Shown here piece by piece: positions 1 through 64,000 of a DNA stretch of 64,000 bases. The DNA is taken from contig JAFXFN010000011.1 in the NCBI GenBank assembly GCA_017520505.1, forward strand, positions 1 through 64,000, written 5' to 3'. Numbering within the stretch: the stretch's first letter is position 1; every line of letters starts with the position of its first letter. The DNA comes from Clostridia bacterium. Its GTDB lineage: Bacteria > Bacillota > Clostridia > Oscillospirales > CAG-272. Both the position numbers and the translations under genes were made by a program. A model generated the notes under the pieces. That model was given only the letters and a program-made list of their open reading frames with translations. It was not told where the DNA came from and did not search any database.

Positions 1-38
1 AAACCGTCGCGAGAGTTCAAATCTCTCCTTCTCCGCCA
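1..38 (+). tRNA. tRNA-Ser, 3' part only (cut by window start)
   Basis: The sequence shows a T arm (GAGAG, loop TTCAAAT, CTCTC at 11-27), a 7-nt acceptor strand CTTCTCC at 28-34, discriminator G35 and encoded CCA at 36-38. The missing 5' acceptor would read GGAGAAG, and the CGTCGC just before the T arm looks like the end of a long variable arm. Both are usual for clostridial tRNA-Ser. The anticodon lies outside the window, so the isoacceptor is unknown. Confidence 0.75.
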
Positions 39-40
39 AC

Positions 41-80
41 AAAAAAGGAACTTTTGTCTATCAAAAGTTCCTTTTTTGTT
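41..80 (+). terminator. Rho-independent terminator after tRNA-Ser
   Basis: A perfect 16-bp stem (41-56 with 62-77) has a 5-nt loop TCTAT and a T-rich 3' arm. It shares the CTTTTGTCTA core with the two 58-bp repeats at 1075 and 1571, so it may be a relative of those repeats as well as the tRNA terminator. Confidence 0.8.
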
Positions 81-83
81 TAT

Positions 84-265
84 CCAAGCCGCAGGCTTGG
101 CATATCATCGCCGCGCGAAGCGTGGTGCATATCATCAGCCCCTACGGGGCTGTATCTCATCACGCGCCAGCGTGCATTTTGCCTGCGGCTTGATGATATG
201 CAATGCTTCGCATTGATGATATACCGCAACAAGTTGCGAATGATATACACGCCTTCGGCATGATT
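84..265. repeat. Hairpin mosaic A with GATGATAT-type spacers
   Basis: A run of short perfect or near-perfect hairpins: 84-90/94-100, 111-116/120-125, 138-142/146-150, 161-165/170-174, 201-206/210-215, 225-230/233-238 and 251-253/257-259. Most loops are 2-4 nt. Spacers in the left half read CATATCATC and those in the right half read GATGATATGC or TGATATAC, so the two halves are inverted copies and could also pair long-range. The array ends about 25 bp before the promoter of the four-helix-bundle gene. Function unknown. Confidence 0.8.
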
Positions 266-289
266 GGGATGCGAGTTGGTGGAAAGCTC

Positions 290-318
290 TTGAATTGCCT
301 TGCAAGATATGATATAAT
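290..318 (+). promoter_or_regulatory. Promoter of the first four-helix-bundle gene
   Basis: TTGAAT at 290-295, a 17-bp spacer, TATAAT at 313-318. It lies directly right of hairpin mosaic A. Confidence 0.75.
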
Positions 319-340
319 ACCCTCGAAAGGGAGTGATTGT

Positions 341-688
341 ATGGCTAAAAACTATTTATTGATCTATTCGGAGCAACTTGCGACCGATATAGAATTACTT
401 TGTCAAAATATAAAAGCTCCTTCCAACACTCTTTTTCAAATTCGCAAGAGTTCAAGTAGTGTGTACGCAAATATTCGGGAAGCAAATTACGGACAGAGCA
501 AGGCGGATATGCTTTCAAAATTTGAAATAGCTCTCAAAGAATGTAGTGAAACCGAAGGCTGGCTACAATTGTTGTTCAACACAAATGGTATTGACGAAGA
601 AACATATAAAAACTACAGAAATCTTTGTGGGCGTATCAGACGAATGTTGATTGCGAGTTGTAAAACGCTGAAGGAAAATGAGAAATGA
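341..688 (+). CDS. Four-helix-bundle protein (S23/Avd-like, TIGR02436 type), copy 1
   Basis: A 115-residue all-helical protein. It has the family hallmarks Q-I-x-K-S-x-S-S-V-x-A-N-I-x-E-A in the first half, S-K-F-E-I-A-L-K-E in the middle and an R-R-M-L-I-A-S-C-K tail. Relatives are encoded in 23S rRNA intervening sequences or act as Avd accessory proteins in diversity-generating retroelements; no reverse transcriptase or template repeat is visible here. The ATG at 341 has AAGGGAG upstream; the longer open frame from 203 runs through the hairpin mosaic and is rejected. Its stop overlaps the next gene by ATGA (685-688), so the two are probably translationally coupled. It is clearly related to 1859-2212 but diverged. 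Molecular role unknown. Confidence 0.88.
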   Translation: MAKNYLLIYSEQLATDIELLCQNIKAPSNTLFQIRKSSSSVYANIREANYGQSKADMLSKFEIALKECSETEGWLQLLFNTNGIDEETYKNYRNLCGRIRRMLIASCKTLKENEK

Positions 689-1005
689 ACAATACAAAAT
701 GGACAGAGATATTCAAAGAATTTTATTATGGCATTGAATGTGCAGAGGATGAAAATTTAAGTAACATACTAATTCCATGGACAACCAAAACGACAAATGG
801 CTATATATACTCTGATACGACATGGACGCATTTTGGCGTTGGTATGGGAAATTCAAAGGAGATAGAATGGTTAAAAATTGATTTAACTCCTATAAACACA
901 GAAATTGTGCTTGATATTTTGAAAAAAATTCATGTTCCCGGTGAGGTATTCGACGATTGTGTTTATGTATACGGTTATCGAACAGATGTTGACTACATAA
1001 AATAA
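685..1005 (+). CDS. Small hypothetical cargo protein coupled to the four-helix-bundle gene
   Basis: A 106-residue soluble, acidic protein rich in Trp and Tyr, with no signal peptide or membrane segment. I cannot assign it to a family with confidence. It starts inside the stop codon of the four-helix-bundle gene (ATGA). The equivalent position in the third cassette holds an unrelated membrane protein, so this slot looks variable. Downstream, TTGGACACCTTTT occurs twice (about 1018 and 1050) before the 58-bp repeat. Confidence 0.65.
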   Translation: MNNTKWTEIFKEFYYGIECAEDENLSNILIPWTTKTTNGYIYSDTTWTHFGVGMGNSKEIEWLKIDLTPINTEIVLDILKKIHVPGEVFDDCVYVYGYRTDVDYIK

Positions 1006-1074
1006 TATACAATTCATTTGGACACCTTTTGTTCGCAATTACCCCTGCTTGGACACCTTTTATCACGTTTAAGG

Positions 1075-1132
1075 CAACAAAAAACGCACTTTTGTCTACC
1101 GACAAAGGTGCGTTTTTTGAATGATGTTTGCC
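1075..1132 (+). repeat. 58-bp repeat, copy 1 (contains a terminator-like hairpin)
   Basis: By eye this is identical to 1571-1628. It contains a strong stem (AACGCACTTTTGTC with GACAAAGGTGCGTT, one G-T pair) and a T run, so it can act as a terminator. Its right end (AATGATGTTTGCC) is already the first spacer of the hairpin mosaic, tying terminator and mosaic into one repeated module. Confidence 0.85.
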
Positions 1133-1177
1133 TGTCACGCAAATGATGTTGGCTACGCCAATGATGACGGCTACGCC
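1119..1177. repeat. Hairpin mosaic B (short, one-sided)
   Basis: Three AATGATG spacers (about 1120, 1141 and 1160) separate short palindromes such as GGCTACGCC. Only the ATGATG orientation is present, so this looks like half of mosaics A and C. The 19-bp stretch ending GACGGCTACGCCT is repeated in mosaic C. Its last palindrome abuts the -35 box of the next gene. Confidence 0.7.
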
Positions 1178-1206
1178 TTGATTTGTTTACAAAAGTGTGG
1201 TATAAT
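1178..1206 (+). promoter_or_regulatory. Promoter of the DUF2695-like gene
   Basis: TTGATT at 1178-1183, a 17-bp spacer, TATAAT at 1201-1206. The -35 box directly follows the last palindrome of mosaic B. Confidence 0.75.
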
Positions 1207-1243
1207 ATGACTGATAAACCAGAATATTACGGAGGTTAGTAAT

Positions 1244-1474
1244 ATGGCAGACTACATTCTCTCTGAAGAAAATGTGCAAAAATTATTTGCATATTTGGAA
1301 GATCAATTGGATGCTTGTGGTTGTGATAACACTCTGCGCTGCACAGAACAATGGCTTAAAGACAATATTTCATCGGAACTGCATGAAAGTGTAATTGCCG
1401 AAATTACTGATATGGGTGGCTATTGCGACTGCGAAGTATTGCTCAATTGCTATGAAGATTGTGATATAGAATAA
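1244..1474 (+). CDS. DUF2695-like small protein
   Basis: A 76-residue acidic protein with motifs CDNTLRCTEQWL and GGYCDCEVLLNCYED, which match my recollection of the DUF2695 family (function unknown). Several Cys residues (C-G-C and C-D-C) suggest metal binding, which is inference. GGAGG at 1231-1235 lies 8 nt before the ATG. It is the single gene of the second cassette and has no four-helix-bundle partner. About 40 bp of AT-rich sequence separates it from the 52-bp repeat. Confidence 0.75.
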   Translation: MADYILSEENVQKLFAYLEDQLDACGCDNTLRCTEQWLKDNISSELHESVIAEITDMGGYCDCEVLLNCYEDCDIE

Positions 1475-1516
1475 GTAATTTTCAAATTTCCGTAATAAAT
1501 ACACAAGCGAAAATCG

Positions 1517-1568
1517 CGCACCTTTTTTGCGTTTTTACCTACACCTACGCACCGTTTGTGCGTTTCTT
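1517..1568 (+). repeat. 52-bp direct repeat, copy 1
   Basis: It matches 2467-2518 with two mismatches by eye. It contains small inverted stretches (GCACCGTTTGTGC). The two copies bracket the third cassette (58-bp repeat, mosaic C, four-helix-bundle gene and membrane gene), about 950 bp apart. Confidence 0.85.
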
Positions 1569-1570
1569 CG

Positions 1571-1628
1571 CAACAAAAAACGCACTTTTGTCTACCGACA
1601 AAGGTGCGTTTTTTGAATGATGTTTGCC
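1571..1628 (+). repeat. 58-bp repeat, copy 2 (terminator-like)
   Basis: Appears identical to 1075-1132. It sits directly between the 52-bp repeat and mosaic C. Confidence 0.85.
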
Positions 1629-1808
1629 AAAGTTCGCTTTGCGAACTTTGCGGCAAAATGATGACGGCTACGCCTAATGATGTTTGCTGCGCGAATGATG
1701 CGTGGCTTCGCCACATTTTATGGCAAACATCGCATCATTGCGGAACGAAGTGGAGCAACATCATATTTGCGAAGCAAATGCATCATATCGCCGTAGGTGA
1801 TGCATCAT
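1614..1808. repeat. Hairpin mosaic C with ATGATG/CATCAT spacers
   Basis: Clear hairpins are 1629-1637/1641-1649 (loop TTT), 1702-1706/1710-1714 (loop TTC) and 1766-1770/1774-1778 (loop GAA), plus weaker ones such as CGCC-GTA-GGTG. Spacers on the left are AATGATG; on the right they are CATCAT, the inverse order to mosaic A. The left GATGTTTGCC can also pair with GGCAAACATC near 1722-1731. The array runs straight into the TTGACA of the next promoter. Confidence 0.8.
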
Positions 1809-1837
1809 TTGACAAGCATATGAATTTATGATATAAT
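1809..1837 (+). promoter_or_regulatory. Consensus promoter of the second four-helix-bundle gene
   Basis: TTGACA at 1809-1814, a 17-bp spacer, TATAAT at 1832-1837, directly joined to mosaic C. Confidence 0.85.
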
Positions 1838-1858
1838 ATTGGAAAAGGAGGTGCGACT

Positions 1859-2212
1859 ATGAAAGAAAATAAACTCGTCGAACTTTCAATGGATTTCTCC
1901 GTTGATATCATAAACCTTGTTAAATATCTGAAAGCAAACCACGAAACGATTATATCCAATCAAATCGGCAGAAGCGGCACCTCTATTGGAGCGAATATCC
2001 ACGAAGCACAATATGCGCAAGGAACAAAGGATTTCATTTCTAAATTTGAAATTGCCCTTAAAGAAGCAAGTGAAACAGGATATTGGCTTGAATTGCTTTA
2101 TCGCACAAAATATATTGACGAACAAACCTTTAAAGCTCTTTCTTCAAAATGTACCTCGTTGCGAGTTATGCTGATTGTATCTTGTAAAACTGCAAAGGAG
2201 AACTCCAAATGA
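1859..2212 (+). CDS. Four-helix-bundle protein (S23/Avd-like, TIGR02436 type), copy 2
   Basis: A 117-residue helical protein with the family signature R-S-G-T-S-I-G-A-N-I-H-E-A, S-K-F-E-I-A-L-K-E-A-S-E-T and a terminal L-R-V-M-L-I-V-S-C-K-T. AAGGAGG lies about 6 nt before the ATG. It overlaps the following membrane protein gene by ATGA (2209-2212), exactly as copy 1 overlaps its own neighbour. The conserved partner with changing cargo suggests the four-helix-bundle protein is the cassette's constant part. Function is unknown; the best comparisons are rRNA intervening-sequence proteins and retroelement Avd proteins. Confidence 0.9.
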   Translation: MKENKLVELSMDFSVDIINLVKYLKANHETIISNQIGRSGTSIGANIHEAQYAQGTKDFISKFEIALKEASETGYWLELLYRTKYIDEQTFKALSSKCTSLRVMLIVSCKTAKENSK

Positions 2213-2448
2213 AAAAGAAAAATAAAAACACAAAGACGGGGTTGTTGTCCTTATTTCTTCAAATTCTCGTAGTTCTTTTTATAGGCTTTTGTATTTGTAG
2301 CGTTTGGGGTACTGTTATCCGCTGTATATTCAACGGATTTGATGATTTTTTACTTAAAATCATTGACCTGCCCTATTTACTTTACTTGTTTTTTTCGCTG
2401 ATCATATCGTTAATTCTAATTTTCGTAATACGCCAAAAAGCAAAATAG
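2209..2448 (+). CDS. Small two-helix membrane protein (cassette cargo)
   Basis: A 79-residue protein with a Lys/Asn/Thr-rich N-terminus, a first hydrophobic segment at about residues 12-40, a short loop containing Phe-Asp-Asp, a second segment at about 48-73 and a basic tail. No family recognised. It is coupled by ATGA to the upstream four-helix-bundle gene. It could be a toxin-like or immunity-like peptide, but nothing in the sequence proves this. Confidence 0.6.
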   Translation: MKKKNKNTKTGLLSLFLQILVVLFIGFCICSVWGTVIRCIFNGFDDFLLKIIDLPYLLYLFFSLIISLILIFVIRQKAK

Positions 2449-2466
2449 TGCAAATTTTAATATTTA

Positions 2467-2518
2467 CGCACCTTTTTTGCGTTTTTACCTACGCTTACGC
2501 ACCGTTTGTGCGTTTCTT
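2467..2518 (+). repeat. 52-bp direct repeat, copy 2 (right edge of island)
   Basis: Partner of 1517-1568. Here it is not followed by the 58-bp repeat or a mosaic. It may be an empty or terminal cassette boundary. Confidence 0.85.
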
Positions 2519-2592
2519 TGAACCAAAACCGTGAAAGTTCGAATTCATACGCAAAACTGTCTAAAATATCTTTTTTTTGTAGCTATAGCCAT

Positions 2593-2635
2593 AAAAAGCA
2601 CACATTTGTTATCATGACAATGTGTGCTTTTTCTC
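2593..2635. terminator. Terminator hairpin
   Basis: AAAAAGCACACA (2593-2604) pairs with TGTGTGCTTTTT (2621-2632). T-rich on both strands, so possibly bidirectional. Confidence 0.7.
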
Positions 2636-2727
2636 ATTATGACAAATTACGTATTTACAAATGATATAGAAAAATAGTACAGATACGATATGTTTATCAA
2701 ATCACGCATTAAACTTTAAACACACCC

Positions 2728-2756
2728 TTGAACTTTCTGTTTGGGTAGTGTAGAAT
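2728..2756 (+). promoter_or_regulatory. Possible promoter of the decayed locus
   Basis: TTGAAC at 2728-2733, a 17-bp gap, TAGAAT at 2751-2756. Nothing else is recognised in 2636-2838. Confidence 0.45.
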
Positions 2757-2838
2757 TATATGTGAATATTTATATCAATTTACAAAACACGTAAATAAAA
2801 TTATTTAAAAATAAAAACTGATTAGGGGCTTTTGTTTA

Positions 2839-3042
2839 ATGCCAAAAATTATTTGTAAAATCGCCGATATAGTTACAGCAGTGCCTTCTTCCGGCGGCTT
2901 TTATCTGCATTCTTCGGCTGTGGAGCTTGACGGTAGAGCTTATCTTTTCTCAGGCAAAAGCGGTGTAGGGAAATCGACTCATACACGTCTTTGGCAATAG
3001 CTTTTCGGCGACGGTTGGCGCTTTGCAACACACAAAAACGGT
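2839..3042 (+). pseudogene. HPr-kinase-like / PEPCK-like P-loop protein, 5' remnant
   Basis: The ATG at 2839 opens a frame with a short beta-rich stretch, then F-S-G-K-S-G-V-G-K-S-T-H, a classic P-loop followed by the T-H-x-x-L-W of HPr-kinase-like proteins found in PqqD-type peptide-modification clusters. A TAG at 2998-3000 ends it after 53 codons. The frame continues with L-F-G-D-G-W, so the stop is a mutation. The rest of the gene is missing: within about 15 codons the sequence becomes a nucleotidyltransferase fragment, so a deletion fused the two genes. Confidence 0.7.
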
Positions 3043-3653
3043 TTTTGTTATGCGATGTCGGGAAGAGATGAATTTATATTTGTGTTTTCCCATTTTGTCA
3101 AGCATTACCGTGACAGCGGTATAGGTTGCCGCCACGTTACCGATCTGTGGGTTTTAGCCTGCTCGATGATGACAGCCGAGAGTATATTTCAGGTGAGCTT
3201 AAAAAGCTTCATCTTGACCGTTTTTACGAAAATATGATAAGAGTTATTAAAAATTGGTTTGAGGATGGTGAGCCTGACGACATCACAGAGCGTATAACCC
3301 GATTTATATTTGACAGCGGAAATTGGGGAAGTGCAGGTACTCACGCATTGGCACGAGAGGTGCAAAACTCCGATACAAGCGAACCTGAAAAAATGCGTAC
3401 AAGAATGCTTTTGAAGGATATATTTCCGCCAATAGAGTGAATAAAGGGTGAGCATCCTATCCTTGAAAAACTGCCGATTGTCTTGCCGTTCGTCTGGATA
3501 TGGAGGCTTATAAGGATAGTTTTATTCCGCAGAATCAGCGTACGCCGTTCTTTAAAAAGGGCATCTGTGCTCGATAAAGATGCGGTAAGAAATTTTCAAA
3601 ACAATCTTGAAGCAGTAGGCCTTGAAGTCAATACAAAGGCTGATTTGAAATAA
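3043..3653 (+). pseudogene. Nucleotidyltransferase family (PF14907-like), frameshifted 3' remnant
   Basis: Three pieces in two frames together give the C-terminal half of an NTP_transf_5-like protein. The first contains M-S-G-R-D-E-F then H-F-V-K-H-Y-R-D-S-G-I-G (about 3055-3155). After a frameshift near 3150-3165 comes D-D-D-S-R-E-Y-I-S-G-E-L-K-K-L to an in-frame TGA at 3438-3440. Continuation beyond the TGA in the same frame encodes H-P-I-L-E-K-L-P-I-V-L-P and ends at TAA 3651-3653. The TGA is one change from CGA. This family often neighbours HPr-kinase-like and PqqD genes, fitting the fragment to the left. Clearly non-functional. Confidence 0.75.
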
Positions 3654-3658
3654 AATAA

Positions 3659-3699
3659 GGGTAACCTGTACTATCATACGTACAAGTTACCCTGTTTTT
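3659..3699. terminator. Bidirectional terminator
   Basis: GGGTAACCTGTAC (3659-3671) pairs with GTACAAGTTACCC (3680-3692) with one mismatch, followed by TGTTTTTA on the plus strand. It probably ends the 3709-5001 gene on the minus strand. Confidence 0.75.
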
Positions 3700-3708
3700 A
3701 TGCGATTT

Positions 3709-5001
3709 TTAGGAAGCCTTTATAGCAATATCGGTCATAGATGTATTTGCTCTGTATGACCATACACCGAAGTAACCGTCTTTGTTGACTACTGCGGAGC
3801 CTGAATATACGATTCTGTTGTTATGATCTCTTACAACAGCCTGGTCGTATTCCTCACTCAAATGTATACTGCAGATCATATATCTGTTGCCGTCTGATGA
3901 GTCCATATAATACTTTATAACATCGCCTGCATCAACAACAACGAGCTTGTGAGCTGTGGAGAAATCCTCGGGGAGTGTAACGAATGACGGTCTGTAGTTC
4001 CAGGAATATCTGTCGCCGCCTCTGCCGAAGAACAACGATGCCTGCTTTGTTCCGTTGAAAGCAAGATAAATACCGCCGGGATCTCTTGCAGTCTTACGTT
4101 TGTCTGTGATTCTTACACCGACGAAGGAAGCCTCTGTAGGCTCTGTTGAGCCTGCGATCTCACTTGTTGATTTAAGGTTCAAATGGAATTCGTACTGGCT
4201 GTATTCTTTTCCGGGTTCGTATTTGTGGCTGAGAGCAAGTGTGCCTTCCTTTGATGGCTGTTCGAATATAACTGTGGAATTTTCTGCAATAACAGCCTTG
4301 TCTTCAGCCGGAGCTGTGTAAATATCAAGCATTGCGGGATTAGGCATCTTTGCGGGGTTAGGTCTGTAAGCACGTACAAAATTGCCTATCGGTTCAGTAA
4401 AGGGCTGAGGACCTTTTGTGCCGTTGATTCTCTCGTTTGAGCCGCCGTCATATCTTTGGTTCAAGCCTGCACACATAAATACGTGTCCGGGGTTACCCTT
4501 TGAGTCGGGGTTTACAAATACGATGTCGCCTGCTTTGACGTTTCTCGTGCTTTCGATAAGCTCAAAATCGTGCTCTTCGAAATATCTGTAAAGGTTAAGA
4601 CCGTGACGGTAATCCTGATCGATAAATCCTGCACGGAAAAGTATCCACGATACCATTCTGTCGCAAGCAACGATTCTTTCCTTGGAGTTTATTGCTTCCT
4701 TTACATTGAGTGTACGCCAGTTGATTGCGGGGTTTATTTCCGCATCGCCGTATATAAAGTTGTTGTCACGTATGAAGTCGGCGATGACCTTGCCCTCTGT
4801 CATAAGTCTTTCTACAAGCTCCTCGTATGTAGGGGGAGTCCACTCATCAACAACCGTATTATTTTCTTCGGTTGTAGGCGATGTTTCTTCTGTTGCAGTA
4901 TCTGTGCCTGACGGTGCGGTGGTGTCAGTATTGTTTCCTGCACAAGAAAACATTGACAGAGCACATATCAAGCAAAGCGTGCGTAATAATAATTTTTTCA
5001 T
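3709..5001 (-). CDS. Secreted lipoprotein with NlpC/P60- or CHAP-like domain, paralogue 1
   Basis: 430 residues. It has an N-terminal signal ending M-F-S-C with lipidated Cys20, then a Thr/Glu-rich linker to about residue 55. A papain-like domain covers about 57-215, with likely catalytic Cys113 in V-A-C-D-R-M-V-S-W and His173 in G-N-P-G-H-V-F-M-C-A-G. A C-terminal beta-rich, lectin/LamG-like domain covers about 250-430 and ends with F-G-V-W-S. AAAGGA lies 9 nt before the ATG. It is one of five tandem minus-strand paralogues, each with its own promoter and usually its own terminator. Substrate unknown; peptidoglycan or a surface peptide is plausible. The catalytic assignment rests on motif resemblance only. 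Confidence 0.75.
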   Translation of the reverse strand: MKKLLLRTLCLICALSMFSCAGNNTDTTAPSGTDTATEETSPTTEENNTVVDEWTPPTYEELVERLMTEGKVIADFIRDNNFIYGDAEINPAINWRTLNVKEAINSKERIVACDRMVSWILFRAGFIDQDYRHGLNLYRYFEEHDFELIESTRNVKAGDIVFVNPDSKGNPGHVFMCAGLNQRYDGGSNERINGTKGPQPFTEPIGNFVRAYRPNPAKMPNPAMLDIYTAPAEDKAVIAENSTVIFEQPSKEGTLALSHKYEPGKEYSQYEFHLNLKSTSEIAGSTEPTEASFVGVRITDKRKTARDPGGIYLAFNGTKQASLFFGRGGDRYSWNYRPSFVTLPEDFSTAHKLVVVDAGDVIKYYMDSSDGNRYMICSIHLSEEYDQAVVRDHNNRIVYSGSAVVNKDGYFGVWSYRANTSMTDIAIKAS

Positions 5002-5044
5002 TATGTGTCATCCTTTGTGTTTTATTGGGTGATACCCTGAAAAA

Positions 5045-5073
5045 ATTATATACTATATAAAAAACTATGTCAA
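5045..5073 (-). promoter_or_regulatory. Promoter of paralogue 1
   Basis: On the minus strand, TTGACA (5073-5068), a 17-bp spacer, TATAAT (5050-5045). Confidence 0.8.
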
Positions 5074-5111
5074 TAACAATGTTTAAATAATTTTTAACAT
5101 AAGTGTATGTA

Positions 5112-5144
5112 AAAACGGTCACATCATTAAGATGTGACCGTTTT
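5112..5144 (-). terminator. Terminator of paralogue 2
   Basis: A perfect 14-bp stem (5112-5125 with 5131-5144), followed by a T run on the minus strand. Confidence 0.85.
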
Positions 5145-5150
5145 ATAAGC

Positions 5151-6434
5151 TTAAGAAGCCTTGAGTGCAATGTCGGTAGTGGTTGTATTTGCCTTGTATG
5201 ACCACACACCGAAATAGCCGTCGTCATTGACTATAGCGGAGCCTGAATAAACGATGTTTCCGTCGTGGTCACGAACGACCGCCTGGTCGTATTCCGCACT
5301 CAGACCGATTGAGCATATGAGATATTCTTCGCCATTTTTTAAATACATATAGCATTTGATGACGTCACCTGTATCAACAACAGCTATTTTGTGAGCTGAT
5401 GAGAAGTTTTCGGGAAGTGTGATGACAGAGGGGGTTTCATACCAGTTGTATCTGGCTTCATCGCGTCCGAAGTAAAGACCTGCTTTGTTTGTACCGTTGA
5501 GGGAAAGGAATATACCGCCTGCATCTCTTGCGTTCTTGCGCTTGCTCGGAAGTCTTATGCCTACAAATGATGCTTCGCTTATCTCATCAGAACCCGATTT
5601 TTCACTTGTCGATGTGAGTGACAAATGAAGCTCATACTGACTGTATTCTTTTCCGGGGGCATAAAGATGATCGATAGCAAGTGTGCCTTCTGTTTTGCCC
5701 TGCTCATATATTACGGTTGAATTCTGACTTACGGATGCAACATTATCCCCGGCAACATCGTAGATCTTCAGCATGGAGGGATTGGGCATTTTTGCGGGAT
5801 TCGGTCTGTAAGCATAAACGAAGTTGTTTACAGGCTCAGAAAACGGCTGAGAGCCTTTTAAGCCGTTGATTCTTTCGTTAGAGCCGCCGTCATATCTTTT
5901 GTTAGGGCCTGCGCACATAAATACGTGCAGGGGATTGCCGTTTGCATCGGGGTTAACGAAAACAAGGTCACCCGCCTGAAGAGATCTTGTGCTGTCTATT
6001 CTTTGAAAATCGTGTTCTTCAAAATATTTGATAAGATCGATTCCGTGACGGTAATCCTGATCGATAAATCCGCCTCTGAAAAGTATCCACGATACCATTC
6101 TGTCGCAAGCAACGATTCTTTCGTTGGTATCGATCGCTGTTTCAGGGTCGAGTGTGCGCCAGTTGATAGCGGGGTTTATCTGTGCATCGCCGTATACGAA
6201 GTGGTTTTCACGAATGAAATCAGCAATGACCTTGCCCTCGACCATAAGCTTTTCAACCATTTCCTCGTATGTAGGGGGAGTCCATTCGACAACGTTGGGG
6301 GATTCGGATTCCGTAACGGCATCTGTTTCGGTGCCGCTTACTTGTCCGTTTGTTGTATCTGCGTCGTTTCCTCCGCAGGAAAGCATAAAAACAGCGCACA
6401 GTAAGCAAAGCGCTCGCAATAATAATTTTTTCAT
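5151..6434 (-). CDS. Secreted lipoprotein with NlpC/P60- or CHAP-like domain, paralogue 2
   Basis: About 427 residues, closest to paralogue 1. The signal ends M-L-S-C-G-G. The Cys motif V-A-C-D-R-M-V-S-W and the His motif N-P-L-H-V-F-M-C-A-G are kept, as is the C-terminal beta domain with V-V-R-D-H-D-G and Y-F-G-V-W-S. I chose the second ATG (6434): it gives AAAGGA a 9-nt spacing, as in paralogue 1, while the ATG at 6440 would leave only 3 nt. The mobile element at 6534 lies just upstream of its promoter. Confidence 0.75.
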   Translation of the reverse strand: MKKLLLRALCLLCAVFMLSCGGNDADTTNGQVSGTETDAVTESESPNVVEWTPPTYEEMVEKLMVEGKVIADFIRENHFVYGDAQINPAINWRTLDPETAIDTNERIVACDRMVSWILFRGGFIDQDYRHGIDLIKYFEEHDFQRIDSTRSLQAGDLVFVNPDANGNPLHVFMCAGPNKRYDGGSNERINGLKGSQPFSEPVNNFVYAYRPNPAKMPNPSMLKIYDVAGDNVASVSQNSTVIYEQGKTEGTLAIDHLYAPGKEYSQYELHLSLTSTSEKSGSDEISEASFVGIRLPSKRKNARDAGGIFLSLNGTNKAGLYFGRDEARYNWYETPSVITLPENFSSAHKIAVVDTGDVIKCYMYLKNGEEYLICSIGLSAEYDQAVVRDHDGNIVYSGSAIVNDDGYFGVWSYKANTTTTDIALKAS

Positions 6435-6476
6435 TTGCATATATCCTTTATCTGAAATTTGGGGATACCCAAGAAG

Positions 6477-6506
6477 ATTATATACTACTTCATATCATTT
6501 TGTCAA
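6477..6506 (-). promoter_or_regulatory. Promoter of paralogue 2
   Basis: On the minus strand, TTGACA (6506-6501), an 18-bp spacer, TATAAT (6482-6477). The element's left inverted repeat begins 28 bp further upstream. Confidence 0.7.
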
Positions 6507-6843
6507 TAATAAATATTTAAATTTACCATATACAAAACGTGATGCCGAAAAGACTCCTTCTCATAAGGATGTTTACTCGCAGGGACGACCATTGTGTCGC
6601 CCCTGCAAACAAATTACGGCAGAGATGTTGTTTTCTCTGCCGATTTGTGTTATAATGGAATCGTAACGTAGGGCGGGGGCTTGCTCCCGTAATGAACGCC
6701 TTGAATCGAAAAAGGCGGCGGGAGTAACCCCCCGTCCTGCAAATGGGTATGGACTTTGCCCGACGTGTTTGTAAAACAAAGGCGAAACCGGCGATAAAAC
6801 AGAACGATAAATAAGAAGTTGGTGGAGGTTTTGATAAAAAGAA

Positions 6844-7548
6844 ATGAGTAGTACAATTAAACGAAATAGTGTATTGGCAGTGATACTTTTTATAGTGTAT
6901 TTGAGCCAAAATATATTAAGAAATATTTTTGTGAATATGCTTGCGATTAATGAGCTTATTGCTACGTTGATTACGGTTATGGTTTTTGGTGCTTTAGCAA
7001 TATTTCTTGTAAAAAAAGATAACTATTTTAAAGTTAGATGTACAAGTAAAACGTGCATTACATATATTATTATTGTTACTTTGATATTGAGTGTTATTAA
7101 CCTTTTTCCATTCGATTTATCAATCGGAATAACAACATTATCTGTTTTATTCACGATGCTTTTCGTTGGATTAATAGAAGAACTTATCTTTAGAGGTTGT
7201 ATATATAAAATATGCGACGAAAAATGGGGTGACCAAAAGGCTGTTATACTTAGTAGTGTTCTATTTGGGCTTATACATATAATTAATGTCTTGAATGACG
7301 ATATATTAATGGTAGTGCTACAAATGGTATATGCAACCTGCATAGGTATTGTTTATGCTATGTTGATGTACAAAAAGCAAGGGATAATCTTATGCATTCT
7401 AGCCCATGCAATTATTAATATTGCTGGAAATCTTGGTGCGATAGAAACAGTATGTAAAGAAATTATCTTCACTATTATTTGTGTTGCGTTTGCAATTATA
7501 ATGATTTTTAGGTTTGATTTATTAAAAAAAGCAAATAGGAATTTCTAG
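6844..7548 (+). CDS. CPBP-family intramembrane glutamic protease
   Basis: 234 residues with about seven or eight hydrophobic segments. The catalytic motifs of the CPBP (Abi/Rce1-like) family are present: E-E-L-I-F-R-G near residue 115, F-G-L-I-H-I-I-N near 140 and the final H-A-I-I-N near 183. Relatives process bacteriocins or confer immunity to them, and some cleave prenylated proteins; the substrate here is unknown. GGTGGAGG lies upstream of the ATG. The gene is AT-rich and Ile-rich compared with its neighbours, and is enclosed by inverted repeats, so it is probably acquired cargo. Confidence 0.85.
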   Translation: MSSTIKRNSVLAVILFIVYLSQNILRNIFVNMLAINELIATLITVMVFGALAIFLVKKDNYFKVRCTSKTCITYIIIVTLILSVINLFPFDLSIGITTLSVLFTMLFVGLIEELIFRGCIYKICDEKWGDQKAVILSSVLFGLIHIINVLNDDILMVVLQMVYATCIGIVYAMLMYKKQGIILCILAHAIINIAGNLGAIETVCKEIIFTIICVAFAIIMIFRFDLLKKANRNF

Positions 7549-7614
7549 TGTTGTAAGCGTAAAATTTCAGTTTGGCTGTTAGACCAATTCCAATTTGTCT
7601 AACTGAATGAATTA

Positions 7615-7655
7615 ACCCCGGCAGATTTTGAAAAATCTGCCAGGGTTATCTCTTT
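7615..7655 (+). terminator. Terminator of the CPBP gene
   Basis: AACCC plus CGGCAGATTTT pairs with AAAATCTGCC plus GGGTT (one bulged A) at about 7614-7647, followed by T-rich ATCTCTTTGTTTT. Confidence 0.7.
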
Positions 7656-7776
7656 GTTTTCTGCGGATCAATTTTGTGTTTTAACGGGTCGCCGAGAATG
7701 TCCGCCCCCTTACAAGAAATATTCAAACTTCCTTATGAGAAGGAGCCTTTTCGGCATCACGTTTTAAATTTACAGC

Positions 7777-9222
7777 TTAAGTTGCTTTCTTTATCGAAAT
7801 ACTCGTTTGGTTTGTATTTGTGTAATATTCCCAAGTGCTGAAATATCCTACAGATTCGTATGTACCTCGTCCTGAGTAAATAAACTTGTTGTTATGGTCA
7901 CGCACCGATATTATATCGTACTCTGTGTTGATGTTTATACTGCATATCAGATACTCAACGCCCGCTGACGTGTACATAAAATATTTTATCGTATTACCCG
8001 AGTCGACAACGACTATCTTGTGAAGTGAAGCGAATGATTCGGGAAGTGCGATCTGTGCAAGAGGCTTGTACCAAAGCAAGCCTTCGCCGTGGTTTTCTTC
8101 CGAACATCCTATACCTGTGTAAAGATATGCGTACGGTTCATTACGGAATCCGAGCCAAAGGCCGCCGTATTCTGTAGGCGAATGTCCTGCCTTGGGGAGA
8201 CGTGCGCCGACATACAGACAGTTTCCTGCGTTCAGTGAATCTGCTGTTGCGGAAGCGTTCAAATGGAATTCATACTGTGCATTGAAGGGGTTGTATCTGT
8301 AGTTTGCCGCAATGTTTCCGTTGCTGTTTGCAGTTGTGTAAACTGTTGTTGTTGAAGCGGCGGGACGTGCAATGTTTGCTGTGGGTGTATTGTATATTTC
8401 CTTCAAAGAGGATTTGGGCAAGCCTGCGGGATTGGGACGCCAAGCGTACGTGAAGCTTGAAATTGCCTCGCGGAACGGCTCTGTTGTTCCGTTAACGTAG
8501 GAATATGCGCCTGTTCTCTGTATTCTTTCGACTGAACCGTGGTCATATCTGAGGTTTGTACCTGCGCAAATGAACTGATGCTCACCGTTGAGAACGAGAA
8601 CTATATCGCCGCGGCGTACATCGTTTACGTTTGTTATTTTTTCAAACTTGTATCTTGCGTAATCTGCGTCATTGAATCCGCCTCTGTAGAATCTCTGGTC
8701 TGTATAGCCTGCACGGTGATATGCCCAGCTTACAAGACGGTTACATGCAGAAGCTCTTTCGCCGTCGATCGTTTCGTTGATATTGAGATTCAGCCAGTTA
8801 TATGCGGGATTGAGCTGTGCATCACCGTATATAAAATTGTTATCATCTGTGAATTTAACTATCTTTGCTGCTTCTTCGATGATCTTTTCAACGAGCTGGC
8901 TGTATGTAGGAGCATTTTCATCGCTGGGGATCTCGCAATGCTCACCGTAATAATTACGGAGTGCGATTATGTCGGTTCTTGTAATAGAGCCGTCTCCGTT
9001 TACATCTACTTTTGCATCATAGGGGAAAAGTGCGGGCTTACGTATATATTTCATAATACGTACAGCATCCTTACCGTTAACTATGCCGTCACGGTTGACG
9101 TCGCAATCTGCTACCACAACAGCCGCAGACGTTCCGAAAAGATTCGGAAGCGATACTGCACCGACTATCATAAGCGCTGACAGACATATGCCGATGATCT
9201 TGAAAAATTTGCTGTTTTTCAT
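7777..9222 (-). CDS. Secreted dockerin protein with NlpC/P60- or CHAP-like domain, paralogue 3
   Basis: 481 residues. A Sec signal peptide (about 1-34, no lipobox Cys) is followed by a type I dockerin at about 39-93. The dockerin has two calcium loops, D-V-N-R-D-G-I-V-N-G-K-D and D-V-N-G-D-G-S-I-T-R-T-D. Next comes the papain-like domain with Cys160 (A-S-A-C-N-R-L-V-S-W) and His215 (G-E-H-Q-F-I-C-A-G), then the C-terminal beta domain. Dockerins bind cohesins, so this copy may join a scaffold or surface complex instead of being lipid-anchored. No cohesin is encoded in the window. The mobile element lies 12 bp beyond its stop and appears to have separated the gene from its terminator. Confidence 0.8.
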   Translation of the reverse strand: MKNSKFFKIIGICLSALMIVGAVSLPNLFGTSAAVVVADCDVNRDGIVNGKDAVRIMKYIRKPALFPYDAKVDVNGDGSITRTDIIALRNYYGEHCEIPSDENAPTYSQLVEKIIEEAAKIVKFTDDNNFIYGDAQLNPAYNWLNLNINETIDGERASACNRLVSWAYHRAGYTDQRFYRGGFNDADYARYKFEKITNVNDVRRGDIVLVLNGEHQFICAGTNLRYDHGSVERIQRTGAYSYVNGTTEPFREAISSFTYAWRPNPAGLPKSSLKEIYNTPTANIARPAASTTTVYTTANSNGNIAANYRYNPFNAQYEFHLNASATADSLNAGNCLYVGARLPKAGHSPTEYGGLWLGFRNEPYAYLYTGIGCSEENHGEGLLWYKPLAQIALPESFASLHKIVVVDSGNTIKYFMYTSAGVEYLICSININTEYDIISVRDHNNKFIYSGRGTYESVGYFSTWEYYTNTNQTSISIKKAT

Positions 9223-9327
9223 TTTAGTGATTCCTCGCTTTTGTACTGATTAGATCGTTTGCACTATGTAAATGTTCGGAAATACCGATATATTTCCTTG
9301 CAAATATATGCAATAACACCTCTTTAC

Positions 9328-9356
9328 AGTATACACATCAAAGCTTGTTTTGTCAA
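9328..9356 (-). promoter_or_regulatory. Promoter of paralogue 3
   Basis: Minus-strand TTGACA (9356-9351), 17-bp spacer, TATACT (9333-9328). Confidence 0.8.
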
Positions 9357-9439
9357 CACTATTTAATGTAATAAATATTATTTAATATTTTTTTGTGCTT
9401 TTTGCATAATAATTGTACGGTGTATATGTTGATAAATAC

Positions 9440-9470
9440 AACAAAGGTCGGTGCTGTACCGACCTTTGTT
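9440..9470. terminator. Terminator hairpin
   Basis: AACAAAGGTCGGT pairs with ACCGACCTTTGTT. It is nearly the same stem as at 11215, so the terminator was probably copied with the paralogues. It follows the gene fragment at 9499. Confidence 0.75.
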
Positions 9471-9498
9471 AAAAGCTATCAAGTTATATTATGATTAT

Positions 9499-9800
9499 TT
9501 ACCGAAAATATCTCCAAGATCGATGGTATCATCGCCAATGTCTATATTTCCGTTGTTATTGTCATGCTCTGCCTTTGCTTCGTTGTACCATTCTATGAAT
9601 TTGCCAAGTGACGGGAAGTTTTTGATAAACTCCGTCTGTTCATCGGGTGTCATATTTATGTAGTCTTCATAAGTATATTGGCTTGCATCAAATTCATCGG
9701 GAACAGTATTCGGGGCGGTTGTTTCTTCCGGTTCTGTTTCGGGCGGCTCTACTTCAATTACAGGGTCATCGAGTGTTTCACATTTCCTCGATTTACAAAA
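9499..9800 (-). pseudogene. 3' fragment of an unidentified acidic surface protein
   Basis: An open minus-strand frame ends at TAA (9501-9499). It encodes a Pro/Glu/Thr-rich stretch (E-V-E-P-P-E-T-E-P-E-E) followed by Y-T-Y-E-D-Y-I-N-M-T-P-D-E-Q and a terminal D-L-G-D-I-F-G-K. No start codon with a ribosome binding site exists upstream before the frame runs into the end of paralogue 4. It looks like the C-terminal remnant of a secreted or lipoprotein gene whose 5' part was replaced during array expansion. Family not recognised. Confidence 0.45.
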
Positions 9801-9811
9801 AATATAACAAA

Positions 9812-11101
9812 TTATTTTGCCTTTATTGCAATGTCAGAGGTTATTGTCTTTGCTCCGTGTGACCACACGCCGAAATATCCGGAATCGTTTACAACAGCTG
9901 TGCCTGCGTATATGATATTGTTGTCGCTGTTGCGCACTACGATCTGATCATATTCAGCGCTGACACGTATCGTGCATATCAGTATTTCCTCACCCAAGGC
10001 CGTATACATATAATATTTAATAACGTCGCCCGTGTCTACAACGACTATTTTGTGTGCCGTTTTGAAATTTTCGGGTAATTTGACAGATGCAACAGGCTCG
10101 TTCCATATCTTCGCCTTTGCACCGCATCCGACGTACAGGCAAGCCTCATTTTCACCTCTCAAAGCGATAAATATACCGCCGGGTTCTGTTGCGTTTTTGC
10201 GTCTTTCCGGAAGTCTTGCCCCTACGAATGATGCCTTCCACGGACTGTCGTCATTGACCTCTGAATACGACGTGAGATTCAAATGGAATTCGTACTGTCC
10301 GTATTCTTTTCCCGGCTCATACGATTTTGATATCGTCAGCGTTCCGTCCTTTTCTCCGCTTTCAAAAATGTTTGTCGCATTTTCAGATATTTTTGCAGAG
10401 CTTTCGTCGGCAGGCTCATATATTTCAAGCATTGACGGGTGGGGCATAAAATCGGGGGAAGGTCTGTAAGCACGAACGAAATTGTTTACAGGCTCGTTGA
10501 ACGGCTGAGGACCTTTCGAGCCGTTTATTCTCGCATCGCTTCCGCCGTCATATCTCAAATTCTTTCCCGCACAGATAAATACGTGACCGGGAACACCGTT
10601 TGCATCGGGATTGACGAAAACGATATCTCCTGCCTGAAGATCATTTACCGAGCGTACCTTTTGAAATCCGTGTTCGTTGAAATAATCCTCAAGATTTATA
10701 CCGAAATAGTAATCCTGATCGATAAATCCCGAACGGAACATTACCCAGTTTACAAGTCTGTCGCAGGCGACTATTCTTTCTTCGGGCTTTATTGCATCCT
10801 TCGGGTCAAGCGTGCGCCAGTTGACAGCGGGGTTGATTATTGCGTGTCCGTATATAAAATCGTTGTCACGTATAAAGTCCGCAACTATCTTACCTTCACG
10901 CATCATTATTTCAACAAGCTCCTCATACGTCGGACGCTTCCACTCGGCAACGTCATTGTTATCGGAGGCGGCAGTATCTTGTGCGGTTTCAGCAGATGCT
11001 GTATCGCTTTCCGGGGCAGATGTTTCCGTTTGATTGCCCATGCACGAAAAAAGAGACATTGCACATAGCAGGCAAACGCATTTTAGTATGATTTTTTTCA
11101 T
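9812..11101 (-). CDS. Secreted lipoprotein with NlpC/P60- or CHAP-like domain, paralogue 4
   Basis: 429 residues. The signal ends L-F-S-C-M-G and an Asp/Ser/Ala/Thr-rich linker follows. The Cys motif is V-A-C-D-R-L-V-N-W and the His motif V-P-G-H-V-F-I-C-A-G. The C-terminal beta domain ends with Y-F-G-V-W-S-H. AAAGGA sits 9 nt before the ATG. It belongs to the lipoprotein subset with paralogues 1 and 2, although it lies between the two dockerin copies. That placement suggests block duplication of a lipoprotein-plus-dockerin pair. Confidence 0.75.
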   Translation of the reverse strand: MKKIILKCVCLLCAMSLFSCMGNQTETSAPESDTASAETAQDTAASDNNDVAEWKRPTYEELVEIMMREGKIVADFIRDNDFIYGHAIINPAVNWRTLDPKDAIKPEERIVACDRLVNWVMFRSGFIDQDYYFGINLEDYFNEHGFQKVRSVNDLQAGDIVFVNPDANGVPGHVFICAGKNLRYDGGSDARINGSKGPQPFNEPVNNFVRAYRPSPDFMPHPSMLEIYEPADESSAKISENATNIFESGEKDGTLTISKSYEPGKEYGQYEFHLNLTSYSEVNDDSPWKASFVGARLPERRKNATEPGGIFIALRGENEACLYVGCGAKAKIWNEPVASVKLPENFKTAHKIVVVDTGDVIKYYMYTALGEEILICTIRVSAEYDQIVVRNSDNNIIYAGTAVVNDSGYFGVWSHGAKTITSDIAIKAK

Positions 11102-11141
11102 AAATACAAGTCCTTTGTGATATTTTGATTTATTTTATATA

Positions 11142-11170
11142 AGTATACACTTAAATTGTCATTTTGTCAA
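11142..11170 (-). promoter_or_regulatory. Promoter of paralogue 4
   Basis: Minus-strand TTGACA (11170-11165), 17-bp spacer, TATACT (11147-11142). Confidence 0.8.
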
Positions 11171-11207
11171 TATGTGCAATATTGCTTGATGTATCCGTAT
11201 TTTATTC

Positions 11208-11240
11208 AAAAAATAAAGGTCGGCGTTACCGCCGACCTTT
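11208..11240 (-). terminator. Terminator of paralogue 5
   Basis: AAAGGTCGGCG (11215-11225) pairs with CGCCGACCTTT (11230-11240); the minus strand continues ATTTTTTG. Confidence 0.85.
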
Positions 11241-11244
11241 GACG

Positions 11245-12732
11245 TTATTTTTTAGCACACTGTATGGATATATTGGACTGGGTTGAATTCGAAAGGTGAG
11301 TCCATACTCCGAAGTATCCCGTATGTCCTATATCGGTAATACCGGAATACAGGAAGTTTCCTGAGTTATCACGTATGCAGATCATATTATAATCGGGATT
11401 TACCCGTATACTGCATATCAGGTAGGTATCTCCCGGATTATGCGTCACCATATAGTATTTGATGACGTCACCCGTATCTACGACCATTAGCTTATGCTCA
11501 GATGCAAGTGATTCCGGAACACGTGTCGAAGCAAGCGGCTCGAACCAATCGTTACCGTATCCTCTGTTGCTCTTTGAACAGCCTGTGCCTGTGTAGAAGT
11601 ATACGTAACCGTCATCACGCAAAGCTACCCAGATACCGCCTCTGTTTGTGGGGTTCTGATTGGGATAAGGCAAACGAACGCCGACGTATGTTGAGCTTGA
11701 CGGGCTGCGGTCGCTTGACGAGGGTGAGGATGAGATATTCATATGCAATTCATAGTTTGCATTGTAGGGGTTGTAAGCAAAGTTGAACTGTCTTGAGCCG
11801 GAACCGTTAGCTGCTGTGTAAACAGTATCGGTGCTCGGTGAAGGACGTGCGATGTTTGCCGAGGGAGTTTTATAAATATTTGCAACCGATGTTGCGGGAA
11901 GTCCTTCTGGATTGGGACGCCATGCGTAAGAGAAGTCACTTATAGGCTCGCTGAAGGGCTTATCCGTGTTATCTACGTATGCAAATGCACCTATACGCTG
12001 AATACGTTCAACGCTTCCGTGGTCATATCTGAGGTTGGGACCTGCGCAGATAAACTGGTGAAGCGTGTTGTTTACAAGAACTATATCGCCGGCTCTTACA
12101 TCGTTGACGTTTGTTATCTTCGTGAACTTATATCTTGCGTAATCTTCATCGTTGAATCCGCCGTAGTAGAATCTCTGGTCTGTGTATCCTGCACGGTGGT
12201 AAGCCCAGCTTACAAGACGGTTGCAGGCTGAACGTGTACCTGTTACAAATGACTTGTCAAGTCCTTTGTCATAATCGAGATCAAGCCAGTTGTACGCAGG
12301 GTTGATCGTCGGGTCACCGTAATTGAATCCGAGGTTGTTGGTAAATACAGTGATCTTTTTAGCTTCTTCAAGTATCTTTGCAACGAGCTGATCGTATGTA
12401 GGTCTCGGCTGTTCTACTTCGATCACACGGTCGGGGATTATTTCGCACGTCTGACCGTAATATGAACGTATTGCCGTAATGTCATCGGAGTTGATCGCTC
12501 CGTCGCCGTTTACGTCAGCCTTGTCGGGAAAATAATAATCATTTGTGTGAATGTATTTCATTACACGGATAATGTCCTTACCGTTAATGATACCGTCGCG
12601 GTTAACGTCACAGTCGGTAACTTCTACGGCTGCCGAAACACCGAAAAGATTCGGTATTGTGACCGCACCGAAAATGAGCACCGCAGAAAGGCAAAGACCG
12701 ATTGCCTTATAAAGTCTGCTGTTGTTTTTCAT
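11245..12732 (-). CDS. Secreted dockerin protein with NlpC/P60- or CHAP-like domain, paralogue 5
   Basis: 495 residues, architecture as in paralogue 3. It has a Sec signal peptide and a type I dockerin with loops D-V-N-R-D-G-I-I-N-G-K-D and D-V-N-G-D-G-A-I-N-S-D-D. The papain-like domain has R-S-A-C-N-R-L-V-S-W and a His in L-H-Q-F-I-C-A-G. A Ser-rich insertion (S-S-P-S-S-S-D-R-S) lies inside the C-terminal beta domain. It is the first gene of the array in transcription direction. AAAGGA lies 10 nt before the ATG. Confidence 0.8.
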   Translation of the reverse strand: MKNNSRLYKAIGLCLSAVLIFGAVTIPNLFGVSAAVEVTDCDVNRDGIINGKDIIRVMKYIHTNDYYFPDKADVNGDGAINSDDITAIRSYYGQTCEIIPDRVIEVEQPRPTYDQLVAKILEEAKKITVFTNNLGFNYGDPTINPAYNWLDLDYDKGLDKSFVTGTRSACNRLVSWAYHRAGYTDQRFYYGGFNDEDYARYKFTKITNVNDVRAGDIVLVNNTLHQFICAGPNLRYDHGSVERIQRIGAFAYVDNTDKPFSEPISDFSYAWRPNPEGLPATSVANIYKTPSANIARPSPSTDTVYTAANGSGSRQFNFAYNPYNANYELHMNISSSPSSSDRSPSSSTYVGVRLPYPNQNPTNRGGIWVALRDDGYVYFYTGTGCSKSNRGYGNDWFEPLASTRVPESLASEHKLMVVDTGDVIKYYMVTHNPGDTYLICSIRVNPDYNMICIRDNSGNFLYSGITDIGHTGYFGVWTHLSNSTQSNISIQCAKK

Positions 12733-12784
12733 AAGCAGTATTTCCTTTCGTCTGATGAATTTTGCATCATCTTTTTTCTATTCA

Positions 12785-12813
12785 ATTTTACCTTAAAAAA
12801 TAAAATTTGTCAA
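12785..12813 (-). promoter_or_regulatory. Promoter of paralogue 5
   Basis: Minus-strand TTGACA (12813-12808), 17-bp spacer, TAAAAT (12790-12785). The 12,814-13,051 stretch holds only AT-rich sequence and a small palindrome (ACTGAATTATTCAGT near 12,993). Confidence 0.8.
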
Positions 12814-13051
12814 CTTTTTAAATATATTGTTTAAGCATATAAACACCAAAAATTTATACAGAATATGAACTCAACAAACAAAAATACATATATTATTGTT
12901 ATAAATGCACAAATATACGTAATTTGTTTGTATGTAATTGACGAAAATAATATTTTTGTTTAAATATCGGAGAAAAACACCGTGATTCTGTACTGAATTA
13001 TTCAGTCAAGCTGTTTTTGTATTCTGCGCTTTCTTGTTTACATAAAATCTA

Positions 13052-13080
13052 TTGACAAAGAAAAGTAAAAAGTGTATAAT
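13052..13080 (+). promoter_or_regulatory. Consensus promoter of rpe
   Basis: TTGACA at 13052-13057, 17-bp spacer, TATAAT at 13075-13080. Confidence 0.9.
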
Positions 13081-13125
13081 ACACGGGAAAATAACGCAAA
13101 AAAATATGGAAAGGAGAGAAAAATA

Positions 13126-13803
13126 ATGGAACGAAAAATTAAAATGTCACCGTCTATTTTGTCGGCGAACTTCAATAATCTGCTTGCTGATGTAAAGGCA
13201 ACGGAAGAAGCAGGGGCGGAATATCTGCATATCGATGTTATGGACGGTATATTTGTACCTAACATATCATTCGGTAAGATAGTACCGCAGACACTTCGTA
13301 AGCACTCAAACCAGGTGTTTGACGTTCATCTGATGATAGTTGATCCTATGCGCTATATCGATGATTTTGCAAAGGCGGGTGCTGATATCATAACGATTCA
13401 CCACGAAGCGTGCCACGACAGAATAAAGGTGCTTGAATATATACGTTCTTTAGGCATAAAGCCGTGTATTTCAATAAAGCCCGACACAAATCCCGCTGTG
13501 CTTGAGCAGTACCTGCCGTACGTTGATATGGTGCTTATAATGTCTGTACAGCCCGGATTTGGAGGACAGAAATTTATTCCTTCTGCGATAGAAAGCTGCA
13601 AGGTCGCACGTGAGCTTATCAAGAAATCCGGACGTGATATTGATATTGAGGTTGACGGCGGACTTTATACCTATAACGTCAATCTTGTAACAGAGGCAGG
13701 CGCAAACGTCATCGTTGCAGGCTCGTCAATATTCGGGGCTGAGGATATCGGCGGCGCAGTTGTCGAAATGACAAAGCGTGCCGAGGAAACTTTCATCTGG
13801 TAA
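13126..13803 (+). CDS. rpe: Ribulose-phosphate 3-epimerase
   Basis: 225 residues, the usual length. It interconverts ribulose 5-phosphate and xylulose 5-phosphate in the pentose phosphate pathway. The family motifs are present in order: S-P-S-I-L-S-A-N-F at the start, H-I-D-V-M-D-G-I-F-V-P-N (metal and catalytic Asp/His), D-V-H-L-M-I, S-V-Q-P-G-F-G-G-Q and E-V-D-G-G (second catalytic Asp). I start at the ATG at 13126 with AAGGAG 9 nt upstream; the longer frame back to 13072 covers the promoter. The gene is transcribed alone. Confidence 0.95.
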   Translation: MERKIKMSPSILSANFNNLLADVKATEEAGAEYLHIDVMDGIFVPNISFGKIVPQTLRKHSNQVFDVHLMIVDPMRYIDDFAKAGADIITIHHEACHDRIKVLEYIRSLGIKPCISIKPDTNPAVLEQYLPYVDMVLIMSVQPGFGGQKFIPSAIESCKVARELIKKSGRDIDIEVDGGLYTYNVNLVTEAGANVIVAGSSIFGAEDIGGAVVEMTKRAEETFIW

Positions 13804-13835
13804 AATTATTTTACCTGTTGTTTTAAAAATTGGTA

Positions 13836-13864
13836 TTGACATTATTGAAAATATAATGTATAAT
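13836..13864 (+). promoter_or_regulatory. Promoter of the carbohydrate-binding membrane protein
   Basis: TTGACA at 13836-13841, 17-bp spacer, TATAAT at 13859-13864. Confidence 0.85.
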
Positions 13865-13893
13865 TCACAAAAATACTCTAAAGGAGAAACTTT

Positions 13894-15486
13894 ATGAAAA
13901 AAATATTTTCTTTGATTTTGACAGTTGTTATGACACTGTCTATGGCTACTGTGGTTTTCGCTGAAGCTGAAAAAGAATTTAACACAGAAGGAACGGAAGT
14001 CAACCTTGATGTTAAGTACAACAAGACAGCTCCGAAAATGGATGGTAAAATTGCGACAGGCGAATACTACGAATTGACATTTGCAGATTACAAGCAGTAT
14101 TTCAACCTTTTGAAGGGCGAGCAGATCACAGAAAGTTTTGAAGATATTGCGAATTATCTTAAGAACGATATGAAGGTTTATATGACTTGGAACGGCAACG
14201 ATTTTTATGTTGCACTTCAGGGCAAGGCTCCCAAGTCCGAATACAACTGCGAATTTTCCGGCAACGAAGTTTACCTTTTCCGTGCTTGGTCATTCCAGGC
14301 TGCTATCACAAGCATCGAAGCTGAAAATCAGGACAGAGCAGAAGTAGGTATCGGTTTTGACCCTGCTTCAGGCGGAAATATGATCTCCTACACAATGTGG
14401 GGAACAAGAAAGAACATCAAGCTCAAGGCAGGCGAAAACTATGCGGCTGACTGGAACAAGGATGAAGAAGTTGTTACATACGAAATGAAGCTTGACCTTT
14501 CCTCGATTCTCGGCGGCAAGGCACAGAACGACAGCCTTTTCCGTTTCGGCTTCTGCTTCAACAGAGGTGACGGCGATATCGCAACAGACGACAGACAGAG
14601 ACAGATCGAGCTTGGCGGCGGCATCGGTTCTTCCAAGCAGGTTGAAAACCTTGCAGTTATCGCTCTTACAGGTAAGAGTGCAAGTGACGGAGACATTGAC
14701 GTAGACGTTCCCGTTGAAACAACTCCCCAGGAAGAGGAGCAGGCAGGTTTTGACGCCGCTGACCGTTTTGACGTAGCAGGCGCCGCAGAGCTTTTCGATA
14801 TCACAAACGGCTCACTTGAAGCTAAGGATATGGACGAAAACGGCGAAAAGTTTGTAAGACTTACAGTTACAGGCGAAAACCCCATCATCGGTTCAAAGCA
14901 GCTTACACAGGGCCTTAACATGGACGCGCAGGGACTCTTCGTTGCAATCAAATACCGTTCTTCCAGTGAGAAAAAGAATACGATGGCGTTGAACTTCACT
15001 AACTCACTGCGCCCCACTCTTAACAGAGATGATGACTGTGATTCGTATCTCGGTCTTAAGTTTGACGGTGAATGGCATACGATGGTGTTTGGTGAGATGA
15101 CTGATTACGACGGTTGGTCACAGTTCATTTCCGAATTTTACCTTTGTCCCTTCTTTGGAGGCGAGGACCTTATCGGTGAAACTATAGATATTCAGTGGAT
15201 CAAGTATTACTCTGAATCCCCCGTGTTTGAAGATGAGGACTACGAATCTATCAGAGGTAACGATGACGAAACGTCTCCTGAAGTAACAGAAGAAGCGCCC
15301 GCTGAAGATACAGCAGCAGAAACAGCAGCTACAGAAACAAAGGCAGATACAACAAAGGCAGACGCAACAACAGGTACAGATAACGAAGGCGGTTTCCCCG
15401 TTGGCGCTATCATCGGTATCGTTGCAGCGGTTGTTGTAGTTGCAGCGGCAGTTGTGATCATCATAATGAAGAAAAAGAAGGCGTAA
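13894..15486 (+). CDS. Secreted, membrane-anchored protein with CBM9/DOMON-like domain
   Basis: 530 residues. A signal peptide (1-24) is followed by a CBM9-like domain at about 35-255, opening with the typical P-K-M-D-G-K-I-A-T-G-E-Y. A second beta-rich domain spans about 285-450 (W-H-T-M-V-F-G and Q-W-I-K-Y-Y). Then come a Glu/Ala/Thr-rich stalk at about 460-500, one transmembrane helix and a K-K-K-K-A tail. It is likely a surface sugar-binding protein tethered to the membrane. The stalk-helix-Lys-tail ending is shared with the GH73 protein at 49055. It has its own promoter and terminator. Ligand unknown. Confidence 0.75.
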   Translation: MKKIFSLILTVVMTLSMATVVFAEAEKEFNTEGTEVNLDVKYNKTAPKMDGKIATGEYYELTFADYKQYFNLLKGEQITESFEDIANYLKNDMKVYMTWNGNDFYVALQGKAPKSEYNCEFSGNEVYLFRAWSFQAAITSIEAENQDRAEVGIGFDPASGGNMISYTMWGTRKNIKLKAGENYAADWNKDEEVVTYEMKLDLSSILGGKAQNDSLFRFGFCFNRGDGDIATDDRQRQIELGGGIGSSKQVENLAVIALTGKSASDGDIDVDVPVETTPQEEEQAGFDAADRFDVAGAAELFDITNGSLEAKDMDENGEKFVRLTVTGENPIIGSKQLTQGLNMDAQGLFVAIKYRSSSEKKNTMALNFTNSLRPTLNRDDDCDSYLGLKFDGEWHTMVFGEMTDYDGWSQFISEFYLCPFFGGEDLIGETIDIQWIKYYSESPVFEDEDYESIRGNDDETSPEVTEEAPAEDTAAETAATETKADTTKADATTGTDNEGGFPVGAIIGIVAAVVVVAAAVVIIIMKKKKA

Positions 15487-15497
15487 AGCTTAAAATC

Positions 15498-15530
15498 AAT
15501 TGCCTCCCGAAAAATCGGGAGGCAATTTTT
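15498..15530 (+). terminator. Terminator
   Basis: AATTGCCTCCCGA (15498-15510) pairs perfectly with TCGGGAGGCAATT (15515-15527), loop AAAA, then T run. Confidence 0.9.
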
Positions 15531-15543
15531 GAAAGGTATTATT

Positions 15544-16332
15544 ATGAAAAAAGCATTTATAAAAACACCTATTGCGTCCCTTTACAGAAAGCCCGATTCA
15601 AATATTTCACTTGAAGACGAGGTGCTTTTCGGTATGGAGGTTGAAGCACAAGAAGCTGAAAACGGATTCTTTTTTGTAAAGACTCATTACGGTTATACAG
15701 GATATGTTTCCAAAAAGGATCTTTTGTTCTGCTCACGCCGTGTCAAAAAATTCTCCGAAATGAAAGATAAATATAAAGTGATAAAAAAATCATTTTGTGA
15801 TATTTTGAGCGAGCCTAAAATGCAAGGAATACGCCTGATAACGCTTCCGAGGGGAAGCCGTGTGGCACTTACGGAAACGCTTGAAAATAATTGGGTGCGT
15901 GTTTATCTTTGCGACGGTACAGAGGGCTATACGAGAATAGAGCATCTTGATGACTATAAAACGACGTACGGCGTAAACGATGAAGACTTGCGCGATGCGC
16001 TTGTCAAAACTGCCGAGAGCTATCTTGGTACACAGTACCGCTGGGGCGGTAAAACGCCGTCAGGTATTGACTGCTCGGGGCTTTGCTCAATGGCTTATAT
16101 GCTGTGCGGTATCATAATTTACCGTGATGCAAAGCTTATGCAGGGGTATCCCGTCAAGGAAATACCGTATGAACAGCTCAAACGAGGCGATCTTGTCTAT
16201 TCCCCCGGACACATAATGATGTATATCGGTGACGGTAAGATCATTCACTCCTCGTCTTCAATGTGCGGTGTTTCGTATTCATCACTTCCCGAAAAGGACA
16301 AAATAACAGCCTGCGGAAGTATTTTCGCCTGA
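15544..16332 (+). CDS. NlpC/P60 peptidase with SH3-like repeats
   Basis: 262 residues. Two bacterial SH3-like segments (about 1-70 and 75-140) precede an NlpC/P60 domain with Y-R-W-G-G, catalytic Cys177 in G-I-D-C-S-G-L and His223 in P-G-H-I-M-M-Y-I-G. This layout matches gamma-D-glutamyl-L-diamino acid endopeptidases of the YkfC/DPP-VI type, which cleave released peptidoglycan peptides. There is no signal peptide, so a cytoplasmic recycling role is likely (inference). The ATG at 15544 with GAAAGG 7 nt upstream is preferred over a TTG at 15529 inside the terminator tail. Confidence 0.85.
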   Translation: MKKAFIKTPIASLYRKPDSNISLEDEVLFGMEVEAQEAENGFFFVKTHYGYTGYVSKKDLLFCSRRVKKFSEMKDKYKVIKKSFCDILSEPKMQGIRLITLPRGSRVALTETLENNWVRVYLCDGTEGYTRIEHLDDYKTTYGVNDEDLRDALVKTAESYLGTQYRWGGKTPSGIDCSGLCSMAYMLCGIIIYRDAKLMQGYPVKEIPYEQLKRGDLVYSPGHIMMYIGDGKIIHSSSSMCGVSYSSLPEKDKITACGSIFA

Positions 16333-16419
16333 TTATAAAAATTTATTTTTATGCATAGATTTATAAATGATTTTTGCGTATAATAATATTATATACAGTT
16401 AGTTAAGGAGGAAATACAT

Positions 16420-16854
16420 ATGGGCTCTGTATGGATCATATGGGCATCGCTTCTGGTGATGTTTGTCATAATTGAAGTGGTGACACCTCAGATGACGACT
16501 ATATGGCTTGCTCTCGGTGCGCTCGTTTCGCTTTTGATATGGTGTGCTTTTCCGAATCTTGTGTGGGTTCAGATCGCGGCGTTTGTGGCGGTATCAGCCG
16601 TTTCGCTTGTACTGACAAGGAAATTTGCACGCAAAATTATGAATGGCAGCGCCGAAAAAACGAATGCCGATAGATGCATAGGCCAAGAGGCGGTCGTTAC
16701 AGAGGAGATAAACAATCTTCTCGGAAAAGGTCAGGTTAACGTAAAGGGCATTATCTGGACGGCACGTGCTTTGTCGGATGATGTCATTTCGGAAGGCACG
16801 CTCGTTACGGTTGAAAAGATCGAGGGCGTTAAGGTTATTGTAAATAAAAAATAA
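16420..16854 (+). CDS. NfeD-family membrane protein
   Basis: 144 residues. Three hydrophobic segments in the first 70 residues are followed by an OB-fold NfeD C-terminal domain with I-G-Q-E-A-V-V-T and G-x-V-x-V-K-G-I-I-W-T-A. NfeD proteins partner with SPFH/stomatin proteins in membrane microdomains. The SPFH gene follows 17 bp downstream, so they form an operon. AAGGAGG precedes the ATG, and TATAAT at 16379-16384 is a likely -10 box with a poor -35. Confidence 0.9.
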   Translation: MGSVWIIWASLLVMFVIIEVVTPQMTTIWLALGALVSLLIWCAFPNLVWVQIAAFVAVSAVSLVLTRKFARKIMNGSAEKTNADRCIGQEAVVTEEINNLLGKGQVNVKGIIWTARALSDDVISEGTLVTVEKIEGVKVIVNKK

Positions 16855-16871
16855 AGAAAGAGGTTTGTATT

Positions 16872-17810
16872 ATGGAACCGATATACATTTTAATTGCACT
16901 TGTTCTGTTCGTCATTATAGTGGCAATATCCAACATTAAAATAGTTCCGCAGTCAAAAGCATTTGTTATTGAAAGACTCGGCGCTTACCACACAACATGG
17001 GATACGGGACTTCACATAAAGCTTCCGTTTCTTGATAAGATACAGAAAATGGTATCGCTTAAGGAACAGGTAGTTGACTTTCCGCCTCAGCCCGTTATCA
17101 CGAAGGATAACGTAACGATGCAGATAGACACGGTCGTGTTCTTTCAGATAACAGACCCGAAGCTTTATGCTTACGGTGTTGAAAATCCTATGGCGGCAAT
17201 TGAAAACCTTACGGCAACAACACTCCGTAACATTATCGGTGATATGGAGCTTGACCACACGCTTACTTCACGTGATACGATAAATGCACACATAAGAGTT
17301 ATACTTGATGAAGCAACAGACCCTTGGGGAATCAAGGTAAACCGTGTTGAGCTTAAAAACATCATTCCTCCGTCCGAGATCCAGGATGCGATGGAAAAGC
17401 AGATGAAGGCAGAGCGTCAAAGACGTGAAGCAATCCTCAAGGCAGAGGGTGAAAAGGCAAGTAAGATACTTGTTGCGGAAGGTCTTAAGGAAAGCCAGAT
17501 ACTTGCAGCACAGGCTGATAAGGAAGCTCAGATACTCAGAGCAGAGGCTGTCAAGGAACAGAAGATAAGAGAATCCGAGGGTGAAGCGCAGGCTATTCTC
17601 GCTGTTCAAAAGGCTATGGCAGAGTCTATCAGAATGATAAACGAAGCATCTCCCGAAGACGGCTACCTCACCATCAAGAAGCTTGAGGCGTTCGCAAAAG
17701 CCGCTGACGGTCAGTCGACAAAGATAATTATACCCAGTGAGCTTCAGTCGCTTGCAGGCCTTTGCGCAGGCGTAAAGGAAATAGTCACAGATACAGAAAA
17801 TAAACAGTAA
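16872..17810 (+). CDS. SPFH/Band 7 (stomatin-like, QmcA-type) protein
   Basis: 312 residues. An N-terminal membrane segment (1-22) is followed by the Band 7 domain with I-V-P-Q-S-K-A-F-V-I-E-R-L-G, F-P-P-Q-P-V-I-T-K-D-N-V and G-I-K-V-N-R-V-E-L-K-N-I. A long charged coiled coil at about 180-250 (A-E-G-E-K-A-S and repeated A-x-K-E-x-Q-I) follows. Members build oligomeric membrane scaffolds. It is the second gene of the nfeD operon. Confidence 0.93.
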   Translation: MEPIYILIALVLFVIIVAISNIKIVPQSKAFVIERLGAYHTTWDTGLHIKLPFLDKIQKMVSLKEQVVDFPPQPVITKDNVTMQIDTVVFFQITDPKLYAYGVENPMAAIENLTATTLRNIIGDMELDHTLTSRDTINAHIRVILDEATDPWGIKVNRVELKNIIPPSEIQDAMEKQMKAERQRREAILKAEGEKASKILVAEGLKESQILAAQADKEAQILRAEAVKEQKIRESEGEAQAILAVQKAMAESIRMINEASPEDGYLTIKKLEAFAKAADGQSTKIIIPSELQSLAGLCAGVKEIVTDTENKQ

Positions 17811-17814
17811 ATAT

Positions 17815-17850
17815 AAAATCCCTTTGCGGAACACTCCGCAAAGGGATTTT
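17815..17850. terminator. Bidirectional terminator
   Basis: A perfect 16-bp stem (17815-17830 with 17835-17850) has A and T runs on both sides. It serves the convergent SPFH and CorC-type genes. Confidence 0.9.
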
Positions 17851-17852
17851 GT

Positions 17853-19115
17853 TTATTCTTCCTCGTTTTCAGTTTCGGGCTTTTCGTTTACACGTACGGA
17901 AATTTTTTCCGTTCTGTGAATGTCCATTTCAAGTACGGTGATATCAAGATGCTCGTATGAGAACGTGTCGTTTACGTTCGGCACGTCACCGAGATTTTCC
18001 ATTATCCAACCGCTGAGAGAAATGCTTTCTTCGTCGGGCTTGAGCTCAAAAAACTCGAAAAATTCTTCCGTTGTTACAGAGCAATCGACGGTATAAGTGT
18101 TGTCACTTGTTTTTACGAAGCTTTCAACGACCTCGTCGTGTTCGTCCCAGATTTCACCGACAAGCTCCTCTAAGATGTCTTCCATCGTAACGATTCCGAG
18201 CGTTCCGCAGTATTCATCAAGCACCACGGCAACGTGGGATTTTTCTTTTTGAAGTGTTTTCAAAATGTCGTTTATCTTATCAGACTGCTGAACGAATACA
18301 GGGGCTGACATTATTTCAGATAAACTCTGTGGAGCGATAGCACCGTCTATGTAAAAATCCTTCTGGTGGATAACGCCCACGATGTTGTCAATGCTGTTGT
18401 CATAAATAAGCAAACGTGAGAATTTCGTCTGCGAAAACTTTTCGGCAATTTCCTGCTTGTCGGCATCGATCGAAACTGCTTCAAGGTCCATTCTGTGTGT
18501 GAGAATTTCTTCTGCTTTAAGATCACGGAACTCTATTGCGCTTCGTATAAGCTCACCGCTGTTGTCATCGATGTTTCCGTCCTGCTGAACCTCATCAACG
18601 ATCATAAGCAGCTCTTCCTGTGATATACCCTGACTTTCTTCGATTTTGAATAACTTTGAAAGTAGCTTCTTCCATTGTGAGAAAATGAAATTAAGAGGTG
18701 TCAAAATCACTATAAGCACACTTATAAATGGGGCAGAGAACATTGCAAATTTTTCGGGGGAATCCTTCGCAAGACTTTTCGGTGATATTTCGCCGAAAAT
18801 AAGAACCACGACCGTAATAACTGCTGTTGAAATCGTTGCACCTATGTCACCGTACAATGAGATGAACAAAACTGTTGCAATCGATGCCATGCTGATGTTT
18901 ACGATGTTGTTGCCTATCAGTATTGCCGAAAGAAGCTTGTCATATTCATCAGAAAGCTTCAAAACGAGCTTTGCACGCTTGTTTCCTTTTTCAACAAGGG
19001 TTTTTATTCTTGTTTTGTTAAGGGAAGAGAATGCTGTTTCTGTTGCGGAAAAATATGCGGAAAATAATACCAGAATTACCAAAATGATAATTTGCGGTAT
19101 ACTGTCGGTGGTCAT
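17853..19115 (-). CDS. CNNM/CorC (HlyC) family transporter-like protein
   Basis: 420 residues. The N-terminal DUF21/CNNM domain (about 1-185, four hydrophobic segments) contains S-A-Y-F-S-A-T-E-T-A-F-S-S and L-I-G-N-N-I-V-N. Two CBS domains follow (about 200-330; T-H-R-M-D-L-E-A-V and V-A-V-V-L-D-E-Y-C-G-T-L-G-I-V-T). A C-terminal CorC/HlyC domain lies at about 345-410 (G-W-I-M-E-N-L-G-D-V-P). Relatives act in magnesium or other metal efflux. A roughly 180-nt leader with a terminator-like hairpin precedes it. Confidence 0.92.
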   Translation of the reverse strand: MTTDSIPQIIILVILVLFSAYFSATETAFSSLNKTRIKTLVEKGNKRAKLVLKLSDEYDKLLSAILIGNNIVNISMASIATVLFISLYGDIGATISTAVITVVVLIFGEISPKSLAKDSPEKFAMFSAPFISVLIVILTPLNFIFSQWKKLLSKLFKIEESQGISQEELLMIVDEVQQDGNIDDNSGELIRSAIEFRDLKAEEILTHRMDLEAVSIDADKQEIAEKFSQTKFSRLLIYDNSIDNIVGVIHQKDFYIDGAIAPQSLSEIMSAPVFVQQSDKINDILKTLQKEKSHVAVVLDEYCGTLGIVTMEDILEELVGEIWDEHDEVVESFVKTSDNTYTVDCSVTTEEFFEFFELKPDEESISLSGWIMENLGDVPNVNDTFSYEHLDITVLEMDIHRTEKISVRVNEKPETENEEE

Positions 19116-19160
19116 AATAAACTCCTTTTTTTATTTGAACTCGCAGGGCTTTACAAACGC

Positions 19161-19205
19161 AAAAAGGCATGCCTGCAAACAGAATTTCTGCGTGCAGGTA
19201 TGCCT
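19161..19205 (-). promoter_or_regulatory. Terminator-like hairpin in the corC leader (possible attenuator)
   Basis: On the minus strand, AGGCATACCTGCA (19205-19193) pairs with TGCAGGCATGCCT (19177-19165), with one wobble pair, and is followed by a T run (19164-19161). It lies between the promoter at 19302-19330 and the start codon at 19115, so it could stop transcription early. No known riboswitch class was recognised in the roughly 90 nt upstream of it. Confidence 0.6.
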
Positions 19206-19301
19206 GATATTACATTTTTAAAAAACTACAATCGCCGTCGGCTGAGTCCATAATTAGTAAAAAATCCTCAATTCATTAAATTAATTGTTGTGTTGATGCG
19301 C

Positions 19302-19330
19302 ATTATATCATAAAATATATGCTTTGTCAA
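19302..19330 (-). promoter_or_regulatory. Promoter of the CNNM/CorC gene
   Basis: Minus-strand TTGACA (19330-19325), 17-bp spacer, TATAAT (19307-19302). Confidence 0.85.
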
Positions 19331-19393
19331 CTGTATTTAAAACAGTTAATTAAAAATTTACTATTTTATACAAAGCGGCTTTGTGTATAACGC

Positions 19394-20707
19394 TTATTTG
19401 CAAGCGTCGGGCATATATTTTCTGAAATATGAAAGCTTTACGCAGATGCAAACGATATGTATTGCAAGTGCCAATTCCTCGTCAGACGGATATGTAGGCG
19501 CAAGACGGAGGTTTTTGTCAGATGGATCTACACCGTAAGGGAATGTCGAGCCTGCTTTTGTAAGTGTAACACCTGCTTCTGCTGCAAGGTCATAAGTTGC
19601 CTTTGCAAGTCCGTCAGCTGTGTTAAGGCTGATGAAGTAACCGCCCTTCGGTCTTACCCAGCTTGCAATTCCTGTGTCGCCAAGCTCCTTTTCAAGGGAT
19701 GAAAGAACGATTTCAAACTTCGGACGGATATGACGTGCGTGAAGCTTCATGTGGTCAAGAATTCCCTCAGCGTTCTTGAAGTACCACACGTGGCGGAGCT
19801 GGTTTATCTTGTCGGGGCCGATAGTCTGAACTGTAAGAATGTTCTTTATCTGCTCACGGTTATTGTCGCTCAAAGCCATAAGTGCAACGCCCGAGCCGGG
19901 GAATGAAATTTTCGATGTTGAGAAGAACATAAACAGCTTATCTTCATTTTCTGTACCCTTGATAAGCTCGAAAAGATTGAGAAGCTTGTCGCCTTCGTCT
20001 TCTATGTCGTGTACCGCATACGCATTGTCCCAGAAAATTCTGAAGTCCTTTGCGGCTGTTTTGAGATTTGCAAAACGGCGTACGGTTTCATCGGAATACG
20101 TAATACCGTCGGGGTTTGAATACTTAGGCACGCACCAGATACCCTTGATGGATTCATCTTCCGCTACGAGCTTTTCAACCATATCCATATCGGGACCTGT
20201 GGGTGTCATAGGCACGTTTATCATTTTGATTCCGAGAGATTCACAGATTGAAAAGTGTCTGTCATAACCGGGAACGGGGCAGAGGAATTTCACCTCAGGC
20301 AAACGGCACCAGGGAGTTTCAGAGCCGTATACACCGTAAAGCATCGCTCTTGCTATTGTGTCATACATCATATTAAGGCTGGAGTTACCGCCGAGAATGA
20401 TGTTAGCTGCAGGAATGTCAAGAAGCTCTGCGAACATCTGTCTTGCTTCGGGAAGACCGAACAGAATACCGTAGTTTCTGCAGTCTGTTCCGTCTTTTGC
20501 ACGGCATTGCTCACTCTTGCTGAGCACCCCGAGCAGAGATTCTGTCAAATCAAGCTGTTCTGCGTTCGGTTTGCCGCGGGACATATCCAATGAGAGCTTT
20601 TTTGTCTTTATTTCTTCGTATTCTGCAAGCAGGGCGTTATATTCCTTGCGAGCTTCGTCATTCGTCATATCGATATATTTTGCCATATCCGTATTTGAGC
20701 CTTTCAT
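19394..20707 (-). CDS. PLP-dependent aminotransferase (aspartate aminotransferase-like, PF12897 type)
   Basis: About 437 residues. Typical features are L-S-L-D-M-S-R-G-K-P near the N-terminus, N-Y-G-I-L-F-G-L-P, G-G-N-S-S-L-N-M-M-Y-D and C-P-V-P-G-Y-D-R-H-F. It also has S-N-P-D-G-I-T-Y, D-N-A-Y-A-V-H-D and S-T-S-K-I-S-F-P-G-S-G with the presumed PLP lysine. The ATG at 20707 has no clear ribosome binding site. An ATG at 20686 (M-A-K-Y-I-D-M-T) fits the family start but has GAAAGG 13 nt away; the start is uncertain. The last about 15 residues (R-K-Y-M-P-D-A-C-K) are Cys- and Lys-rich. Confidence 0.88.
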   Translation of the reverse strand: MKGSNTDMAKYIDMTNDEARKEYNALLAEYEEIKTKKLSLDMSRGKPNAEQLDLTESLLGVLSKSEQCRAKDGTDCRNYGILFGLPEARQMFAELLDIPAANIILGGNSSLNMMYDTIARAMLYGVYGSETPWCRLPEVKFLCPVPGYDRHFSICESLGIKMINVPMTPTGPDMDMVEKLVAEDESIKGIWCVPKYSNPDGITYSDETVRRFANLKTAAKDFRIFWDNAYAVHDIEDEGDKLLNLFELIKGTENEDKLFMFFSTSKISFPGSGVALMALSDNNREQIKNILTVQTIGPDKINQLRHVWYFKNAEGILDHMKLHARHIRPKFEIVLSSLEKELGDTGIASWVRPKGGYFISLNTADGLAKATYDLAAEAGVTLTKAGSTFPYGVDPSDKNLRLAPTYPSDEELALAIHIVCICVKLSYFRKYMPDACK

Positions 20708-20919
20708 TTTTTATATTTAAATATATTAGTATGTTTAATCGTTTATTCGACTTTATATTATACATTATATATATGCGTTTTGCAATACCTAAATTTAAAA
20801 TTTTTGTCAAACTGCATATTTTTTTATTGCAATATGCAAAATTCACATTGTGCATCCTGCATTTCGTTTCATTACCAAAACATTTCCGACGAAATTGCGA
20901 TAATTTTTTCAAAAACCTC

Positions 20920-20948
20920 TTGACAAACCGATACAAATGTGATAATAT
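20920..20948 (+). promoter_or_regulatory. Promoter of the tRNA cluster
   Basis: TTGACA at 20920-20925, then TAATAT at 20943-20948 (17-bp gap), 27 bp before the first tRNA. Confidence 0.75.
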
Positions 20949-20974
20949 ATTCGGGTAAGGTCGAAAGTACCTAT

Positions 20975-21048
<74 letters not shown>

Positions 21049-21055
21049 TTTTTAT

Positions 21056-21132
21056 GTACCCATAGCTCAGCCGGATAGAGCAACTGCCTTCTAAGCAGTA
21101 GGTCGGGGGTTCGAATCCCTCTGGGTACGCCA
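21056..21132 (+). tRNA. tRNA-Arg (TCT)
   Basis: Acceptor GTACCCA pairs with TGGGTAC, anticodon stem-loop ACTGC-CTTCTAA-GCAGT, T loop TTCGAAT, discriminator G and encoded CCA. Confidence 0.96.
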
Positions 21133-21135
21133 GAT

Positions 21136-21213
21136 GGTGGATATAGCGCAGTTGGTCAGCGCGTCAGGTTGTGGCCCTGAAGGTCGTCGGTTCGATCCCG
21201 ATTATCCACCCCA
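21136..21213 (+). tRNA. tRNA-His (GTG)
   Basis: Acceptor GTGGATA pairs with TATCCAC. There is an extra G(-1) at 21136 opposite C73, the tRNA-His hallmark. The anticodon loop is TTGTGGC and CCA is encoded. Confidence 0.96.
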
Positions 21214-21216
21214 CAC

Positions 21217-21246
21217 AAGCAAGTCCGAAAGGGCTTGCTTTTTTGC
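21217..21246 (+). terminator. Terminator of the tRNA cluster
   Basis: AAGCAAGTCC, loop GAAA, GGGCTTGCTT, then T run. Confidence 0.85.
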
Positions 21247-21254
21247 TTGCAAAA

Positions 21255-21360
21255 AAATGGGGGCGGATCATTTTGTGAATCGTTTCCCAAAATTTCCGCC
21301 CCATATATTTATATTTTTTTGTAGGGGACGGCACCAACGACGTCCCATGTGTGAACTCCA
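21255..21360. repeat. Short palindromic intergenic sequences
   Basis: ATGGGGGCGGA near 21257 pairs with TTCCGCCCCAT near 21293. It is followed by GTAGGGGACGGCACC...GACGTCCC, which resembles the GTAGGGGCGACC-type repeats common in gut Clostridia and the GCAGGGACGAC hairpin at 6579. No gene seen in 21246-21423. Confidence 0.4.
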
Positions 21361-21423
21361 CACCCTCGTTTTGATCGGTTTATCTATTTGGAATTGAACG
21401 GCTAATGCCGTCTATACAATATA

Positions 21424-22116
21424 TTATTCAAGAATAAGCTCATTTGTTTCTGCAAATGCGGCAGCGGTGATGCCTTTCGGAAAAACGTATTTTGCTCCGC
21501 ACGTACTGCATTCCAAAACGAGTGATTCTCCGTCGAATGTCAGCTGAGGCGTGCAGTTGCAGTTGTTTTCATACAGTCCCGTTATCGTCAGCATATCCTC
21601 GGGATTGTATAGCTCCTCGCCTTTTTCCGTACACGCACACTTGATCTTACCGTCTGCGGCAAGCTCTTTGACCGTAAGAACTATACCTGCTATTTCCGAA
21701 ACGTCGGGGACTTCATCGTATTCTTCCGTGTCGCCGAACAGCTCCTCGGGGGAGGTGTCAAGCAATTCTGAAAGCTCGTCAAGTGTCTTGTCAATTTCCT
21801 CTGCGACCTCATCCTCCTTGCCTGTAAAGCAAATGTCAACGCCAGAATATCTGCAGTTGAGATAAAACATTTCACCCGAAAAAATAACGGATTCGTTTAC
21901 CGTATACGTGTGGTCTGTTCTGCATACGAAGCAGGGAACGGTTATGCGTATTTTTTTGTCGGACGAATATTTTATCGTCATTTCGCTTTTTTTGCAAGGA
22001 CATTTTATTTTGAGCATTTCGGCATTGAGCGCAAAGACACCGACAATGCTTTTTATTGCGCCTCCGCAGTGCGGACAGCGGTATGCTATTGTTGTTTCTT
22101 TCGGTTTAACTATCAT
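21424..22116 (-). CDS. Zinc-ribbon hypothetical protein
   Basis: 230 residues. The N-terminal zinc ribbon has Y-R-C-P-H-C-G-G, followed by C-P-C and C-F-V-C pairs. The middle (about 105-145) is strongly acidic, and the C-terminus has another possible metal site, E-C-S-T-C-G-A-K-Y. Such proteins in Clostridia are conserved but uncharacterised, and I cannot name a function. It lies 11 bp downstream of the OGG gene, so it is probably cotranscribed with it. Confidence 0.75.
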   Translation of the reverse strand: MIVKPKETTIAYRCPHCGGAIKSIVGVFALNAEMLKIKCPCKKSEMTIKYSSDKKIRITVPCFVCRTDHTYTVNESVIFSGEMFYLNCRYSGVDICFTGKEDEVAEEIDKTLDELSELLDTSPEELFGDTEEYDEVPDVSEIAGIVLTVKELAADGKIKCACTEKGEELYNPEDMLTITGLYENNCNCTPQLTFDGESLVLECSTCGAKYVFPKGITAAAFAETNELILE

Positions 22117-22127
22117 TTTTTCTCCTG

Positions 22128-23009
22128 TTATGTATCGGCTTTTACATATCTTTCGTAATAAAATAAATACTGCTGTGCAATTCCCGCATAATCGCCGAGC
22201 GATGTAATGTCGAGATTTCCGTCATAATATTTGTCTATGACCTTTTTTATCCACACGTCAACGGGAAAAGCGTTGTATTTTTCGCCTGCAAACAAAAGCA
22301 CGCAGTTTGCAACCTTTTCCCCGATGCCCTTGACGGTTAAAAGTCTTTCCTTGGCATCGATATATGAAAGTGTGTCAAATCCGTCAAAAGTGCCTGCCTG
22401 CCACTTTTCGGCACAGTCTATAAGATATTTTGCACGGAAGCCCGTTTTAAGCTCCTTCAAACCGTCCTCACCGCACAAAAGAAGCTGTTCGGCTGAGGGG
22501 AAATCATATCTTATCTGCCCGTCAAAGCACTCGATCTTATTTCCGCATTCGGCGGAAAGGGAAGCGATTATCTTTTTTATTCTCGGAATGTTGTTGTTCT
22601 GTGATATGATGAATGAACACAACGTTTCCCAAAGCGGCTGTGTGAGTATCCGTATGCCTCGTGATACGCTTTCGGCTTCTTGTATTACCCCTGTCGGAAA
22701 ATGAGCGAAAATATCTTCGTTTATTTTTCCGTAATCACGGTCAAGCCCGAGGTATGGCGCAAGTGAAGAATAAAAATCGTTTTCCTCACAGCCGTATATA
22801 CGGATCTTGTCATCGCTTTGTACAAAATAAAGGTACATTCCGCAGGCAACACCTGCAATTCCGTCATCGTACGGATCAAAACGGAACGTCTGTCCGCAGT
22901 CAAATATTTTGTAAATATCAAAATATTCGGGACGTTTGAATTCAACGTAACTGCCGACGTTATCAGCGGAAGCTGTTACTGTCGGATAAACTGTCTTTTG
23001 TATAGTCAT
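22128..23009 (-). CDS. ogg: 8-oxoguanine DNA glycosylase/AP lyase (OGG-type)
   Basis: 293 residues. It removes oxidised guanine from DNA. Family marks are G-Q-T-F-R-F near residue 40, I-S-Q-N-N-N-I-P-R-I near 140, and the helix-hairpin-helix V-K-G-I-G-E-K-V-A-N-C-V containing the presumed Schiff-base lysine. The catalytic aspartate is in F-P-V-D-V-W. This is the arrangement of OGG1, L-P-G-V-G-T-K-V-A-D-C with P-V-D. AAGG precedes the ATG. Divergent from the DUF6062 gene across a 65-bp gap. Confidence 0.88.
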   Translation of the reverse strand: MTIQKTVYPTVTASADNVGSYVEFKRPEYFDIYKIFDCGQTFRFDPYDDGIAGVACGMYLYFVQSDDKIRIYGCEENDFYSSLAPYLGLDRDYGKINEDIFAHFPTGVIQEAESVSRGIRILTQPLWETLCSFIISQNNNIPRIKKIIASLSAECGNKIECFDGQIRYDFPSAEQLLLCGEDGLKELKTGFRAKYLIDCAEKWQAGTFDGFDTLSYIDAKERLLTVKGIGEKVANCVLLFAGEKYNAFPVDVWIKKVIDKYYDGNLDITSLGDYAGIAQQYLFYYERYVKADT

Positions 23010-23019
23010 AAATTTTACC

Positions 23020-23048
23020 TTGACATATTTATAAAAATTGCTTATAAT
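23020..23048 (+). promoter_or_regulatory. Promoter of the DUF6062 gene
   Basis: TTGACA at 23020-23025, 17-bp spacer, TATAAT at 23043-23048. Confidence 0.85.
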
Positions 23049-23074
23049 TAACTAAATAAAATTTGGAGTGGAAT

Positions 23075-23770
23075 ATGAAAGAACAAATATACACAATTCC
23101 CGTCACGGAAACGGTTGACAGAATAAATGAAAACGGCGAATGTACGTGTCTTCTTTGCTCGCTTTACAAAAAGCTTGAGGATGATGAGCTTAATCTTATT
23201 TTGGGAGCTTCGATGATGGAGCCCGATATAAGAATAAAAACAAATAAAGAGGGCTTTTGCCGTAAACACTTTGATATGATGCTGACGATGAAAAATAAGC
23301 TTGGGCTTGCCCTTATGCTTCAGAGCCACATTGACGAGGTGCGCAATACGGTATTTCCGAAAGAAGGACTTTTTTCACCGAAAAACAAATGTGATGCATC
23401 GCTGAAGCCGCTGGAGGAACATACGAAAAGCTGTTACATCTGCGGCAAGGTGGATTTCCACCTCGGAAAAATGGCGGAAACCATCGTATATTTGTGGGAG
23501 CACGAGGAAGAATTTGCAAAGAAATTCTCTAAAATGCCGTATTTCTGCGTTGAACATTACAGACTGCTTTTGCAAACGGGTGTGTATAAGCTGCCTAAAA
23601 ATAAACAAAACGATTTTTATACGGCTGTTTCATCGATTCAAAAGGCGTACATCAACAGCCTTTACGATGACGTAAGCTGGTTTTGCAAAAAGTTTGATTA
23701 CAGATTTGAGGACGAGCCCTGGGGAAATTCCAAGGATTCGTGTGAGCGTGCAGTCAAATTCTTATCTTAA
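23075..23770 (+). CDS. DUF6062-family protein
   Basis: 231 residues with conserved Cys/His sets: C-L-L-C near residue 29, F-C-R-K-H-F near 70, C-Y-I-C-G-K near 120 and F-C-V-E-H-Y near 158. This suggests two metal-binding halves. The pattern matches DUF6062, a clostridial family of unknown function. The ATG at 23075 with TTGGAG upstream is preferred over a TTG at 23063. Its stop overlaps the convergent solute-binding protein gene by 4 bp (23767-23770). Confidence 0.8.
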   Translation: MKEQIYTIPVTETVDRINENGECTCLLCSLYKKLEDDELNLILGASMMEPDIRIKTNKEGFCRKHFDMMLTMKNKLGLALMLQSHIDEVRNTVFPKEGLFSPKNKCDASLKPLEEHTKSCYICGKVDFHLGKMAETIVYLWEHEEEFAKKFSKMPYFCVEHYRLLLQTGVYKLPKNKQNDFYTAVSSIQKAYINSLYDDVSWFCKKFDYRFEDEPWGNSKDSCERAVKFLS

Positions 23771-25194
23771 TAATATTTTGCGGGGAAGTGCTTATCAAGG
23801 TACTCTCCGCTTTCTTTTTCGTAGCTTTCGACATACTTTTCAAATGTCATATCACCCTTGACGAGCGATGCGTAAGCACCCATTGTATATTTGTTTACTT
23901 TTGGGTATGAGCCTGCAAAAATATATCCGAAATCGTAGTTTGCGTTTTTAGTTATGATGTGGAATGCTGTCACAGCACCGTTATCCCTCAAATAGTGATT
24001 CATATTTGTGTCGATATATTTTTGTATCATATATCCGCTTGATGCGGCGTTGATAGCCGAAATGACCGCACCGAGCTGAACGGTGTTTGCCGTCACGGCA
24101 GGAAGCGACAGAGCAATAGAGTCAAGCGTTGCAAATGACATATAGGAGCTTTCCTTGTCATATTTCGGATGAGGGGCAATACTCCACACATCCTCCATAG
24201 TTACAAGGCTTTCCGCTTTTGCAAGAGAATCTGTAAGAAAAAGCACGTTTCCGCTTGCAAAATCTTCATTCGTTGCAGGCTTGAATTCGGAAAGTGAGCC
24301 TATATCCTCACATATATTCTTAAACCTTTCATCAAAAGAGAGAAATCTTACAGGCTTGTCTGCCTTGTTTTGCGTAAAAGCAAACGATGAAAAGAGCAGG
24401 ATGTCATTATATTTTGCATCGATGTTATTGCAGATAAGAGTTCCTTCGTATGACGATGCGCTCTTTAAATATTCATAGAACTTGTCAAGTGTCCATTCGC
24501 CGTTTTTTACAAGCCCGGCGATAGATTCAAGACCGAGAGAATCTATATCAGTTTTGTTGTAGTATAATCCGCTTAACTTGTCAGGCTCAAAGCAGCCGTC
24601 GCCCGATACTGCAAAAATATCGTTTCCGAGCGTAAATGTTGATGTTGCGGAATTAAAATATTCTGCCTTTTCATCAAAATACGGACTTGTGCGGAGCGAC
24701 TTTAAATATCCCTCCGAAACGAGCGATGCCGTGACATCCATAGGCAGAGCGAATATGTGTCCGGGTGCCGTACCTGTTTTATATTCGGCGGCAACCTCGT
24801 CAAATGCTGAGGCGGCAGAGGTTTTCACCGTGCGGAACGTAAGGTCGTATTTTTCCTCAACCTTTCGTATTCTTGCGATCCTGTCGGAATTTAAAACCGT
24901 TTCACGTCCGTCACCGCTGAAAAACGTATCATCCGTCGTGTATATCGTTATAACTTCGTTTTCAAATGATATATCGGGAAGCTTGTCGAGAAGAAACTGT
25001 GCTCTTTTTTCAAGGTCAACGGTTGATACGGGCTTTTTTTCCTCATCCGTTGTTACATTTTGTGTCTGTGTGTCAACGTCGGTTATTTCATCCGTCTGTG
25101 AGTCTTTTTTCTCGTTTACAACGATAAGACCGCAGGACTGAAAAAGCACTGACAATATAAGAAGTAATGATACTAAAAAACGCTTCATTTTCAT
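23767..25194 (-). CDS. Extracellular solute-binding lipoprotein (ABC family 1-like)
   Basis: 475 residues. The signal peptide ends L-F-Q-S-C-G (lipid Cys at about 21) and a Thr/Asp-rich linker follows. The body is typical of family 1 solute-binding proteins: V-I-T-I-Y-T-T-D-D near residue 80, a hinge D-I-F-A-V-S-G-D-G and a motif G-L-Y-Y-N-K-T. No permease or ATPase gene lies beside it, so its partner transporter must be elsewhere or it acts alone. The ligand cannot be inferred. Confidence 0.7.
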   Translation of the reverse strand: MKMKRFLVSLLLILSVLFQSCGLIVVNEKKDSQTDEITDVDTQTQNVTTDEEKKPVSTVDLEKRAQFLLDKLPDISFENEVITIYTTDDTFFSGDGRETVLNSDRIARIRKVEEKYDLTFRTVKTSAASAFDEVAAEYKTGTAPGHIFALPMDVTASLVSEGYLKSLRTSPYFDEKAEYFNSATSTFTLGNDIFAVSGDGCFEPDKLSGLYYNKTDIDSLGLESIAGLVKNGEWTLDKFYEYLKSASSYEGTLICNNIDAKYNDILLFSSFAFTQNKADKPVRFLSFDERFKNICEDIGSLSEFKPATNEDFASGNVLFLTDSLAKAESLVTMEDVWSIAPHPKYDKESSYMSFATLDSIALSLPAVTANTVQLGAVISAINAASSGYMIQKYIDTNMNHYLRDNGAVTAFHIITKNANYDFGYIFAGSYPKVNKYTMGAYASLVKGDMTFEKYVESYEKESGEYLDKHFPAKYY

Positions 25195-25225
25195 AACCGC
25201 CCCTAAAAAAATTAATTCTCATTAT

Positions 25226-25253
25226 ATTATACCTATTAAAAAAATAAAATCAA
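25226..25253 (-). promoter_or_regulatory. Promoter of the solute-binding lipoprotein
   Basis: Minus-strand TTGATT (25253-25248), 16-bp spacer, TATAAT (25231-25226). Confidence 0.6.
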
Positions 25254-25406
25254 TATATAATTCTTTAATTTTCAGTACAATAAATTCACTTTGAGGTGAG
25301 CAAAAATATGAAATTTCGATATTAAAATCAATACAGACACACTATGTTAATAATTATGTGGTATACTATCATTTACAAATTTATAGAAATAAAAGGAAAT
25401 CTGAAA

Positions 25407-26135
25407 ATGCTCAGACTTGAAAATATATCTTGGAGTACACCTGACGGTGTTAAGATCCTTGACGGACTTTCACTCTCCATCAAGGACAATGAATTGACTG
25501 TTATCACAGGTCCTAACGGAGGCGGAAAGACGACGCTTGCGAAAATCATTGCGGGCATTGAAAAGCCCACATCGGGAAAAATTTATCTTGACAGTGTTGA
25601 TATAACAGATAAGGACGTTACTGAAAGGGCGAAAATGGGTGTCAGCTTTGCATTCCAGCAGCCCGTGAGATTCAAGGGAATAACGGTAAGACGCCTTCTT
25701 GAGCTTGCGCACGGCGGTAAAATGCCCGAGGATGAAATCTGCAATGTTTTAAGCCGTGTCGGTCTTTGCGCACGTGAGTATACGGAAAGAGAAGTAAACG
25801 CAACACTTTCGGGCGGTGAGATAAAGAGAATAGAAATCGCCTCTGTTCTTGCCCGCCACACAAAGCTTTCGATATTTGATGAACCCGAGGCGGGAATCGA
25901 CCTCTGGAGCTTTACAAACCTTATCAAGGCGTTTGAACAGATACGCGAAACCCTTGAGGGCACTCTTATGATAATATCCCACCAGGAGAGAATACTGAAT
26001 ATCGCCGATACAATCGTTGTTGTCGGAGGCGGCACTGTTCAGAGAACGGGAAGCCCTGCCGAGCTTAATGATGAGCTTTTCGGCGGAAGATTTACTATTG
26101 CATCTTGCAGAAAACAGGAGGCTCTGTTTCAATGA
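25407..26135 (+). CDS. sufC: SufC-type ABC ATPase of a minimal SUF (SmsC-like) system
   Basis: 242 residues. Walker A is G-P-N-G-G-G-K-T-T, the signature is L-S-G-G-E-I-K-R-I-E, and Walker B is L-S-I-F-D-E-P-E-A-G-I-D with the SufC-type tail. SufC powers Fe-S cluster assembly on SufB/SufD scaffolds. AAAAGGA precedes the ATG at 25407; an upstream start at 25344 would add unrelated sequence. The stop overlaps the scaffold gene by ATGA. Only one scaffold gene follows and there is no sufS, sufU or sufE, the layout known from SmsCB systems of anaerobes and archaea. Confidence 0.9.
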   Translation: MLRLENISWSTPDGVKILDGLSLSIKDNELTVITGPNGGGKTTLAKIIAGIEKPTSGKIYLDSVDITDKDVTERAKMGVSFAFQQPVRFKGITVRRLLELAHGGKMPEDEICNVLSRVGLCAREYTEREVNATLSGGEIKRIEIASVLARHTKLSIFDEPEAGIDLWSFTNLIKAFEQIRETLEGTLMIISHQERILNIADTIVVVGGGTVQRTGSPAELNDELFGGRFTIASCRKQEALFQ

Positions 26136-27049
26136 ATGATATAGCAAAAAAACTGCTTGAGGAGGTCGCTGACTTCAGCGGTGAATTCAAGGGCGCATAC
26201 AATATCCGTGTTGACGGAACGTGCGCAGGCAGACAAAGCAGTGAAAACATAGACATACAAAATAAAGAGGATAATCCGGGGCTTGTCGTAAGAATCCGTC
26301 CCGGGACAAAAAAAGAGACCGTTTCAATTCCTGCCTGTGTTACGCAGGGAGGGGTAGATGACCTTGTTTATAATGACTTTTTTGTAGGCGAGGATGCGGA
26401 TGTTACAATCGTTGCAGGCTGCGGTGTTCACACGGAAACGGGTGAAGCGGCAAGACACAACGGTATACACAGATTTATTCTCGGTAAAGGCTCAAAGGTC
26501 AAATATATCGAAAAGCATATCGGTACGGGAGAGGGCAACGGCACACGCACCATTGACCCCGTAACGGAAATTATAATGGGCGAGGATTCCACCCTCGAAA
26601 TGGATACGGCGCAGATAGGCGGTGTTGACAAGTCATCGAGAACAACGACGGCTGTGCTTGAAAAGGGCGCAAAGCTTCTGATAAGAGAAAGACTTCTGAC
26701 GGAGTATTCGCAGTATGCCGAAACCGATTTTAAGGTTGAGCTTAACGGTGAAGGCTCGGGCGCTGATGTTATATCACGTTCTGTCGCAAAGGATAATTCC
26801 CACCAGGTGTACCGTTCCATTATCATCGGAAACGCACCGTGTACGGGACATACTGAATGTGATGCGATAATTTCCGAAAACGGTGTTGTTGATGCAACCC
26901 CGGGACTTTTCGCAAGAAACGAGGATGCGGCACTCATCCACGAAGCCGCAATAGGTAAAATTGCAGGTGAGCAGATACTTAAGCTCCGCACACTCGGCTT
27001 GACAGAGGAAGAAGCGCAGAACACGATAATTCAAGGATTTTTAAGTTAA
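26132..27049 (+). CDS. SufB/SufD-family Fe-S scaffold (SmsB-like)
   Basis: 305 residues, shorter than a standard SufB (about 460). It keeps the beta-helix core and the conserved C-terminal helices F-A-R-N-E-D-A-A-L-I-H-E-A-A-I-G-K-I with L-T-E-E-E-A-Q-N-T-I-I-Q-G-F-L. C-T-G-H-T-E-C-D-A-I offers candidate ligands. As the only scaffold protein beside SufC it probably forms a homodimer, as proposed for SmsB (inference). Coupled to sufC by ATGA. Confidence 0.9.
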   Translation: MNDIAKKLLEEVADFSGEFKGAYNIRVDGTCAGRQSSENIDIQNKEDNPGLVVRIRPGTKKETVSIPACVTQGGVDDLVYNDFFVGEDADVTIVAGCGVHTETGEAARHNGIHRFILGKGSKVKYIEKHIGTGEGNGTRTIDPVTEIIMGEDSTLEMDTAQIGGVDKSSRTTTAVLEKGAKLLIRERLLTEYSQYAETDFKVELNGEGSGADVISRSVAKDNSHQVYRSIIIGNAPCTGHTECDAIISENGVVDATPGLFARNEDAALIHEAAIGKIAGEQILKLRTLGLTEEEAQNTIIQGFLS

Positions 27050-27066
27050 ATTATACGGAGGAGATA

Positions 27067-27429
27067 ATGAGTATACACGAATCGGGTGAAATGTATCTTG
27101 AAAGCATACTCGTTCTGCGTGAAAAGCAGGCAAGGGTACGTTCAATAGACATTGTAAACCAAACGGGTTATTCAAAGCCGAGTATAAGCAGAGCCGTGGG
27201 GCTTTTGCGCCGTGACGGACTTATCGAGGTCGATGCTGACGGATATATAACGCTGACTGATGTCGGCGAATCCCACGCAAAAAAGATATACGAAAGACAC
27301 AGGGTTCTGTCTGAATATCTTATGAGCATCGGTGTCAGTGAGGAAACCGCCCTGCGTGACGCCTGTAAGATCGAGCACGTTATAAGCGACGAAACACTGA
27401 GCTGTATAAAAAAGATAATACAAAAATAA
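27067..27429 (+). CDS. DtxR/MntR-like metal-dependent regulator
   Basis: 120 residues. A winged helix (Y-S-K-P-S-I-S-R-A-V recognition helix, wing D-A-D-G-Y-I-T-L-T) is followed by the dimerisation and metal region E-R-H-R-V-L-S-E-Y-L, then A-C-K-I-E-H-V-I-S. These Cys/Glu/His residues match DtxR-family metal ligands. It lacks the C-terminal SH3-like domain, like MntR. It lies 17 bp after the SmsB-like gene with a GGAGG site, so the regulator is in the Fe-S operon and may sense iron or cluster demand. Confidence 0.85.
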   Translation: MSIHESGEMYLESILVLREKQARVRSIDIVNQTGYSKPSISRAVGLLRRDGLIEVDADGYITLTDVGESHAKKIYERHRVLSEYLMSIGVSEETALRDACKIEHVISDETLSCIKKIIQK

Positions 27430-27435
27430 AAACCG

Positions 27436-27478
27436 CCCGTTTTGCAAATTTGCACTTTTGCAAAACGGGATTTTTTTC
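27436..27478 (+). terminator. Terminator of the Fe-S operon
   Basis: CCCGTTTTGC (27436-27445) pairs with GCAAAACGGG (27460-27469), then seven T. Confidence 0.9.
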
Positions 27479-27564
27479 TATTCGGTAAGCACATATTATC
27501 TGCTTTTACATACTATATTACGGGAGGGAGAAATCCTTTCTAATTAAATCTTTCGGAGGAGTAT

Positions 27565-27657
27565 ATGAACTGCCTTTGCAATCTTTTTAATGACGACGGC
27601 TACTGCTGGCTTATCGTGATCGCACTTATCCTTATTCTCTGTTGCTGCAACAACTGA
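27565..27657 (+). CDS. 30-residue Cys-rich membrane micropeptide
   Basis: An ATG with CGGAGGAG 4 nt upstream encodes 30 residues: M-N-C-L-C-N-L-F-N-D-D-G-Y-C-W, a short hydrophobic helix and a C-C-C-N-N end. Six Cys in 30 residues plus a transmembrane-like core resembles small Cys-rich peptides seen in many Clostridia. Function unknown. A bidirectional terminator follows immediately, so it is probably a real independent transcript. Nothing else is seen in 27479-27550. Confidence 0.7.
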   Translation: MNCLCNLFNDDGYCWLIVIALILILCCCNN

Positions 27658-27670
27658 TGATATAATTTAC

Positions 27671-27702
27671 AAAGGCAGGCTCAATTTTGAGCCTGCCTTT
27701 TG
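27671..27702. terminator. Bidirectional terminator
   Basis: AAAGGCAGGCTCA pairs perfectly with TGAGCCTGCCTTT around loop ATTT. Confidence 0.85.
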
Positions 27703-27709
27703 AATTGCA

Positions 27710-28435
27710 TTATATTCCCTTTTTCTTGCTGAGCGCTATACACATACCGAGAATAGATGTGAACAAGCATATCGTAAGAACAGCACCTGCATCTGCGGTA
27801 TTTGGGTTTTTCGAAATTCCAAAAACAGCATCTGCACCGTTACCGCCTGAAATTCTCCAGCCGTTTTCGGTATATTTGAATTCAATTTTTCTTTCAACGT
27901 AACCTCGGTCGTACGGTAATTCGTCCAGAAATTCAAGATACGCTGTATCACCGTTTTGTGTGATCTTTTTGTTTTTTAAGTCGTCAAATGTGTCATAGCC
28001 TGCAGATGATTGTACCGCAAAACCGTCTATTACAAATATTTCACCGTCACAGTATGTTATACCGCCGTCCAATATTTCCGAAAAATGCTCTGCTGTGTAT
28101 TCGGATGTTAAAAACGTGTTAAGTCTTTCGATCCAATATTCGGAAGATTTGCATTGTTCAGCAGTATAATAAATGCCCCCTTTAGGGTAATTGTCTATGG
28201 TATATCTGCCGGGTTCATGTAAATTTATCACCTTGAAAGCTATTTCGTCGGTAACCTCCTCAAATGTGGTAAATTCGTTAATTTGCCCCTCCAAAAGTAT
28301 ATCTGCGATCTCTTCAAGGTCGGCTACCAGCTTTTCTGCATCTTTCATCGTGAATTCAGGTGCGGCGAATGATGAAAGTGTCAGTAAGGATACTGATATG
28401 GTAATGCAGATGATGAATGATAAAATTTTTTTCAT
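27710..28435 (-). CDS. Secreted protein with NPNTAD-type C-terminal sorting signal
   Basis: 241 residues. A signal peptide with S-S-F-A-A cleavage region at about residue 25 precedes a soluble domain with no recognised family. The C-terminus has N-P-N-T-A-D, a hydrophobic helix and K-K-K-G-I, the tripartite layout of sortase substrates. NPxT is closest to class B-type motifs, and a class B sortase lies at 63103. The ATG at 28435 has AAAAGGAG 8 nt upstream; a GTG at 28444 is less likely. Confidence 0.7.
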   Translation of the reverse strand: MKKILSFIICITISVSLLTLSSFAAPEFTMKDAEKLVADLEEIADILLEGQINEFTTFEEVTDEIAFKVINLHEPGRYTIDNYPKGGIYYTAEQCKSSEYWIERLNTFLTSEYTAEHFSEILDGGITYCDGEIFVIDGFAVQSSAGYDTFDDLKNKKITQNGDTAYLEFLDELPYDRGYVERKIEFKYTENGWRISGGNGADAVFGISKNPNTADAGAVLTICLFTSILGMCIALSKKKGI

Positions 28436-28595
28436 AGATGTCACTCCTTTTTAATATTTAAAAGATAACCTTTTCTGATTTTATTATACCATATAAATAA
28501 AATGATGTAAAGTTTTTTTTGTTGTGATTTTTTACAAAAATTAACAATTATATTTGTGCAAATAATATAAGTATCAAGAGGTGTCATATTTATAC

Positions 28596-28624
28596 TTGAT
28601 TTTTTTGTATTAATATGATAAAAT
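28596..28624 (+). promoter_or_regulatory. Promoter of the DegV gene
   Basis: TTGATT at 28596-28601, 17-bp spacer, TAAAAT at 28619-28624. Confidence 0.65.
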
Positions 28625-28656
28625 AATAAAAGATAATAAAAAAGAGAGGTATCATA

Positions 28657-29547
28657 ATGGAACATAAGTTTATTCTTTCTTGCGAATCAACGGTTGATAT
28701 GCCGTACTCTTATATCAGCGGCAGAGATATTCCTGTAATTTTTTATACATATATGATAGACGACGTTGAATACGTTGACGATATGGGACGTGACCCCGAA
28801 GCGCTTGATAAATTTTATGCGCTCATTGCAGATGGCAAGCTTCCCACGACATCTCAGATAAACTGTGAAAGATATTGCGAATATTTTGATGAACTTCTTC
28901 AAAAGGGTGACGTTCTTCACATAAATTTCGGTTCCGGTATGACAGCATCGGTAAACAATGCATACGAAGCACAGGCGAAGATGAAGGAAAAATACCCGGA
29001 TCGCAAGCTCGTTGTTATTGACTCATACTGTAGCTGCGGCGGCTACGGCTTGCTTGTTGAGGATGCGGCTGACTTAAGAGATGCAGGAAAGAGCTTTGAG
29101 GAGGTCGAAGCGTGGGTGAATGAATACCGCCATAAAATGCAGCATCAGTTTTTCTCAACAGACCTTACGATGTTCAGACGAGGCGGCAGAGTTTCAGGTC
29201 CTGCGGCAATGGTCGGAACACTTCTCGGTATATGTCCGATAATGAATCTCGATGCTACAGGCCATATTATCGCATACGATAAGGTCAAGGGCAAGAAAAA
29301 GGCTATAGAGAAGAATGCCGATGAAATAGTAAAGCGTGCTGAAAATATGGGTGATTATGACGGTAAGTTTTACATTTGCCACTCACATTGTCCCGACTTG
29401 GCAGAGCTTACTGTGAAAGCCATTGAGGAGCGTATGCCCAAGCTCAAGGGTAAAATAAGGATGAGCGAGATAGGAACTATCATCGCATCTCACACAGGTG
29501 TCGGTACGGTTGCATCATTCTTCTACGGTGAGCCGAGAAATAAATAA
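28657..29547 (+). CDS. DegV-family fatty-acid-binding protein
   Basis: 296 residues. DegV proteins bind fatty acids and can serve as FakB subunits for fatty acid kinase. The features are the N-terminal S-C-E-S-T-V-D-M-P, the G-K-L-P-T-T-S-Q-I loop, G-S-G-M-T-A-S-V-N-N-A and F-R-R-G-G-R-V-S, the usual R-x-G-R-V/I hallmark. The C-terminal part ends I-G-T-I-I-A-S-H-T-G-V-G-T. No FakA gene is nearby. AGAGAGG precedes the ATG. Confidence 0.93.
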   Translation: MEHKFILSCESTVDMPYSYISGRDIPVIFYTYMIDDVEYVDDMGRDPEALDKFYALIADGKLPTTSQINCERYCEYFDELLQKGDVLHINFGSGMTASVNNAYEAQAKMKEKYPDRKLVVIDSYCSCGGYGLLVEDAADLRDAGKSFEEVEAWVNEYRHKMQHQFFSTDLTMFRRGGRVSGPAAMVGTLLGICPIMNLDATGHIIAYDKVKGKKKAIEKNADEIVKRAENMGDYDGKFYICHSHCPDLAELTVKAIEERMPKLKGKIRMSEIGTIIASHTGVGTVASFFYGEPRNK

Positions 29548-29562
29548 CATAAAATTCATTTT

Positions 29563-29598
29563 AAAAATGCAATTTCGTCTTGAAATTGCATTTTTGAT
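29563..29598 (+). terminator. Terminator of the DegV gene
   Basis: AAAAATGCAATTTC pairs perfectly with GAAATTGCATTTTT around loop GTCTT. Confidence 0.85.
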
Positions 29599-29635
29599 TT
29601 ATTATAATGAATATATAAAATAAAGGATATATCTT

Positions 29636-30340
29636 ATGATGCTTTTGAAAAAATACATAAAAAGAAGATCGGCTTTGATTTTAGCTTATATAGCCTTGGC
29701 GCTTGCCGCACTTTGCGTTATCGGCGCTGTTTATGTCTTCAGCGTAAACGCTTACGTCAAAAATACAACGAAAGACAGTATAATAACACCCGAACGTGCA
29801 AGTGAGCTTGAAGATGTTGACTGTATAATAGTTCTCGGCTGTTTTGTAAAGCCAAGCGGTGTGCCGAGCGATATGCTTTATGACAGAATAAAAATGGGTA
29901 ATGAGCTTTATTTATCAAAGGCAGCTCCGAAAATAATTATGAGCGGTGACCACGGACAGGTTGAATACGATGAAGTATCAACGATGAAAGCTTATGCCGT
30001 CGATGCAGGTGTGCCGTCCGAGGACATTTTCTGTGACCACGCAGGCTTTTCAACGTATGAAAGCATCTACCGTGCAAAGGAGATATTCGGTGCTGATAAG
30101 GTGATAATCGTCACTCAGGAGTATCATCTGCACCGTGCGCTGTACGTTGCAAAATCACTCGGAATTGATGCGTACGGTGTCTCGGCTGATTACAGAGCTT
30201 ATGCAGGACAGATCGGCAGAGATCTGCGTGAGATACTTGCACGTAACAAAGATTTTATAACGTCTATATTCAAACCCGAACCAACGTACCTCGGAGAAAG
30301 CATACCGATAAACGGCAACGGTGATGTAACAAACGGATAA
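29636..30340 (+). CDS. YdcF/SanA-like (DUF218) membrane protein
   Basis: 234 residues. An N-terminal transmembrane helix (about 15-37) is followed by a DUF218 domain with D-C-I-I-V-L-G-C-F-V near residue 62, I-I-M-S-G-D-H-G near 102, S-T-Y-E-S-I-Y-R-A near 145 and T-Q-E-Y-H-L-H-R-A near 165. SanA/ElyC relatives affect envelope integrity or vancomycin sensitivity; the biochemical activity is unknown. The N-terminal anchor places the domain outside the membrane. Confidence 0.88.
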   Translation: MMLLKKYIKRRSALILAYIALALAALCVIGAVYVFSVNAYVKNTTKDSIITPERASELEDVDCIIVLGCFVKPSGVPSDMLYDRIKMGNELYLSKAAPKIIMSGDHGQVEYDEVSTMKAYAVDAGVPSEDIFCDHAGFSTYESIYRAKEIFGADKVIIVTQEYHLHRALYVAKSLGIDAYGVSADYRAYAGQIGRDLREILARNKDFITSIFKPEPTYLGESIPINGNGDVTNG

Positions 30341-30343
30341 AAT

Positions 30344-30376
30344 AAAAACGAGTTCATAACGAACTCGTTTTTTTAT
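30344..30376. terminator. Bidirectional terminator
   Basis: AAAAACGAGTTC (30344-30355) pairs with GAACTCGTTTTT (30361-30372). It lies between the convergent ydcF-like and potD genes. Confidence 0.88.
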
Positions 30377-30379
30377 TTA

Positions 30380-31627
30380 TTAATCGTTATCTGCAATGTC
30401 TTCCCACATTTTTTTGTTCTTTGACTTTTTCATAGCCGCACGAACAAATACAAATACGAGAAGTGCGATTATAACACCTGCGATGATATAAACCGTAGCA
30501 CCGATAGAGCTTTCTATCTTAAGGTCATCCCAGAGGGAGTTGAGAAGCTCAAGCTGTGCTTCGTTGAGGTTTTCATAATACTGCGTGGGTATCTTTTCTG
30601 CGCTGTTGTAAAGAATGTCAATGGCATCGGGATGGATCTCAGCCATTGTTTCAAGGTATCCCTCGTTCTGTGCAACGAGCGTGTGAGGGCTTGCGTAGCA
30701 GATATATTCAGCGTTTGCAACGGCAATTTCCTCTGTGAGCATAAAGTTTATATAAAGCTCTGCAAGCTCTTTATTCTTTGTGCATTTCGGGATACACATG
30801 GCATCAACGAAGATGTTTGTGCCCTCCTCGGGATAGTAGAAGCCGAGATTTTCGTTGTCACCGTACATTGTTAAATAGTCACCTGCATAATATGCCGCAA
30901 CTGAAGCGGAGCCGGATGACATCTTGTTGAATATCTCATCCATTACGTAACCCTGTACGATGGGCTTCTGTTCGGAAAGCTTATCGTATGCTTTTCTCCA
31001 CGTCGCTTCATCTTCACTGTTTACGTCAATGCCGAGGTAGTACTGCGCTGTGCCGAAGGCATCTCGTGAGTTGTTGAACTGAAGAATACTGCCCTTGTAT
31101 TTTTTATTCCACATAAGCTCCCAGCTTCCGAGCGTGGGTTCATCCTCCGGAATATCTTCCTTGTTGTAGATGATACCGACCATGCCGTATGTGTAGGGAA
31201 CTGAGAACTTGCCTTCCGGGTCATAGTATGCACCCTCACCCTTAAATTCGGGATCGATGTACTGTGCATTCGGGATGTTTTCCATATTAAGCTCTGCAAG
31301 CATATCTTCCTTTATCATTCTTTCGATCATATAGTCCGAGGGAATTACAACATCGTAAGATACAGCACCGCTGCTGAGCTTGGAATACATATCCTCGTTT
31401 GAGGAATATGTCGAATAATTTACCTTTATTTCTTTGCCGTATGTTTCAAGATACCATTTTTCAAATTCTGCGTTTACGTTTACAGAATCATCTGAGCCGT
31501 CTGAAATATATTCTCCCCAGTTGTAAACGTACAGCGTGGGAACTTCGCTGTCACTTGATGCACCGCCACAGGATACTGTGCCGATAAGTATAAGTGAAAG
31601 AACGAGAAGCGAAATAATTCTTTTCAT
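30380..31627 (-). CDS. potD: Spermidine/putrescine-binding lipoprotein PotD with extra C-terminal membrane helix
   Basis: 415 residues. The signal ends G-T-V-S-C-G-G. The binding domain starts L-Y-V-Y-N-W-G-E-Y-I (the PotD hallmark) and has V-I-P-S-D-Y-M-I and Y-T-Y-G-M-V-G-I-I-Y-N. It delivers polyamines to PotBC. Unusually, a transmembrane helix (about 378-400) and a Lys-rich tail follow the domain, so the protein has both a lipid and a helix anchor. Last gene of the potABCD operon. Confidence 0.92.
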   Translation of the reverse strand: MKRIISLLVLSLILIGTVSCGGASSDSEVPTLYVYNWGEYISDGSDDSVNVNAEFEKWYLETYGKEIKVNYSTYSSNEDMYSKLSSGAVSYDVVIPSDYMIERMIKEDMLAELNMENIPNAQYIDPEFKGEGAYYDPEGKFSVPYTYGMVGIIYNKEDIPEDEPTLGSWELMWNKKYKGSILQFNNSRDAFGTAQYYLGIDVNSEDEATWRKAYDKLSEQKPIVQGYVMDEIFNKMSSGSASVAAYYAGDYLTMYGDNENLGFYYPEEGTNIFVDAMCIPKCTKNKELAELYINFMLTEEIAVANAEYICYASPHTLVAQNEGYLETMAEIHPDAIDILYNSAEKIPTQYYENLNEAQLELLNSLWDDLKIESSIGATVYIIAGVIIALLVFVFVRAAMKKSKNKKMWEDIADND

Positions 31628-31655
31628 TTTTTTATACCTTTCTTATCTTTATAGA

Positions 31656-32525
31656 TTAATGTTTTGCCAATTTTCTTTGCTCTGTCTTTGTCTGCTTCGG
31701 TGAAGTGTTATCCGATTTTGCACCGATGAAGTTTATGGCAAGCATAAGGAACAGTATTGCCGCTATTATCAACGAGCAGAGCGCATACATACTGAATTTG
31801 ACGTTGTGCGCCGTCTGGTTGTATATATAAAGCGGAAGCGTCTGAAAATCGGGTGAACTTACGAAATGGCTTATTACGAAGTCGTCAAGCGAAAGCGTAA
31901 AACCGAGCATTGCACCCGATACGATACCGGGGACAACATACGGAAGCTCAACCTTGAAAAATGCTTTGGCAGGTGTACATCCGAGGTCAAGTGCCGCCTC
32001 GGTCAGTGATTTGTCCATTTGCTTGAATCTCGGAAGAACGGAGAGGATAACGTACGGCAGATTGAACGTCGTGTGCGCTATCAGCATCGTTGTTTTTCCG
32101 AGTGCGCTTGAGAAATTGAACATACCCGCAACAGCTACGAAGAACAGCATCATCGAAACACCCGTTACGATATCGGGGTTCATCATCGGTATATTTGTGA
32201 CCGATGTTACCGTTGTTTTCAGATATTTGTTCTGCATACGGTAGATGCCGAGTGCGGCAAACGTGCCGATGACGGTTGCAAGCAGGGAAGATTCAAGCGC
32301 CAACAAAAGTGTGTTTTTAAGCGCTGTGAATGCGGTGGAATCACGGAAAAGCTCACGGTACCATTTGACTGAAAAGCCTGTAAAGCTTCCGAGATTTCCC
32401 GATTCATTGAATGAAAATATGAAAAGTACAAGAATAGGGGCATATAAAAGCAGCATTACCGCAAATATATATATGCTTGAAAAGATAGGTTTGTTCTTTT
32501 TAAACAATGATCTCACCCCCGTCAT
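31656..32525 (-). CDS. potC: Spermidine/putrescine ABC permease PotC
   Basis: 289 residues with six hydrophobic segments. The EAA loop, E-A-A-L-D-L-G-C-T-P-A-K-A-F-F, contacts the PotA ATPase. It overlaps the end of potB by 26 bp; a GTG at 32516 is an alternative start. Confidence 0.93.
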   Translation of the reverse strand: MTGVRSLFKKNKPIFSSIYIFAVMLLLYAPILVLFIFSFNESGNLGSFTGFSVKWYRELFRDSTAFTALKNTLLLALESSLLATVIGTFAALGIYRMQNKYLKTTVTSVTNIPMMNPDIVTGVSMMLFFVAVAGMFNFSSALGKTTMLIAHTTFNLPYVILSVLPRFKQMDKSLTEAALDLGCTPAKAFFKVELPYVVPGIVSGAMLGFTLSLDDFVISHFVSSPDFQTLPLYIYNQTAHNVKFSMYALCSLIIAAILFLMLAINFIGAKSDNTSPKQTKTEQRKLAKH

Positions 32526-33378
32526 TATCAGAGAATCTGTTCATAACGGCAAGCGATATAAGAATGAGTATCATCATTACAAGAGATATCGCAGCACCCG
32601 TGTGGTATGTCAGCTTGTTCTGGAACTGTCTTTCAATCGTATCACCTATCAGGTCAAATGCGCCGCCGCCGAGCTTCTGTGAAATATAGAAAGTGGATAT
32701 CGACGGAACAAATACCATTGTGACACCTGAAATTATTCCGGGAACAGAGAGGGGGAATACAACGTTTTTAACCGTCTGCCAGCCGTTGCAGCCAAGGTCT
32801 GCGGCAGCTTCGATGCAGCGGACGTCGATCTTTGATATTGTTGTGTATATCGGAAGCACCATATAAGGCAGGTAATCGTATACCATACCGAGTATTACCG
32901 CACCGCCCGTGCCTATAAATGACAGCTTTTCAAATCCGAGGCTCACCAAAAACGTACTGATTATGCCGCCGTTATCAAGCAAAGCCATAAGTGAATACGT
33001 TCTTATCAAAAGACTTATCCACATCGGAAGCATCAGAAGCAGAATGAACAGCTTTTGCTTTCTCGGTTTAAGCCTTGCGATGAAATATGCAAGCGGATAA
33101 CCGATAATTATACAAACGACGGTCGCTATCAGCGAGAAAAACACGGAAAGCATAAATGTTTCGCCGTAGTTTGTAAGATTTGTTATGTTTTCAAACGTAA
33201 AATTGCCCGCAGAATCTGTAAATGCGAAGTATGCGACGAACATAAGCGGGGCAATTATGAAAAGAACTGACCACAAAATGTGGGGACAAGCGGCAATTCT
33301 TGCAAGCCATGAACGCTCAATGGTGCTTTTGCTTGATGCCGCAAGCACTTTTTTTCTTACTTTTGCGCTGTTGTTCAT
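32500..33378 (-). CDS. potB: Spermidine/putrescine ABC permease PotB
   Basis: 292 residues with six membrane segments. The EAA loop is E-A-A-A-D-L-G-C-N-G-W-Q-T-V. The N-terminal R-I-A-A-C-P-H-I-L-W is typical of PotB. Its ATG overlaps the potA stop (TGATG), so the two genes are translationally coupled. Confidence 0.93.
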   Translation of the reverse strand: MNNSAKVRKKVLAASSKSTIERSWLARIAACPHILWSVLFIIAPLMFVAYFAFTDSAGNFTFENITNLTNYGETFMLSVFFSLIATVVCIIIGYPLAYFIARLKPRKQKLFILLLMLPMWISLLIRTYSLMALLDNGGIISTFLVSLGFEKLSFIGTGGAVILGMVYDYLPYMVLPIYTTISKIDVRCIEAAADLGCNGWQTVKNVVFPLSVPGIISGVTMVFVPSISTFYISQKLGGGAFDLIGDTIERQFQNKLTYHTGAAISLVMMILILISLAVMNRFSDNDGGEIIV

Positions 33379-34499
33379 CAGTCATCCTCCTCAACTATGT
33401 CGGAAAGATGCTCATGCTCCTCGCTGTACGATGAGTAGTCGCCGACCATATCGGAGTATTCCGATTTCTTCATTACGTGTATTGCGTCGGGCTCGATATA
33501 AAGACCGATCTTTTCACCCTCTCCGCAATAATCCGTGGTTTGTATCATCCATTTGTAGTTGTTTATATCAACTATGATCTCATAGTGAACACCCATAAAG
33601 GTGACATTGGAAACAGTACCGCAAAGCATTCCTTTTTCGGGTGCTACTATATCAACGTCCTCGGGACGTACAACGACGTCAACGGATTCGTTCGGCTCAA
33701 AGCCCTTGTCAAGACAGTCAAATATATGACCTGAAAAACGCACCTTGTAATCTTCAAGCATAGTTCCGAATATGAGGTTTGACTCTCCTATAAAATCGGC
33801 AACAAATGCGTTTACGGGCTCATTGTATATATCTTGAGGTGTACCTATTTGCAGTATCTCACCGTTGTTCATTACGACTACGGTGTCGGACATGGAAAGC
33901 GCTTCCTCTTGATCGTGTGTTACGTAAATAAACGTAATACCTGTTTTCTGCTGGATATTTTTAAGCTCGTTTTGCATATCCTTGCGAAGCTTGAGGTCAA
34001 GTGCGCCGAGCGGTTCGTCAAGCAAAAGTATTTCGGGGTCGTTTATAAGCGCACGTGCTATTGCAACACGCTGTTGCTGACCGCCTGAAAGCGTTGACAC
34101 ACTTCTTCTCTCAAAGCCCTTCAGATTTACAAGCTTGAGCATTTCTTTTACTTTTTCTGCAATCTCACGGTCAGGTCTTTTCTTCAGACGCAGACCGAAG
34201 GCAATGTTTTCGAAAACGTTAAGATGGGGAAAAAGGGCATATCTCTGAAACACGGTGTTTACGTTTCTCTTGTATGACGGGACATCGTTGATGCGCTTTC
34301 CGTCAAAGAAAACATCACCGGAGTCGGGGTCCTCAAAACCGCCGATAATACGTAAGGTCGTTGTTTTACCGCATCCGGACGGACCTAAAAGCGTTATAAA
34401 CTCCTTATCGTGAATATCAAGATTGATGCCTCTTAAAACAGGCTCGCCGTCAAAGGCTTTAGTGATATTTTTCAGCTCGATTAAAAGATTTTTTTCCAT
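33378..34499 (-). CDS. potA: Polyamine ABC transporter ATPase PotA
   Basis: 373 residues. Walker A is G-P-S-G-C-G-K-T-T, the Q-loop is [10 protein letters not shown], the signature is [10 protein letters not shown] and Walker B is [13 protein letters not shown]-terminal TOBE domain begins near residue 285. First gene of the operon. I start at M-E-K-N-L-L-I-E-L (34499), 12 nt after AAGGAG; the frame extends to 34535 without a better site. Confidence 0.94.
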
Positions 34500-34642
34500 T
34501 CCGCATAAATACTCCTTCAAGTTAAAAGAATTCATAGGATTAACCTAAAGATAAAAAGACAAAGTCTTACTTTACCCTGTAATGAATTAAAGACAGACAT
34601 TGTCGGTAATTCGGGAAAAAAGCAAGAAAACGTCTGTGCGCC

Positions 34643-34671
34643 ATTGTATCATAATTTAAACCAAAATGCAA
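34643..34671 (-). promoter_or_regulatory. Promoter of potABCD
   Basis: Minus-strand TTGCAT (34671-34666), 17-bp spacer, TACAAT (34648-34643). Leader of about 140 nt before potA. Confidence 0.7.
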
Positions 34672-34741
34672 TAGTTTTAATTAATTTTATCGTTTATTAA
34701 ATCAAAATATTTTATAATGGAAAAATCAGCCGTTCGGGGTA

Positions 34742-34770
34742 TTGACATAAGGGCTTAAAACACTTATAAT
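34742..34770 (+). promoter_or_regulatory. Promoter of the Nudix gene
   Basis: TTGACA at 34742-34747, 17-bp spacer, TATAAT at 34765-34770. Confidence 0.85.
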
Positions 34771-34793
34771 GTACAAAAAAACGGTGGTATTTT

Positions 34794-35210
34794 ATGCAGG
34801 GATATAATCTTATTGCTGTCTACAATAAAGAATGTGACAGGCTTTTGATGTGTGTAAGAAAAAAACAGCCGTATCTGGGACTGTCAAACCTTGTAGGCGG
34901 AAAAATAGAAAAGGGCGAGGAAAGCCTTTCTGCGGCATACAGAGAGCTTGCCGAGGAAACGTCCATCACAAAGGAAGATATAATACTTACAAGACTTATG
35001 GATTTCACGTATCCGTTTGATGATTGCTACGTTGAGGTGTACGCAGGCAGACTCAATAAATCCGTTGAAGTGTGCGGAGATGAAAATGACCTTTATTGGT
35101 CAACTTTGGACTGTAATTTCTTCGATGCAGGGAAATATGCAGGTGAGGGAAATATCGGTCACATTCTTATGCATATTGAGTACAATAAGGATAAGGTGCT
35201 TAAAATTTAA
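34794..35210 (+). CDS. Nudix hydrolase
   Basis: 138 residues. The Nudix box is complete: G-G-K-I-E-K-G-E at about 40-47, then R-E-L-A-E-E-T-S. It hydrolyses a nucleoside diphosphate-linked substrate of unknown identity; length and layout resemble MutT/8-oxo-dGTPase-type proteins. The transcript leader is short, with GGTGG before the ATG. Confidence 0.9.
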   Translation: MQGYNLIAVYNKECDRLLMCVRKKQPYLGLSNLVGGKIEKGEESLSAAYRELAEETSITKEDIILTRLMDFTYPFDDCYVEVYAGRLNKSVEVCGDENDLYWSTLDCNFFDAGKYAGEGNIGHILMHIEYNKDKVLKI

Positions 35211-35326
35211 TTTTTTTGAGTAATTGTGTACAAAATTTAACAATTACAACATACCGTATAAATATTGGTATGCAATAATATAGTAGGTAAATTTGCAAAT
35301 TAATAATTGACGACTGTTTTCAAATG

Positions 35327-35341
35327 GTGAAAACGGTTGCA
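35327..35341 (+). promoter_or_regulatory. Possible cre-like (CcpA/LacI-family) operator upstream of pckG
   Basis: GTGAAAACGGTTGCA matches the catabolite-responsive element consensus WTGNAANCGNWNNCW at all positions but the first. It lies 54 bp before the pckG start, where repression of a gluconeogenic gene makes sense. Single-site matches arise by chance, so this is tentative. Confidence 0.4.
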
Positions 35342-35394
35342 GGTTGCAAGGTTTGTATGTTTTGAATTCATTTTAAAAGGAGTATATAATAACT

Positions 35395-37152
35395 ATGGCA
35401 AACAAGTACGTACAGAAATTTGTCGATGATGCTGCCGCACTTTGTTCACCCGATAAGATCGTATGGATCACAGGTGAGGAAGAACAGCTTGAGGCGCTTC
35501 GTCGTGAGGCTTGCGCAACAGGAGAGATGGAGCTTTTGAATCAGGAAAAGCTTCCCGGCTGTTACCTTCACAGAACAGCTCCCAACGACGTTGCGAGAGT
35601 TGAGCACCGCACACTCATCTGCACAAGCAAAAAGGAAGATGCAGGTAACATCAATAACTGGATGGATCCGAAAGAGTGCTACAAGATGCTCGGCGAAATA
35701 TACAAGGATTCCATGAAGGGAAGAACAATGTATGTTATCCCTTATTCTATGGGCGTTATCGGTTCTAAATTCTCAAAGATAGGTATTGAGCTTACAGACT
35801 CTATCTACGTTGTACTCAATATGGATATAATGACAAGAGTCGGAAACAAGGTTCTCGAGGCTCTCGGTGATTCTCCCGACTATGTTAAGGGCTTGCACGG
35901 CAAGGTAAATGTTGACGAAGAAAAGCGTTATATCTGCCATTTCCCCGAAGACAACACAATTTGTTCAGTTAACTCCGCTTACGGCGGTAACGTTCTTCTC
36001 GGTAAGAAGTGCTTTGCGCTCCGTATTGCTTCCTATCAGGGCAAGCAGGAGGGCTGGATGGCTGAGCATATGCTTATCCTCGGTATCGAAAATCCCGAAG
36101 GCGAGGTTAAGTACATTGCAGCGGCATTCCCCTCTGCATGCGGTAAGACGAACCTTGCAATGCTCATTCCTCCGGAAATATACAAGAAGAAGGGCTATAA
36201 GGTTTGGTGCGTAGGCGATGACATCGCTTGGATAAGAGTGGGCGAAGACGGCAGACTCTGGGCTATGAACCCCGAAAACGGCTTCTTCGGTGTTGCTCCC
36301 GGTACAAACGAAAAGTCCAACCCCAATGCGCTTTACACAACACTTAAGGATACAATTTTCACAAACGTTGCTCATAATACAGATGACAATACAGTATGGT
36401 GGGAAGGTCTCACAAAGGAAAAGCCCGCTAACATGATAGACTGGAAGGGTAACCCCTACAACGCTGAATCCGGTGAAAAGGCGGCTCACCCCAACTCAAG
36501 ATTTACAGCAAGAGCGAAGAACTGTCCTTGTCTGTCTCCTGAGTTTGAAAATCCCCAGGGCGTTCCGCTTTCCGCTATCGTATTCGGCGGCAGACGTGCA
36601 AAGACTGCTCCCCTCGTATACGAATCCACAAGCTGGCAGAACGGTGTATTTGTAGGTTCTATCATGGCTTCCGAAACAACAGCAGCCGCATCAGGCGCTG
36701 TCGGCGTTGTACGCCGTGACCCCATGGCTATGCGTCCTTTCACAGGCTATGATATGGGCGACTACTTTGCACACTGGCTCGAAATGGGCAAGAAGATAAA
36801 GAATCCCCCCAAGATATTCAACGTAAACTGGTTCCGTCTTGATGATGAAGGTCACTTCATCTGGCCCGGCTTCGGCGACAATATGCGTGTTCTTCTTTGG
36901 ATACTCGCACGTTGTGAGGGCAAGGTTGATGCTGTAGAATCTCCCATCGGTTTCCTTCCCAATGCAGAGGATATCAATGTAGAAGGTCTTGATATTACAG
37001 TTGATACTATCAAGGAGCTTCTTGATATTGATAAGGAAGTATGGCTTGAGGAAGCAGAAGGAATCAAGGATTTCTATGCACAGATCGGCGAAAGAGTTCC
37101 TGCAGAGCTTTATGCAGAGCTTGACACTCTCATTGCAAATCTTAAGAAATAA
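35395..37152 (+). CDS. pckG: Phosphoenolpyruvate carboxykinase (GTP)
   Basis: 585 residues, close to the family's usual 600. It converts oxaloacetate and GTP to PEP and CO2, or the reverse in anaerobes. Motifs are the P-loop F-P-S-A-C-G-K-T-N at about 243-251, W-C-V-G-D-D-I-A-W for metal binding and F-G-G-R-R-A-K-T-A-P-L-V near 398. AAAAGGAG precedes the ATG. Codon choice here is the most biased in the window by eye, suggesting high expression. Confidence 0.96.
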   Translation: MANKYVQKFVDDAAALCSPDKIVWITGEEEQLEALRREACATGEMELLNQEKLPGCYLHRTAPNDVARVEHRTLICTSKKEDAGNINNWMDPKECYKMLGEIYKDSMKGRTMYVIPYSMGVIGSKFSKIGIELTDSIYVVLNMDIMTRVGNKVLEALGDSPDYVKGLHGKVNVDEEKRYICHFPEDNTICSVNSAYGGNVLLGKKCFALRIASYQGKQEGWMAEHMLILGIENPEGEVKYIAAAFPSACGKTNLAMLIPPEIYKKKGYKVWCVGDDIAWIRVGEDGRLWAMNPENGFFGVAPGTNEKSNPNALYTTLKDTIFTNVAHNTDDNTVWWEGLTKEKPANMIDWKGNPYNAESGEKAAHPNSRFTARAKNCPCLSPEFENPQGVPLSAIVFGGRRAKTAPLVYESTSWQNGVFVGSIMASETTAAASGAVGVVRRDPMAMRPFTGYDMGDYFAHWLEMGKKIKNPPKIFNVNWFRLDDEGHFIWPGFGDNMRVLLWILARCEGKVDAVESPIGFLPNAEDINVEGLDITVDTIKELLDIDKEVWLEEAEGIKDFYAQIGERVPAELYAELDTLIANLKK

Positions 37153-37162
37153 TTGATATATG

Positions 37163-37195
37163 CGAGTAGGAGGGGATTCCCCTCCTACTCGATTT
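37163..37195 (+). terminator. Terminator of pckG
   Basis: CGAGTAGGAGGGG pairs perfectly with CCCCTCCTACTCG around loop ATT. Confidence 0.85.
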
Positions 37196-37212
37196 CAATA
37201 TAGGAAAAAGCT

Positions 37213-37557
37213 ATGATACAAATTTTTGGTAAGAAAAAATGCTTCGATACGAAGAAGGCGGAGAGGTTTTTCAAAGAACGCAGGGTAAAGGTTCAGTTTA
37301 TAGATCTGCTTGACAAAGGTATTTCTCCGGGTGAATACAAGAGTATTAAGAGTGCCGTCGGCGGAATCGATGCACTTCTTGATGAAAAGCACCGTGACTA
37401 TAAGCTTCTTTCATATCTTGCATACGAAGAAGACAAGGATGAAAACATCCTTGAAGATCCGTCGCTTTTGAAAACTCCCATTGTCAGATGCGGCAAGCTT
37501 GCCACGGTCGGTTATCAGCCCGAAGTATGGCAAAAATGGCTGGAGGCAGAGAAATGA
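37213..37557 (+). CDS. ArsC/Spx-family thioredoxin-fold protein
   Basis: 114 residues with the ArsC-like fold. It opens M-I-Q-I-F-G-K-K-K-C-F-D-T-K-K-A-E, with a lone Cys in the usual N-terminal site, and ends T-P-I-V-R-C-G-K and T-V-G-Y-Q-P-E-V-W. Neither arsenate reductase nor Spx is proven; the YffB-like group is the likeliest. The stop overlaps the methyltransferase gene by ATGA. Confidence 0.82.
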   Translation: MIQIFGKKKCFDTKKAERFFKERRVKVQFIDLLDKGISPGEYKSIKSAVGGIDALLDEKHRDYKLLSYLAYEEDKDENILEDPSLLKTPIVRCGKLATVGYQPEVWQKWLEAEK

Positions 37558-38102
37558 ATCTGAAAGAGCACGCTAAAGAATATATACTTAAAAATCCCAA
37601 CGAAAACGGTGTATATGTCGATTTCACAATGGGTAATGGCCACGATACGGAGTTTTTGTGCGGTGTTGCAAAAAACGGCAAGGTATATTCATTTGACGTT
37701 CAGCCTGCGGCGCTTGAAAACACGCAAAAGCTGCTTTCTGAAAAGGGACATACGAATTTTGAGCTTATACTGTCGGGACATCAGAACGTCAAGGAGTATG
37801 TAAAAGAGCCTATTGACGGCGGAATGTTCAATCTCGGTTACCTGCCCGGCGGGGACAAGTCAAAGCACACAATGTGCGAAACAACGTTCAAGGCTGTTAA
37901 GGACGGAATTGAGCTATTAAAGGGCGGAGGCGTACTCGTCATTTCTGTTTATCCCGGACACGATGAGGGCAGACGTGAGGGAGAAATGCTCCTTGAATAT
38001 CTTGCAACGTACGACAGAAAATATTATTCGGTGATGAATTGCCGAATGATAAATTCATACGATTCACCGTTTATAATTGCAGTTGAAAAGTACGCAAAAT
38101 GA
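37554..38102 (+). CDS. mnmM: SAM-dependent methyltransferase, YtqB/MnmM type
   Basis: 182 residues. The SAM site is Y-V-D-F-T-M-G-N-G-H-D-T, the acidic motif follows at F-D-V-Q-P, then N-L-G-Y-L-P-G-G-D, V-Y-P-G-H-D-E-G and the final S-P-F-I-I-A-V-E-K. This is the PF06962 pattern. Its Bacillus member methylates nm5U34 to mnm5U34 in tRNA, so that role is likely here. Start at 37554, overlapping the previous stop. Confidence 0.85.
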   Translation: MNLKEHAKEYILKNPNENGVYVDFTMGNGHDTEFLCGVAKNGKVYSFDVQPAALENTQKLLSEKGHTNFELILSGHQNVKEYVKEPIDGGMFNLGYLPGGDKSKHTMCETTFKAVKDGIELLKGGGVLVISVYPGHDEGRREGEMLLEYLATYDRKYYSVMNCRMINSYDSPFIIAVEKYAK

Positions 38103-38106
38103 ATAC

Positions 38107-38136
38107 AAAAAAATCCTCGGCTGAGGATTTTTTTTG
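38107..38136 (+). terminator. Terminator of the ArsC-like/mnmM pair
   Basis: AAAAAATCCTC, loop GGCT, GAGGATTTTTTTT. Confidence 0.85.
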
Positions 38137-38169
38137 TATGGCTATTCACAAACTGCCCGTTTTAAAAGG

Positions 38170-39222
38170 TCATTTGAATATCTTTTTACACAATTTTTCT
38201 GTCATTTTTTCTTTTTTGTCGAAATTCATAGATGATATGTATATCTTTTCAAGCTCATCGTGAAGAGGTTTTACGTTTGCTAAATAAAGAAGCGCTTCTT
38301 TGATCACCGATTCGTATGCACTTTTCATAAAATTAAGCCGTTTTTTATGTGATTTGATTCCGTCTTTGTTTATAAATCTGCACATATTTATCACCTTGTC
38401 GTCTTCGCTTTGCGGCGTGCCTACGGTAAATGATATTTTCAGTGAGTTTATATAAATACCGTCGATATGTTCGGGAATATCGGGTGAATAGCTTACTGTA
38501 ATATTATGCCCTTTCTCCTTCAGCTTTTCATATATGAGGGAAAGCAAAATATGAGAAATGTTGTATTTATCCTCGATAACATAATGTGTTTCGGCTTTTT
38601 TATAGAATGTATCCAAAAACACTTCGCCGCACGTACCGTACGTGTGTAAAAGACGTATCTGCTCACCCCATTTGTCACCGTTTTTGATGTGCGCCATCAA
38701 CCGTTCTGTAAAATCATTTAATTTTTTATACAGAACGTATGGCGATACCGTGCAGTTATATTCCTTTTTGATAGAGCCTGCGCATCGTAAAAATGCGTAT
38801 GCACGTGTATAAAGCTCTGACTTTGCACGTATGAGCTTTATTATTACATCCTTTTGCTCGGTCAGCTTCTTGATATTGAAAAATTCTCCTAAATTTATAA
38901 TTTCGTCTGCTGCTCCGGGCAAAACGGGATCACTTGCGTGAGGTGATGTTCCGTCGATTATTGCGGTCTTTATCGACGGTATCAGAATTCCGTCAAGAGA
39001 ATTTGTGTCGGATGAACATAAAAAATATTCAACGTCATATCCGTGTTCTTCCGCTTCTTTTCCGATTTTTCTCATCAAATAAGATTTTCCCGTACCGGGA
39101 CCGCCCTTGAGAATATATATTCTGTCAAGGGATTCCGCATCGAATATTTTACCGAAATGCCCGATAAAACCGTTTGATGTGTTCGCTGCGGCAAAATATG
39201 CATTTGTATATTGTTGACTCAT
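38170..39222 (-). CDS. P-loop ATPase of the PRK06851/YpjB-like type
   Basis: 350 residues. The Walker A motif I-L-K-G-G-P-G-T-G-K-S is at about 36-46, preceded by S-N-G-F-I-G-H-F. A possible Walker B-like segment is V-E-Y-F-L-C-S-S-D near 65. The rest is helical and has no clear family. Similar proteins in spore formers are duplicated P-loop ATPases of unknown role; this one carries one P-loop. Its ribosome binding site lies inside a long hairpin (39225-39272). Confidence 0.72.
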   Translation of the reverse strand: MSQQYTNAYFAAANTSNGFIGHFGKIFDAESLDRIYILKGGPGTGKSYLMRKIGKEAEEHGYDVEYFLCSSDTNSLDGILIPSIKTAIIDGTSPHASDPVLPGAADEIINLGEFFNIKKLTEQKDVIIKLIRAKSELYTRAYAFLRCAGSIKKEYNCTVSPYVLYKKLNDFTERLMAHIKNGDKWGEQIRLLHTYGTCGEVFLDTFYKKAETHYVIEDKYNISHILLSLIYEKLKEKGHNITVSYSPDIPEHIDGIYINSLKISFTVGTPQSEDDKVINMCRFINKDGIKSHKKRLNFMKSAYESVIKEALLYLANVKPLHDELEKIYISSMNFDKKEKMTEKLCKKIFK

Positions 39223-39224
39223 AA

Positions 39225-39272
39225 AATACCTCTTTTCATAATCATCTTTAGTATGATATGAAAAGAGGTATT
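39225..39272 (-). promoter_or_regulatory. Hairpin that hides the ribosome binding site of the ATPase gene
   Basis: 39225-39245 and 39253-39272 are inverted copies (about 20 bp, one bulge). On the minus strand the 3' arm contains AAAAGAGG, the ribosome binding site 6 nt before the ATG at 39222. Alternatively it may be the terminator of the upstream lipoprotein gene, since TATTTT follows. Confidence 0.65.
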
Positions 39273-39281
39273 GTTTTGTTA

Positions 39282-39971
39282 TTATATTTTTTCTGTTTCA
39301 ACGATAATACTTTCATTTACCGATACGGAATATATGTACGGTATTTCATTTTCAGCACGTTTTCTGAAAATAATGAAATAATCATCGGGGTATGCTATCC
39401 CATTTTGAGAAAAACGTACAACAGCACGGTAAGTGTTTTCGGTTTCCGTAAGACTTACTATTTCAACCGATGTATATACGGATGTAAGCTTTCCTGTCAG
39501 TATGTATGCGTTTATCTTGTCTAAATACGAAAAGCGGGAAGTGTTTTTGTTTTTTAAATGAATATCTCCGCCGAAAAATCTGTATACTGTGTTTTCATAA
39601 TCGTATGACGGAATGAGAGTATTTACACTTAGCTCGGGGTAATTTTCAGCCAAGGCGGAAAACATTTTATCATCTGCGGAATATTTTTCAAAGTGAGTTC
39701 CCGCAAGATAATCAAGCACGGTATCGCTGTATTTATCCGAAACGGATTTGAAATCATCAAAGCAGATTATTTCACCCGTGCCGAATGTGAGGACAGAGCA
39801 AACGCTTGAAAGCTGCTGTGCGATTTCGCCCTTGCCGTCAAGCGATGCAATTACAGCCTCTGCGCTGTAATCCGCATTGTCTATACCCAAAAGACCTGAA
39901 ATTCCTCCCGAACACGAGGTGAGCTGTGTGATAATCAGTAAAATAAAAATTGTCTTAATTATTTTCTTCAT
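39282..39971 (-). CDS. Lipoprotein, function unknown
   Basis: 229 residues. The signal ends Q-L-T-S-C-S-G. The remainder is a mixed alpha/beta domain with no recognised family; it includes S-D-K-Y-S-D-T-V-L-D-Y-L and a beta-rich second half (Y-R-A-V-V-R-F-S). It starts 4 bp after the Ppx/GppA gene, so it is in the same operon. Confidence 0.65.
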   Translation of the reverse strand: MKKIIKTIFILLIITQLTSCSGGISGLLGIDNADYSAEAVIASLDGKGEIAQQLSSVCSVLTFGTGEIICFDDFKSVSDKYSDTVLDYLAGTHFEKYSADDKMFSALAENYPELSVNTLIPSYDYENTVYRFFGGDIHLKNKNTSRFSYLDKINAYILTGKLTSVYTSVEIVSLTETENTYRAVVRFSQNGIAYPDDYFIIFRKRAENEIPYIYSVSVNESIIVETEKI

Positions 39972-39975
39972 ATTC

Positions 39976-40857
39976 TTATATGTTTTTATTCTCTGCTTTT
40001 TTTAACAGATATCCGTCACGGACACTTCTTTTGCAGAGAACTATCTTCTTTACTCCGTAATATTTGCAAACAATGTTGAATATATAAAAGCCTGTCATAA
40101 AATTATCCGCACGCTTGGGAAGCTTTTGCATAAGCATAAGGGCTGTTTCTTCACCGCCTGAGGAAAGAAAGCTGTATGCTTTTTCGGCATCAAGCACAGA
40201 TATTTCTGTTTTTTTATCAAAGCAAAGCGAAAAAATACAGCGTGCAGTACCGCCTATAAGATAAATCGTATCCTTGTCTGTGACAGGAAAATTTTTGAGC
40301 TGCGACAATACGTGAGAGGTGATTTTTTCTTCATCTGAGCTTGTTAAAACGGTGCTTATATTAAGCTGCTCTTTTACACGCAAAGCGCCGAGTGGCAAGC
40401 TGCATATATTTTTTGCTGTTCTGTTTTCAAACTCAACAAGCTCAAGACTTCCGCCGCCCATATCAGCCATAATACCGTTTACAGCATCGGGGCAGTCCAG
40501 CATCAGCGCATTTGTGCTGCATAATGCCTCGTCTTCTCCGCTTATTATTTCAATGGTAACACCGAGTGCTTCTTTTATTTTTTCTATGACTTCGCAGGCG
40601 TTTGAAATTCCTCTCAGGCTTTGTGTTGCAAACACATACGTTTTCTCACAGCCATCGCTTACAGCGGTGATAAGAAACCTCTCGAGGATGCTTTTCAATA
40701 TATCGTAGCCCTCATTTGTTAAAAATCCGTCCTTTGTGTGACGAGCCAGAGCACCCTTTTCACTTCTTGATGATATTGGTTCTATATCTTTTCCCGAAAG
40801 CTTGAATATATCGAGCTTTATAGTATTTGAGCCTATATCTATAACAGCAGTTTTCAT
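39976..40857 (-). CDS. Ppx/GppA-family phosphatase
   Basis: 293 residues. It acts on polyphosphate or (p)ppGpp. The actin-like fold motifs are V-I-D-I-G-S-N-T-I-K-L at the start, T-Q-S-L-R with G-E-D-E-A-L near 115, and D-M-G-G-G-S-L-E-L-V near 140. The length matches the short, single-domain form. The ATG at 40857 follows AGGTG; a GTG at 40866 is possible. Confidence 0.88.
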   Translation of the reverse strand: MKTAVIDIGSNTIKLDIFKLSGKDIEPISSRSEKGALARHTKDGFLTNEGYDILKSILERFLITAVSDGCEKTYVFATQSLRGISNACEVIEKIKEALGVTIEIISGEDEALCSTNALMLDCPDAVNGIMADMGGGSLELVEFENRTAKNICSLPLGALRVKEQLNISTVLTSSDEEKITSHVLSQLKNFPVTDKDTIYLIGGTARCIFSLCFDKKTEISVLDAEKAYSFLSSGGEETALMLMQKLPKRADNFMTGFYIFNIVCKYYGVKKIVLCKRSVRDGYLLKKAENKNI

Positions 40858-40979
40858 TAAATACACCTATGTAATTTTTTTGTTCTTTTAAATATGCATA
40901 CAGCATACACATTATTGTATACCCACATTGTATCGTTATATATAACGGTATGTTAAAAAAATATTAATGGAGGCAGGGA

Positions 40980-41678
40980 ATGATAGGAAATGTTTTTAAG
41001 GTAATATACAATTTCTTTTTTGCATTTCTCAAGGTGTCGGATGCAGAGGTGTATCCTCCGCCGCTTACGGCGGAGGAGGAGCAAAGATGCTTTGTCAGAA
41101 TGAAAAACGGTGATATGTATGCACGTGAAAAGCTTATTCGCCACAATATGCGGCTTGTTGCACACATAGTAAAAAAATATTATACTCTTTCAAAAAATCA
41201 CGATGATTTAATATCAATAGGCACAATAGGACTCATAAAAGCCATTGACAGCTTCAAGCCCGAAACAGGTACACGCTTTGCCACCTATGCCGGTAAATGC
41301 CTTCAAAATGAGATACTTATGTATTTCAGAGGTCAGAAAAAGCTTCAGAATGAGGTGTCTATAAACGAGGTGCTTGACACGGACAAAGAGGGGAATCCGC
41401 TGACATATATCGATATAATAAGCGTTCCCGATACTATCGCCGAGGATATAAACCGAAAGCAGCAGATAAAGCAGGCGTTTTCCGCTGTTAAAAAGGAGCT
41501 TTGCGAAAGAGAAAGAAAGATAATCATACTTCGCTACGGTCTTGACGGCAAGACACCGAAAACACAGCGTGAGGTGTCAGAGATGCTCTGTATATCACGC
41601 TCATATGTTTCACGAATTGAAAAGTCAGCGCTTGCGAAAATACGGAAAAAAATGAAAGAAAAAGGTTTTTATTCATAA
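40980..41678 (+). CDS. sigK: RNA polymerase sporulation sigma factor SigK, uninterrupted
   Basis: 232 residues. It directs late mother-cell gene expression. A hydrophobic pro-sequence (about 1-24, V-I-Y-N-F-F-F-A-F-L) is removed by SpoIVFB-type proteolysis in relatives. Region 2 has R-L-V-A-H-I-V-K-K-Y-Y and D-D-L-I-S-I-G-T-I-G-L-I-K-A; region 4 has R-E-V-S-E-M-L-C-I-S-R-S-Y-V-S-R-I-E-K. The gene is not split by a skin element. GGAGG precedes the ATG. CATACACA at 40904-40911 resembles a SigE/SigK -10, unproven. Confidence 0.95.
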   Translation: MIGNVFKVIYNFFFAFLKVSDAEVYPPPLTAEEEQRCFVRMKNGDMYAREKLIRHNMRLVAHIVKKYYTLSKNHDDLISIGTIGLIKAIDSFKPETGTRFATYAGKCLQNEILMYFRGQKKLQNEVSINEVLDTDKEGNPLTYIDIISVPDTIAEDINRKQQIKQAFSAVKKELCERERKIIILRYGLDGKTPKTQREVSEMLCISRSYVSRIEKSALAKIRKKMKEKGFYS

Positions 41679-41737
41679 GAATCACATCTGATGAATATAT
41701 TTTAGCAGATAATTTTAAGGAAAGGTACGGTTACGGA

Positions 41738-43270
41738 ATGGAGCAAAAAAATTATAACGGCGAAGGCTCAATAATCAAAAAGAATTTTTCGGGTGAAAAT
41801 CAGACGGAGGTTGTATGCGAATACACTCTGCCCGACTATTTTCCCGATATAAAGCGTATTTTACACGTCTTTTCAGATGTGCGTAAAACGGGAATGTATG
41901 TATCGGATGATAAGATCGAATATGAGGGCTGTGTAAGCTGCTCTGTGCTTTACAGAGGCGAAGACAAAAGCTTGCAGTGTGCTGAATTCAAAGCGGAATT
42001 TTCCGACCGCATACAGATAAAGGGTGAGAACGACGCTGTGTGCGACGTGGTATTTTCACCTAAAAATATGACCTTGCGAGCCTTGACACCACGCAAAGTA
42101 AGCCTTAAAGCGAGAATTGAGACACATACGGATGTATGGGAAGAGGAGCGCATCACACCTGAAATAAAAGGCGTAAGCAGTGAAGACAAAATTGAAAGGC
42201 TTACACAAAATATAGGCTTTTCAGAGATTTCCGTGTGTGAGGAAACGGGAATAGGTGTGTCAGAGGATATAAATGTACCTGACAATATGCCGACGGTGGA
42301 AAGAGTGATACACACGCTGATCCACCCGCATCAGACGGAAGTGAAGGGAGCAGAGGGAAAAGCATTTGTTCGTACGGAGCTTCGAGGCGCTGTTGTTTAC
42401 GAAACAGGTGATACTGCGGGAAAAATTGCAGTGATGCCCGTTAGTATTTCAGTGTCACATATCGTTCAATGCGAGAATATGACAGATGATTCCGTGTGCA
42501 TCGGTAAAATAAACGTATACGATATTACATCTGCCGTCACAGAAAACACAAACGGCGAAAAAAGAGTTATTGAGCTTGACTTTTTATACGATATAAAGAT
42601 ACTGTCAAGTACGGAAAAATTTGTCACGGCACCGTACGATATGTACGCTGTAGGATGTTCGGGATTTCCCGAATACAAAAGTATAAAATGCGATAAAAGT
42701 CCGTACTCTCTCAAGGGCAATTTCAGCGTCAATGCACAGCTTGAAAAGGACGTGTGTGAAAATATAACGGGGAATATTTCACTTTGTACAGGTAATGTTG
42801 AAAACGCCTCGTACAGTATAAACGACGGAAGACTTGTTTGCACGGGCACTTGTGATATCTGCGCTGTGTATGAGGGCGAGGGGTATGACAGCGTAAGGGT
42901 GTCTGTGCCGTTTAAAGGGGAAATAGACATTCCTCAAAAGAATCTTAACAAAGCGGTATGTGCCGTTTGCAGATGCGGTGACGTGAAGATAAGATATGAC
43001 GGTGAAAATTATTTTGCCGATACGGAAATATATGTCGATTCTGTTTTAAGCGAGGAGTGTAACTATAATGTTATACAAAGCATCGGCTTTGAAAATAAGG
43101 CTGACGGTGATAAAAGAGGCACGTTTACATTTTACTATCCCACAAGCGATGAGGGTGTGTGGGACGTTGCCAAAAAGTACGGTGTACCGACCGAGGTGAT
43201 AAAATCAGCAAACGGAATTTCTGACCTTATATCACACAAAAACGTAATACTCATACCTAAAAAGCACTAA
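41738..43270 (+). CDS. SPOCS (DUF3794) domain protein with C-terminal LysM
   Basis: 510 residues. DUF3794 segments cover about 20-430 (Y-T-L-P-D-Y-F-P-D-I at the start, then V-S-L-K-A-R-I-E-T near 125). A C-terminal LysM at about 460-508 has Y-P-T-S-D-E-G-V-W-D-V-A-K-K-Y-G-V and N-V-I-L-I-P. SPOCS proteins belong to spore coat or cortex morphogenesis, and LysM can bind peptidoglycan. The gene follows sigK by 59 bp and may be cotranscribed or SigK-controlled. Confidence 0.85.
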   Translation: MEQKNYNGEGSIIKKNFSGENQTEVVCEYTLPDYFPDIKRILHVFSDVRKTGMYVSDDKIEYEGCVSCSVLYRGEDKSLQCAEFKAEFSDRIQIKGENDAVCDVVFSPKNMTLRALTPRKVSLKARIETHTDVWEEERITPEIKGVSSEDKIERLTQNIGFSEISVCEETGIGVSEDINVPDNMPTVERVIHTLIHPHQTEVKGAEGKAFVRTELRGAVVYETGDTAGKIAVMPVSISVSHIVQCENMTDDSVCIGKINVYDITSAVTENTNGEKRVIELDFLYDIKILSSTEKFVTAPYDMYAVGCSGFPEYKSIKCDKSPYSLKGNFSVNAQLEKDVCENITGNISLCTGNVENASYSINDGRLVCTGTCDICAVYEGEGYDSVRVSVPFKGEIDIPQKNLNKAVCAVCRCGDVKIRYDGENYFADTEIYVDSVLSEECNYNVIQSIGFENKADGDKRGTFTFYYPTSDEGVWDVAKKYGVPTEVIKSANGISDLISHKNVILIPKKH

Positions 43271-43273
43271 AAC

Positions 43274-43318
43274 AATAAGGCCGTCACCGAATTTATAAAA
43301 TTCGGTGACGACCTTATC
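43274..43318. terminator. Bidirectional terminator
   Basis: ATAAGG(C)CGTCACCGAATTT pairs with AATTCGGTGACGACCTTAT around ATAA. It overlaps the last bases of the DUF1836 gene. Confidence 0.85.
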
Positions 43319-43817
43319 AGTCGTTCTTGCTATTCATATTTATCTCTGCAAATACGGTGTGTGCGAAAGAACGCACAGCGTATTTAAGCGCCAGAATGTT
43401 ACTGTCTGCGCTGTCGGGCTGAGCCATAGGCTCGTTGTCGGCAAGTGCGTGAAGCGCACAGTCAAGCTCATTACTGAACACCTCGTATACCTCACGCACG
43501 GTATACGTTTCAAAAAGACTGTCGAAAAGCTGTTTTATCTTGGCGATGGACAACACTCTTTTTAAAACGCATATCATAAGAAATCTTGCGAGATGCTCTT
43601 TGTTGTATCTTTTTTTGTCAGGGGAGGGAACGACCTTTTGCTTTACGTAGTTGTTAAGCATTGAAGATGTGATTCCGACCTCGTTTGTATCTGAAAAGAC
43701 ACCGAAAAATTTTTCTGCAAGCACCAGCACTTGATCCATATAAAGATCTATATCCGGAAGCATATCCCATGTGGGAGAATTAAATTTACACAATAATGAA
43801 GAATTCAAGCATTTCAC
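43317..43817 (-). CDS. DUF1836-family protein
   Basis: 166 residues. The family core is I-T-S-S-M-L-N-N-Y-V-K-Q-K-V-V-P-S-P near residue 55, then K-K-R-Y-N-K-E-H-L-A-R-F-L. The first half looks like a MerR-type winged helix, so DNA binding is plausible, but no target is known. It is convergent with the SPOCS gene. The ATG may start later, since residues before about 20 are not conserved. Confidence 0.82.
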   Translation of the reverse strand: MKCLNSSLLCKFNSPTWDMLPDIDLYMDQVLVLAEKFFGVFSDTNEVGITSSMLNNYVKQKVVPSPDKKRYNKEHLARFLMICVLKRVLSIAKIKQLFDSLFETYTVREVYEVFSNELDCALHALADNEPMAQPDSADSNILALKYAVRSFAHTVFAEINMNSKND

Positions 43818-43995
43818 CTCGTTGACTTATTATAAAGCATTATATCATCCGAGATGTATTATGTCAATATTTAATTTCAAAAACCTTGTATAAGCGTTTT
43901 TAAAAACGCATATGTGCGAATATTTACAAACAGTATGTGGAATTAATTTTTAAAATGATATATTATTTTATTATACTGTTTACATAGGTGAAGAA

Positions 43996-44883
43996 ATGAA
44001 TAATAGTGAAAATCTTTTGCGGCTTCTTATTAAAAAGCAAAGTGCGGAAGAACGCATATATGCTGTTGTGCGTGAGATGATGGATACTCTCTCTTTCGGC
44101 GAAAGTATAAAAAAAGAGGAATTTGCATACATTTTTGACAAATGTCTTGACGTTACGCTTCCCGATGCTGATTATCCCGAATATGAAAAAACAGCCGATA
44201 TAAACAAAAAACTGCTTCGCCTTACTGCCTGTTCGGTGCTTGATGATGTAGCACCGGGGAAAAGAAAGATAAGTGATTTTTTGCCTGAAGAAAAAAATAT
44301 ATCATCGGGCGGTACAGTATCATATTTAAAAAATACACTTTCAGATAAAGCGTATAAGCTTTTTTCAAAATATATCGATACCTCGGAAAGTATTTTTGCT
44401 CCCGACTTCAATTCCGCTTGTGAGGCGGTATACGACGGCAAAGCCGATTATTGCATACTGCCCATTGAAAACTCAACCGACGGAAGACTCGGCGGATTTT
44501 ACAATCTCATTTCAAAGTATGAGCTGTTTGTATGCCTCGGTGCGGATATTATGTCTAATGACGGAAACGTTCGCACAAGATTTGCCCTTTGTAAAAAGAA
44601 TACATCGGTATTTCAGTATCACAAACGAGAAAAGTCGCTTTATGCAGAGCTTGTTGTAAGTCCCGACTTTGAAAACACAATGTCAGATATTCTTTTCTAT
44701 GCTGACTTTTTCGGTGTGCAGACGGTAAAGACAGACTGTACCCCGGCGCTTTATTCAGACGGCGAATACAATATGTACGTAACCTTTTCGGCAGATGAAA
44801 GAAAGCTTGTGAAGCTGTTTTTGTTCTTCGCCTTGGAGCAGATAAGATATTCCGCAGTAGGTATATATACGGTAATAAGATAA
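43996..44883 (+). CDS. Protein with a prephenate-dehydratase-like domain
   Basis: 295 residues. The N-terminal about 100 residues are helical and unrecognised. From about 105 it resembles prephenate dehydratase: A-Y-K-L-F-S-K-Y, F-N-S-A-C-E-A-V-Y-D-G-K-A-D-Y, I-L-P-I-E-N-S-T-D-G-R-L-G near 155 and V-R-T-R-F-A-L near 190, the T-R-F motif with the catalytic Thr. The G-P-x-G-T-F/Y-S start motif is degraded. There is no ACT domain and no aromatic pathway gene nearby, so it may be a repurposed paralogue. Confidence 0.65.
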   Translation: MNNSENLLRLLIKKQSAEERIYAVVREMMDTLSFGESIKKEEFAYIFDKCLDVTLPDADYPEYEKTADINKKLLRLTACSVLDDVAPGKRKISDFLPEEKNISSGGTVSYLKNTLSDKAYKLFSKYIDTSESIFAPDFNSACEAVYDGKADYCILPIENSTDGRLGGFYNLISKYELFVCLGADIMSNDGNVRTRFALCKKNTSVFQYHKREKSLYAELVVSPDFENTMSDILFYADFFGVQTVKTDCTPALYSDGEYNMYVTFSADERKLVKLFLFFALEQIRYSAVGIYTVIR

Positions 44884-44915
44884 AAAAGTTGGCTCATTGA
44901 GCCAACTTTTTATTT
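44884..44915. terminator. Bidirectional terminator
   Basis: AAAAAGTTGGCTCA pairs with TGAGCCAACTTTTT. It lies between convergent genes. Confidence 0.88.
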
Positions 44916-44919
44916 TTTA

Positions 44920-45450
44920 TCAATCTTCGGGAGCAAGCAGACCGTATTCATTTTCACGGCGCTTGTAGATAACATTTGTCTTTTCTGTATCTGCATTTAC
45001 GAAAACGAAGAACTGATGTCCCAAAAGGTTCATTTGCAAAATTGCTTCATCAACCGACATAGGACGTGCAGGGAAGGTCTTTTCTCTTATCTTGTAAGGA
45101 GCATTGTCTTCCTCGTCATCTTCCTCAATATCGTATACAGCATGGTCAAAATAAGTGTCACGCAGACGCTTTTGAAGCCGTGTTTTATTTTTTCTTATCT
45201 GACGTTCAATTATATCGACCGCATTATCCAAAGCATTTCTGAAGGTATCGCTTTCTTCTTCTGCACGGAATAATGTGCCTCCGACCGTTATTGTAAGCTC
45301 CAGAATTTCTTTTTTACGTTCTCTTGAAAGAACGACCGTTGCGGAAGCGTTGTTATTGAAAAACTTATCAAATTTCTCAAGCTTCTTTTCAATGATTGCT
45401 TTCAGATCATCGGTAACGGTAATTTGTTTTGCCACTATCAATGTTTTCAT
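44920..45450 (-). CDS. hpf: Long-form ribosome hibernation promoting factor
   Basis: 176 residues. The N-terminal S30AE domain (about 1-100; L-E-K-F-D-K-F-F, A-T-V-V-L-S-R and D-N-A-V-D-I-I-E-R-Q-I) binds the small ribosomal subunit. A C-terminal dimerisation domain (P-M-S-V-D-E-A-I-L-Q-M-N-L-L-G-H-Q-F-F-V-F) defines the long form that makes 100S dimers. The gene is single, with a near-consensus promoter. Confidence 0.95.
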   Translation of the reverse strand: MKTLIVAKQITVTDDLKAIIEKKLEKFDKFFNNNASATVVLSRERKKEILELTITVGGTLFRAEEESDTFRNALDNAVDIIERQIRKNKTRLQKRLRDTYFDHAVYDIEEDDEEDNAPYKIREKTFPARPMSVDEAILQMNLLGHQFFVFVNADTEKTNVIYKRRENEYGLLAPED

Positions 45451-45506
45451 AGAAAAACCACCTTTACGAGAAATTGCAAAATATTCGGCTTCTATCTTGC
45501 ATTTTT

Positions 45507-45535
45507 ACTATAGCATATTTCTGTGTAAAAATCAA
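45507..45535 (-). promoter_or_regulatory. Promoter of hpf
   Basis: Minus-strand TTGATT (45535-45530), 17-bp spacer, TATAGT (45512-45507). Confidence 0.7.
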
Positions 45536-45559
45536 TAGTTTTTAACAATAATTCAATTA

Positions 45560-46483
45560 TTATTTAGTTATTTTTAATAATTTTTCGAGGTTTTCGTCTG
45601 AAATTTCGGTCAAAGTGTCGCATTTTCTCAGATTCCAACGCTCAATATGGGTAAGCTTTTCGCCGGGAGCAATATCGTGAAGGGCGCTGAGTGACTCAAG
45701 CTCAAAGAAATTTTTACCCGTGAAAAATTCACAGTATACATCGCCATCGGGATAAACCGCATCGTTTTCTATATCGAATTCCTTTGTGAAAAGCACACCG
45801 TCTTTGTAATAATATACTGTACCGCTGTCACAGTCGGTCGCTATTTTGAAGTCACTCTTTGCAAATCTGTCCTGCTTTACGGCAAGATATTTGTCAAGCA
45901 GGTGCAGACGCTCGTCGGTAAGTGATGTGTAAGACCAGATAACGAGCTTTTTGTTAGGCAAAAGCCCCATATCCTTATCATTAAGCTTTACGAAGCCCAC
46001 GCCGTCCTTTGCCATTACCGAAAGTGCCCATACAGCACCGTTGAGAGCTTTGTCCGTTATGTTTTTGACCGTGTTGTGTACAGTGACACCGCCGTTTTCA
46101 AATACGAGCTTCAGCTCAGCCGACACAAGTCCGCCCTTGTAGGGAAGCTGTGTGAATGTTACGGTATTATCCGATATTTCGTATTCAATGGGTGAGTTGT
46201 CGGGGTTGTACGTAAGGGGATATTCCTCGGGCGACATCCAGATTCTGTGACCGCCGTAAATATACCACGCCGTGTCCTTGCCGAATGTGTCTTCAAATTC
46301 AGCATCTGTTCTTTTTGTTTCTCTGTCAATGTCCTCGAAAAAGAGGTTTTCACAGCCGTCTATCGACATATATATCACTCTCGGACCTACGTCAAGCGTT
46401 ACGCCGAGGGTAATATCACCATCTTCGATAAACATTGTTTTTCCGTAATTTTTGTAGCTTTCAATTCTTGTTTTCATAATCAT
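45560..46483 (-). CDS. DUF4380-like, aldose-epimerase-fold protein
   Basis: About 307 residues. Beta-rich, with G-P-R-V-I-Y, Y-G-G-H-R-I-W-M-S-P-E-E near residue 75 and T-F-T-Q-L-P. These match DUF4380/galactose-mutarotase-like proteins, which may act on sugars. Overlaps the upstream binding-protein gene by ATGA; the second ATG at 46477 is also possible. Confidence 0.7.
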   Translation of the reverse strand: MIMKTRIESYKNYGKTMFIEDGDITLGVTLDVGPRVIYMSIDGCENLFFEDIDRETKRTDAEFEDTFGKDTAWYIYGGHRIWMSPEEYPLTYNPDNSPIEYEISDNTVTFTQLPYKGGLVSAELKLVFENGGVTVHNTVKNITDKALNGAVWALSVMAKDGVGFVKLNDKDMGLLPNKKLVIWSYTSLTDERLHLLDKYLAVKQDRFAKSDFKIATDCDSGTVYYYKDGVLFTKEFDIENDAVYPDGDVYCEFFTGKNFFELESLSALHDIAPGEKLTHIERWNLRKCDTLTEISDENLEKLLKITK

Positions 46484-47427
46484 TCCGCCGTTCCTATAAA
46501 TTTTGCTATTTGATAAAGTGCATCTGTCAGTGACGGTGCAGGTCTTACAGCAGGCATTGTGCTGTCATAAAGAAAAACCTGACCGTTTTTGCAAGCGGAG
46601 ATATTTTCAAAATCCTTCCTCTTGCGTATATCGTTTGCGGAAAATTTTTCCGCCTCAACGAAGCTTATTATTATTTCGGGGTTGGTTTGCAGCATCGTGC
46701 TTGCATCCACATTTACGGTTTCCTCCGATTCGTTTGTGAAAACATTTTCACCGCCCGCAAGCGTGATAAGCTCACCTATCATACTGCCTGCACTGTATGC
46801 GAAATATTTGTCGGGAGTACCGCCCTCAGCGTAAACCTTACGCTTTATTTTTGCCTTTGCGGCAAGTGCCTTGACAACGCTTATATCATCTCTTATATCC
46901 TTTATGATGGTTTCCGCAAGGTCTGATTTGAATGTTACAGCACCTGCAAGACGGATATTTGCTTCTGCGGTGGCAACACCGCCCTTGTCTGAAAATACAA
47001 ATACATTGAAGCCTTCGTTTTTGAGCGCTTCTGCATCTGTTCCGCCATCCTCCGACGAGAATATGACCGTATCTATTCCGAGGCTTTTCAAGGCATCGGG
47101 AGTGATAAATCCGCTGCTTGAAACTCTTGCGGATGACGGCATTCCCGAAAGCTCCTTACACTCTGCCGAGCAGGACTTTATGAGTCTTCCCGCGCCAAGC
47201 TCGACAATTATTTCAGCCGCACTCGGCGATGAAACGTAAATTCCCGAAGGTGCTTTTTCGAGAATATACGAGTTTCCCGAAAAATCCGAAACGGTTATAC
47301 TGTACTCGTTTACCTTTGCACGTTCTTCCTTTTTGTAATAATCCACCGAAAGATAACGGCAGGAGGAAAGTGTTCCCGAGAAGAGAGCAAAAAGCAGTAG
47401 AAAAGAAATCAAACGCTTAATTTTCAT
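46480..47427 (-). CDS. Iron-siderophore/cobalamin-type ABC substrate-binding lipoprotein
   Basis: 315 residues. The signal ends G-T-L-S-S-C. The domain is PF01497-like: P-S-G-I-Y-V-S-S-P-S-A-A-E-I-I-V-E-L-G-A near residue 62, then G-I-D-T-V-I-F-S-S near 115 and Y-S-A-G-S-M-I-G-E-L-I-T near 215. No permease or ATPase is beside it. The ligand could be a siderophore, haem or corrinoid. It is coupled to the DUF4380-like gene, an odd pairing. Confidence 0.78.
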   Translation of the reverse strand: MKIKRLISFLLLFALFSGTLSSCRYLSVDYYKKEERAKVNEYSITVSDFSGNSYILEKAPSGIYVSSPSAAEIIVELGAGRLIKSCSAECKELSGMPSSARVSSSGFITPDALKSLGIDTVIFSSEDGGTDAEALKNEGFNVFVFSDKGGVATAEANIRLAGAVTFKSDLAETIIKDIRDDISVVKALAAKAKIKRKVYAEGGTPDKYFAYSAGSMIGELITLAGGENVFTNESEETVNVDASTMLQTNPEIIISFVEAEKFSANDIRKRKDFENISACKNGQVFLYDSTMPAVRPAPSLTDALYQIAKFIGTAE

Positions 47428-47497
47428 ATTGAATCAACCCTTTTTTGTATGTAAGTTAGTAATATGGATAAAATCCTGTTATACAGGAGGGATTTTC

Positions 47498-47662
47498 GTG
47501 GTTATTAAAAGATATATAGAACAACTGCCCGTTGAATACAGTGAGCTTTCAACAAAGACTGTTTCATCTGACAAAATACAAATGGCAATACAAACGGCTC
47601 AAAAACGCACCGTAACGGAAAAAGAAGTAAAAGAAAATGAAAAACACAGCGAAACAGCGTAA
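47498..47662 (+). CDS. Small protein upstream of the serine recombinase
   Basis: 54 residues, GTG start 7 nt after AGGAGG. The sequence V-V-I-K-R-Y-I-E-Q-L-P-V-E-Y, a Thr/Ser/Lys-rich middle and a charged Lys/Glu tail give no family. It overlaps the recombinase start by 26 bp, so the two are coupled. It may be a recombinase cofactor, such as a directionality factor, but this is inference. Confidence 0.55.
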   Translation: MVIKRYIEQLPVEYSELSTKTVSSDKIQMAIQTAQKRTVTEKEVKENEKHSETA

Positions 47663-49013
47663 AACAGCACTTTACATCCGTGTTTCAACAGACGCCCAAA
47701 GAGAGGAGGGCTATTCCGTTGAAGCGCAAACGGAAATGCTTAAAGGATATTGCCAAAGCAAGGAAATAAAAAATTACAGCTTATACATCGACGGCGGATA
47801 TTCGGGTGCTAACATAGACCGTCCCGAAATGAAAAGACTTATCGGCGATATAAAAGAGGGAGGTGTTGAGTGTGTTGCCGTATATAAGCTTGACAGACTT
47901 TCAAGAAGCCAGAAGGACACGCTTTATCTCATTGAAGATGTGCTTTTGCCCAATGGCACAAGCTTTGTGTCGCTTCGTGAAAATATGGACACATCAACGC
48001 CTATCGGCCGTGCGATGCTCGGTATAATGTCGGCTTTTGCACAGCTTGAAAGAGAAACGATAAAGGAACGCACAAGTCTCGGTATGCGTGAGCGTGTCAA
48101 AAGCGGCTTGTGGCCCGGAGGCGGAAGAACTCCGTTCGGGTATGATTATGACAAAAGCACGGGCAAGCTTATCCCGAATGAAGATGCCGAAGTCGTAAGG
48201 CAGGTATATTCGCTTTATTTGCAGGGATATTCCACTCTGAAGATAGCAAAGCTTACAGGACTGAAATACGAAAGACTCGCAATACAGATACTGAAGCGCA
48301 AAACGAATATCGGCAGTATCGTATATAACGGTGTTGAGTATAAAAACTGCCACGAGCCGATAATATCGGAAAGCGTATTTTATTCAGCGCAGGCTGAAAT
48401 GAAGCGCAGAAGCCTGAAAAGCGCACGCACCTCGAAATCTCTTTTGTCGGGGCTTATAATATGCGGTGTTTGCGGAGCAAAAATGCGTTATCAGAAATGG
48501 AGTGGGGGAAAATATAAAATATACTGCTACTCACAGGATAAATCAAAATCACATCTTGCCAAGGACGGTGTTTGCGATAACGTAAAGGTATCGGCAGATG
48601 AGCTTGAAAAAATCGTGCTTGATGATATATTTTCTCTGAAATTTGAAGAAAAAGACGTTGCAAATGCAGATGTGGATATTCTTGATGTGCTTGAAAAAAC
48701 CAAAAACGCTGTCAAAAAGAAGCTTTCACGTTTGTACGAGCTGTATTCCGAGGATGATGATGACGTTCTTATCGATGAAATAAACCGCCGAAAGCGTGAG
48801 CTTGCGGAAATTGAAGAAAAAATACATTCGGAAAAGGAAAACAGAAGTATATCGCAAGCATCTATGGAGCAGCTCAAAAAGCTCGGCGCTTTGCAGGGAG
48901 TGTGGAAAACGATGTCTCTTGAAGAAAAGCAAAGCGTTCTGCGTGAGCTTATAGATAAAATAGTTATAACATACGAAACCGTGGAGATATTTTATACAGG
49001 AAATATAAGATAG
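47637..49013 (+). CDS. Large serine recombinase
   Basis: 458 residues. The resolvase domain has the nucleophile Ser17 in Y-I-R-V-S-T-D-A-Q, plus Y-K-L-D-R-L-S-R-S-Q and G-R-A-M-L-G-I-M-S-A-F-A-Q-L-E-R-E. The recombinase DNA-binding domain begins near G-G-R-T-P-F-G-Y. A zinc ribbon C-G-V-C-G-A-K-M and a Glu/Lys-rich coiled coil at about 350-415 complete the LSR layout. All key residues are present, so it may be active. No phage genes or att repeats were seen beside it. Confidence 0.92.
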   Translation: MKNTAKQRKTALYIRVSTDAQREEGYSVEAQTEMLKGYCQSKEIKNYSLYIDGGYSGANIDRPEMKRLIGDIKEGGVECVAVYKLDRLSRSQKDTLYLIEDVLLPNGTSFVSLRENMDTSTPIGRAMLGIMSAFAQLERETIKERTSLGMRERVKSGLWPGGGRTPFGYDYDKSTGKLIPNEDAEVVRQVYSLYLQGYSTLKIAKLTGLKYERLAIQILKRKTNIGSIVYNGVEYKNCHEPIISESVFYSAQAEMKRRSLKSARTSKSLLSGLIICGVCGAKMRYQKWSGGKYKIYCYSQDKSKSHLAKDGVCDNVKVSADELEKIVLDDIFSLKFEEKDVANADVDILDVLEKTKNAVKKKLSRLYELYSEDDDDVLIDEINRRKRELAEIEEKIHSEKENRSISQASMEQLKKLGALQGVWKTMSLEEKQSVLRELIDKIVITYETVEIFYTGNIR

Positions 49014-49016
49014 GCT

Positions 49017-49046
49017 CACATAGGGCTTTATTAAAAGCCCTATGTG
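49017..49046. terminator. Hairpin between convergent genes
   Basis: CACATAGGGCTT pairs perfectly with AAGCCCTATGTG. T runs are weak on both strands. Confidence 0.65.
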
Positions 49047-49054
49047 ATAAGATA

Positions 49055-51007
49055 TCATTCAGCCTTTTCTTTATTTTCTTTTTTTGTGCCTTTGCCGGTG
49101 TAGATATATAAGAATACCACAAAGCCTACAGCCACAACAACCGTTACGATTATCGCAGCTATCCACATCGCAGACATACCGCTGCTTTTCTTTTCATCGT
49201 CGGGCGCATCTGTAACCGCACCTGCAGGGATGGACGGTTCTTCTGTTACGTTATCTTCTGTAACAGCATCGGTTGAGGGAGCTTCTGTTTCCGCTTCGGG
49301 ATCATCGAGTGTTCCTGTGTGTCCTGTTTCTGTTACGAAAACGATGTTGTGTATAATGAAGTTGTCACCGCCCGGCATATTCGCGGCAAGGTAAACATCG
49401 CCCATATACTGTGTGTCGATAGAAAGCTTTACGATCCTGCGCCAAAGACTTTCACCGTTGCCGCTTCTCAAAGCTTCATAACCAATATCAAACGCTTCTT
49501 TACTTCCCGATGAGAAATCCTTGTCGGGAGATGTTGAAAGACCGAGACCTGCATAATTTCCGTTGACGCTTGCCTTGAAGTCGCCCTTTGTGGAATAGTC
49601 TATGTATGCATAATCGTACTTTGAAAGATTGATGCGTCCGAGGTCGATAACCGACTTGGGTGTTCCCTTAACGACACGCCATGATATATTGTCTTCATCA
49701 GATTTCATAACAAGGCCGTCGCCTCTGGAAATGTTTTTAAGCTCGTAAATATCGTATGATTCAACAGACTCATTCTTGAGAAGTGAGCTTGCAACAAACT
49801 CACCGCCCGTTGGTGCAGGGCATTTATCCTTAGGCATTCCCTCATATACGGGAATGAGGAAGGAGATTGCGGAATCGAGAAATCCGTTTTCGGCATAAGC
49901 ACGGTACATTGTGTTACCCTCGCTCGTTGCCGCTGTGACGTTCTGCATATACTGTCCCCAGAAATTCTTTTGTGAACGTGCATCTACGTTGAATTTCTGA
50001 AGATAAGGAATGTTCTGGTATATGCTTATGTATTTTTCCTTTACTTTAAGCGAACCGCCGTAAAGTGCCTTCCATCTTGTGTTCCACGAGGGGTTACCGC
50101 CCCACTGTGACGCCATAACGGGTGTGCCCTCGATTGCCTCTGTCATACCGCCACGGAATATTTCAAAATATCCCGTGCCTGCTGAACCCATATTGAAGTA
50201 GTTATAATATCCGTTGTATTTCTTTGATTCGGCAAGTGTAAAGCCCGTTGAGGGAGCGTTTATGAGATTGCCGTTTTCATCAGTCTTTGAATATTTACCG
50301 CTTCCGTTATCGTAGTAATACCACATTCTGTCACCGCAAGCACCCGTGATAAGAGGGGATTTGCCCGTGCCTTGCTCCTGTCTTATACGTGAAGCAAGAA
50401 AAACAGGATTAACGCCGACTTCTTTACCCGTGTTATAGAAAAATTCGGCATACGTTGTATTGGAATATTTGTCATCGAGCTTTGCGTTTTCCATAAATGT
50501 TCCGCTGATAGCCGCTTCAACTGCTTCGAGTGTTATTCCGTCTGCCCACGAAAGCTCAAGAAAACGGAAGATGCTCTTTTCAGTTAAGAAGTTTCTGGGG
50601 TCCATTTCATATTCAACAGCTGCACGTGAAGCCTTGTACCAGCCTGAATCGTAGAGATTTATATGCGAAAAATCTCTGTAAGCGGAGTTTGAGCGTGAGC
50701 AGAGATTTCTCTTGATTTCCGCATCGTATTCCTGATATACAACGTAATCCCACGTGTATGCGGAGTCCTTGCCCTGCTGACGGCTTATGTCGGTGACAAG
50801 CAATGGCTCAAACGTCCAATCCTTGTACGTTTTGTGCAAAGCAAGAAGCGATGGAAGATAATCGTCGGGAAATCCCTTGTCTTTCAGCGACTGCATATAT
50901 GCTTCGTCCTCTGCATTTGCCGCCAAAACGGAAACGGGGGATGCGAATACGCAAAGCACCGTAATGAGCGCAAGCGTAAATGATGATATTTTTTTTATAA
51001 GACTCAT
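49055..51007 (-). CDS. Secreted GH73-like N-acetylglucosaminidase with membrane anchor
   Basis: About 650 residues. A signal peptide (to A-N-A at about 31) precedes F-P-D-D-Y-L-P-S-L-L-A-L-H. The glucosaminidase-like domain (about 100-340) has F-F-Y-N-T-G-K-E-V-G-V-N-P and R-I-R-Q-E-Q-G-T-G, with a Glu in the expected catalytic place. A second beta-rich domain spans about 400-560. A Glu/Thr/Pro stalk, one transmembrane helix and a Lys-rich tail follow, as in the protein at 13894. It probably cuts peptidoglycan at the surface. The ATG at 51007 is preferred over a TTG at 51010. Confidence 0.82.
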   Translation of the reverse strand: MSLIKKISSFTLALITVLCVFASPVSVLAANAEDEAYMQSLKDKGFPDDYLPSLLALHKTYKDWTFEPLLVTDISRQQGKDSAYTWDYVVYQEYDAEIKRNLCSRSNSAYRDFSHINLYDSGWYKASRAAVEYEMDPRNFLTEKSIFRFLELSWADGITLEAVEAAISGTFMENAKLDDKYSNTTYAEFFYNTGKEVGVNPVFLASRIRQEQGTGKSPLITGACGDRMWYYYDNGSGKYSKTDENGNLINAPSTGFTLAESKKYNGYYNYFNMGSAGTGYFEIFRGGMTEAIEGTPVMASQWGGNPSWNTRWKALYGGSLKVKEKYISIYQNIPYLQKFNVDARSQKNFWGQYMQNVTAATSEGNTMYRAYAENGFLDSAISFLIPVYEGMPKDKCPAPTGGEFVASSLLKNESVESYDIYELKNISRGDGLVMKSDEDNISWRVVKGTPKSVIDLGRINLSKYDYAYIDYSTKGDFKASVNGNYAGLGLSTSPDKDFSSGSKEAFDIGYEALRSGNGESLWRRIVKLSIDTQYMGDVYLAANMPGGDNFIIHNIVFVTETGHTGTLDDPEAETEAPSTDAVTEDNVTEEPSIPAGAVTDAPDDEKKSSGMSAMWIAAIIVTVVVAVGFVVFLYIYTGKGTKKENKEKAE

Positions 51008-51130
51008 CAAATTTTACCATCCTTTTAAAATTAGATATGACAAATATAATATATATTTATACTATATCATAATATTACAAATTTTGCAACTGTTTTTTTG
51101 CGTAAATGCTGTTTGGGCAATGTGAAAAAA

Positions 51131-51161
51131 ACGGCATCACGGTTTTCGACCGTGATGCCGT
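51131..51161 (-). terminator. Terminator of the GH3 gene
   Basis: ACGGCATCACGG (51131-51142) pairs with CCGTGATGCCGT (51150-51161); the minus strand continues with a long T run. Confidence 0.88.
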
Positions 51162-51167
51162 GATTTA

Positions 51168-53312
51168 TTATACAAGCTTGAATTCTACAAATTCCTTAAC
51201 GTCTGAACGGTTGGAAACAAATACCTTGAATTTACCCTTTTCAGCCTTGTATTCACCGCTGAATGTGTGGAATTTCAAAGCATCAAGCGTTATCTTGAAC
51301 GCTACCGTTTTTTCTTCACCCGGAGCAAGTGCTACCTTCTGATAGCCCTTCATTTCCTTTACGGGTCTTGAAACGGATGCTGTAACGTCGTTGATGTAAA
51401 GCTGTACTGTTTCAATGCCATGGACGTTACCCGTGTTCTTGACGTTTACAAATACCGTTATCTCGCCGTCCTCTGTCATTTCGTTACTTGAAAGAGTAGG
51501 GGAGGAAATTTCGAACGTTGTGTAAGACATACCGTAACCGAAGGGATAAACAGGCTCATACGGTGTGTCGAGGTATCTCAGACAGTATCCGCCGTTGCCG
51601 TTGGGTCTACCTGTGGGCAGATGGTTATAGAAGTAAGGCGACTGTCCTTCATAGGGGAATGTCATAGGAAGCTTACCCTGGAAGTTTACACGACCGAAAA
51701 GCAGATTTGCAAGAGCATTTCCGCCCTCAGTGCCGGGATGCCAGAAAATAACCGTTGCAGGTGAGATGTCGTTTATCTTTTCAAGTGCCAAAGGACGTCC
51801 GCAGTAAATAACCGTTACGGTGTTCTTGTTAACGGAGCAAACCTCTTTTACAAGCTCTGCCTGAGCATCGCTTATTGAAATTCTTGCACGTGTGTGTGAT
51901 TCACCGCTCATATCCATTTCTTCACCGATACAGAGAACGACAGCATCACATTCAGCTGCAAGCTTCTTCGCTTCGGCAATTCTGTCAGCAACAGCCTCGG
52001 GCTTTTCGTTGGGATCAAATGTTGAACCGAATGCAAGCTTAACGTCTGCGTTCTTCGCAACGTTTTTAATACCGTCAAGTGCGCTGACAGCTTCGGCAAC
52101 AGTACCGCAGCAGAACCAGCCGCCAATCATACCGTGGTCAGCCGCAGGACCGATAACGGCGATCTTCTTCACGTTTTCGTCAAGGGGAAGTACACCGTCA
52201 TTTTTCAGAAGCACCGCACTCTTTTCAGCGGCAACTCTTGCAAGGTCACGGTGTTCCTTGCAAAGGTGGAGTCTCTTTTCTTCTTCAACACTTGCGCCTC
52301 TGTAGGGATCGTCGAAAAGACCGAGCTTTTCTTTGAGCTTCAGAATACGCATAACAGCATCGTCAAGCTGTTTTTCTGTTATTTCGCCTTCCTCGAGAAG
52401 CTGTTTGCCGAATTTAACGTAGCACGTTGACATCATTTCAATGTCACTTGTCGCATCAAGCGCTTTTTTAGCACATTCCTTTTCGTTTGCCGCAATACCG
52501 TGCGAGATCATCTCGTAAAATGCGTTGAAGTCGGAAATTACGATTCCGTCAAAGCCCCATTCCTTACGGAGAATGTCGTCAACGAGATATTTATTTGCAG
52601 AGGAGGGAACACCGTTAAGCGTGTTGAATGATGTCATTACAAGCTCAACGCCCTCGTCAACAGCCACCTTGTATGCAGGCATATAGAATTCACGCAGAGT
52701 TCTGTCGCCAAGCTCAACGGCATCGTAGTCACGTCCGCCGTCGCAAGCGCCGTATGCGGCAAAATGCTTTACACAAGCGGCAATTTTGTCTTTTTCAAGG
52801 TTTTCACCCTGAAATCCTCTGACCATAGCCGCAGACATTTTTGAGTTGAGATACGGATCCTCACCCGTTGTTTCCATACATCTTCCCCAGCGAGCGTCAC
52901 GTACAAGGTCAACCATAGGTGCGAACGTTACGTGAAGACCACCCGCAACGGCTTCTTTAGCCGCCATAGCACAGCACTGTTCAGCAAGCTCTGTATCAAA
53001 AGATGCGCCGAGTCCGAGCGGAACGGGGTAAAGCGTTCTGTAACCGTGTATGATGTCAGCCATAAACAAAAGGGGAATCTTGTGCGGGTCTTCATCCATA
53101 TGGAAGTCCTGCAAAAATTTAAGCTGTTCGGCGCCTGTTCCGCCGAGAAGCGTACCGATTTTTGACGTAACCTTTCTTGTAATACCGAAGTTACGCATAG
53201 GACCTGTGACAGCTCCCTCACCCTTGTCCGTGATTATCTGCGGAACAAGCTGTGTCATCTGGGCAAGCTTTTCGTCAACGGTCATTTCATTTAACAGTTT
53301 TTGTAAATCCAT
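51168..53312 (-). CDS. Glycoside hydrolase family 3 (beta-glucosidase-like)
   Basis: 714 residues. The N-terminal barrel has T-T-G-E-D-P-Y and K-H-F-A-A-Y-G, with the nucleophile Asp in V-I-S-D-F-N-A (usually S-D-W). The second domain has I-A-V-I-G-P-A-A-D. A C-terminal fibronectin III-like domain starts near 600 (V-Q-L-Y-I-N-D). There is no signal peptide, so it is probably cytoplasmic and splits beta-linked oligosaccharides after uptake. Exact substrate unknown. Confidence 0.93.
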   Translation of the reverse strand: MDLQKLLNEMTVDEKLAQMTQLVPQIITDKGEGAVTGPMRNFGITRKVTSKIGTLLGGTGAEQLKFLQDFHMDEDPHKIPLLFMADIIHGYRTLYPVPLGLGASFDTELAEQCCAMAAKEAVAGGLHVTFAPMVDLVRDARWGRCMETTGEDPYLNSKMSAAMVRGFQGENLEKDKIAACVKHFAAYGACDGGRDYDAVELGDRTLREFYMPAYKVAVDEGVELVMTSFNTLNGVPSSANKYLVDDILRKEWGFDGIVISDFNAFYEMISHGIAANEKECAKKALDATSDIEMMSTCYVKFGKQLLEEGEITEKQLDDAVMRILKLKEKLGLFDDPYRGASVEEEKRLHLCKEHRDLARVAAEKSAVLLKNDGVLPLDENVKKIAVIGPAADHGMIGGWFCCGTVAEAVSALDGIKNVAKNADVKLAFGSTFDPNEKPEAVADRIAEAKKLAAECDAVVLCIGEEMDMSGESHTRARISISDAQAELVKEVCSVNKNTVTVIYCGRPLALEKINDISPATVIFWHPGTEGGNALANLLFGRVNFQGKLPMTFPYEGQSPYFYNHLPTGRPNGNGGYCLRYLDTPYEPVYPFGYGMSYTTFEISSPTLSSNEMTEDGEITVFVNVKNTGNVHGIETVQLYINDVTASVSRPVKEMKGYQKVALAPGEEKTVAFKITLDALKFHTFSGEYKAEKGKFKVFVSNRSDVKEFVEFKLV

Positions 53313-53382
53313 AGTTTTACTCCAATAAAGTTTAAGTATGGTATTATTCTACATCAAATGCACATATTTGTCAATGGTATTG

Positions 53383-53411
53383 TTGACAAAGAAAATATTT
53401 TATGTTAGTAT
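53383..53411 (+). promoter_or_regulatory. Promoter of the aldehyde dehydrogenase gene
   Basis: TTGACA at 53383-53388, 17-bp spacer, TAGTAT at 53406-53411. Confidence 0.65.
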
Positions 53412-53446
53412 TATCCCCATAAATATCTGATGAGGTGTCAATTTCG

Positions 53447-54820
53447 ATGAATATAGATGAAATAATAAAAAAACAGAGGACATTTTTTATAAGCGGTGCC
53501 ACGCTTCCCGTTAAGTTCCGCCGTGCAATGCTCGAAGGGCTTTATCTTTCGGTTAAAAAGCACGAAAAAGAAATCGCAAATGCACTTAAAGCCGATCTCG
53601 GAAAAAGTGAATACGAGGGCTTTATGTGCGAAACGGGGCTTGTGCTTTCCGAAATATCGTATATGCTCAAAAATCTCAACAAATTCACTTCAAAGCGCCG
53701 TGTGCGTACACCGCTTGCACAGTTTCCGTCGTCAAGCTATACGTTAGCCGTGCCTTACGGAAACGTGCTTATAATGAGTCCGTGGAATTATCCCATTCTT
53801 CTCACGCTTCAACCGCTTGTAACGGCGATTGCCGCAGGAAATACGGCGGTGGTAAAGCCGAGCGCGTATTCTCCCGAATCAAGTAAGGTGATAGAGAAAA
53901 TAATAAAATCGTGTTTTCCGCCCGAATACGTCAGTGTTGTTCTGGGAGGCCGCCGTGAAAATGCGGAGCTGCTTGACAAAAAATTTGATTTCGTGTTTTT
54001 CACGGGAAGCACAAGCGTTGGGCGCGAGGTCTTGCGCCATACGGCTGAAACGCTGACTCCTGCCGTGCTTGAGCTTGGCGGGAAAAGCCCCTGCATCGTT
54101 GATGAAAGCGCTAAAATCAAGCTTGCGGCAAAACGCATAGTGTTCGGTAAATTTCTTAACTGCGGTCAGACGTGTGTTGCACCCGACTATGTACTGTGTG
54201 ATGCCAAAATCAAGGACGAGCTTGTTTCTGAAATCTGCAAAGAGATAAAAAATCAATACACAGGCGAGCCTTTGAAAAATCAAAGCTACGGAAAAATAAT
54301 AAACGAAAAGCATTTTGACAGAATTCTTGGACTTATTGATGCTGAAAAAACGGTGTTCGGCGGTGTATCTGACCGTGAAACGCTCAAAATCTCACCAACA
54401 GTTATGACAGACGTAAAATGGGATGATCCCGTTATGGGGCAGGAAATATTCGGCCCGGTTTTGCCCATTTTAACGTATGACAAATTCAGCGACGTGTTCA
54501 GACTTCTTGCCGATAAACCGAAGCCGCTTGCGCTGTATTTATTCACCGAAAGCAAAAAGCGTGCCGAGGCTGTAACGTCACGTATTTCCTACGGCGGCGG
54601 CTGTATAAACGACACGGTCATACATCTTGCCACAAGCGAAATGGGCTTCGGCGGTGTCGGTGAAAGCGGAATGGGAAGCTATCACGGTAAAGTCGGATTC
54701 GATACGTTTTCACATATTAAAAGCATTGTTGATAAAAAAACATGGCTTGATCTGCCGATAAGATATCAGCCGTATAAAAAAGGATTTTATGAAAAAGCCG
54801 TCAGGTTTTTCTTGAAATAA
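53447..54820 (+). CDS. NAD(P)-dependent aldehyde dehydrogenase (class 3 type)
   Basis: 457 residues. It oxidises aldehydes. Motifs are P-W-N-Y-P-I near 110, F-F-T-G-S-T-S-V-G near 185, the general base in L-E-L-G-G-K-S-P near 208 and the nucleophile Cys in N-C-G-Q-T-C-V-A-P near 240. F-G-G-V-G-E-S-G-M-G occurs near the end. Lacking a long N-terminal extension, it resembles the class 3/AldH group acting on hydrophobic aldehydes. The ATG at 53447 is preferred over a GTG at 53435. Confidence 0.93.
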   Translation: MNIDEIIKKQRTFFISGATLPVKFRRAMLEGLYLSVKKHEKEIANALKADLGKSEYEGFMCETGLVLSEISYMLKNLNKFTSKRRVRTPLAQFPSSSYTLAVPYGNVLIMSPWNYPILLTLQPLVTAIAAGNTAVVKPSAYSPESSKVIEKIIKSCFPPEYVSVVLGGRRENAELLDKKFDFVFFTGSTSVGREVLRHTAETLTPAVLELGGKSPCIVDESAKIKLAAKRIVFGKFLNCGQTCVAPDYVLCDAKIKDELVSEICKEIKNQYTGEPLKNQSYGKIINEKHFDRILGLIDAEKTVFGGVSDRETLKISPTVMTDVKWDDPVMGQEIFGPVLPILTYDKFSDVFRLLADKPKPLALYLFTESKKRAEAVTSRISYGGGCINDTVIHLATSEMGFGGVGESGMGSYHGKVGFDTFSHIKSIVDKKTWLDLPIRYQPYKKGFYEKAVRFFLK

Positions 54821-54850
54821 AAAATGTAAATATTTATTCTATTATCTTCT

Positions 54851-54962
54851 GCCCCCCTGCCACCCCCCGCAGTTGACGAAGTCAACTGATTGGCAACGGG
54901 GGCAGATATTTCCTGCGGAAATATATTAAAAAATGCAGACTCAAATTTGAGCCTGCATTTTG
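54851..54962. repeat. Hairpin mosaic D, with terminator
   Basis: A compound stem: GCCCCC (54851-54856) with GGGGGC (54898-54903), inside it TGCCA with TGGCA, and innermost CAGTTGAC-GAA-GTCAACTG at about 54870-54888. Then TTTCCTGCGGAAA and a terminator-like stem AAAATGCAG-CTCAAATTTGAG-CTGCATTTT (with an unpaired base) up to 54961. The style (perfect stems, GAA loops) resembles the mosaics at 84-265 and 1614-1808, without the ATGATG spacers. Confidence 0.6.
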
Positions 54963-54967
54963 ATTTA

Positions 54968-55282
54968 TTATTTATCATTTAAACGCTCTGCCAAGCTTAT
55001 GAGAACGTTTAAATTGTCTTCGGACATATTCTGTGTTAATTTGTACAATTTTTGAACGAGCTGAGGCTCGCCTACAGTATCATCAAAAAATTCTTTTGGT
55101 GTTACACCGAGGTATTCACAGATATAGAGAAATTCACTCATTGAAGGCATCGCACGACCTGAAGAAATGCTTTGTATATAACTTTTACTGTGTCCTAAAT
55201 CCGTGCTCATTCTGTATTCGGAAACATTCTTCTTTGTTCTTAAAATCGAAATACGCTCTCTTATAAACTGCAAATCCATCAT
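54968..55282 (-). CDS. XRE-family helix-turn-helix regulator
   Basis: About 104 residues. HTH_3 domain at about 5-62: I-R-E-R-I-S-I-L-R, then Y-R-M-S-T-D-L-G-H-S-K-S-Y-I-Q-S-I and Y-L-G-V-T-P-K-E-F-F. The short helical C-terminus is unrecognised. It is divergent from the SLOG gene over a roughly 150-bp AT-rich gap and may control it. Starts at 55282 and 55279 both fit GAGGTG. Confidence 0.88.
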   Translation of the reverse strand: MMDLQFIRERISILRTKKNVSEYRMSTDLGHSKSYIQSISSGRAMPSMSEFLYICEYLGVTPKEFFDDTVGEPQLVQKLYKLTQNMSEDNLNVLISLAERLNDK

Positions 55283-55429
55283 TAACACCTCGCTTTTTAT
55301 TATTATATAATAATTTCAGCGGTAATATTCACGATAAATTTACCGATTATATTCGATGAATACTAATTATAGCGGTATAATTTTGACGTAATTTAAATTA
55401 CTATGAGTATTATGTCGAGGGTGTTTATT

Positions 55430-55915
55430 ATGATTGGTATTTTCACAGTTGCTTTTTTCGGGCACCGATATGTCGACGATATTATCGCATTGGAAAACTT
55501 GCTTGAAAAACAAATATATAAAATAATTAGTGAAAAGGAATATGTGGATTTTCTTGTAGGGAGAAACGGAGATTTTGACTTGTGTGCAGCTTCATCGGTG
55601 GTTCGTATTCGCAAGAAATATCGAGATGATAATAGCTCTATTGTGCTTGTACTTCCGTATGCAACTGCGGAATATATAAAAAACGAGGAAGCATATCTTG
55701 ACTACTATACCGATGTTGAAATTTCAGACAGTGCATCAAATGCTCATCCTAAATCCGCAATACAAATAAGAAATCGTGAAATGGTGGATCGTGCCGGTCT
55801 TATCATTTGCTACATAGATCATAAGTCAGGCGGTGCGTGGAAAACTGTTAAATATGCCATTGAACAGGGCAAAGATGTAATTAATCTTGCAGAGAGTTGT
55901 GAAGTTCAATATTAA
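55430..55915 (+). CDS. SLOG-family (DprA/LOG-like) nucleotide-binding protein
   Basis: 161 residues, a small Rossmann-like domain. Motifs are V-A-F-F-G-H-R-Y-V at the start, F-L-V-G-R-N-G-D-F-D, L-V-L-P-Y-A-T, the C-terminal A-I-Q-I-R-N-R-E-M-V-D-R-A and S-G-G-A-W-K-T. SLOG proteins bind nucleotide ligands or act in nucleotide signalling; this subgroup is common in Firmicutes and uncharacterised. The ATG at 55430 follows GAGGG; upstream ATGs at 55403 and 55412 lack a site. Confidence 0.8.
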   Translation: MIGIFTVAFFGHRYVDDIIALENLLEKQIYKIISEKEYVDFLVGRNGDFDLCAASSVVRIRKKYRDDNSSIVLVLPYATAEYIKNEEAYLDYYTDVEISDSASNAHPKSAIQIRNREMVDRAGLIICYIDHKSGGAWKTVKYAIEQGKDVINLAESCEVQY

Positions 55916-55954
55916 ATGGGTGAAATAAAATATAGACTCAAATTGAGATTTACG

Positions 55955-56022
55955 CAGGAAATCTGCATGCCCAATGCAGTTGACAAAGTCAACTGCGGTA
56001 GTTCGCTGTGAACAGCGAACTA
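55955..56022. repeat. Hairpin mosaic E
   Basis: GCAGTTGAC-AAA-GTCAACTGC (55976-55996) is nearly the same palindrome as in mosaic D. TAGTTCGCTG-TGAA-CAGCGAACTA lies at 55999-56022, with GCAGGAAATCTGC before it. Mosaics D and E flank the XRE/SLOG pair. Confidence 0.65.
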
Positions 56023-56071
56023 CAAGGGGGCAGGCGAGGGCGCACTAAAGACAAAAGGAATAATAAAATAT

Positions 56072-56100
56072 CAAAGGCAGACTCATTGAGTCTGCCTTTG
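56072..56100. terminator. Bidirectional terminator
   Basis: CAAAGGCAGACTCA pairs with TGAGTCTGCCTTTG. It ends the tig-clpP-clpX operon on the minus strand. Confidence 0.85.
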
Positions 56101-56105
56101 TGAAT

Positions 56106-57407
56106 TTATTCACTTATTTTGTACTGTACGGATATATCAGCTTTTTTCTTGACGTAATCGCCCGTGACTGTAACCTTTTCAATCGTAGGATCAGAGGGAA
56201 CCTTGTACATTATATCAAGCATAAGCTCTTCAACAATAGAACGAAGTCCTCTTGCGCCTGCCGATTTTTCAATGGCAAGGGCGGCAATTTCATCAACCGC
56301 TTCGTCTGTGAATTCAAGTGCAACACCGTCAAGCTCAAGCAGCTTTGTATACTGCTTTACAAGGGAGTTTTTAGGCTCCTTGAGTATTCTTGCAAGTGCC
56401 GTCTTGTCGAGGGCATCAAGGCAGGAGATTACGGGAAGTCTTCCCACAAGCTCAGGGATAAGACCGTATTTTACGATGTCGTGTGAGCATACACCGCTGT
56501 ATATACCGTCACGCTTTTTCATCTCTGCGGTTATCTTTTCCGTGCCGAAGCCGACTGTCTGATTGCCTCGTCTTTGGTCGATTATCTTATCAAGTCCGTC
56601 GAATGCACCGCCGCAGATAAACAGAATGTTTTCCGTGTTTATCTGAATAAATTCCTGATTCGGGTGCTTACGTCCGCCCTGCGGAGGAACGTTTGCCGTT
56701 GTGCCCTCAAGGATTTTGAGAAGTGCCTGCTGTACACCCTCACCCGAAACGTCTCTTGTTATCGAGCGGTTTTCACTTTTACGTGATATTTTATCTATCT
56801 CATCGATGTATATGATACCCTTTTCGGCACGCTCAACATCATAGTCAGCCGCCTGAATAAGACGTAAAAGGATATTTTCAACATCCTCGCCGACATATCC
56901 CGCTTCCGTCAGCGTTGTCGCATCTGCGATTGCAAACGGTACACGCATCGTTTTTGCAAGTGTCTGCGCAATATATGTTTTACCGACACCCGTAGGGCCT
57001 AAAAGCAACACGTTGCTTTTTTGTATCTCAACGTCGGGCTTTTCCTGTTCTTTTTTCTTGTTCCTTTTTCCTTTGCCCGTGCCTTTTCTTTCCTCAATGG
57101 TAAGTATACGCTTGTAGTGGTTGTAAACCGCAACGGAAAGCGTCTTTTTGGCATACGCCTGACCTATAACGTACTCGTCAAGGGCGGCGTGTATTTCCTG
57201 AGGCTTCGGAAGGTTTGCAAAAGTAAGCTTATCTTCGTCTTTGTCCTGAATATCGTGCTCGAACTGCTCGTCGAGTATTGAAGAGCAGATGTCAACGCAA
57301 AGCTCGCAAATGCAAGCGCCCGAGGGGGCGGGGATTATCAGAACGTCGTCCGATTCACCCCTGCCGCAAAAGGAACATTTAAGTTCGGTATTATTTTTGT
57401 TAGCCAT
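56106..57407 (-). CDS. clpX: ATP-dependent protease ATPase subunit ClpX
   Basis: 433 residues. It unfolds substrates for ClpP. The N-terminal zinc finger has C-S-F-C-G-R and C-E-L-C-V-D-I-C, Walker A is G-P-T-G-V-G-K-T, Walker B is [10 protein letters not shown], and the ClpP-contact loop is I-S-x-L-D-A-type near 325. A Lys/Glu-rich insertion ([12 protein letters not shown]) precedes Walker A. Gap to clpP is 8 bp. Confidence 0.97.
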
Positions 57408-57415
57408 ATCCTTAA

Positions 57416-58015
57416 TTATTTCTTGGTTATTATTTCATCGATGAGTCCGTATGCCTTGGCTTCTTCAGCTGTCATATAATTGTCACGGTCTGTATCGATA
57501 CAAATCTGCTCATACGACTTGCCGGTGTTTTCTGCAAGTATACGGTTCATCTTTTCTTTTGTGCGGAGAAGGTGGTCTGTGTGTATCTTTATGTCAGATG
57601 CCTGACCGCTTAAACCGCCGCCGCCTATCAAAGGCTGATGTATCATTATTTCGCTGTTGGGCAGGGCAAAGCGCTTACCCTTTGCACCTGCTGAAAGGAG
57701 AAACGAGCCCATGCTTGCCGCCATACCTATACAGATCGTTGAAACGTCGCACTTGATGTAATTCATCGTGTCGTATATTGCCATTCCGTCTGTGATGGAG
57801 CCGCCGGGTGAATTGATGTAAAAGTAAATATCACGGTCGGGATCAACTGCTTCAAGATAAAGCATCTGAGCAACTATAACAGCGGACGTTGCGTGGTTGA
57901 CATCCTGCGTAAGCATTATTATTCTGTCGTTCAAAAGACGTGAGAAAATGTCGTATGAACGCTCGCCTCTGCCCGTTTGCTCAATGACGTACGGTATGGT
58001 TATGGAGTTGTGCAT
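57416..58015 (-). CDS. clpP: ATP-dependent Clp protease proteolytic subunit
   Basis: 199 residues. The serine protease of the ClpXP complex. The catalytic Ser is in G-M-A-A-S-M-G-S-F, the His in [10 protein letters not shown] and the Asp in the D-R-D-N-Y-M stretch. The propeptide is very short. Cotranscribed with tig and clpX. Confidence 0.97.
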
Positions 58016-58028
58016 AAAAGTCCCTTTC

Positions 58029-59324
58029 TTACTCGGTTATTGTTTTTTCTGTGATAACTGCCTTTTCTCTCAGCATGTCAAGAGCCTTCTTGAGTGTGAG
58101 ATGATAGAATACGTCTTCCTTAAGAAGCTGTTCCTTGATCTTTGCTGCTTCAAGACCTGAAGATTCTGCAAGTGAAGCGTATTCAGCCTCAACCTCTTCA
58201 TCTGTTACTGTGATCTTTTCAAGCTCTGCAATCTTTTCAAGCGCAAGTCTTGTCTTTACCTGACGCTCGGACTGAGGTCTTGCCTGCTCCTTGAGGTCAT
58301 CTATAGTTGTACCTGTGTACTGCATATAGATGTCAAGGTTCATACCCTGCTGCATAAGACGTGTTTCGAAGTTGCGAAGCTCGCTGAATATTTCGTTTTC
58401 GATCATTACAGCGGGAACTTCAACTGTTGTTTTTGTAAGAAGCGCATCAACGAGCTTTTCTTCAAGCATATTGTTTGCAATGTTGTTGCTTCTTTCTGTG
58501 AGTTTAGCCTTAACGTCTGCTTTGTATTCATCAAGTGTGTCAAATTCGGAAACGTCCTTTGCAAATTCGTCATCAAGCTCGGGAAGCTCTTCGAATTCGA
58601 TCTTGTGAAGCTTACAAGCAAAAACTGCTGCCTTGCCCTTGAGGTCTTCAGCGTGGTAATCCTCGGGGAATGTTACGTTCACATCAAATGCATCGTCAAC
58701 GTTGTGTCCCTCGATCTGTGCTTCAAATCCGGGGATAAAGCTGCCTGAACCGAGCTTGAGCTTGTGTCCTTCGTCCTTGCCGCCTGCAAATTCAACACCG
58801 TCGATAGAACCGCAGTAGTCGATAGTAACTGTGTCGCCGTTCTGTGCGGCTCTGTCAGTAACCTCAACCATACGTGCATTTGCACGGCGGCGGCGTTCGA
58901 TCTCAGCGTTAACATCTTCGTCCTTGACGGGTGTTATTGTCTTTTCAAGCTCAAAGCCGAAGTAATCAGCAACAGCTACCTCAGGCTTAACATAGAACTT
59001 TGCCTTGACTGTGATCTCTTCGCCCTCGAAAGAACCGAAATCAAATTCGGGCTGGCTGATGGGCTCAAGACCGGATTCCTTGACTGCTTCCTCGTATACT
59101 TCGGGAAGAATTTCGTTAAGTGCATCGTTGTAGAAGAAATCGGAGCCGTACATCTTTTCGATAACGGACTTGGGAGCTTTACCCTTGCGGAAGCCGGGGA
59201 CAGCAATTGAACCAACCTTCTTCTTGTATGCTTTTGCCACAGCGGCATCAAAATTTGCCTTCTCTATGGAAATTTCCAACTCACGTACGTTTATTTCGGG
59301 AGTTGATACGTTTTTCAGACTCAT
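58029..59324 (-). CDS. tig: Trigger factor (ribosome-associated prolyl isomerase chaperone)
   Basis: 431 residues. The N-terminal ribosome-binding domain has [10 protein letters not shown] (G-F-R-x-G-x-x-P). The FKBP-type domain at about 150-240 has D-T-V-T-I-D-Y-C-G and F-I-P-G-F-E, and a helical C-terminal domain follows. First gene of tig-clpP-clpX, the usual order. Confidence 0.97.
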
Positions 59325-59404
59325 TTTTTAGTCCTCCGTTAATTTAATATATAATACACCATTATACACGCATAAAAAATAAAGTCAACAGAAATTTAAA
59401 AATT

Positions 59405-60115
59405 TTAATAAATTATTTTATATGGCTTAAAATTCAAGTGGTCTGCCGATACCATTTTATACGTAATTCCGTTATGTACTATATCGGGAATGCTTCTGTG
59501 AATACCGTGTATGTGACCGTAGAAGCAAAGCTTTACACCGAAATCGGAAAGAGTTTTTGTTATTTCCTCGCACAGATACGTGCCGTACACGGGCGGAAAG
59601 TGCAAAACTGCCACTATCGGTTTGTCGGGTGAGAGCCGTCGCCCTTCTTCAAGACTTGCACGCAGACGCATATTTTCACGGTTTACAATTTTTTTGTTGT
59701 CGGCGTTTGATTCGGGAATGGTTTTCTCGTCTGTATACCAGCCTCGTGAGCCGCACAGAATAAAATCACCCATATCGTACGCATTATTGCGCAAAACAGA
59801 AAATTCAAGGCTGTTTTCTTCAAAAAATGTGTTCATTTTCTTGACCGTATTCCACCAGAAATCGTGATTGCCTTCAAGAAGAATTTTTTTGCCGGGAAGG
59901 TTGTTCAGAAATTCAAGGTCGGGAAGTGCTGTATCAAATTCCATTCCCCAGGAGGTGTCGCCTGCAAGTATGACGGTGTCGTTTTCGGTAACACACTCAA
60001 GCCAATTTTGTTTTATTTTTTCTGTATAATCAGCCCATCTTCCGCCGAAAACCTCCATTGTTTTCGATTTGTCGCCAAAGGGAAGATGAAGATCTGCTAT
60101 AACGAATACTGACAT
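59405..60115 (-). CDS. Metallophosphoesterase
   Basis: 236 residues. The metal ligands are clear: I-A-D-L-H-L-P, L-A-G-D-T-S-W-G-M, E-G-N-H-D-F-W-W, A-V-L-H-F-P-P and Y-G-H-I-H-G. These are the five blocks of the calcineurin-like family. Substrate unknown. It is not coupled to a neighbour. Confidence 0.92.
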   Translation of the reverse strand: MSVFVIADLHLPFGDKSKTMEVFGGRWADYTEKIKQNWLECVTENDTVILAGDTSWGMEFDTALPDLEFLNNLPGKKILLEGNHDFWWNTVKKMNTFFEENSLEFSVLRNNAYDMGDFILCGSRGWYTDEKTIPESNADNKKIVNRENMRLRASLEEGRRLSPDKPIVAVLHFPPVYGTYLCEEITKTLSDFGVKLCFYGHIHGIHRSIPDIVHNGITYKMVSADHLNFKPYKIIY

Positions 60116-60190
60116 ATATACCTCTTAACTGCGTATAAAAACGGTCATATCTGCAAATACTTTCTTCAGAAATCAGAAAGGAGAACAGAT

Positions 60191-60370
60191 ATGGAAACAA
60201 AAGATAAGTGCCATAAGCATATAAAGGGCATCGGATGCGATGTTAAAAATTGCGTATATCACGACGGCGAATGTTACTGCACAGCGTGCAAGGTGTCAAT
60301 AGGTCCTTCCTATGCCAAATCTTCAAGCGAAACTGCCTGCGCAACATTCAAGGAAAAGTCACTCAGCTGA
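60191..60370 (+). CDS. DUF1540-family small Cys-rich protein
   Basis: 59 residues. I-G-C-D-V-K-N-C-V-Y-H, C-Y-C-T-A-C-K-V-S-I-G and E-T-A-C-A-T-F match the DUF1540 pattern, with seven Cys likely binding metal. It starts with AAAGGAG upstream and overlaps the convergent murC 3' end by 12 bp. DUF1540 proteins are common in Clostridia and unexplained. Confidence 0.9.
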   Translation: METKDKCHKHIKGIGCDVKNCVYHDGECYCTACKVSIGPSYAKSSSETACATFKEKSLS

Positions 60371-61759
60371 TGAAAGAATATCGATGATCTTGTTAACGTC
60401 GCCTGCTCCCATAATGATAACGGTATCGTCGGGGGCGGCGATGCTTTTTATATATTCAGCCGTTTTTTCAAATCCGCCGACGTATTTGCCCTTTGGAATT
60501 TTACCTGCAAGAAGCTCTGCTGACATACCGAGCGTGTCTGTTTCACGTGCAGGGTAAATATCTGCAATTACAGCCTCGTCACAATTTTCAAGGGATGATG
60601 CAAAATCGTCAAGAAGAGCCGCTGTTCTTGAATACGTGTGCGGCTGGAAAACGACGGTAAGCTTGCCCTTGCATATTTTGCGTGCGGCAGAAAGTGTTGC
60701 GGTGATTTCGGTCGGGTGGTGCGCATAATCATCGTATATTTCCGCACCGTTAAGGCTCATTCTGTATTCAAATCGGCGTTTGATCCCTGCAAAAGAGTGT
60801 GCCGATGATGCGAAAGCCTCGCCGTCGGTTATACCGCAAGCCAAGGCAACGCCTGCGCTTGCAAGTGTATTGTACACATTGTGCATACCGAACACGGAAA
60901 GCTTAACATGCGCAAAAAATTTCTTGTCGAATATTATGTCGAATTCTGGTCTTCCGTTTGTAAACGTTATGTTCTCGGCGATAATTCGAGCATTTTTATT
61001 TTCTATACCGTATGAATAAAGCTCTCCGCAGTATCCGTCTGATGCAAGAACAGCACCTTCGGAATCGAAATTCACGCAAGCCGCACCGCCGCGTGCGTGG
61101 TCAAGATACTTTTTGAATGATGCGATATAAGCGTCAAAATCCTTGAAATAATCCGCATGGTCATATTCGGCGTTGAGAATTACGGCAATGGAAGGGAAGA
61201 ACGAAAGGAAAGAATCCTTGTATTCACAAGCCTCAAATACGATGGCATCGCCCTTGCCTATATAATATTGTGAATTTATGCCGGTGATGACAGCACCGTT
61301 CATAACAGACGGATCCTTGCCGTTTTCTTTAAGAATATTGTACATCATAGCCGTTGCGGTGCTCTTGCCGTGAGTGCCTGCAACACCTATCGAAGTGCCG
61401 TATTCGGAAATGATATATCCGAGAAAGTCAGAACGATATATCATATTAAGATTATGCGTTGCAGCGTATGAATATTCAGCGTTGTCAGCCCCTATCGCCG
61501 CATTATACACAACCACGGAAAAATCGGTTATATTTTTGACAGCGTGACCTTCCTGAATTTTTATGCCTGAAGAAGAAAGCATATCGGTCGTGTCTGACAA
61601 TGTTCTGTCAGAGCCACCAACCTTTAACCCGCTTTTTTTTGATATTATGGCAAGCGAAGACATTGAAATGCCTCCTATACCTATAAAATATACGTTTTTT
61701 TCACGTTTTAATATCTCCCTTATCTCCTTGGGAGAGTAATGCTTGATTCCATTATTCAT
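60359..61759 (-). CDS. murC: UDP-N-acetylmuramate--L-alanine ligase
   Basis: 466 residues. It adds the first amino acid of the peptidoglycan stem. The N-terminal G-I-G-G-I-S-M-S-S-L, the ATP site V-A-G-T-H-G-K-S-T, the central D-H-A-D-Y-F and the C-terminal Y-D-D-Y-A-H-H-P are all present. The 3' end overlaps the DUF1540 gene. Confidence 0.96.
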   Translation of the reverse strand: MNNGIKHYSPKEIREILKREKNVYFIGIGGISMSSLAIISKKSGLKVGGSDRTLSDTTDMLSSSGIKIQEGHAVKNITDFSVVVYNAAIGADNAEYSYAATHNLNMIYRSDFLGYIISEYGTSIGVAGTHGKSTATAMMYNILKENGKDPSVMNGAVITGINSQYYIGKGDAIVFEACEYKDSFLSFFPSIAVILNAEYDHADYFKDFDAYIASFKKYLDHARGGAACVNFDSEGAVLASDGYCGELYSYGIENKNARIIAENITFTNGRPEFDIIFDKKFFAHVKLSVFGMHNVYNTLASAGVALACGITDGEAFASSAHSFAGIKRRFEYRMSLNGAEIYDDYAHHPTEITATLSAARKICKGKLTVVFQPHTYSRTAALLDDFASSLENCDEAVIADIYPARETDTLGMSAELLAGKIPKGKYVGGFEKTAEYIKSIAAPDDTVIIMGAGDVNKIIDILSSAE

Positions 61760-61995
61760 ACAAAAACCCCGTAAAACTTAAAAATAAAAAATCACACGAC
61801 AGTGTGCGGTATATTTAAAGTGACAAAAAATGTGAAAAAGCGCCATTATACACATTTGGTTATTATTTTTTTTACAAAATGCTACAATTGTTTTAAAGTG
61901 TAATACATATAATTAGGTTACAATTAACTTACAGATAAGGTGGCTGCAATGCATAAATATACACCGCTAATCACGAGAGAGAGGAAACACTACCA

Positions 61996-62280
61996 ATGGA
62001 TATCTCAGATATCAAAATCAGAAAAATTTTTGAAGACGGTCCTATGAAAGCGATCGTATCCGTCACGTTTGACAATCAGCTTGCTGTACACGATATTAAG
62101 GTGATTGATGCAGGCGGAAAGAAGTTCATCGTGATGCCCAGCAGAAAAAATCCCGACAATACATTCCGTGATATCGTTCATCCCATCAACTCAGATTTTC
62201 GCAAGAGAATAGAGGATGCGGTTCTTGAAACATACGATGCACAGAAAGAGACTTATCTTATTGAGAACGCAGAAGTCTAA
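61996..62280 (+). CDS. spoVG: SpoVG septation/RNA-binding regulator
   Basis: 94 residues. D-I-K-I-R-K-I opens it, then A-I-V-S-V-T-F-D-N, the V-H-D-I-K-V-I-D and K-F-I-V-M-P-S-R-K segment and F-R-D-I-V-H-P-I. SpoVG binds RNA or DNA and affects septation and spore formation. GAGAGAGG precedes the ATG. A short upstream frame overlaps its start (see findings). Confidence 0.96.
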   Translation: MDISDIKIRKIFEDGPMKAIVSVTFDNQLAVHDIKVIDAGGKKFIVMPSRKNPDNTFRDIVHPINSDFRKRIEDAVLETYDAQKETYLIENAEV

Positions 62281-62300
62281 TTAAACGGATTTTGATTTTT

Positions 62301-62336
62301 CTAACCTCATAACCGAAACGGTTATGAGGTTAGTTT
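62301..62336. terminator. Bidirectional terminator
   Basis: CTAACCTCATAACC pairs perfectly with GGTTATGAGGTTAG around loop GAAAC. Confidence 0.9.
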
Positions 62337-62340
62337 TGTT

Positions 62341-63090
62341 TTATTTCTTTTTATTCTTTTCCTTGACTCTGCGCTTGATACGCATAAGATCTCCGAGCAT
62401 TTTGAATGTGTCGGACACGACGTTTATTTTTGATTCTCTGTGATTGATTATTTTAACGGGAATCTCATCCATTTTCATTCCCTTTGATTTTGCGGTGAGA
62501 AGTACCTCAAAGTCGAATGCAAAGCCGTCTGTTTCACATTCGGAGAATATTTTCTTTGCATCCTCTGTACGGAAGCCCTTCATACCGCACTGTGAATCGG
62601 AAAGCTTGAAGCCTGCTGTTATACATAATACTTTTATGTATATTTTAGATGCAAGCTTACGTATGAATGTATATCCCTCATATCCGTCCTTTGTGAGATT
62701 GCGTGAGCCTACAACGACAGATGTTCTTTGCTGTCCGTTTTTGACCTTTTCGTTGTCATTTGCGAAAAAGTCATAAACATTCTTTATTACATCTACTCCG
62801 TATGCTATATCGCAGTCAGTAAACATTGCGATGTCGCTTTCTGCGGCAAGCATACCGGTTCTTACGGCGTAGCCCTTGCCTTTGTTCTGCTCGTAACGTA
62901 CAAGACGAACACCCTTTAATTTGCCTTCGGCAGCCTTTACAGCATCAGAACAACCGTCCTTGGAGCCGTCATCGACAAATATAAGCTCAAAATCCTCAAA
63001 TGTTTTTTCCATATAAGTCTGGAACTGCTTCAATGAATCCTCAATAATAGATGATTCGTTGTACATAGGTATTATAACAGATATTTTCAT
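62341..63090 (-). CDS. Family 2 glycosyltransferase (dolichyl-phosphate-mannose-synthase-like)
   Basis: 249 residues. GT-A fold: S-V-I-I-P-M-Y-N-E-S, F-V-D-D-G-S-K-D, the metal-binding F-T-D-C-D, and S-Q-C-G-M-K-G-F near 165. It probably transfers a sugar to a polyprenyl phosphate carrier. No transmembrane helices follow; a Lys-rich tail may dock it to the membrane. It lies 12 bp after the sortase gene. Starts at the ATG at 63090 with AAGGA 9 nt upstream. Confidence 0.88.
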   Translation of the reverse strand: MKISVIIPMYNESSIIEDSLKQFQTYMEKTFEDFELIFVDDGSKDGCSDAVKAAEGKLKGVRLVRYEQNKGKGYAVRTGMLAAESDIAMFTDCDIAYGVDVIKNVYDFFANDNEKVKNGQQRTSVVVGSRNLTKDGYEGYTFIRKLASKIYIKVLCITAGFKLSDSQCGMKGFRTEDAKKIFSECETDGFAFDFEVLLTAKSKGMKMDEIPVKIINHRESKINVVSDTFKMLGDLMRIKRRVKEKNKKK

Positions 63091-63102
63091 ATTCAAATGT
63101 CC

Positions 63103-64000
63103 TTATTTAGAAATTCCTATCAATTTTGCGTGAATTGCCCAACGGCGGCCGTCAGCCTGCACCGTACAGGTCGATAAAGTCAGCAGCATATCGTTTTCTC
63201 CGAATTCCATTTCCTTTTCGAACATCGACATAGATTTGCACTCTCTGACAAAATTCAGAAAATCGTTTGAATTGTAGAAGTGGGTGCGTATATAGTTGTG
63301 CTTCGGAGATGTGTTATATACGGAGAATACTTCAAACGTATATATACCGTCAAGCGTTGTTATGGTTACCAGTCGGTTTTTGAAAACGTCTTCTCTTGTA
63401 TATTCTGTAAGTGCGGCAAACATCGTGCTTGTGGTGGTCATATTATGACCGTAGACAACAAGCGCCTTGTTGTCCTGCAGCTTTGGTCTTGTTCTGCCGT
63501 CAGCGAATATTGCGCCCTGGCTGTTTGTTTTTTTGTTCGGTGAATGAACGAGATAATAGAAATTGTCCCCGCTGAACATTATCGGATAGTCTATATTTGT
63601 GTTTTCTACCGTTATCCAACCCCAAACATCGGGGTTCTGACGCTTCAGATCAAGTATTTTTGAACGCAGCTTTTCAAATTCCGCATTGTATATTCCTGTG
63701 GAATAATCTACGTCTATAACCTCGCCTGCAAGCGAACGTGATATTTCAAGCGTTTCCACGTTGCTTCTGACGGGATTGTCAACCGTTACGTAAGAAAGGC
63801 TTTCGCCTCCGTGGAAAATATCGCTCATTTGTCTGTTTTCTTCGCTTGCCTGAATGTATGAAAGTATATACAGTATAATGGCAACAAAGCTTCCTATAAA
63901 CATCAGAGTGCTTGCTGTAAGTATCGTATAACGCACGGCATTTATAAACAACTGATGCGTTGTTTTGCGTATTTTTGCACCCGGAGAAAGCGGAATGTCA
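63103..64000 (-). CDS. srtB: Class B sortase, 5' end beyond the window
   Basis: The frame is open to the window edge (it continues upstream as D-I-P-L-S-P-G-A-K-I-R-K), so the start is not seen and 63951 is not the true start. A membrane anchor helix (I-L-T-A-S-T-L-M-F) is followed by the sortase fold. Class B motifs are W-G-W-I-T-V-E-N-T-N-I-D-Y-P, catalytic His in Y-G-H-N-M, Cys in L-S-T-C-T and Arg in G-R-R-W-A. It could anchor NPxT-type proteins such as 27710-28435. Confidence 0.92.
   Translation of the reverse strand, partial: DIPLSPGAKIRKTTHQLFINAVRYTILTASTLMFIGSFVAIILYILSYIQASEENRQMSDIFHGGESLSYVTVDNPVRSNVETLEISRSLAGEVIDVDYSTGIYNAEFEKLRSKILDLKRQNPDVWGWITVENTNIDYPIMFSGDNFYYLVHSPNKKTNSQGAIFADGRTRPKLQDNKALVVYGHNMTTTSTMFAALTEYTREDVFKNRLVTITTLDGIYTFEVFSVYNTSPKHNYIRTHFYNSNDFLNFVRECKSMSMFEKEMEFGENDMLLTLSTCTVQADGRRWAIHAKLIGISK

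What the first reader, a model, noticed from the sequence alone, without database searches (positions are those of the whole stretch)
84..1808. Mosaics are built of two inverted half-arrays
In mosaic A spacers read CATATCATC on the left and GATGATATGC on the right; in mosaic C they read AATGATG on the left and CATCAT on the right. Neighbouring hairpins are unrelated in stem sequence but share loop style and spacing. So stem sequence varies while spacer and structure are fixed. That pattern suggests selection on structure (cruciform, protein binding or branched RNA), not simple duplication.
Basis: seen in the sequence. Interest (0 to 1): 0.6.

Follow-up and report, generated by a model that had tools for sequence, protein, structure and literature searches.

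The report
tRNA-tail cassettes with inverted hairpin arrays
The mirrored hairpin arrays are real and are the left ends of small mobile gene cassettes that insert just behind tRNA genes in gut Clostridia, carry a four-helix-bundle (S23) gene plus an interchangeable small gene, and have relatives in many phyla marked by 7-base repeats, including inside ribosomal and RNase P RNA genes.

Summary
Observation confirmed. Spacers are fixed within an array and inverted in its second half: 110 of 133 S23-linked arrays are perfectly separated, about 10 expected by chance. Hairpin stems differ but covary. It is not simple duplication. Each array lies between a terminator and the promoter of a small gene, usually S23/IVP (PF05635). 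The window starts with three tandem cassettes (39-1076, 1077-1572, 1573-~2525) directly behind a tRNA-Ser CCA. In 55 of 72 related loci a same-strand tRNA ends 214-319 bp upstream of S23; none lies on the opposite strand or downstream; 16 isotypes are used. One 1.3-kb element sits behind tRNA-Val in one MAG and tRNA-Arg in another; congeners lack elements at the same sites. Cassettes end in a two-copy repeat closing in CA, carry varied cargo (NUDIX, GNAT, DUF4279, SUKH), and encode no known recombinase. S23 genes of cyanobacteria, spirochaetes, Bacteroidota and other Bacillota have 7-nt tandem repeats upstream, mostly with an inverted copy downstream, also in 23S rRNA and RNase P RNA genes. 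Most likely an S23/IVS-type mobile element that became a tRNA-anchored cassette; that S23 recognises the array is inferred, not shown.

The parts
1..38 (+). 3' part of a tRNA-Ser gene ending in encoded CCA (36-38); insertion site of the cassettes (contig starts inside the tRNA)
   Evidence: sequence; same 3' end as tRNA-Ser(gct) in relatives such as L086 and L123; too truncated for ARAGORN
39..83 (+). cassette 1: terminator hairpin directly after CCA
   Evidence: same position in 54 homologous loci
84..275 (.). cassette 1: inverted hairpin array A (ATATCATC spacers)
   Evidence: same array class at other tRNA sites, L113, L114, L116
290..318 (+). promoter-like TTGAAT-17-TATAAT between array A and the S23 gene
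   Evidence: sequence
341..688 (+). S23/IVP four-helix-bundle gene 1 (PF05635, E 3e-19)
685..1005 (+). cargo gene of cassette 1 (DUF6678), ATGA overlap with the S23 stop
1020..1076 (+). right end of cassette 1: direct repeat GGACACCTTTT..TTACC / GGACACCTTTT..AAGGCA
   Evidence: sequence; motif shared by other elements
1077..1119 (+). cassette 2: terminator (same sequence as at many tRNAs elsewhere)
1120..1180 (.). cassette 2: half array B (left half only, AATGATG spacers)
1244..1474 (+). cassette 2 gene: DUF2695 protein; no S23 in this cassette
1517..1572 (+). right end of cassette 2 (GCACCTTTTTTGCGTTTTTACC..GCACCGTTTGTGCG..CGCA)
   Evidence: sequence
1573..1615 (+). cassette 3: terminator
1616..1809 (.). 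cassette 3: inverted hairpin array C (AATGATG / CATCATT)
1809..1837 (+). promoter-like TTGACA-17-TATAAT between array C and the S23 gene
   Evidence: sequence
1859..2212 (+). S23/IVP four-helix-bundle gene 2 (PF05635, E 7e-28; solved relative 2RLD, E 2e-29)
   Evidence: dN/dS about 0.05 among relatives
2209..2448 (+). small cargo ORF of cassette 3 (79 aa, no Pfam match)
2466..2525 (+). right end of cassette 3
   Evidence: sequence
2526..2591 (+). remnant right end of a fourth cassette (same type as precedes the second array in L104)
   Evidence: sequence comparison
2592..2633 (+). probable native tRNA-Ser terminator displaced by the cassettes (inferred)
   Evidence: sequence; not confirmed by an empty site for this locus

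Best explanation
The mosaics are the left ends of a family of small mobile gene cassettes (0.6-1.3 kb). A cassette inserts exactly between the encoded CCA of a tRNA gene, of almost any isotype, and that gene's terminator; related forms insert behind protein genes such as rlmD. Its order is: own terminator, inverted hairpin array, promoter, S23 four-helix-bundle gene, translationally coupled small cargo gene, right-end double repeat closing in (G/C)CA. Copies stack head to tail, each behind the CA of the one before. Shown: this anatomy, the fixed orientation and distance to tRNAs, the same element at different tRNAs, presence/absence in congeners, stem covariation, purifying selection on S23, and period-7 repeats next to S23 genes across phyla. 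Inferred: cassettes are relatives of the S23 intervening sequences (IVS) of rRNA; the S23 protein (a pentamer in its solved relative) most likely binds the heptamer/hairpin array as its own end, in DNA or single-stranded form, and brings it to structured targets, while a host enzyme does the cutting and joining; the terminator and hairpins keep the host transcript ending normally, so insertion is harmless. About 0.4 for S23 being the recognition protein; about 0.85 for a mobile cassette defined by array, S23 and tRNA end.
For: tRNA link: 55/72 assayable loci, 214-319 bp, none opposite, none downstream; 89 loci, 16 isotypes over all samples. Boundary exactly after CCA. Right-end repeat, then a probable native terminator or the next cassette. 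Same element, body nearly identical, at tRNA-Val and tRNA-Arg in two MAGs. Empty sites: tRNA-Leu in G059 versus G008; tRNA-Thr across genus g27; rlmD in genus g28 with both flanks homologous, L287 versus L279/L283/L291. Stem covariation. S23 dN/dS 0.05. Cargo families. S23-less cassettes (9 AATGATG arrays without S23 next; window cassette 2). Heptamers: best period 7 in 12/12 plasmid S23 genes and in most of a phylum-wide sample; inverted copies flank S23 in 25/34, including in 23S rRNA and RNase P RNA. Pentameric S23 structure is reported for Xanthomonas (PMC4990558).
Against: No transposition or S23 binding was observed. S23 has no known catalytic motif, and PF05635 proteins are not known recombinases. 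Spacer-spacer pairing shows no covariation within a family, and hairpin H5 does not covary. Only the rlmD site is a clean two-sided empty site; at tRNA sites homology is shown on the upstream side only. The 80 nearest relatives are one subfamily; in the order-wide sample only 35 of 89 S23 genes sit near a tRNA. Right ends were defined by eye from a motif search. The genomes are drafts, mostly MAGs.
Confidence: 0.7

Rival explanations
1. S23 and array are passengers; a recombinase, Y1 transposase or reverse transcriptase elsewhere in the cell moves the cassettes in trans, as integron integrase moves cassettes or RAYT may move REPs.
For: No catalytic gene in the cassette; integron-like cargo; precise CA| boundaries; S23-less cassettes exist.
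Against: Genomes with many S23 copies lack both RVT_1 and Y1_Tnp (G014 six copies, G050 seven, G038 four, G027, G028, G046, G058 three each). S23 stays under strong purifying selection and is linked to such repeats in every phylum sampled. Tyrosine and serine recombinases were not tested.
Confidence: 0.35
2. The arrays are regulatory or insulating DNA: protein-binding or cruciform regions that stop tRNA read-through and set expression of S23, without a role in mobility.
For: Position between terminator and promoter; stems covary; spacers inverted.
Against: Identical architecture recurs at unrelated tRNAs and behind protein genes; some arrays have no S23 gene downstream (L262, L265, L271; L012); in other phyla the inverted repeats lie on both sides of S23, which fits element ends better than a promoter feature.
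Confidence: 0.2
3. The arrays work as RNA: in read-through or IVS-type transcripts the inverted heptamers pair into a stem that loops the element out for RNase III cleavage.
For: Heptamer arms form a long stem inside RNase P RNA and flank S23 in 23S rRNA; the Coxiella IVS is excised by RNase III and has heptamers upstream of its S23 ORF (PMC4990558).
Against: In the window the arrays lie after a terminator and outside the S23 transcript, and the tRNA-type loci have both halves upstream (2 of 66 flank S23).
Confidence: 0.2
4. Simple tandem duplication and slippage products (minisatellite-like decay) without function.
For: Pure heptamer versions look like slippage-prone repeats; one locus (L109) has tandem copies of array plus gene start.
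Against: Stem covariation, conserved inversion, pairing of the host rlmD 3' end with the element's first arm (5-13 bp in filled alleles, 5 in empty ones), and the strict link to one protein family.
Confidence: 0.03

Closest known systems
S23/IVP intervening sequences (IVS) of bacterial 23S rRNA (PF05635; Leptospira, Coxiella)
   Same: Same protein family; short element of one small gene; inverted repeats around it; Coxiella IVS has heptamer repeats upstream of the ORF (PMC4990558); S23 insertions in 23S rRNA found here carry the same heptamers.
   Different: Sits behind tRNA genes rather than inside rRNA; both array halves upstream of the gene; hairpins between the heptamers; carries cargo, own terminator and a right-end repeat; stacks in tandem.
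Integron gene cassettes
   Same: Small promiscuous cargo, tandem accretion, structured site-like DNA, precise boundaries, cassettes without the helper gene.
   Different: No integrase or attI in the cassette, many genomic sites (tRNA ends), own promoter and S23, an array of hairpins instead of one attC.
REP / BIME elements with RAYT (Y1) transposases
   Same: Hairpins with a conserved short tag, in inverted orientation, intergenic.
   Different: Tag is 7-9 nt and differs between elements; partner gene is S23, not a Y1 transposase; Y1 absent from several S23-rich genomes.
tRNA-targeting retroelements of Dictyostelium (TRE) and yeast Ty
   Same: Target many tRNA genes at a fixed offset, harmless to the host (general knowledge; PMC5633606 was listed but not read).
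   Different: No reverse transcriptase or polymerase III; bacterial; insertion flush with CCA.
Avd of diversity-generating retroelements
   Same: Reported homologous four-helix bundle (PMC10053308).
   Different: No reverse transcriptase, template or variable repeat here.

Membership tests
S23/IVP (PF05635) intervening-sequence elements | encodes a PF05635 protein | tested here: met
   2RLD match
S23/IVP (PF05635) intervening-sequence elements | lies inside a 23S rRNA gene and fragments it | tested here: not met
   lies behind tRNA-Ser; no rRNA match in the window
S23/IVP (PF05635) intervening-sequence elements | inverted repeats flank the S23 ORF | tested here: not met
   2 of 66 tRNA-type loci, versus 25 of 34 in other lineages; here both halves are upstream
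Integron cassette | mobilised by an IntI integrase at attC | not tested
   no integrase inside the cassettes by ORF reading; genome not searched for IntI
REP/RAYT | hairpins with GTAG/CGTC-like tag plus Y1_Tnp partner | tested here: not met
   tags are AATGATG, ATATCATC etc.; partner is S23; Y1 missing in S23-rich genomes
Diversity-generating retroelement | reverse transcriptase with template and variable repeats next to an Avd-like gene | tested here: not met
   no RT in the cassettes; RT absent from many S23-rich genomes
Classical tRNA-integrating island | tyrosine integrase and duplicated tRNA 3' end (att site) | tested here: inconclusive
   no integrase in the cassettes and many isotypes used; only CA shared at both ends, though some loci repeat a stretch of about 37 bp containing the terminator (L115, L164)
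CRISPR array | identical repeats with unique spacers and cas genes | tested here: not met
   constant part 7-9 nt and inverted halfway; variable part is a hairpin; no cas gene among the cassette genes

The most novel reading that the evidence does not exclude
An integrase-free mobile cassette system in which the S23 four-helix-bundle protein itself recognises inverted heptamer/hairpin 'fishbone' ends and inserts its element at structured RNA genes (any tRNA 3' end, 23S rRNA, RNase P RNA, hairpins at gene ends). The same rule would explain S23-linked heptamer repeats across phyla, possibly including the cyanobacterial heptanucleotide repeats.
Probability: 0.35. Interest if true: 0.93.

Novelty: new variant of a known kind. 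Interest (0 to 1): 0.8.

Why it matters
The S23/IVS family has long been called selfish with no mechanism and no rule for where it goes. The data give it a sequence signature (7-nt repeats beside the gene, usually inverted on the other side), a target rule in one lineage (the CCA end of almost any tRNA), cargo, and precise boundaries. That makes its mobility directly testable. If S23 is the mobility protein, this is a way of moving genes without a known transposase, integrase or reverse transcriptase. It would also offer an explanation for short tandem repeats whose origin is unclear.

Tried and rejected
Rfam: only three tRNAs in the window. A trans-acting Y1 transposase or reverse transcriptase as a required mover: both absent from several S23-rich genomes. 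Searching for empty tRNA sites with downstream flanks of three MAG loci in 345 family genomes gave only weak hits, and the G000 site itself has no counterpart in its relatives. tRNA-Trp site of genus g22: essentially only the tRNA end matched. Long-range spacer pairing: predicted by RNAalifold, but no two-sided change supports it within the family. First version of the hairpin swap test was biased by choosing the best stem for real hairpins only; replaced by the re-optimised chimera test. Literature: no paper found in the held library links S23 genes to hairpin arrays, tRNA insertion or a general heptamer rule; one CRISPR-mining paper names '23S rRNA IVP' in a figure legend on CRISPR-associated proteins (PMC10910872), which may reflect these arrays.

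Full report
The spacers, their inversion and the unrelated stems are all in the sequence. The arrays fold better than every one of 200 dinucleotide-preserving shuffles. The given range joins three separate arrays, A at 84-275, B at 1120-1180 (left half only) and C at 1616-1809, with genes between them.

Context in the window. The contig starts inside a tRNA-Ser gene whose CCA is at 36-38. Directly behind it come three units of the same plan: terminator, array, promoter-like hexamers with a 17-base spacer, small gene(s), and a right end made of two ~25-bp direct repeats. The genes are S23/IVP four-helix-bundle proteins (341-688 and 1859-2212), a DUF6678 protein, a DUF2695 protein and a 79-aa protein. 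Cassette 2 has no S23. A remnant right end of a fourth unit and a probable native tRNA terminator follow at 2526-2633 (inference from sequence).

Same plan elsewhere in the genome. G000 has five PF05635 genes. The window's two and the one on C25 lie behind a tRNA with arrays. The C17 one follows a tRNA with an inverted pair of heptamer-like repeats. The C13 one follows the rlmD stop with a TGATAT array. C25 carries further S23-less cassettes with a GTGAAAT array.

Relatives. A protein search of named genomes gave 80 loci, all from MAGs, mostly Clostridia and Oscillospiraceae from ruminant guts. In 55 of 72 assayable loci a same-strand tRNA ends 214-319 bp before the S23 start. No tRNA lies within 320 bp upstream on the other strand, and none within 320 bp downstream. 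Printing the 54 joins below 300 bp shows the element starting right after CCA, with many isotypes represented. Adding the order-wide sample gives 89 loci and 16 isotypes; there 35 of 89 S23 genes are near a tRNA and many others follow protein genes.

Right end and target. A motif search found right ends such as GACACCTTTTGTTCGTTTTTACCTCGTTTAGACACCTTTTATCACGTTTAAGGCA, followed by what looks like the native tRNA terminator or by the next cassette's terminator. Tandem cassettes therefore join behind the CA of the previous one, just as the first joins behind the tRNA's CCA. In some loci a stretch of about 37 bp containing the terminator is repeated on both sides of the element (L115, L164); this is unexplained.

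Mobility. The element of L125 (tRNA-Val) and L126 (tRNA-Arg) is the same, with a nearly identical body, while its terminator and hairpins H2, H3 and H5 differ. G008 has an element at tRNA-Leu where the congener G059 has only a terminator-like hairpin. In genus g27 one tRNA-Thr locus holds array plus S23 (G027), array only (L262, L265, L271) or neither (nine others). At rlmD in genus g28 three genomes hold different elements and others are empty; L287 is filled and L279, L283 and L291 are empty, with homology on both flanks. In filled rlmD alleles the first bases of the element are the inverted complement of the host gene's own 3' end (best ungapped hairpin 5-13 bp, 8 or more in seven of nine; 5 bp in each of five empty alleles).

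Structure. Fifty-five homologous arrays were aligned. RNAalifold places hairpins along a stem in which each left spacer pairs with a right spacer, a stack of four-way junctions. Counting pairs: 98.4% of cells paired, 12 pairs with two-sided changes against 3.3 in shuffles, none of 500 as high, and slid structures far lower. All two-sided changes are in hairpin stems, none in spacer-spacer helices. Chimeric hairpins lose stem length for six of seven hairpins. Hairpin covariation is thus shown. Spacer pairing rests on the facts that many different spacers occur and that in 110 of 133 arrays the inverted copies all lie on one side.

S23 gene and cargo. S23 has dN/dS about 0.05. Cargo starts at the S23 stop and includes NUDIX, DUF218, nucleotidyltransferase, SUKH, a pyrophosphatase-like protein, DUF4279, GNAT and putative lipoproteins. 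Nine AATGATG arrays have no S23 next.

Wider pattern. S23 genes on plasmids of Bacteroidota, Spirochaetota, Cyanobacteriota and Clostridia all have a best repeat period of 7 nt just upstream (12 of 12; shuffles reach it in 0-1 of 100). In a Bacillota-wide sample 16-17 of the 24 regions that could be scored have best period 7, most beyond shuffles, two have period 11 and the rest have no clear repeat. Inverted copies lie on both sides of S23 in 25 of 34 such loci but in 2 of 66 tRNA-type loci. Four of the sampled S23 genes lie in 23S rRNA and two in RNase P RNA, confirmed with Rfam models; in the RNase P case the heptamer arms form a long stem. A paper on Coxiella reports heptamers upstream of its IVS S23 ORF (PMC4990558). 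In controls, 7 of 878 upstream regions also show strong period 7; some may belong to such elements.

Mechanism. Several S23-rich genomes have neither Y1 transposase nor RVT_1 reverse transcriptase, so neither seems required. I favour S23 as the protein that recognises the array, with a host enzyme doing the chemistry, at about 0.4. Tyrosine and serine recombinases were not tested.

Limits. Draft genomes and MAGs; one subfamily dominates the tRNA statistics; right ends were defined by motif; tRNA empty sites are one-sided; no experiment was done. The paper library lacks most subscription journals, so prior description cannot be excluded.

Noticed in passing
L331 and L333 (RNase P RNA, minus strand 1229-2003): S23 genes inserted inside RNase P RNA genes, flanked by inverted heptamer arrays (GGAAGTT.. 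/ ..AACTTCC) that would loop the insert out of the ribozyme.
   Followed up: partly
L324, L329, L332, L336: S23 insertions in 23S rRNA genes with flanking heptamer arrays; L332's S23 reading frame has an in-frame stop.
   Followed up: partly
L318, L327: S23 elements directly behind what reads as the upp (uracil phosphoribosyltransferase) stop codon in two genomes, a second recurrent protein-gene target besides rlmD.
   Followed up: no
L294 (Monoglobus pectinilyticus plasmid): S23 gene lying between a restriction subunit S gene and hsdR; heptamer-like repeats upstream.
   Followed up: no
L297 (Planktothrix plasmid) upstream of S23: CCCCAAT repeats, resembling (from memory) the cyanobacterial short tandem heptanucleotide repeats, sit next to an S23 gene.
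   Followed up: no
L012 (G000:C34, between recA-like and proB-like genes): A solitary ATATCATC-type array without S23, like a non-autonomous remnant.
   Followed up: no
L013 (G000:C18): Decayed cassette behind a tRNA with only the start of the array left and a HIT-like gene next to it.
   Followed up: no
L109: Tandem copies of part of an array together with the start of the S23 gene, suggesting repeated partial duplication.
   Followed up: no
L305, L306 (MT835815, MT835590, human faecal 'phage' scaffolds): S23 elements with hairpin arrays, one behind a tRNA-like 3' end, on contigs deposited as unverified phage; may be bacterial.
   Followed up: no
L115 and L164: A 37-bp stretch containing the tRNA terminator is repeated exactly on both sides of the element, like a long target duplication.
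   Followed up: partly
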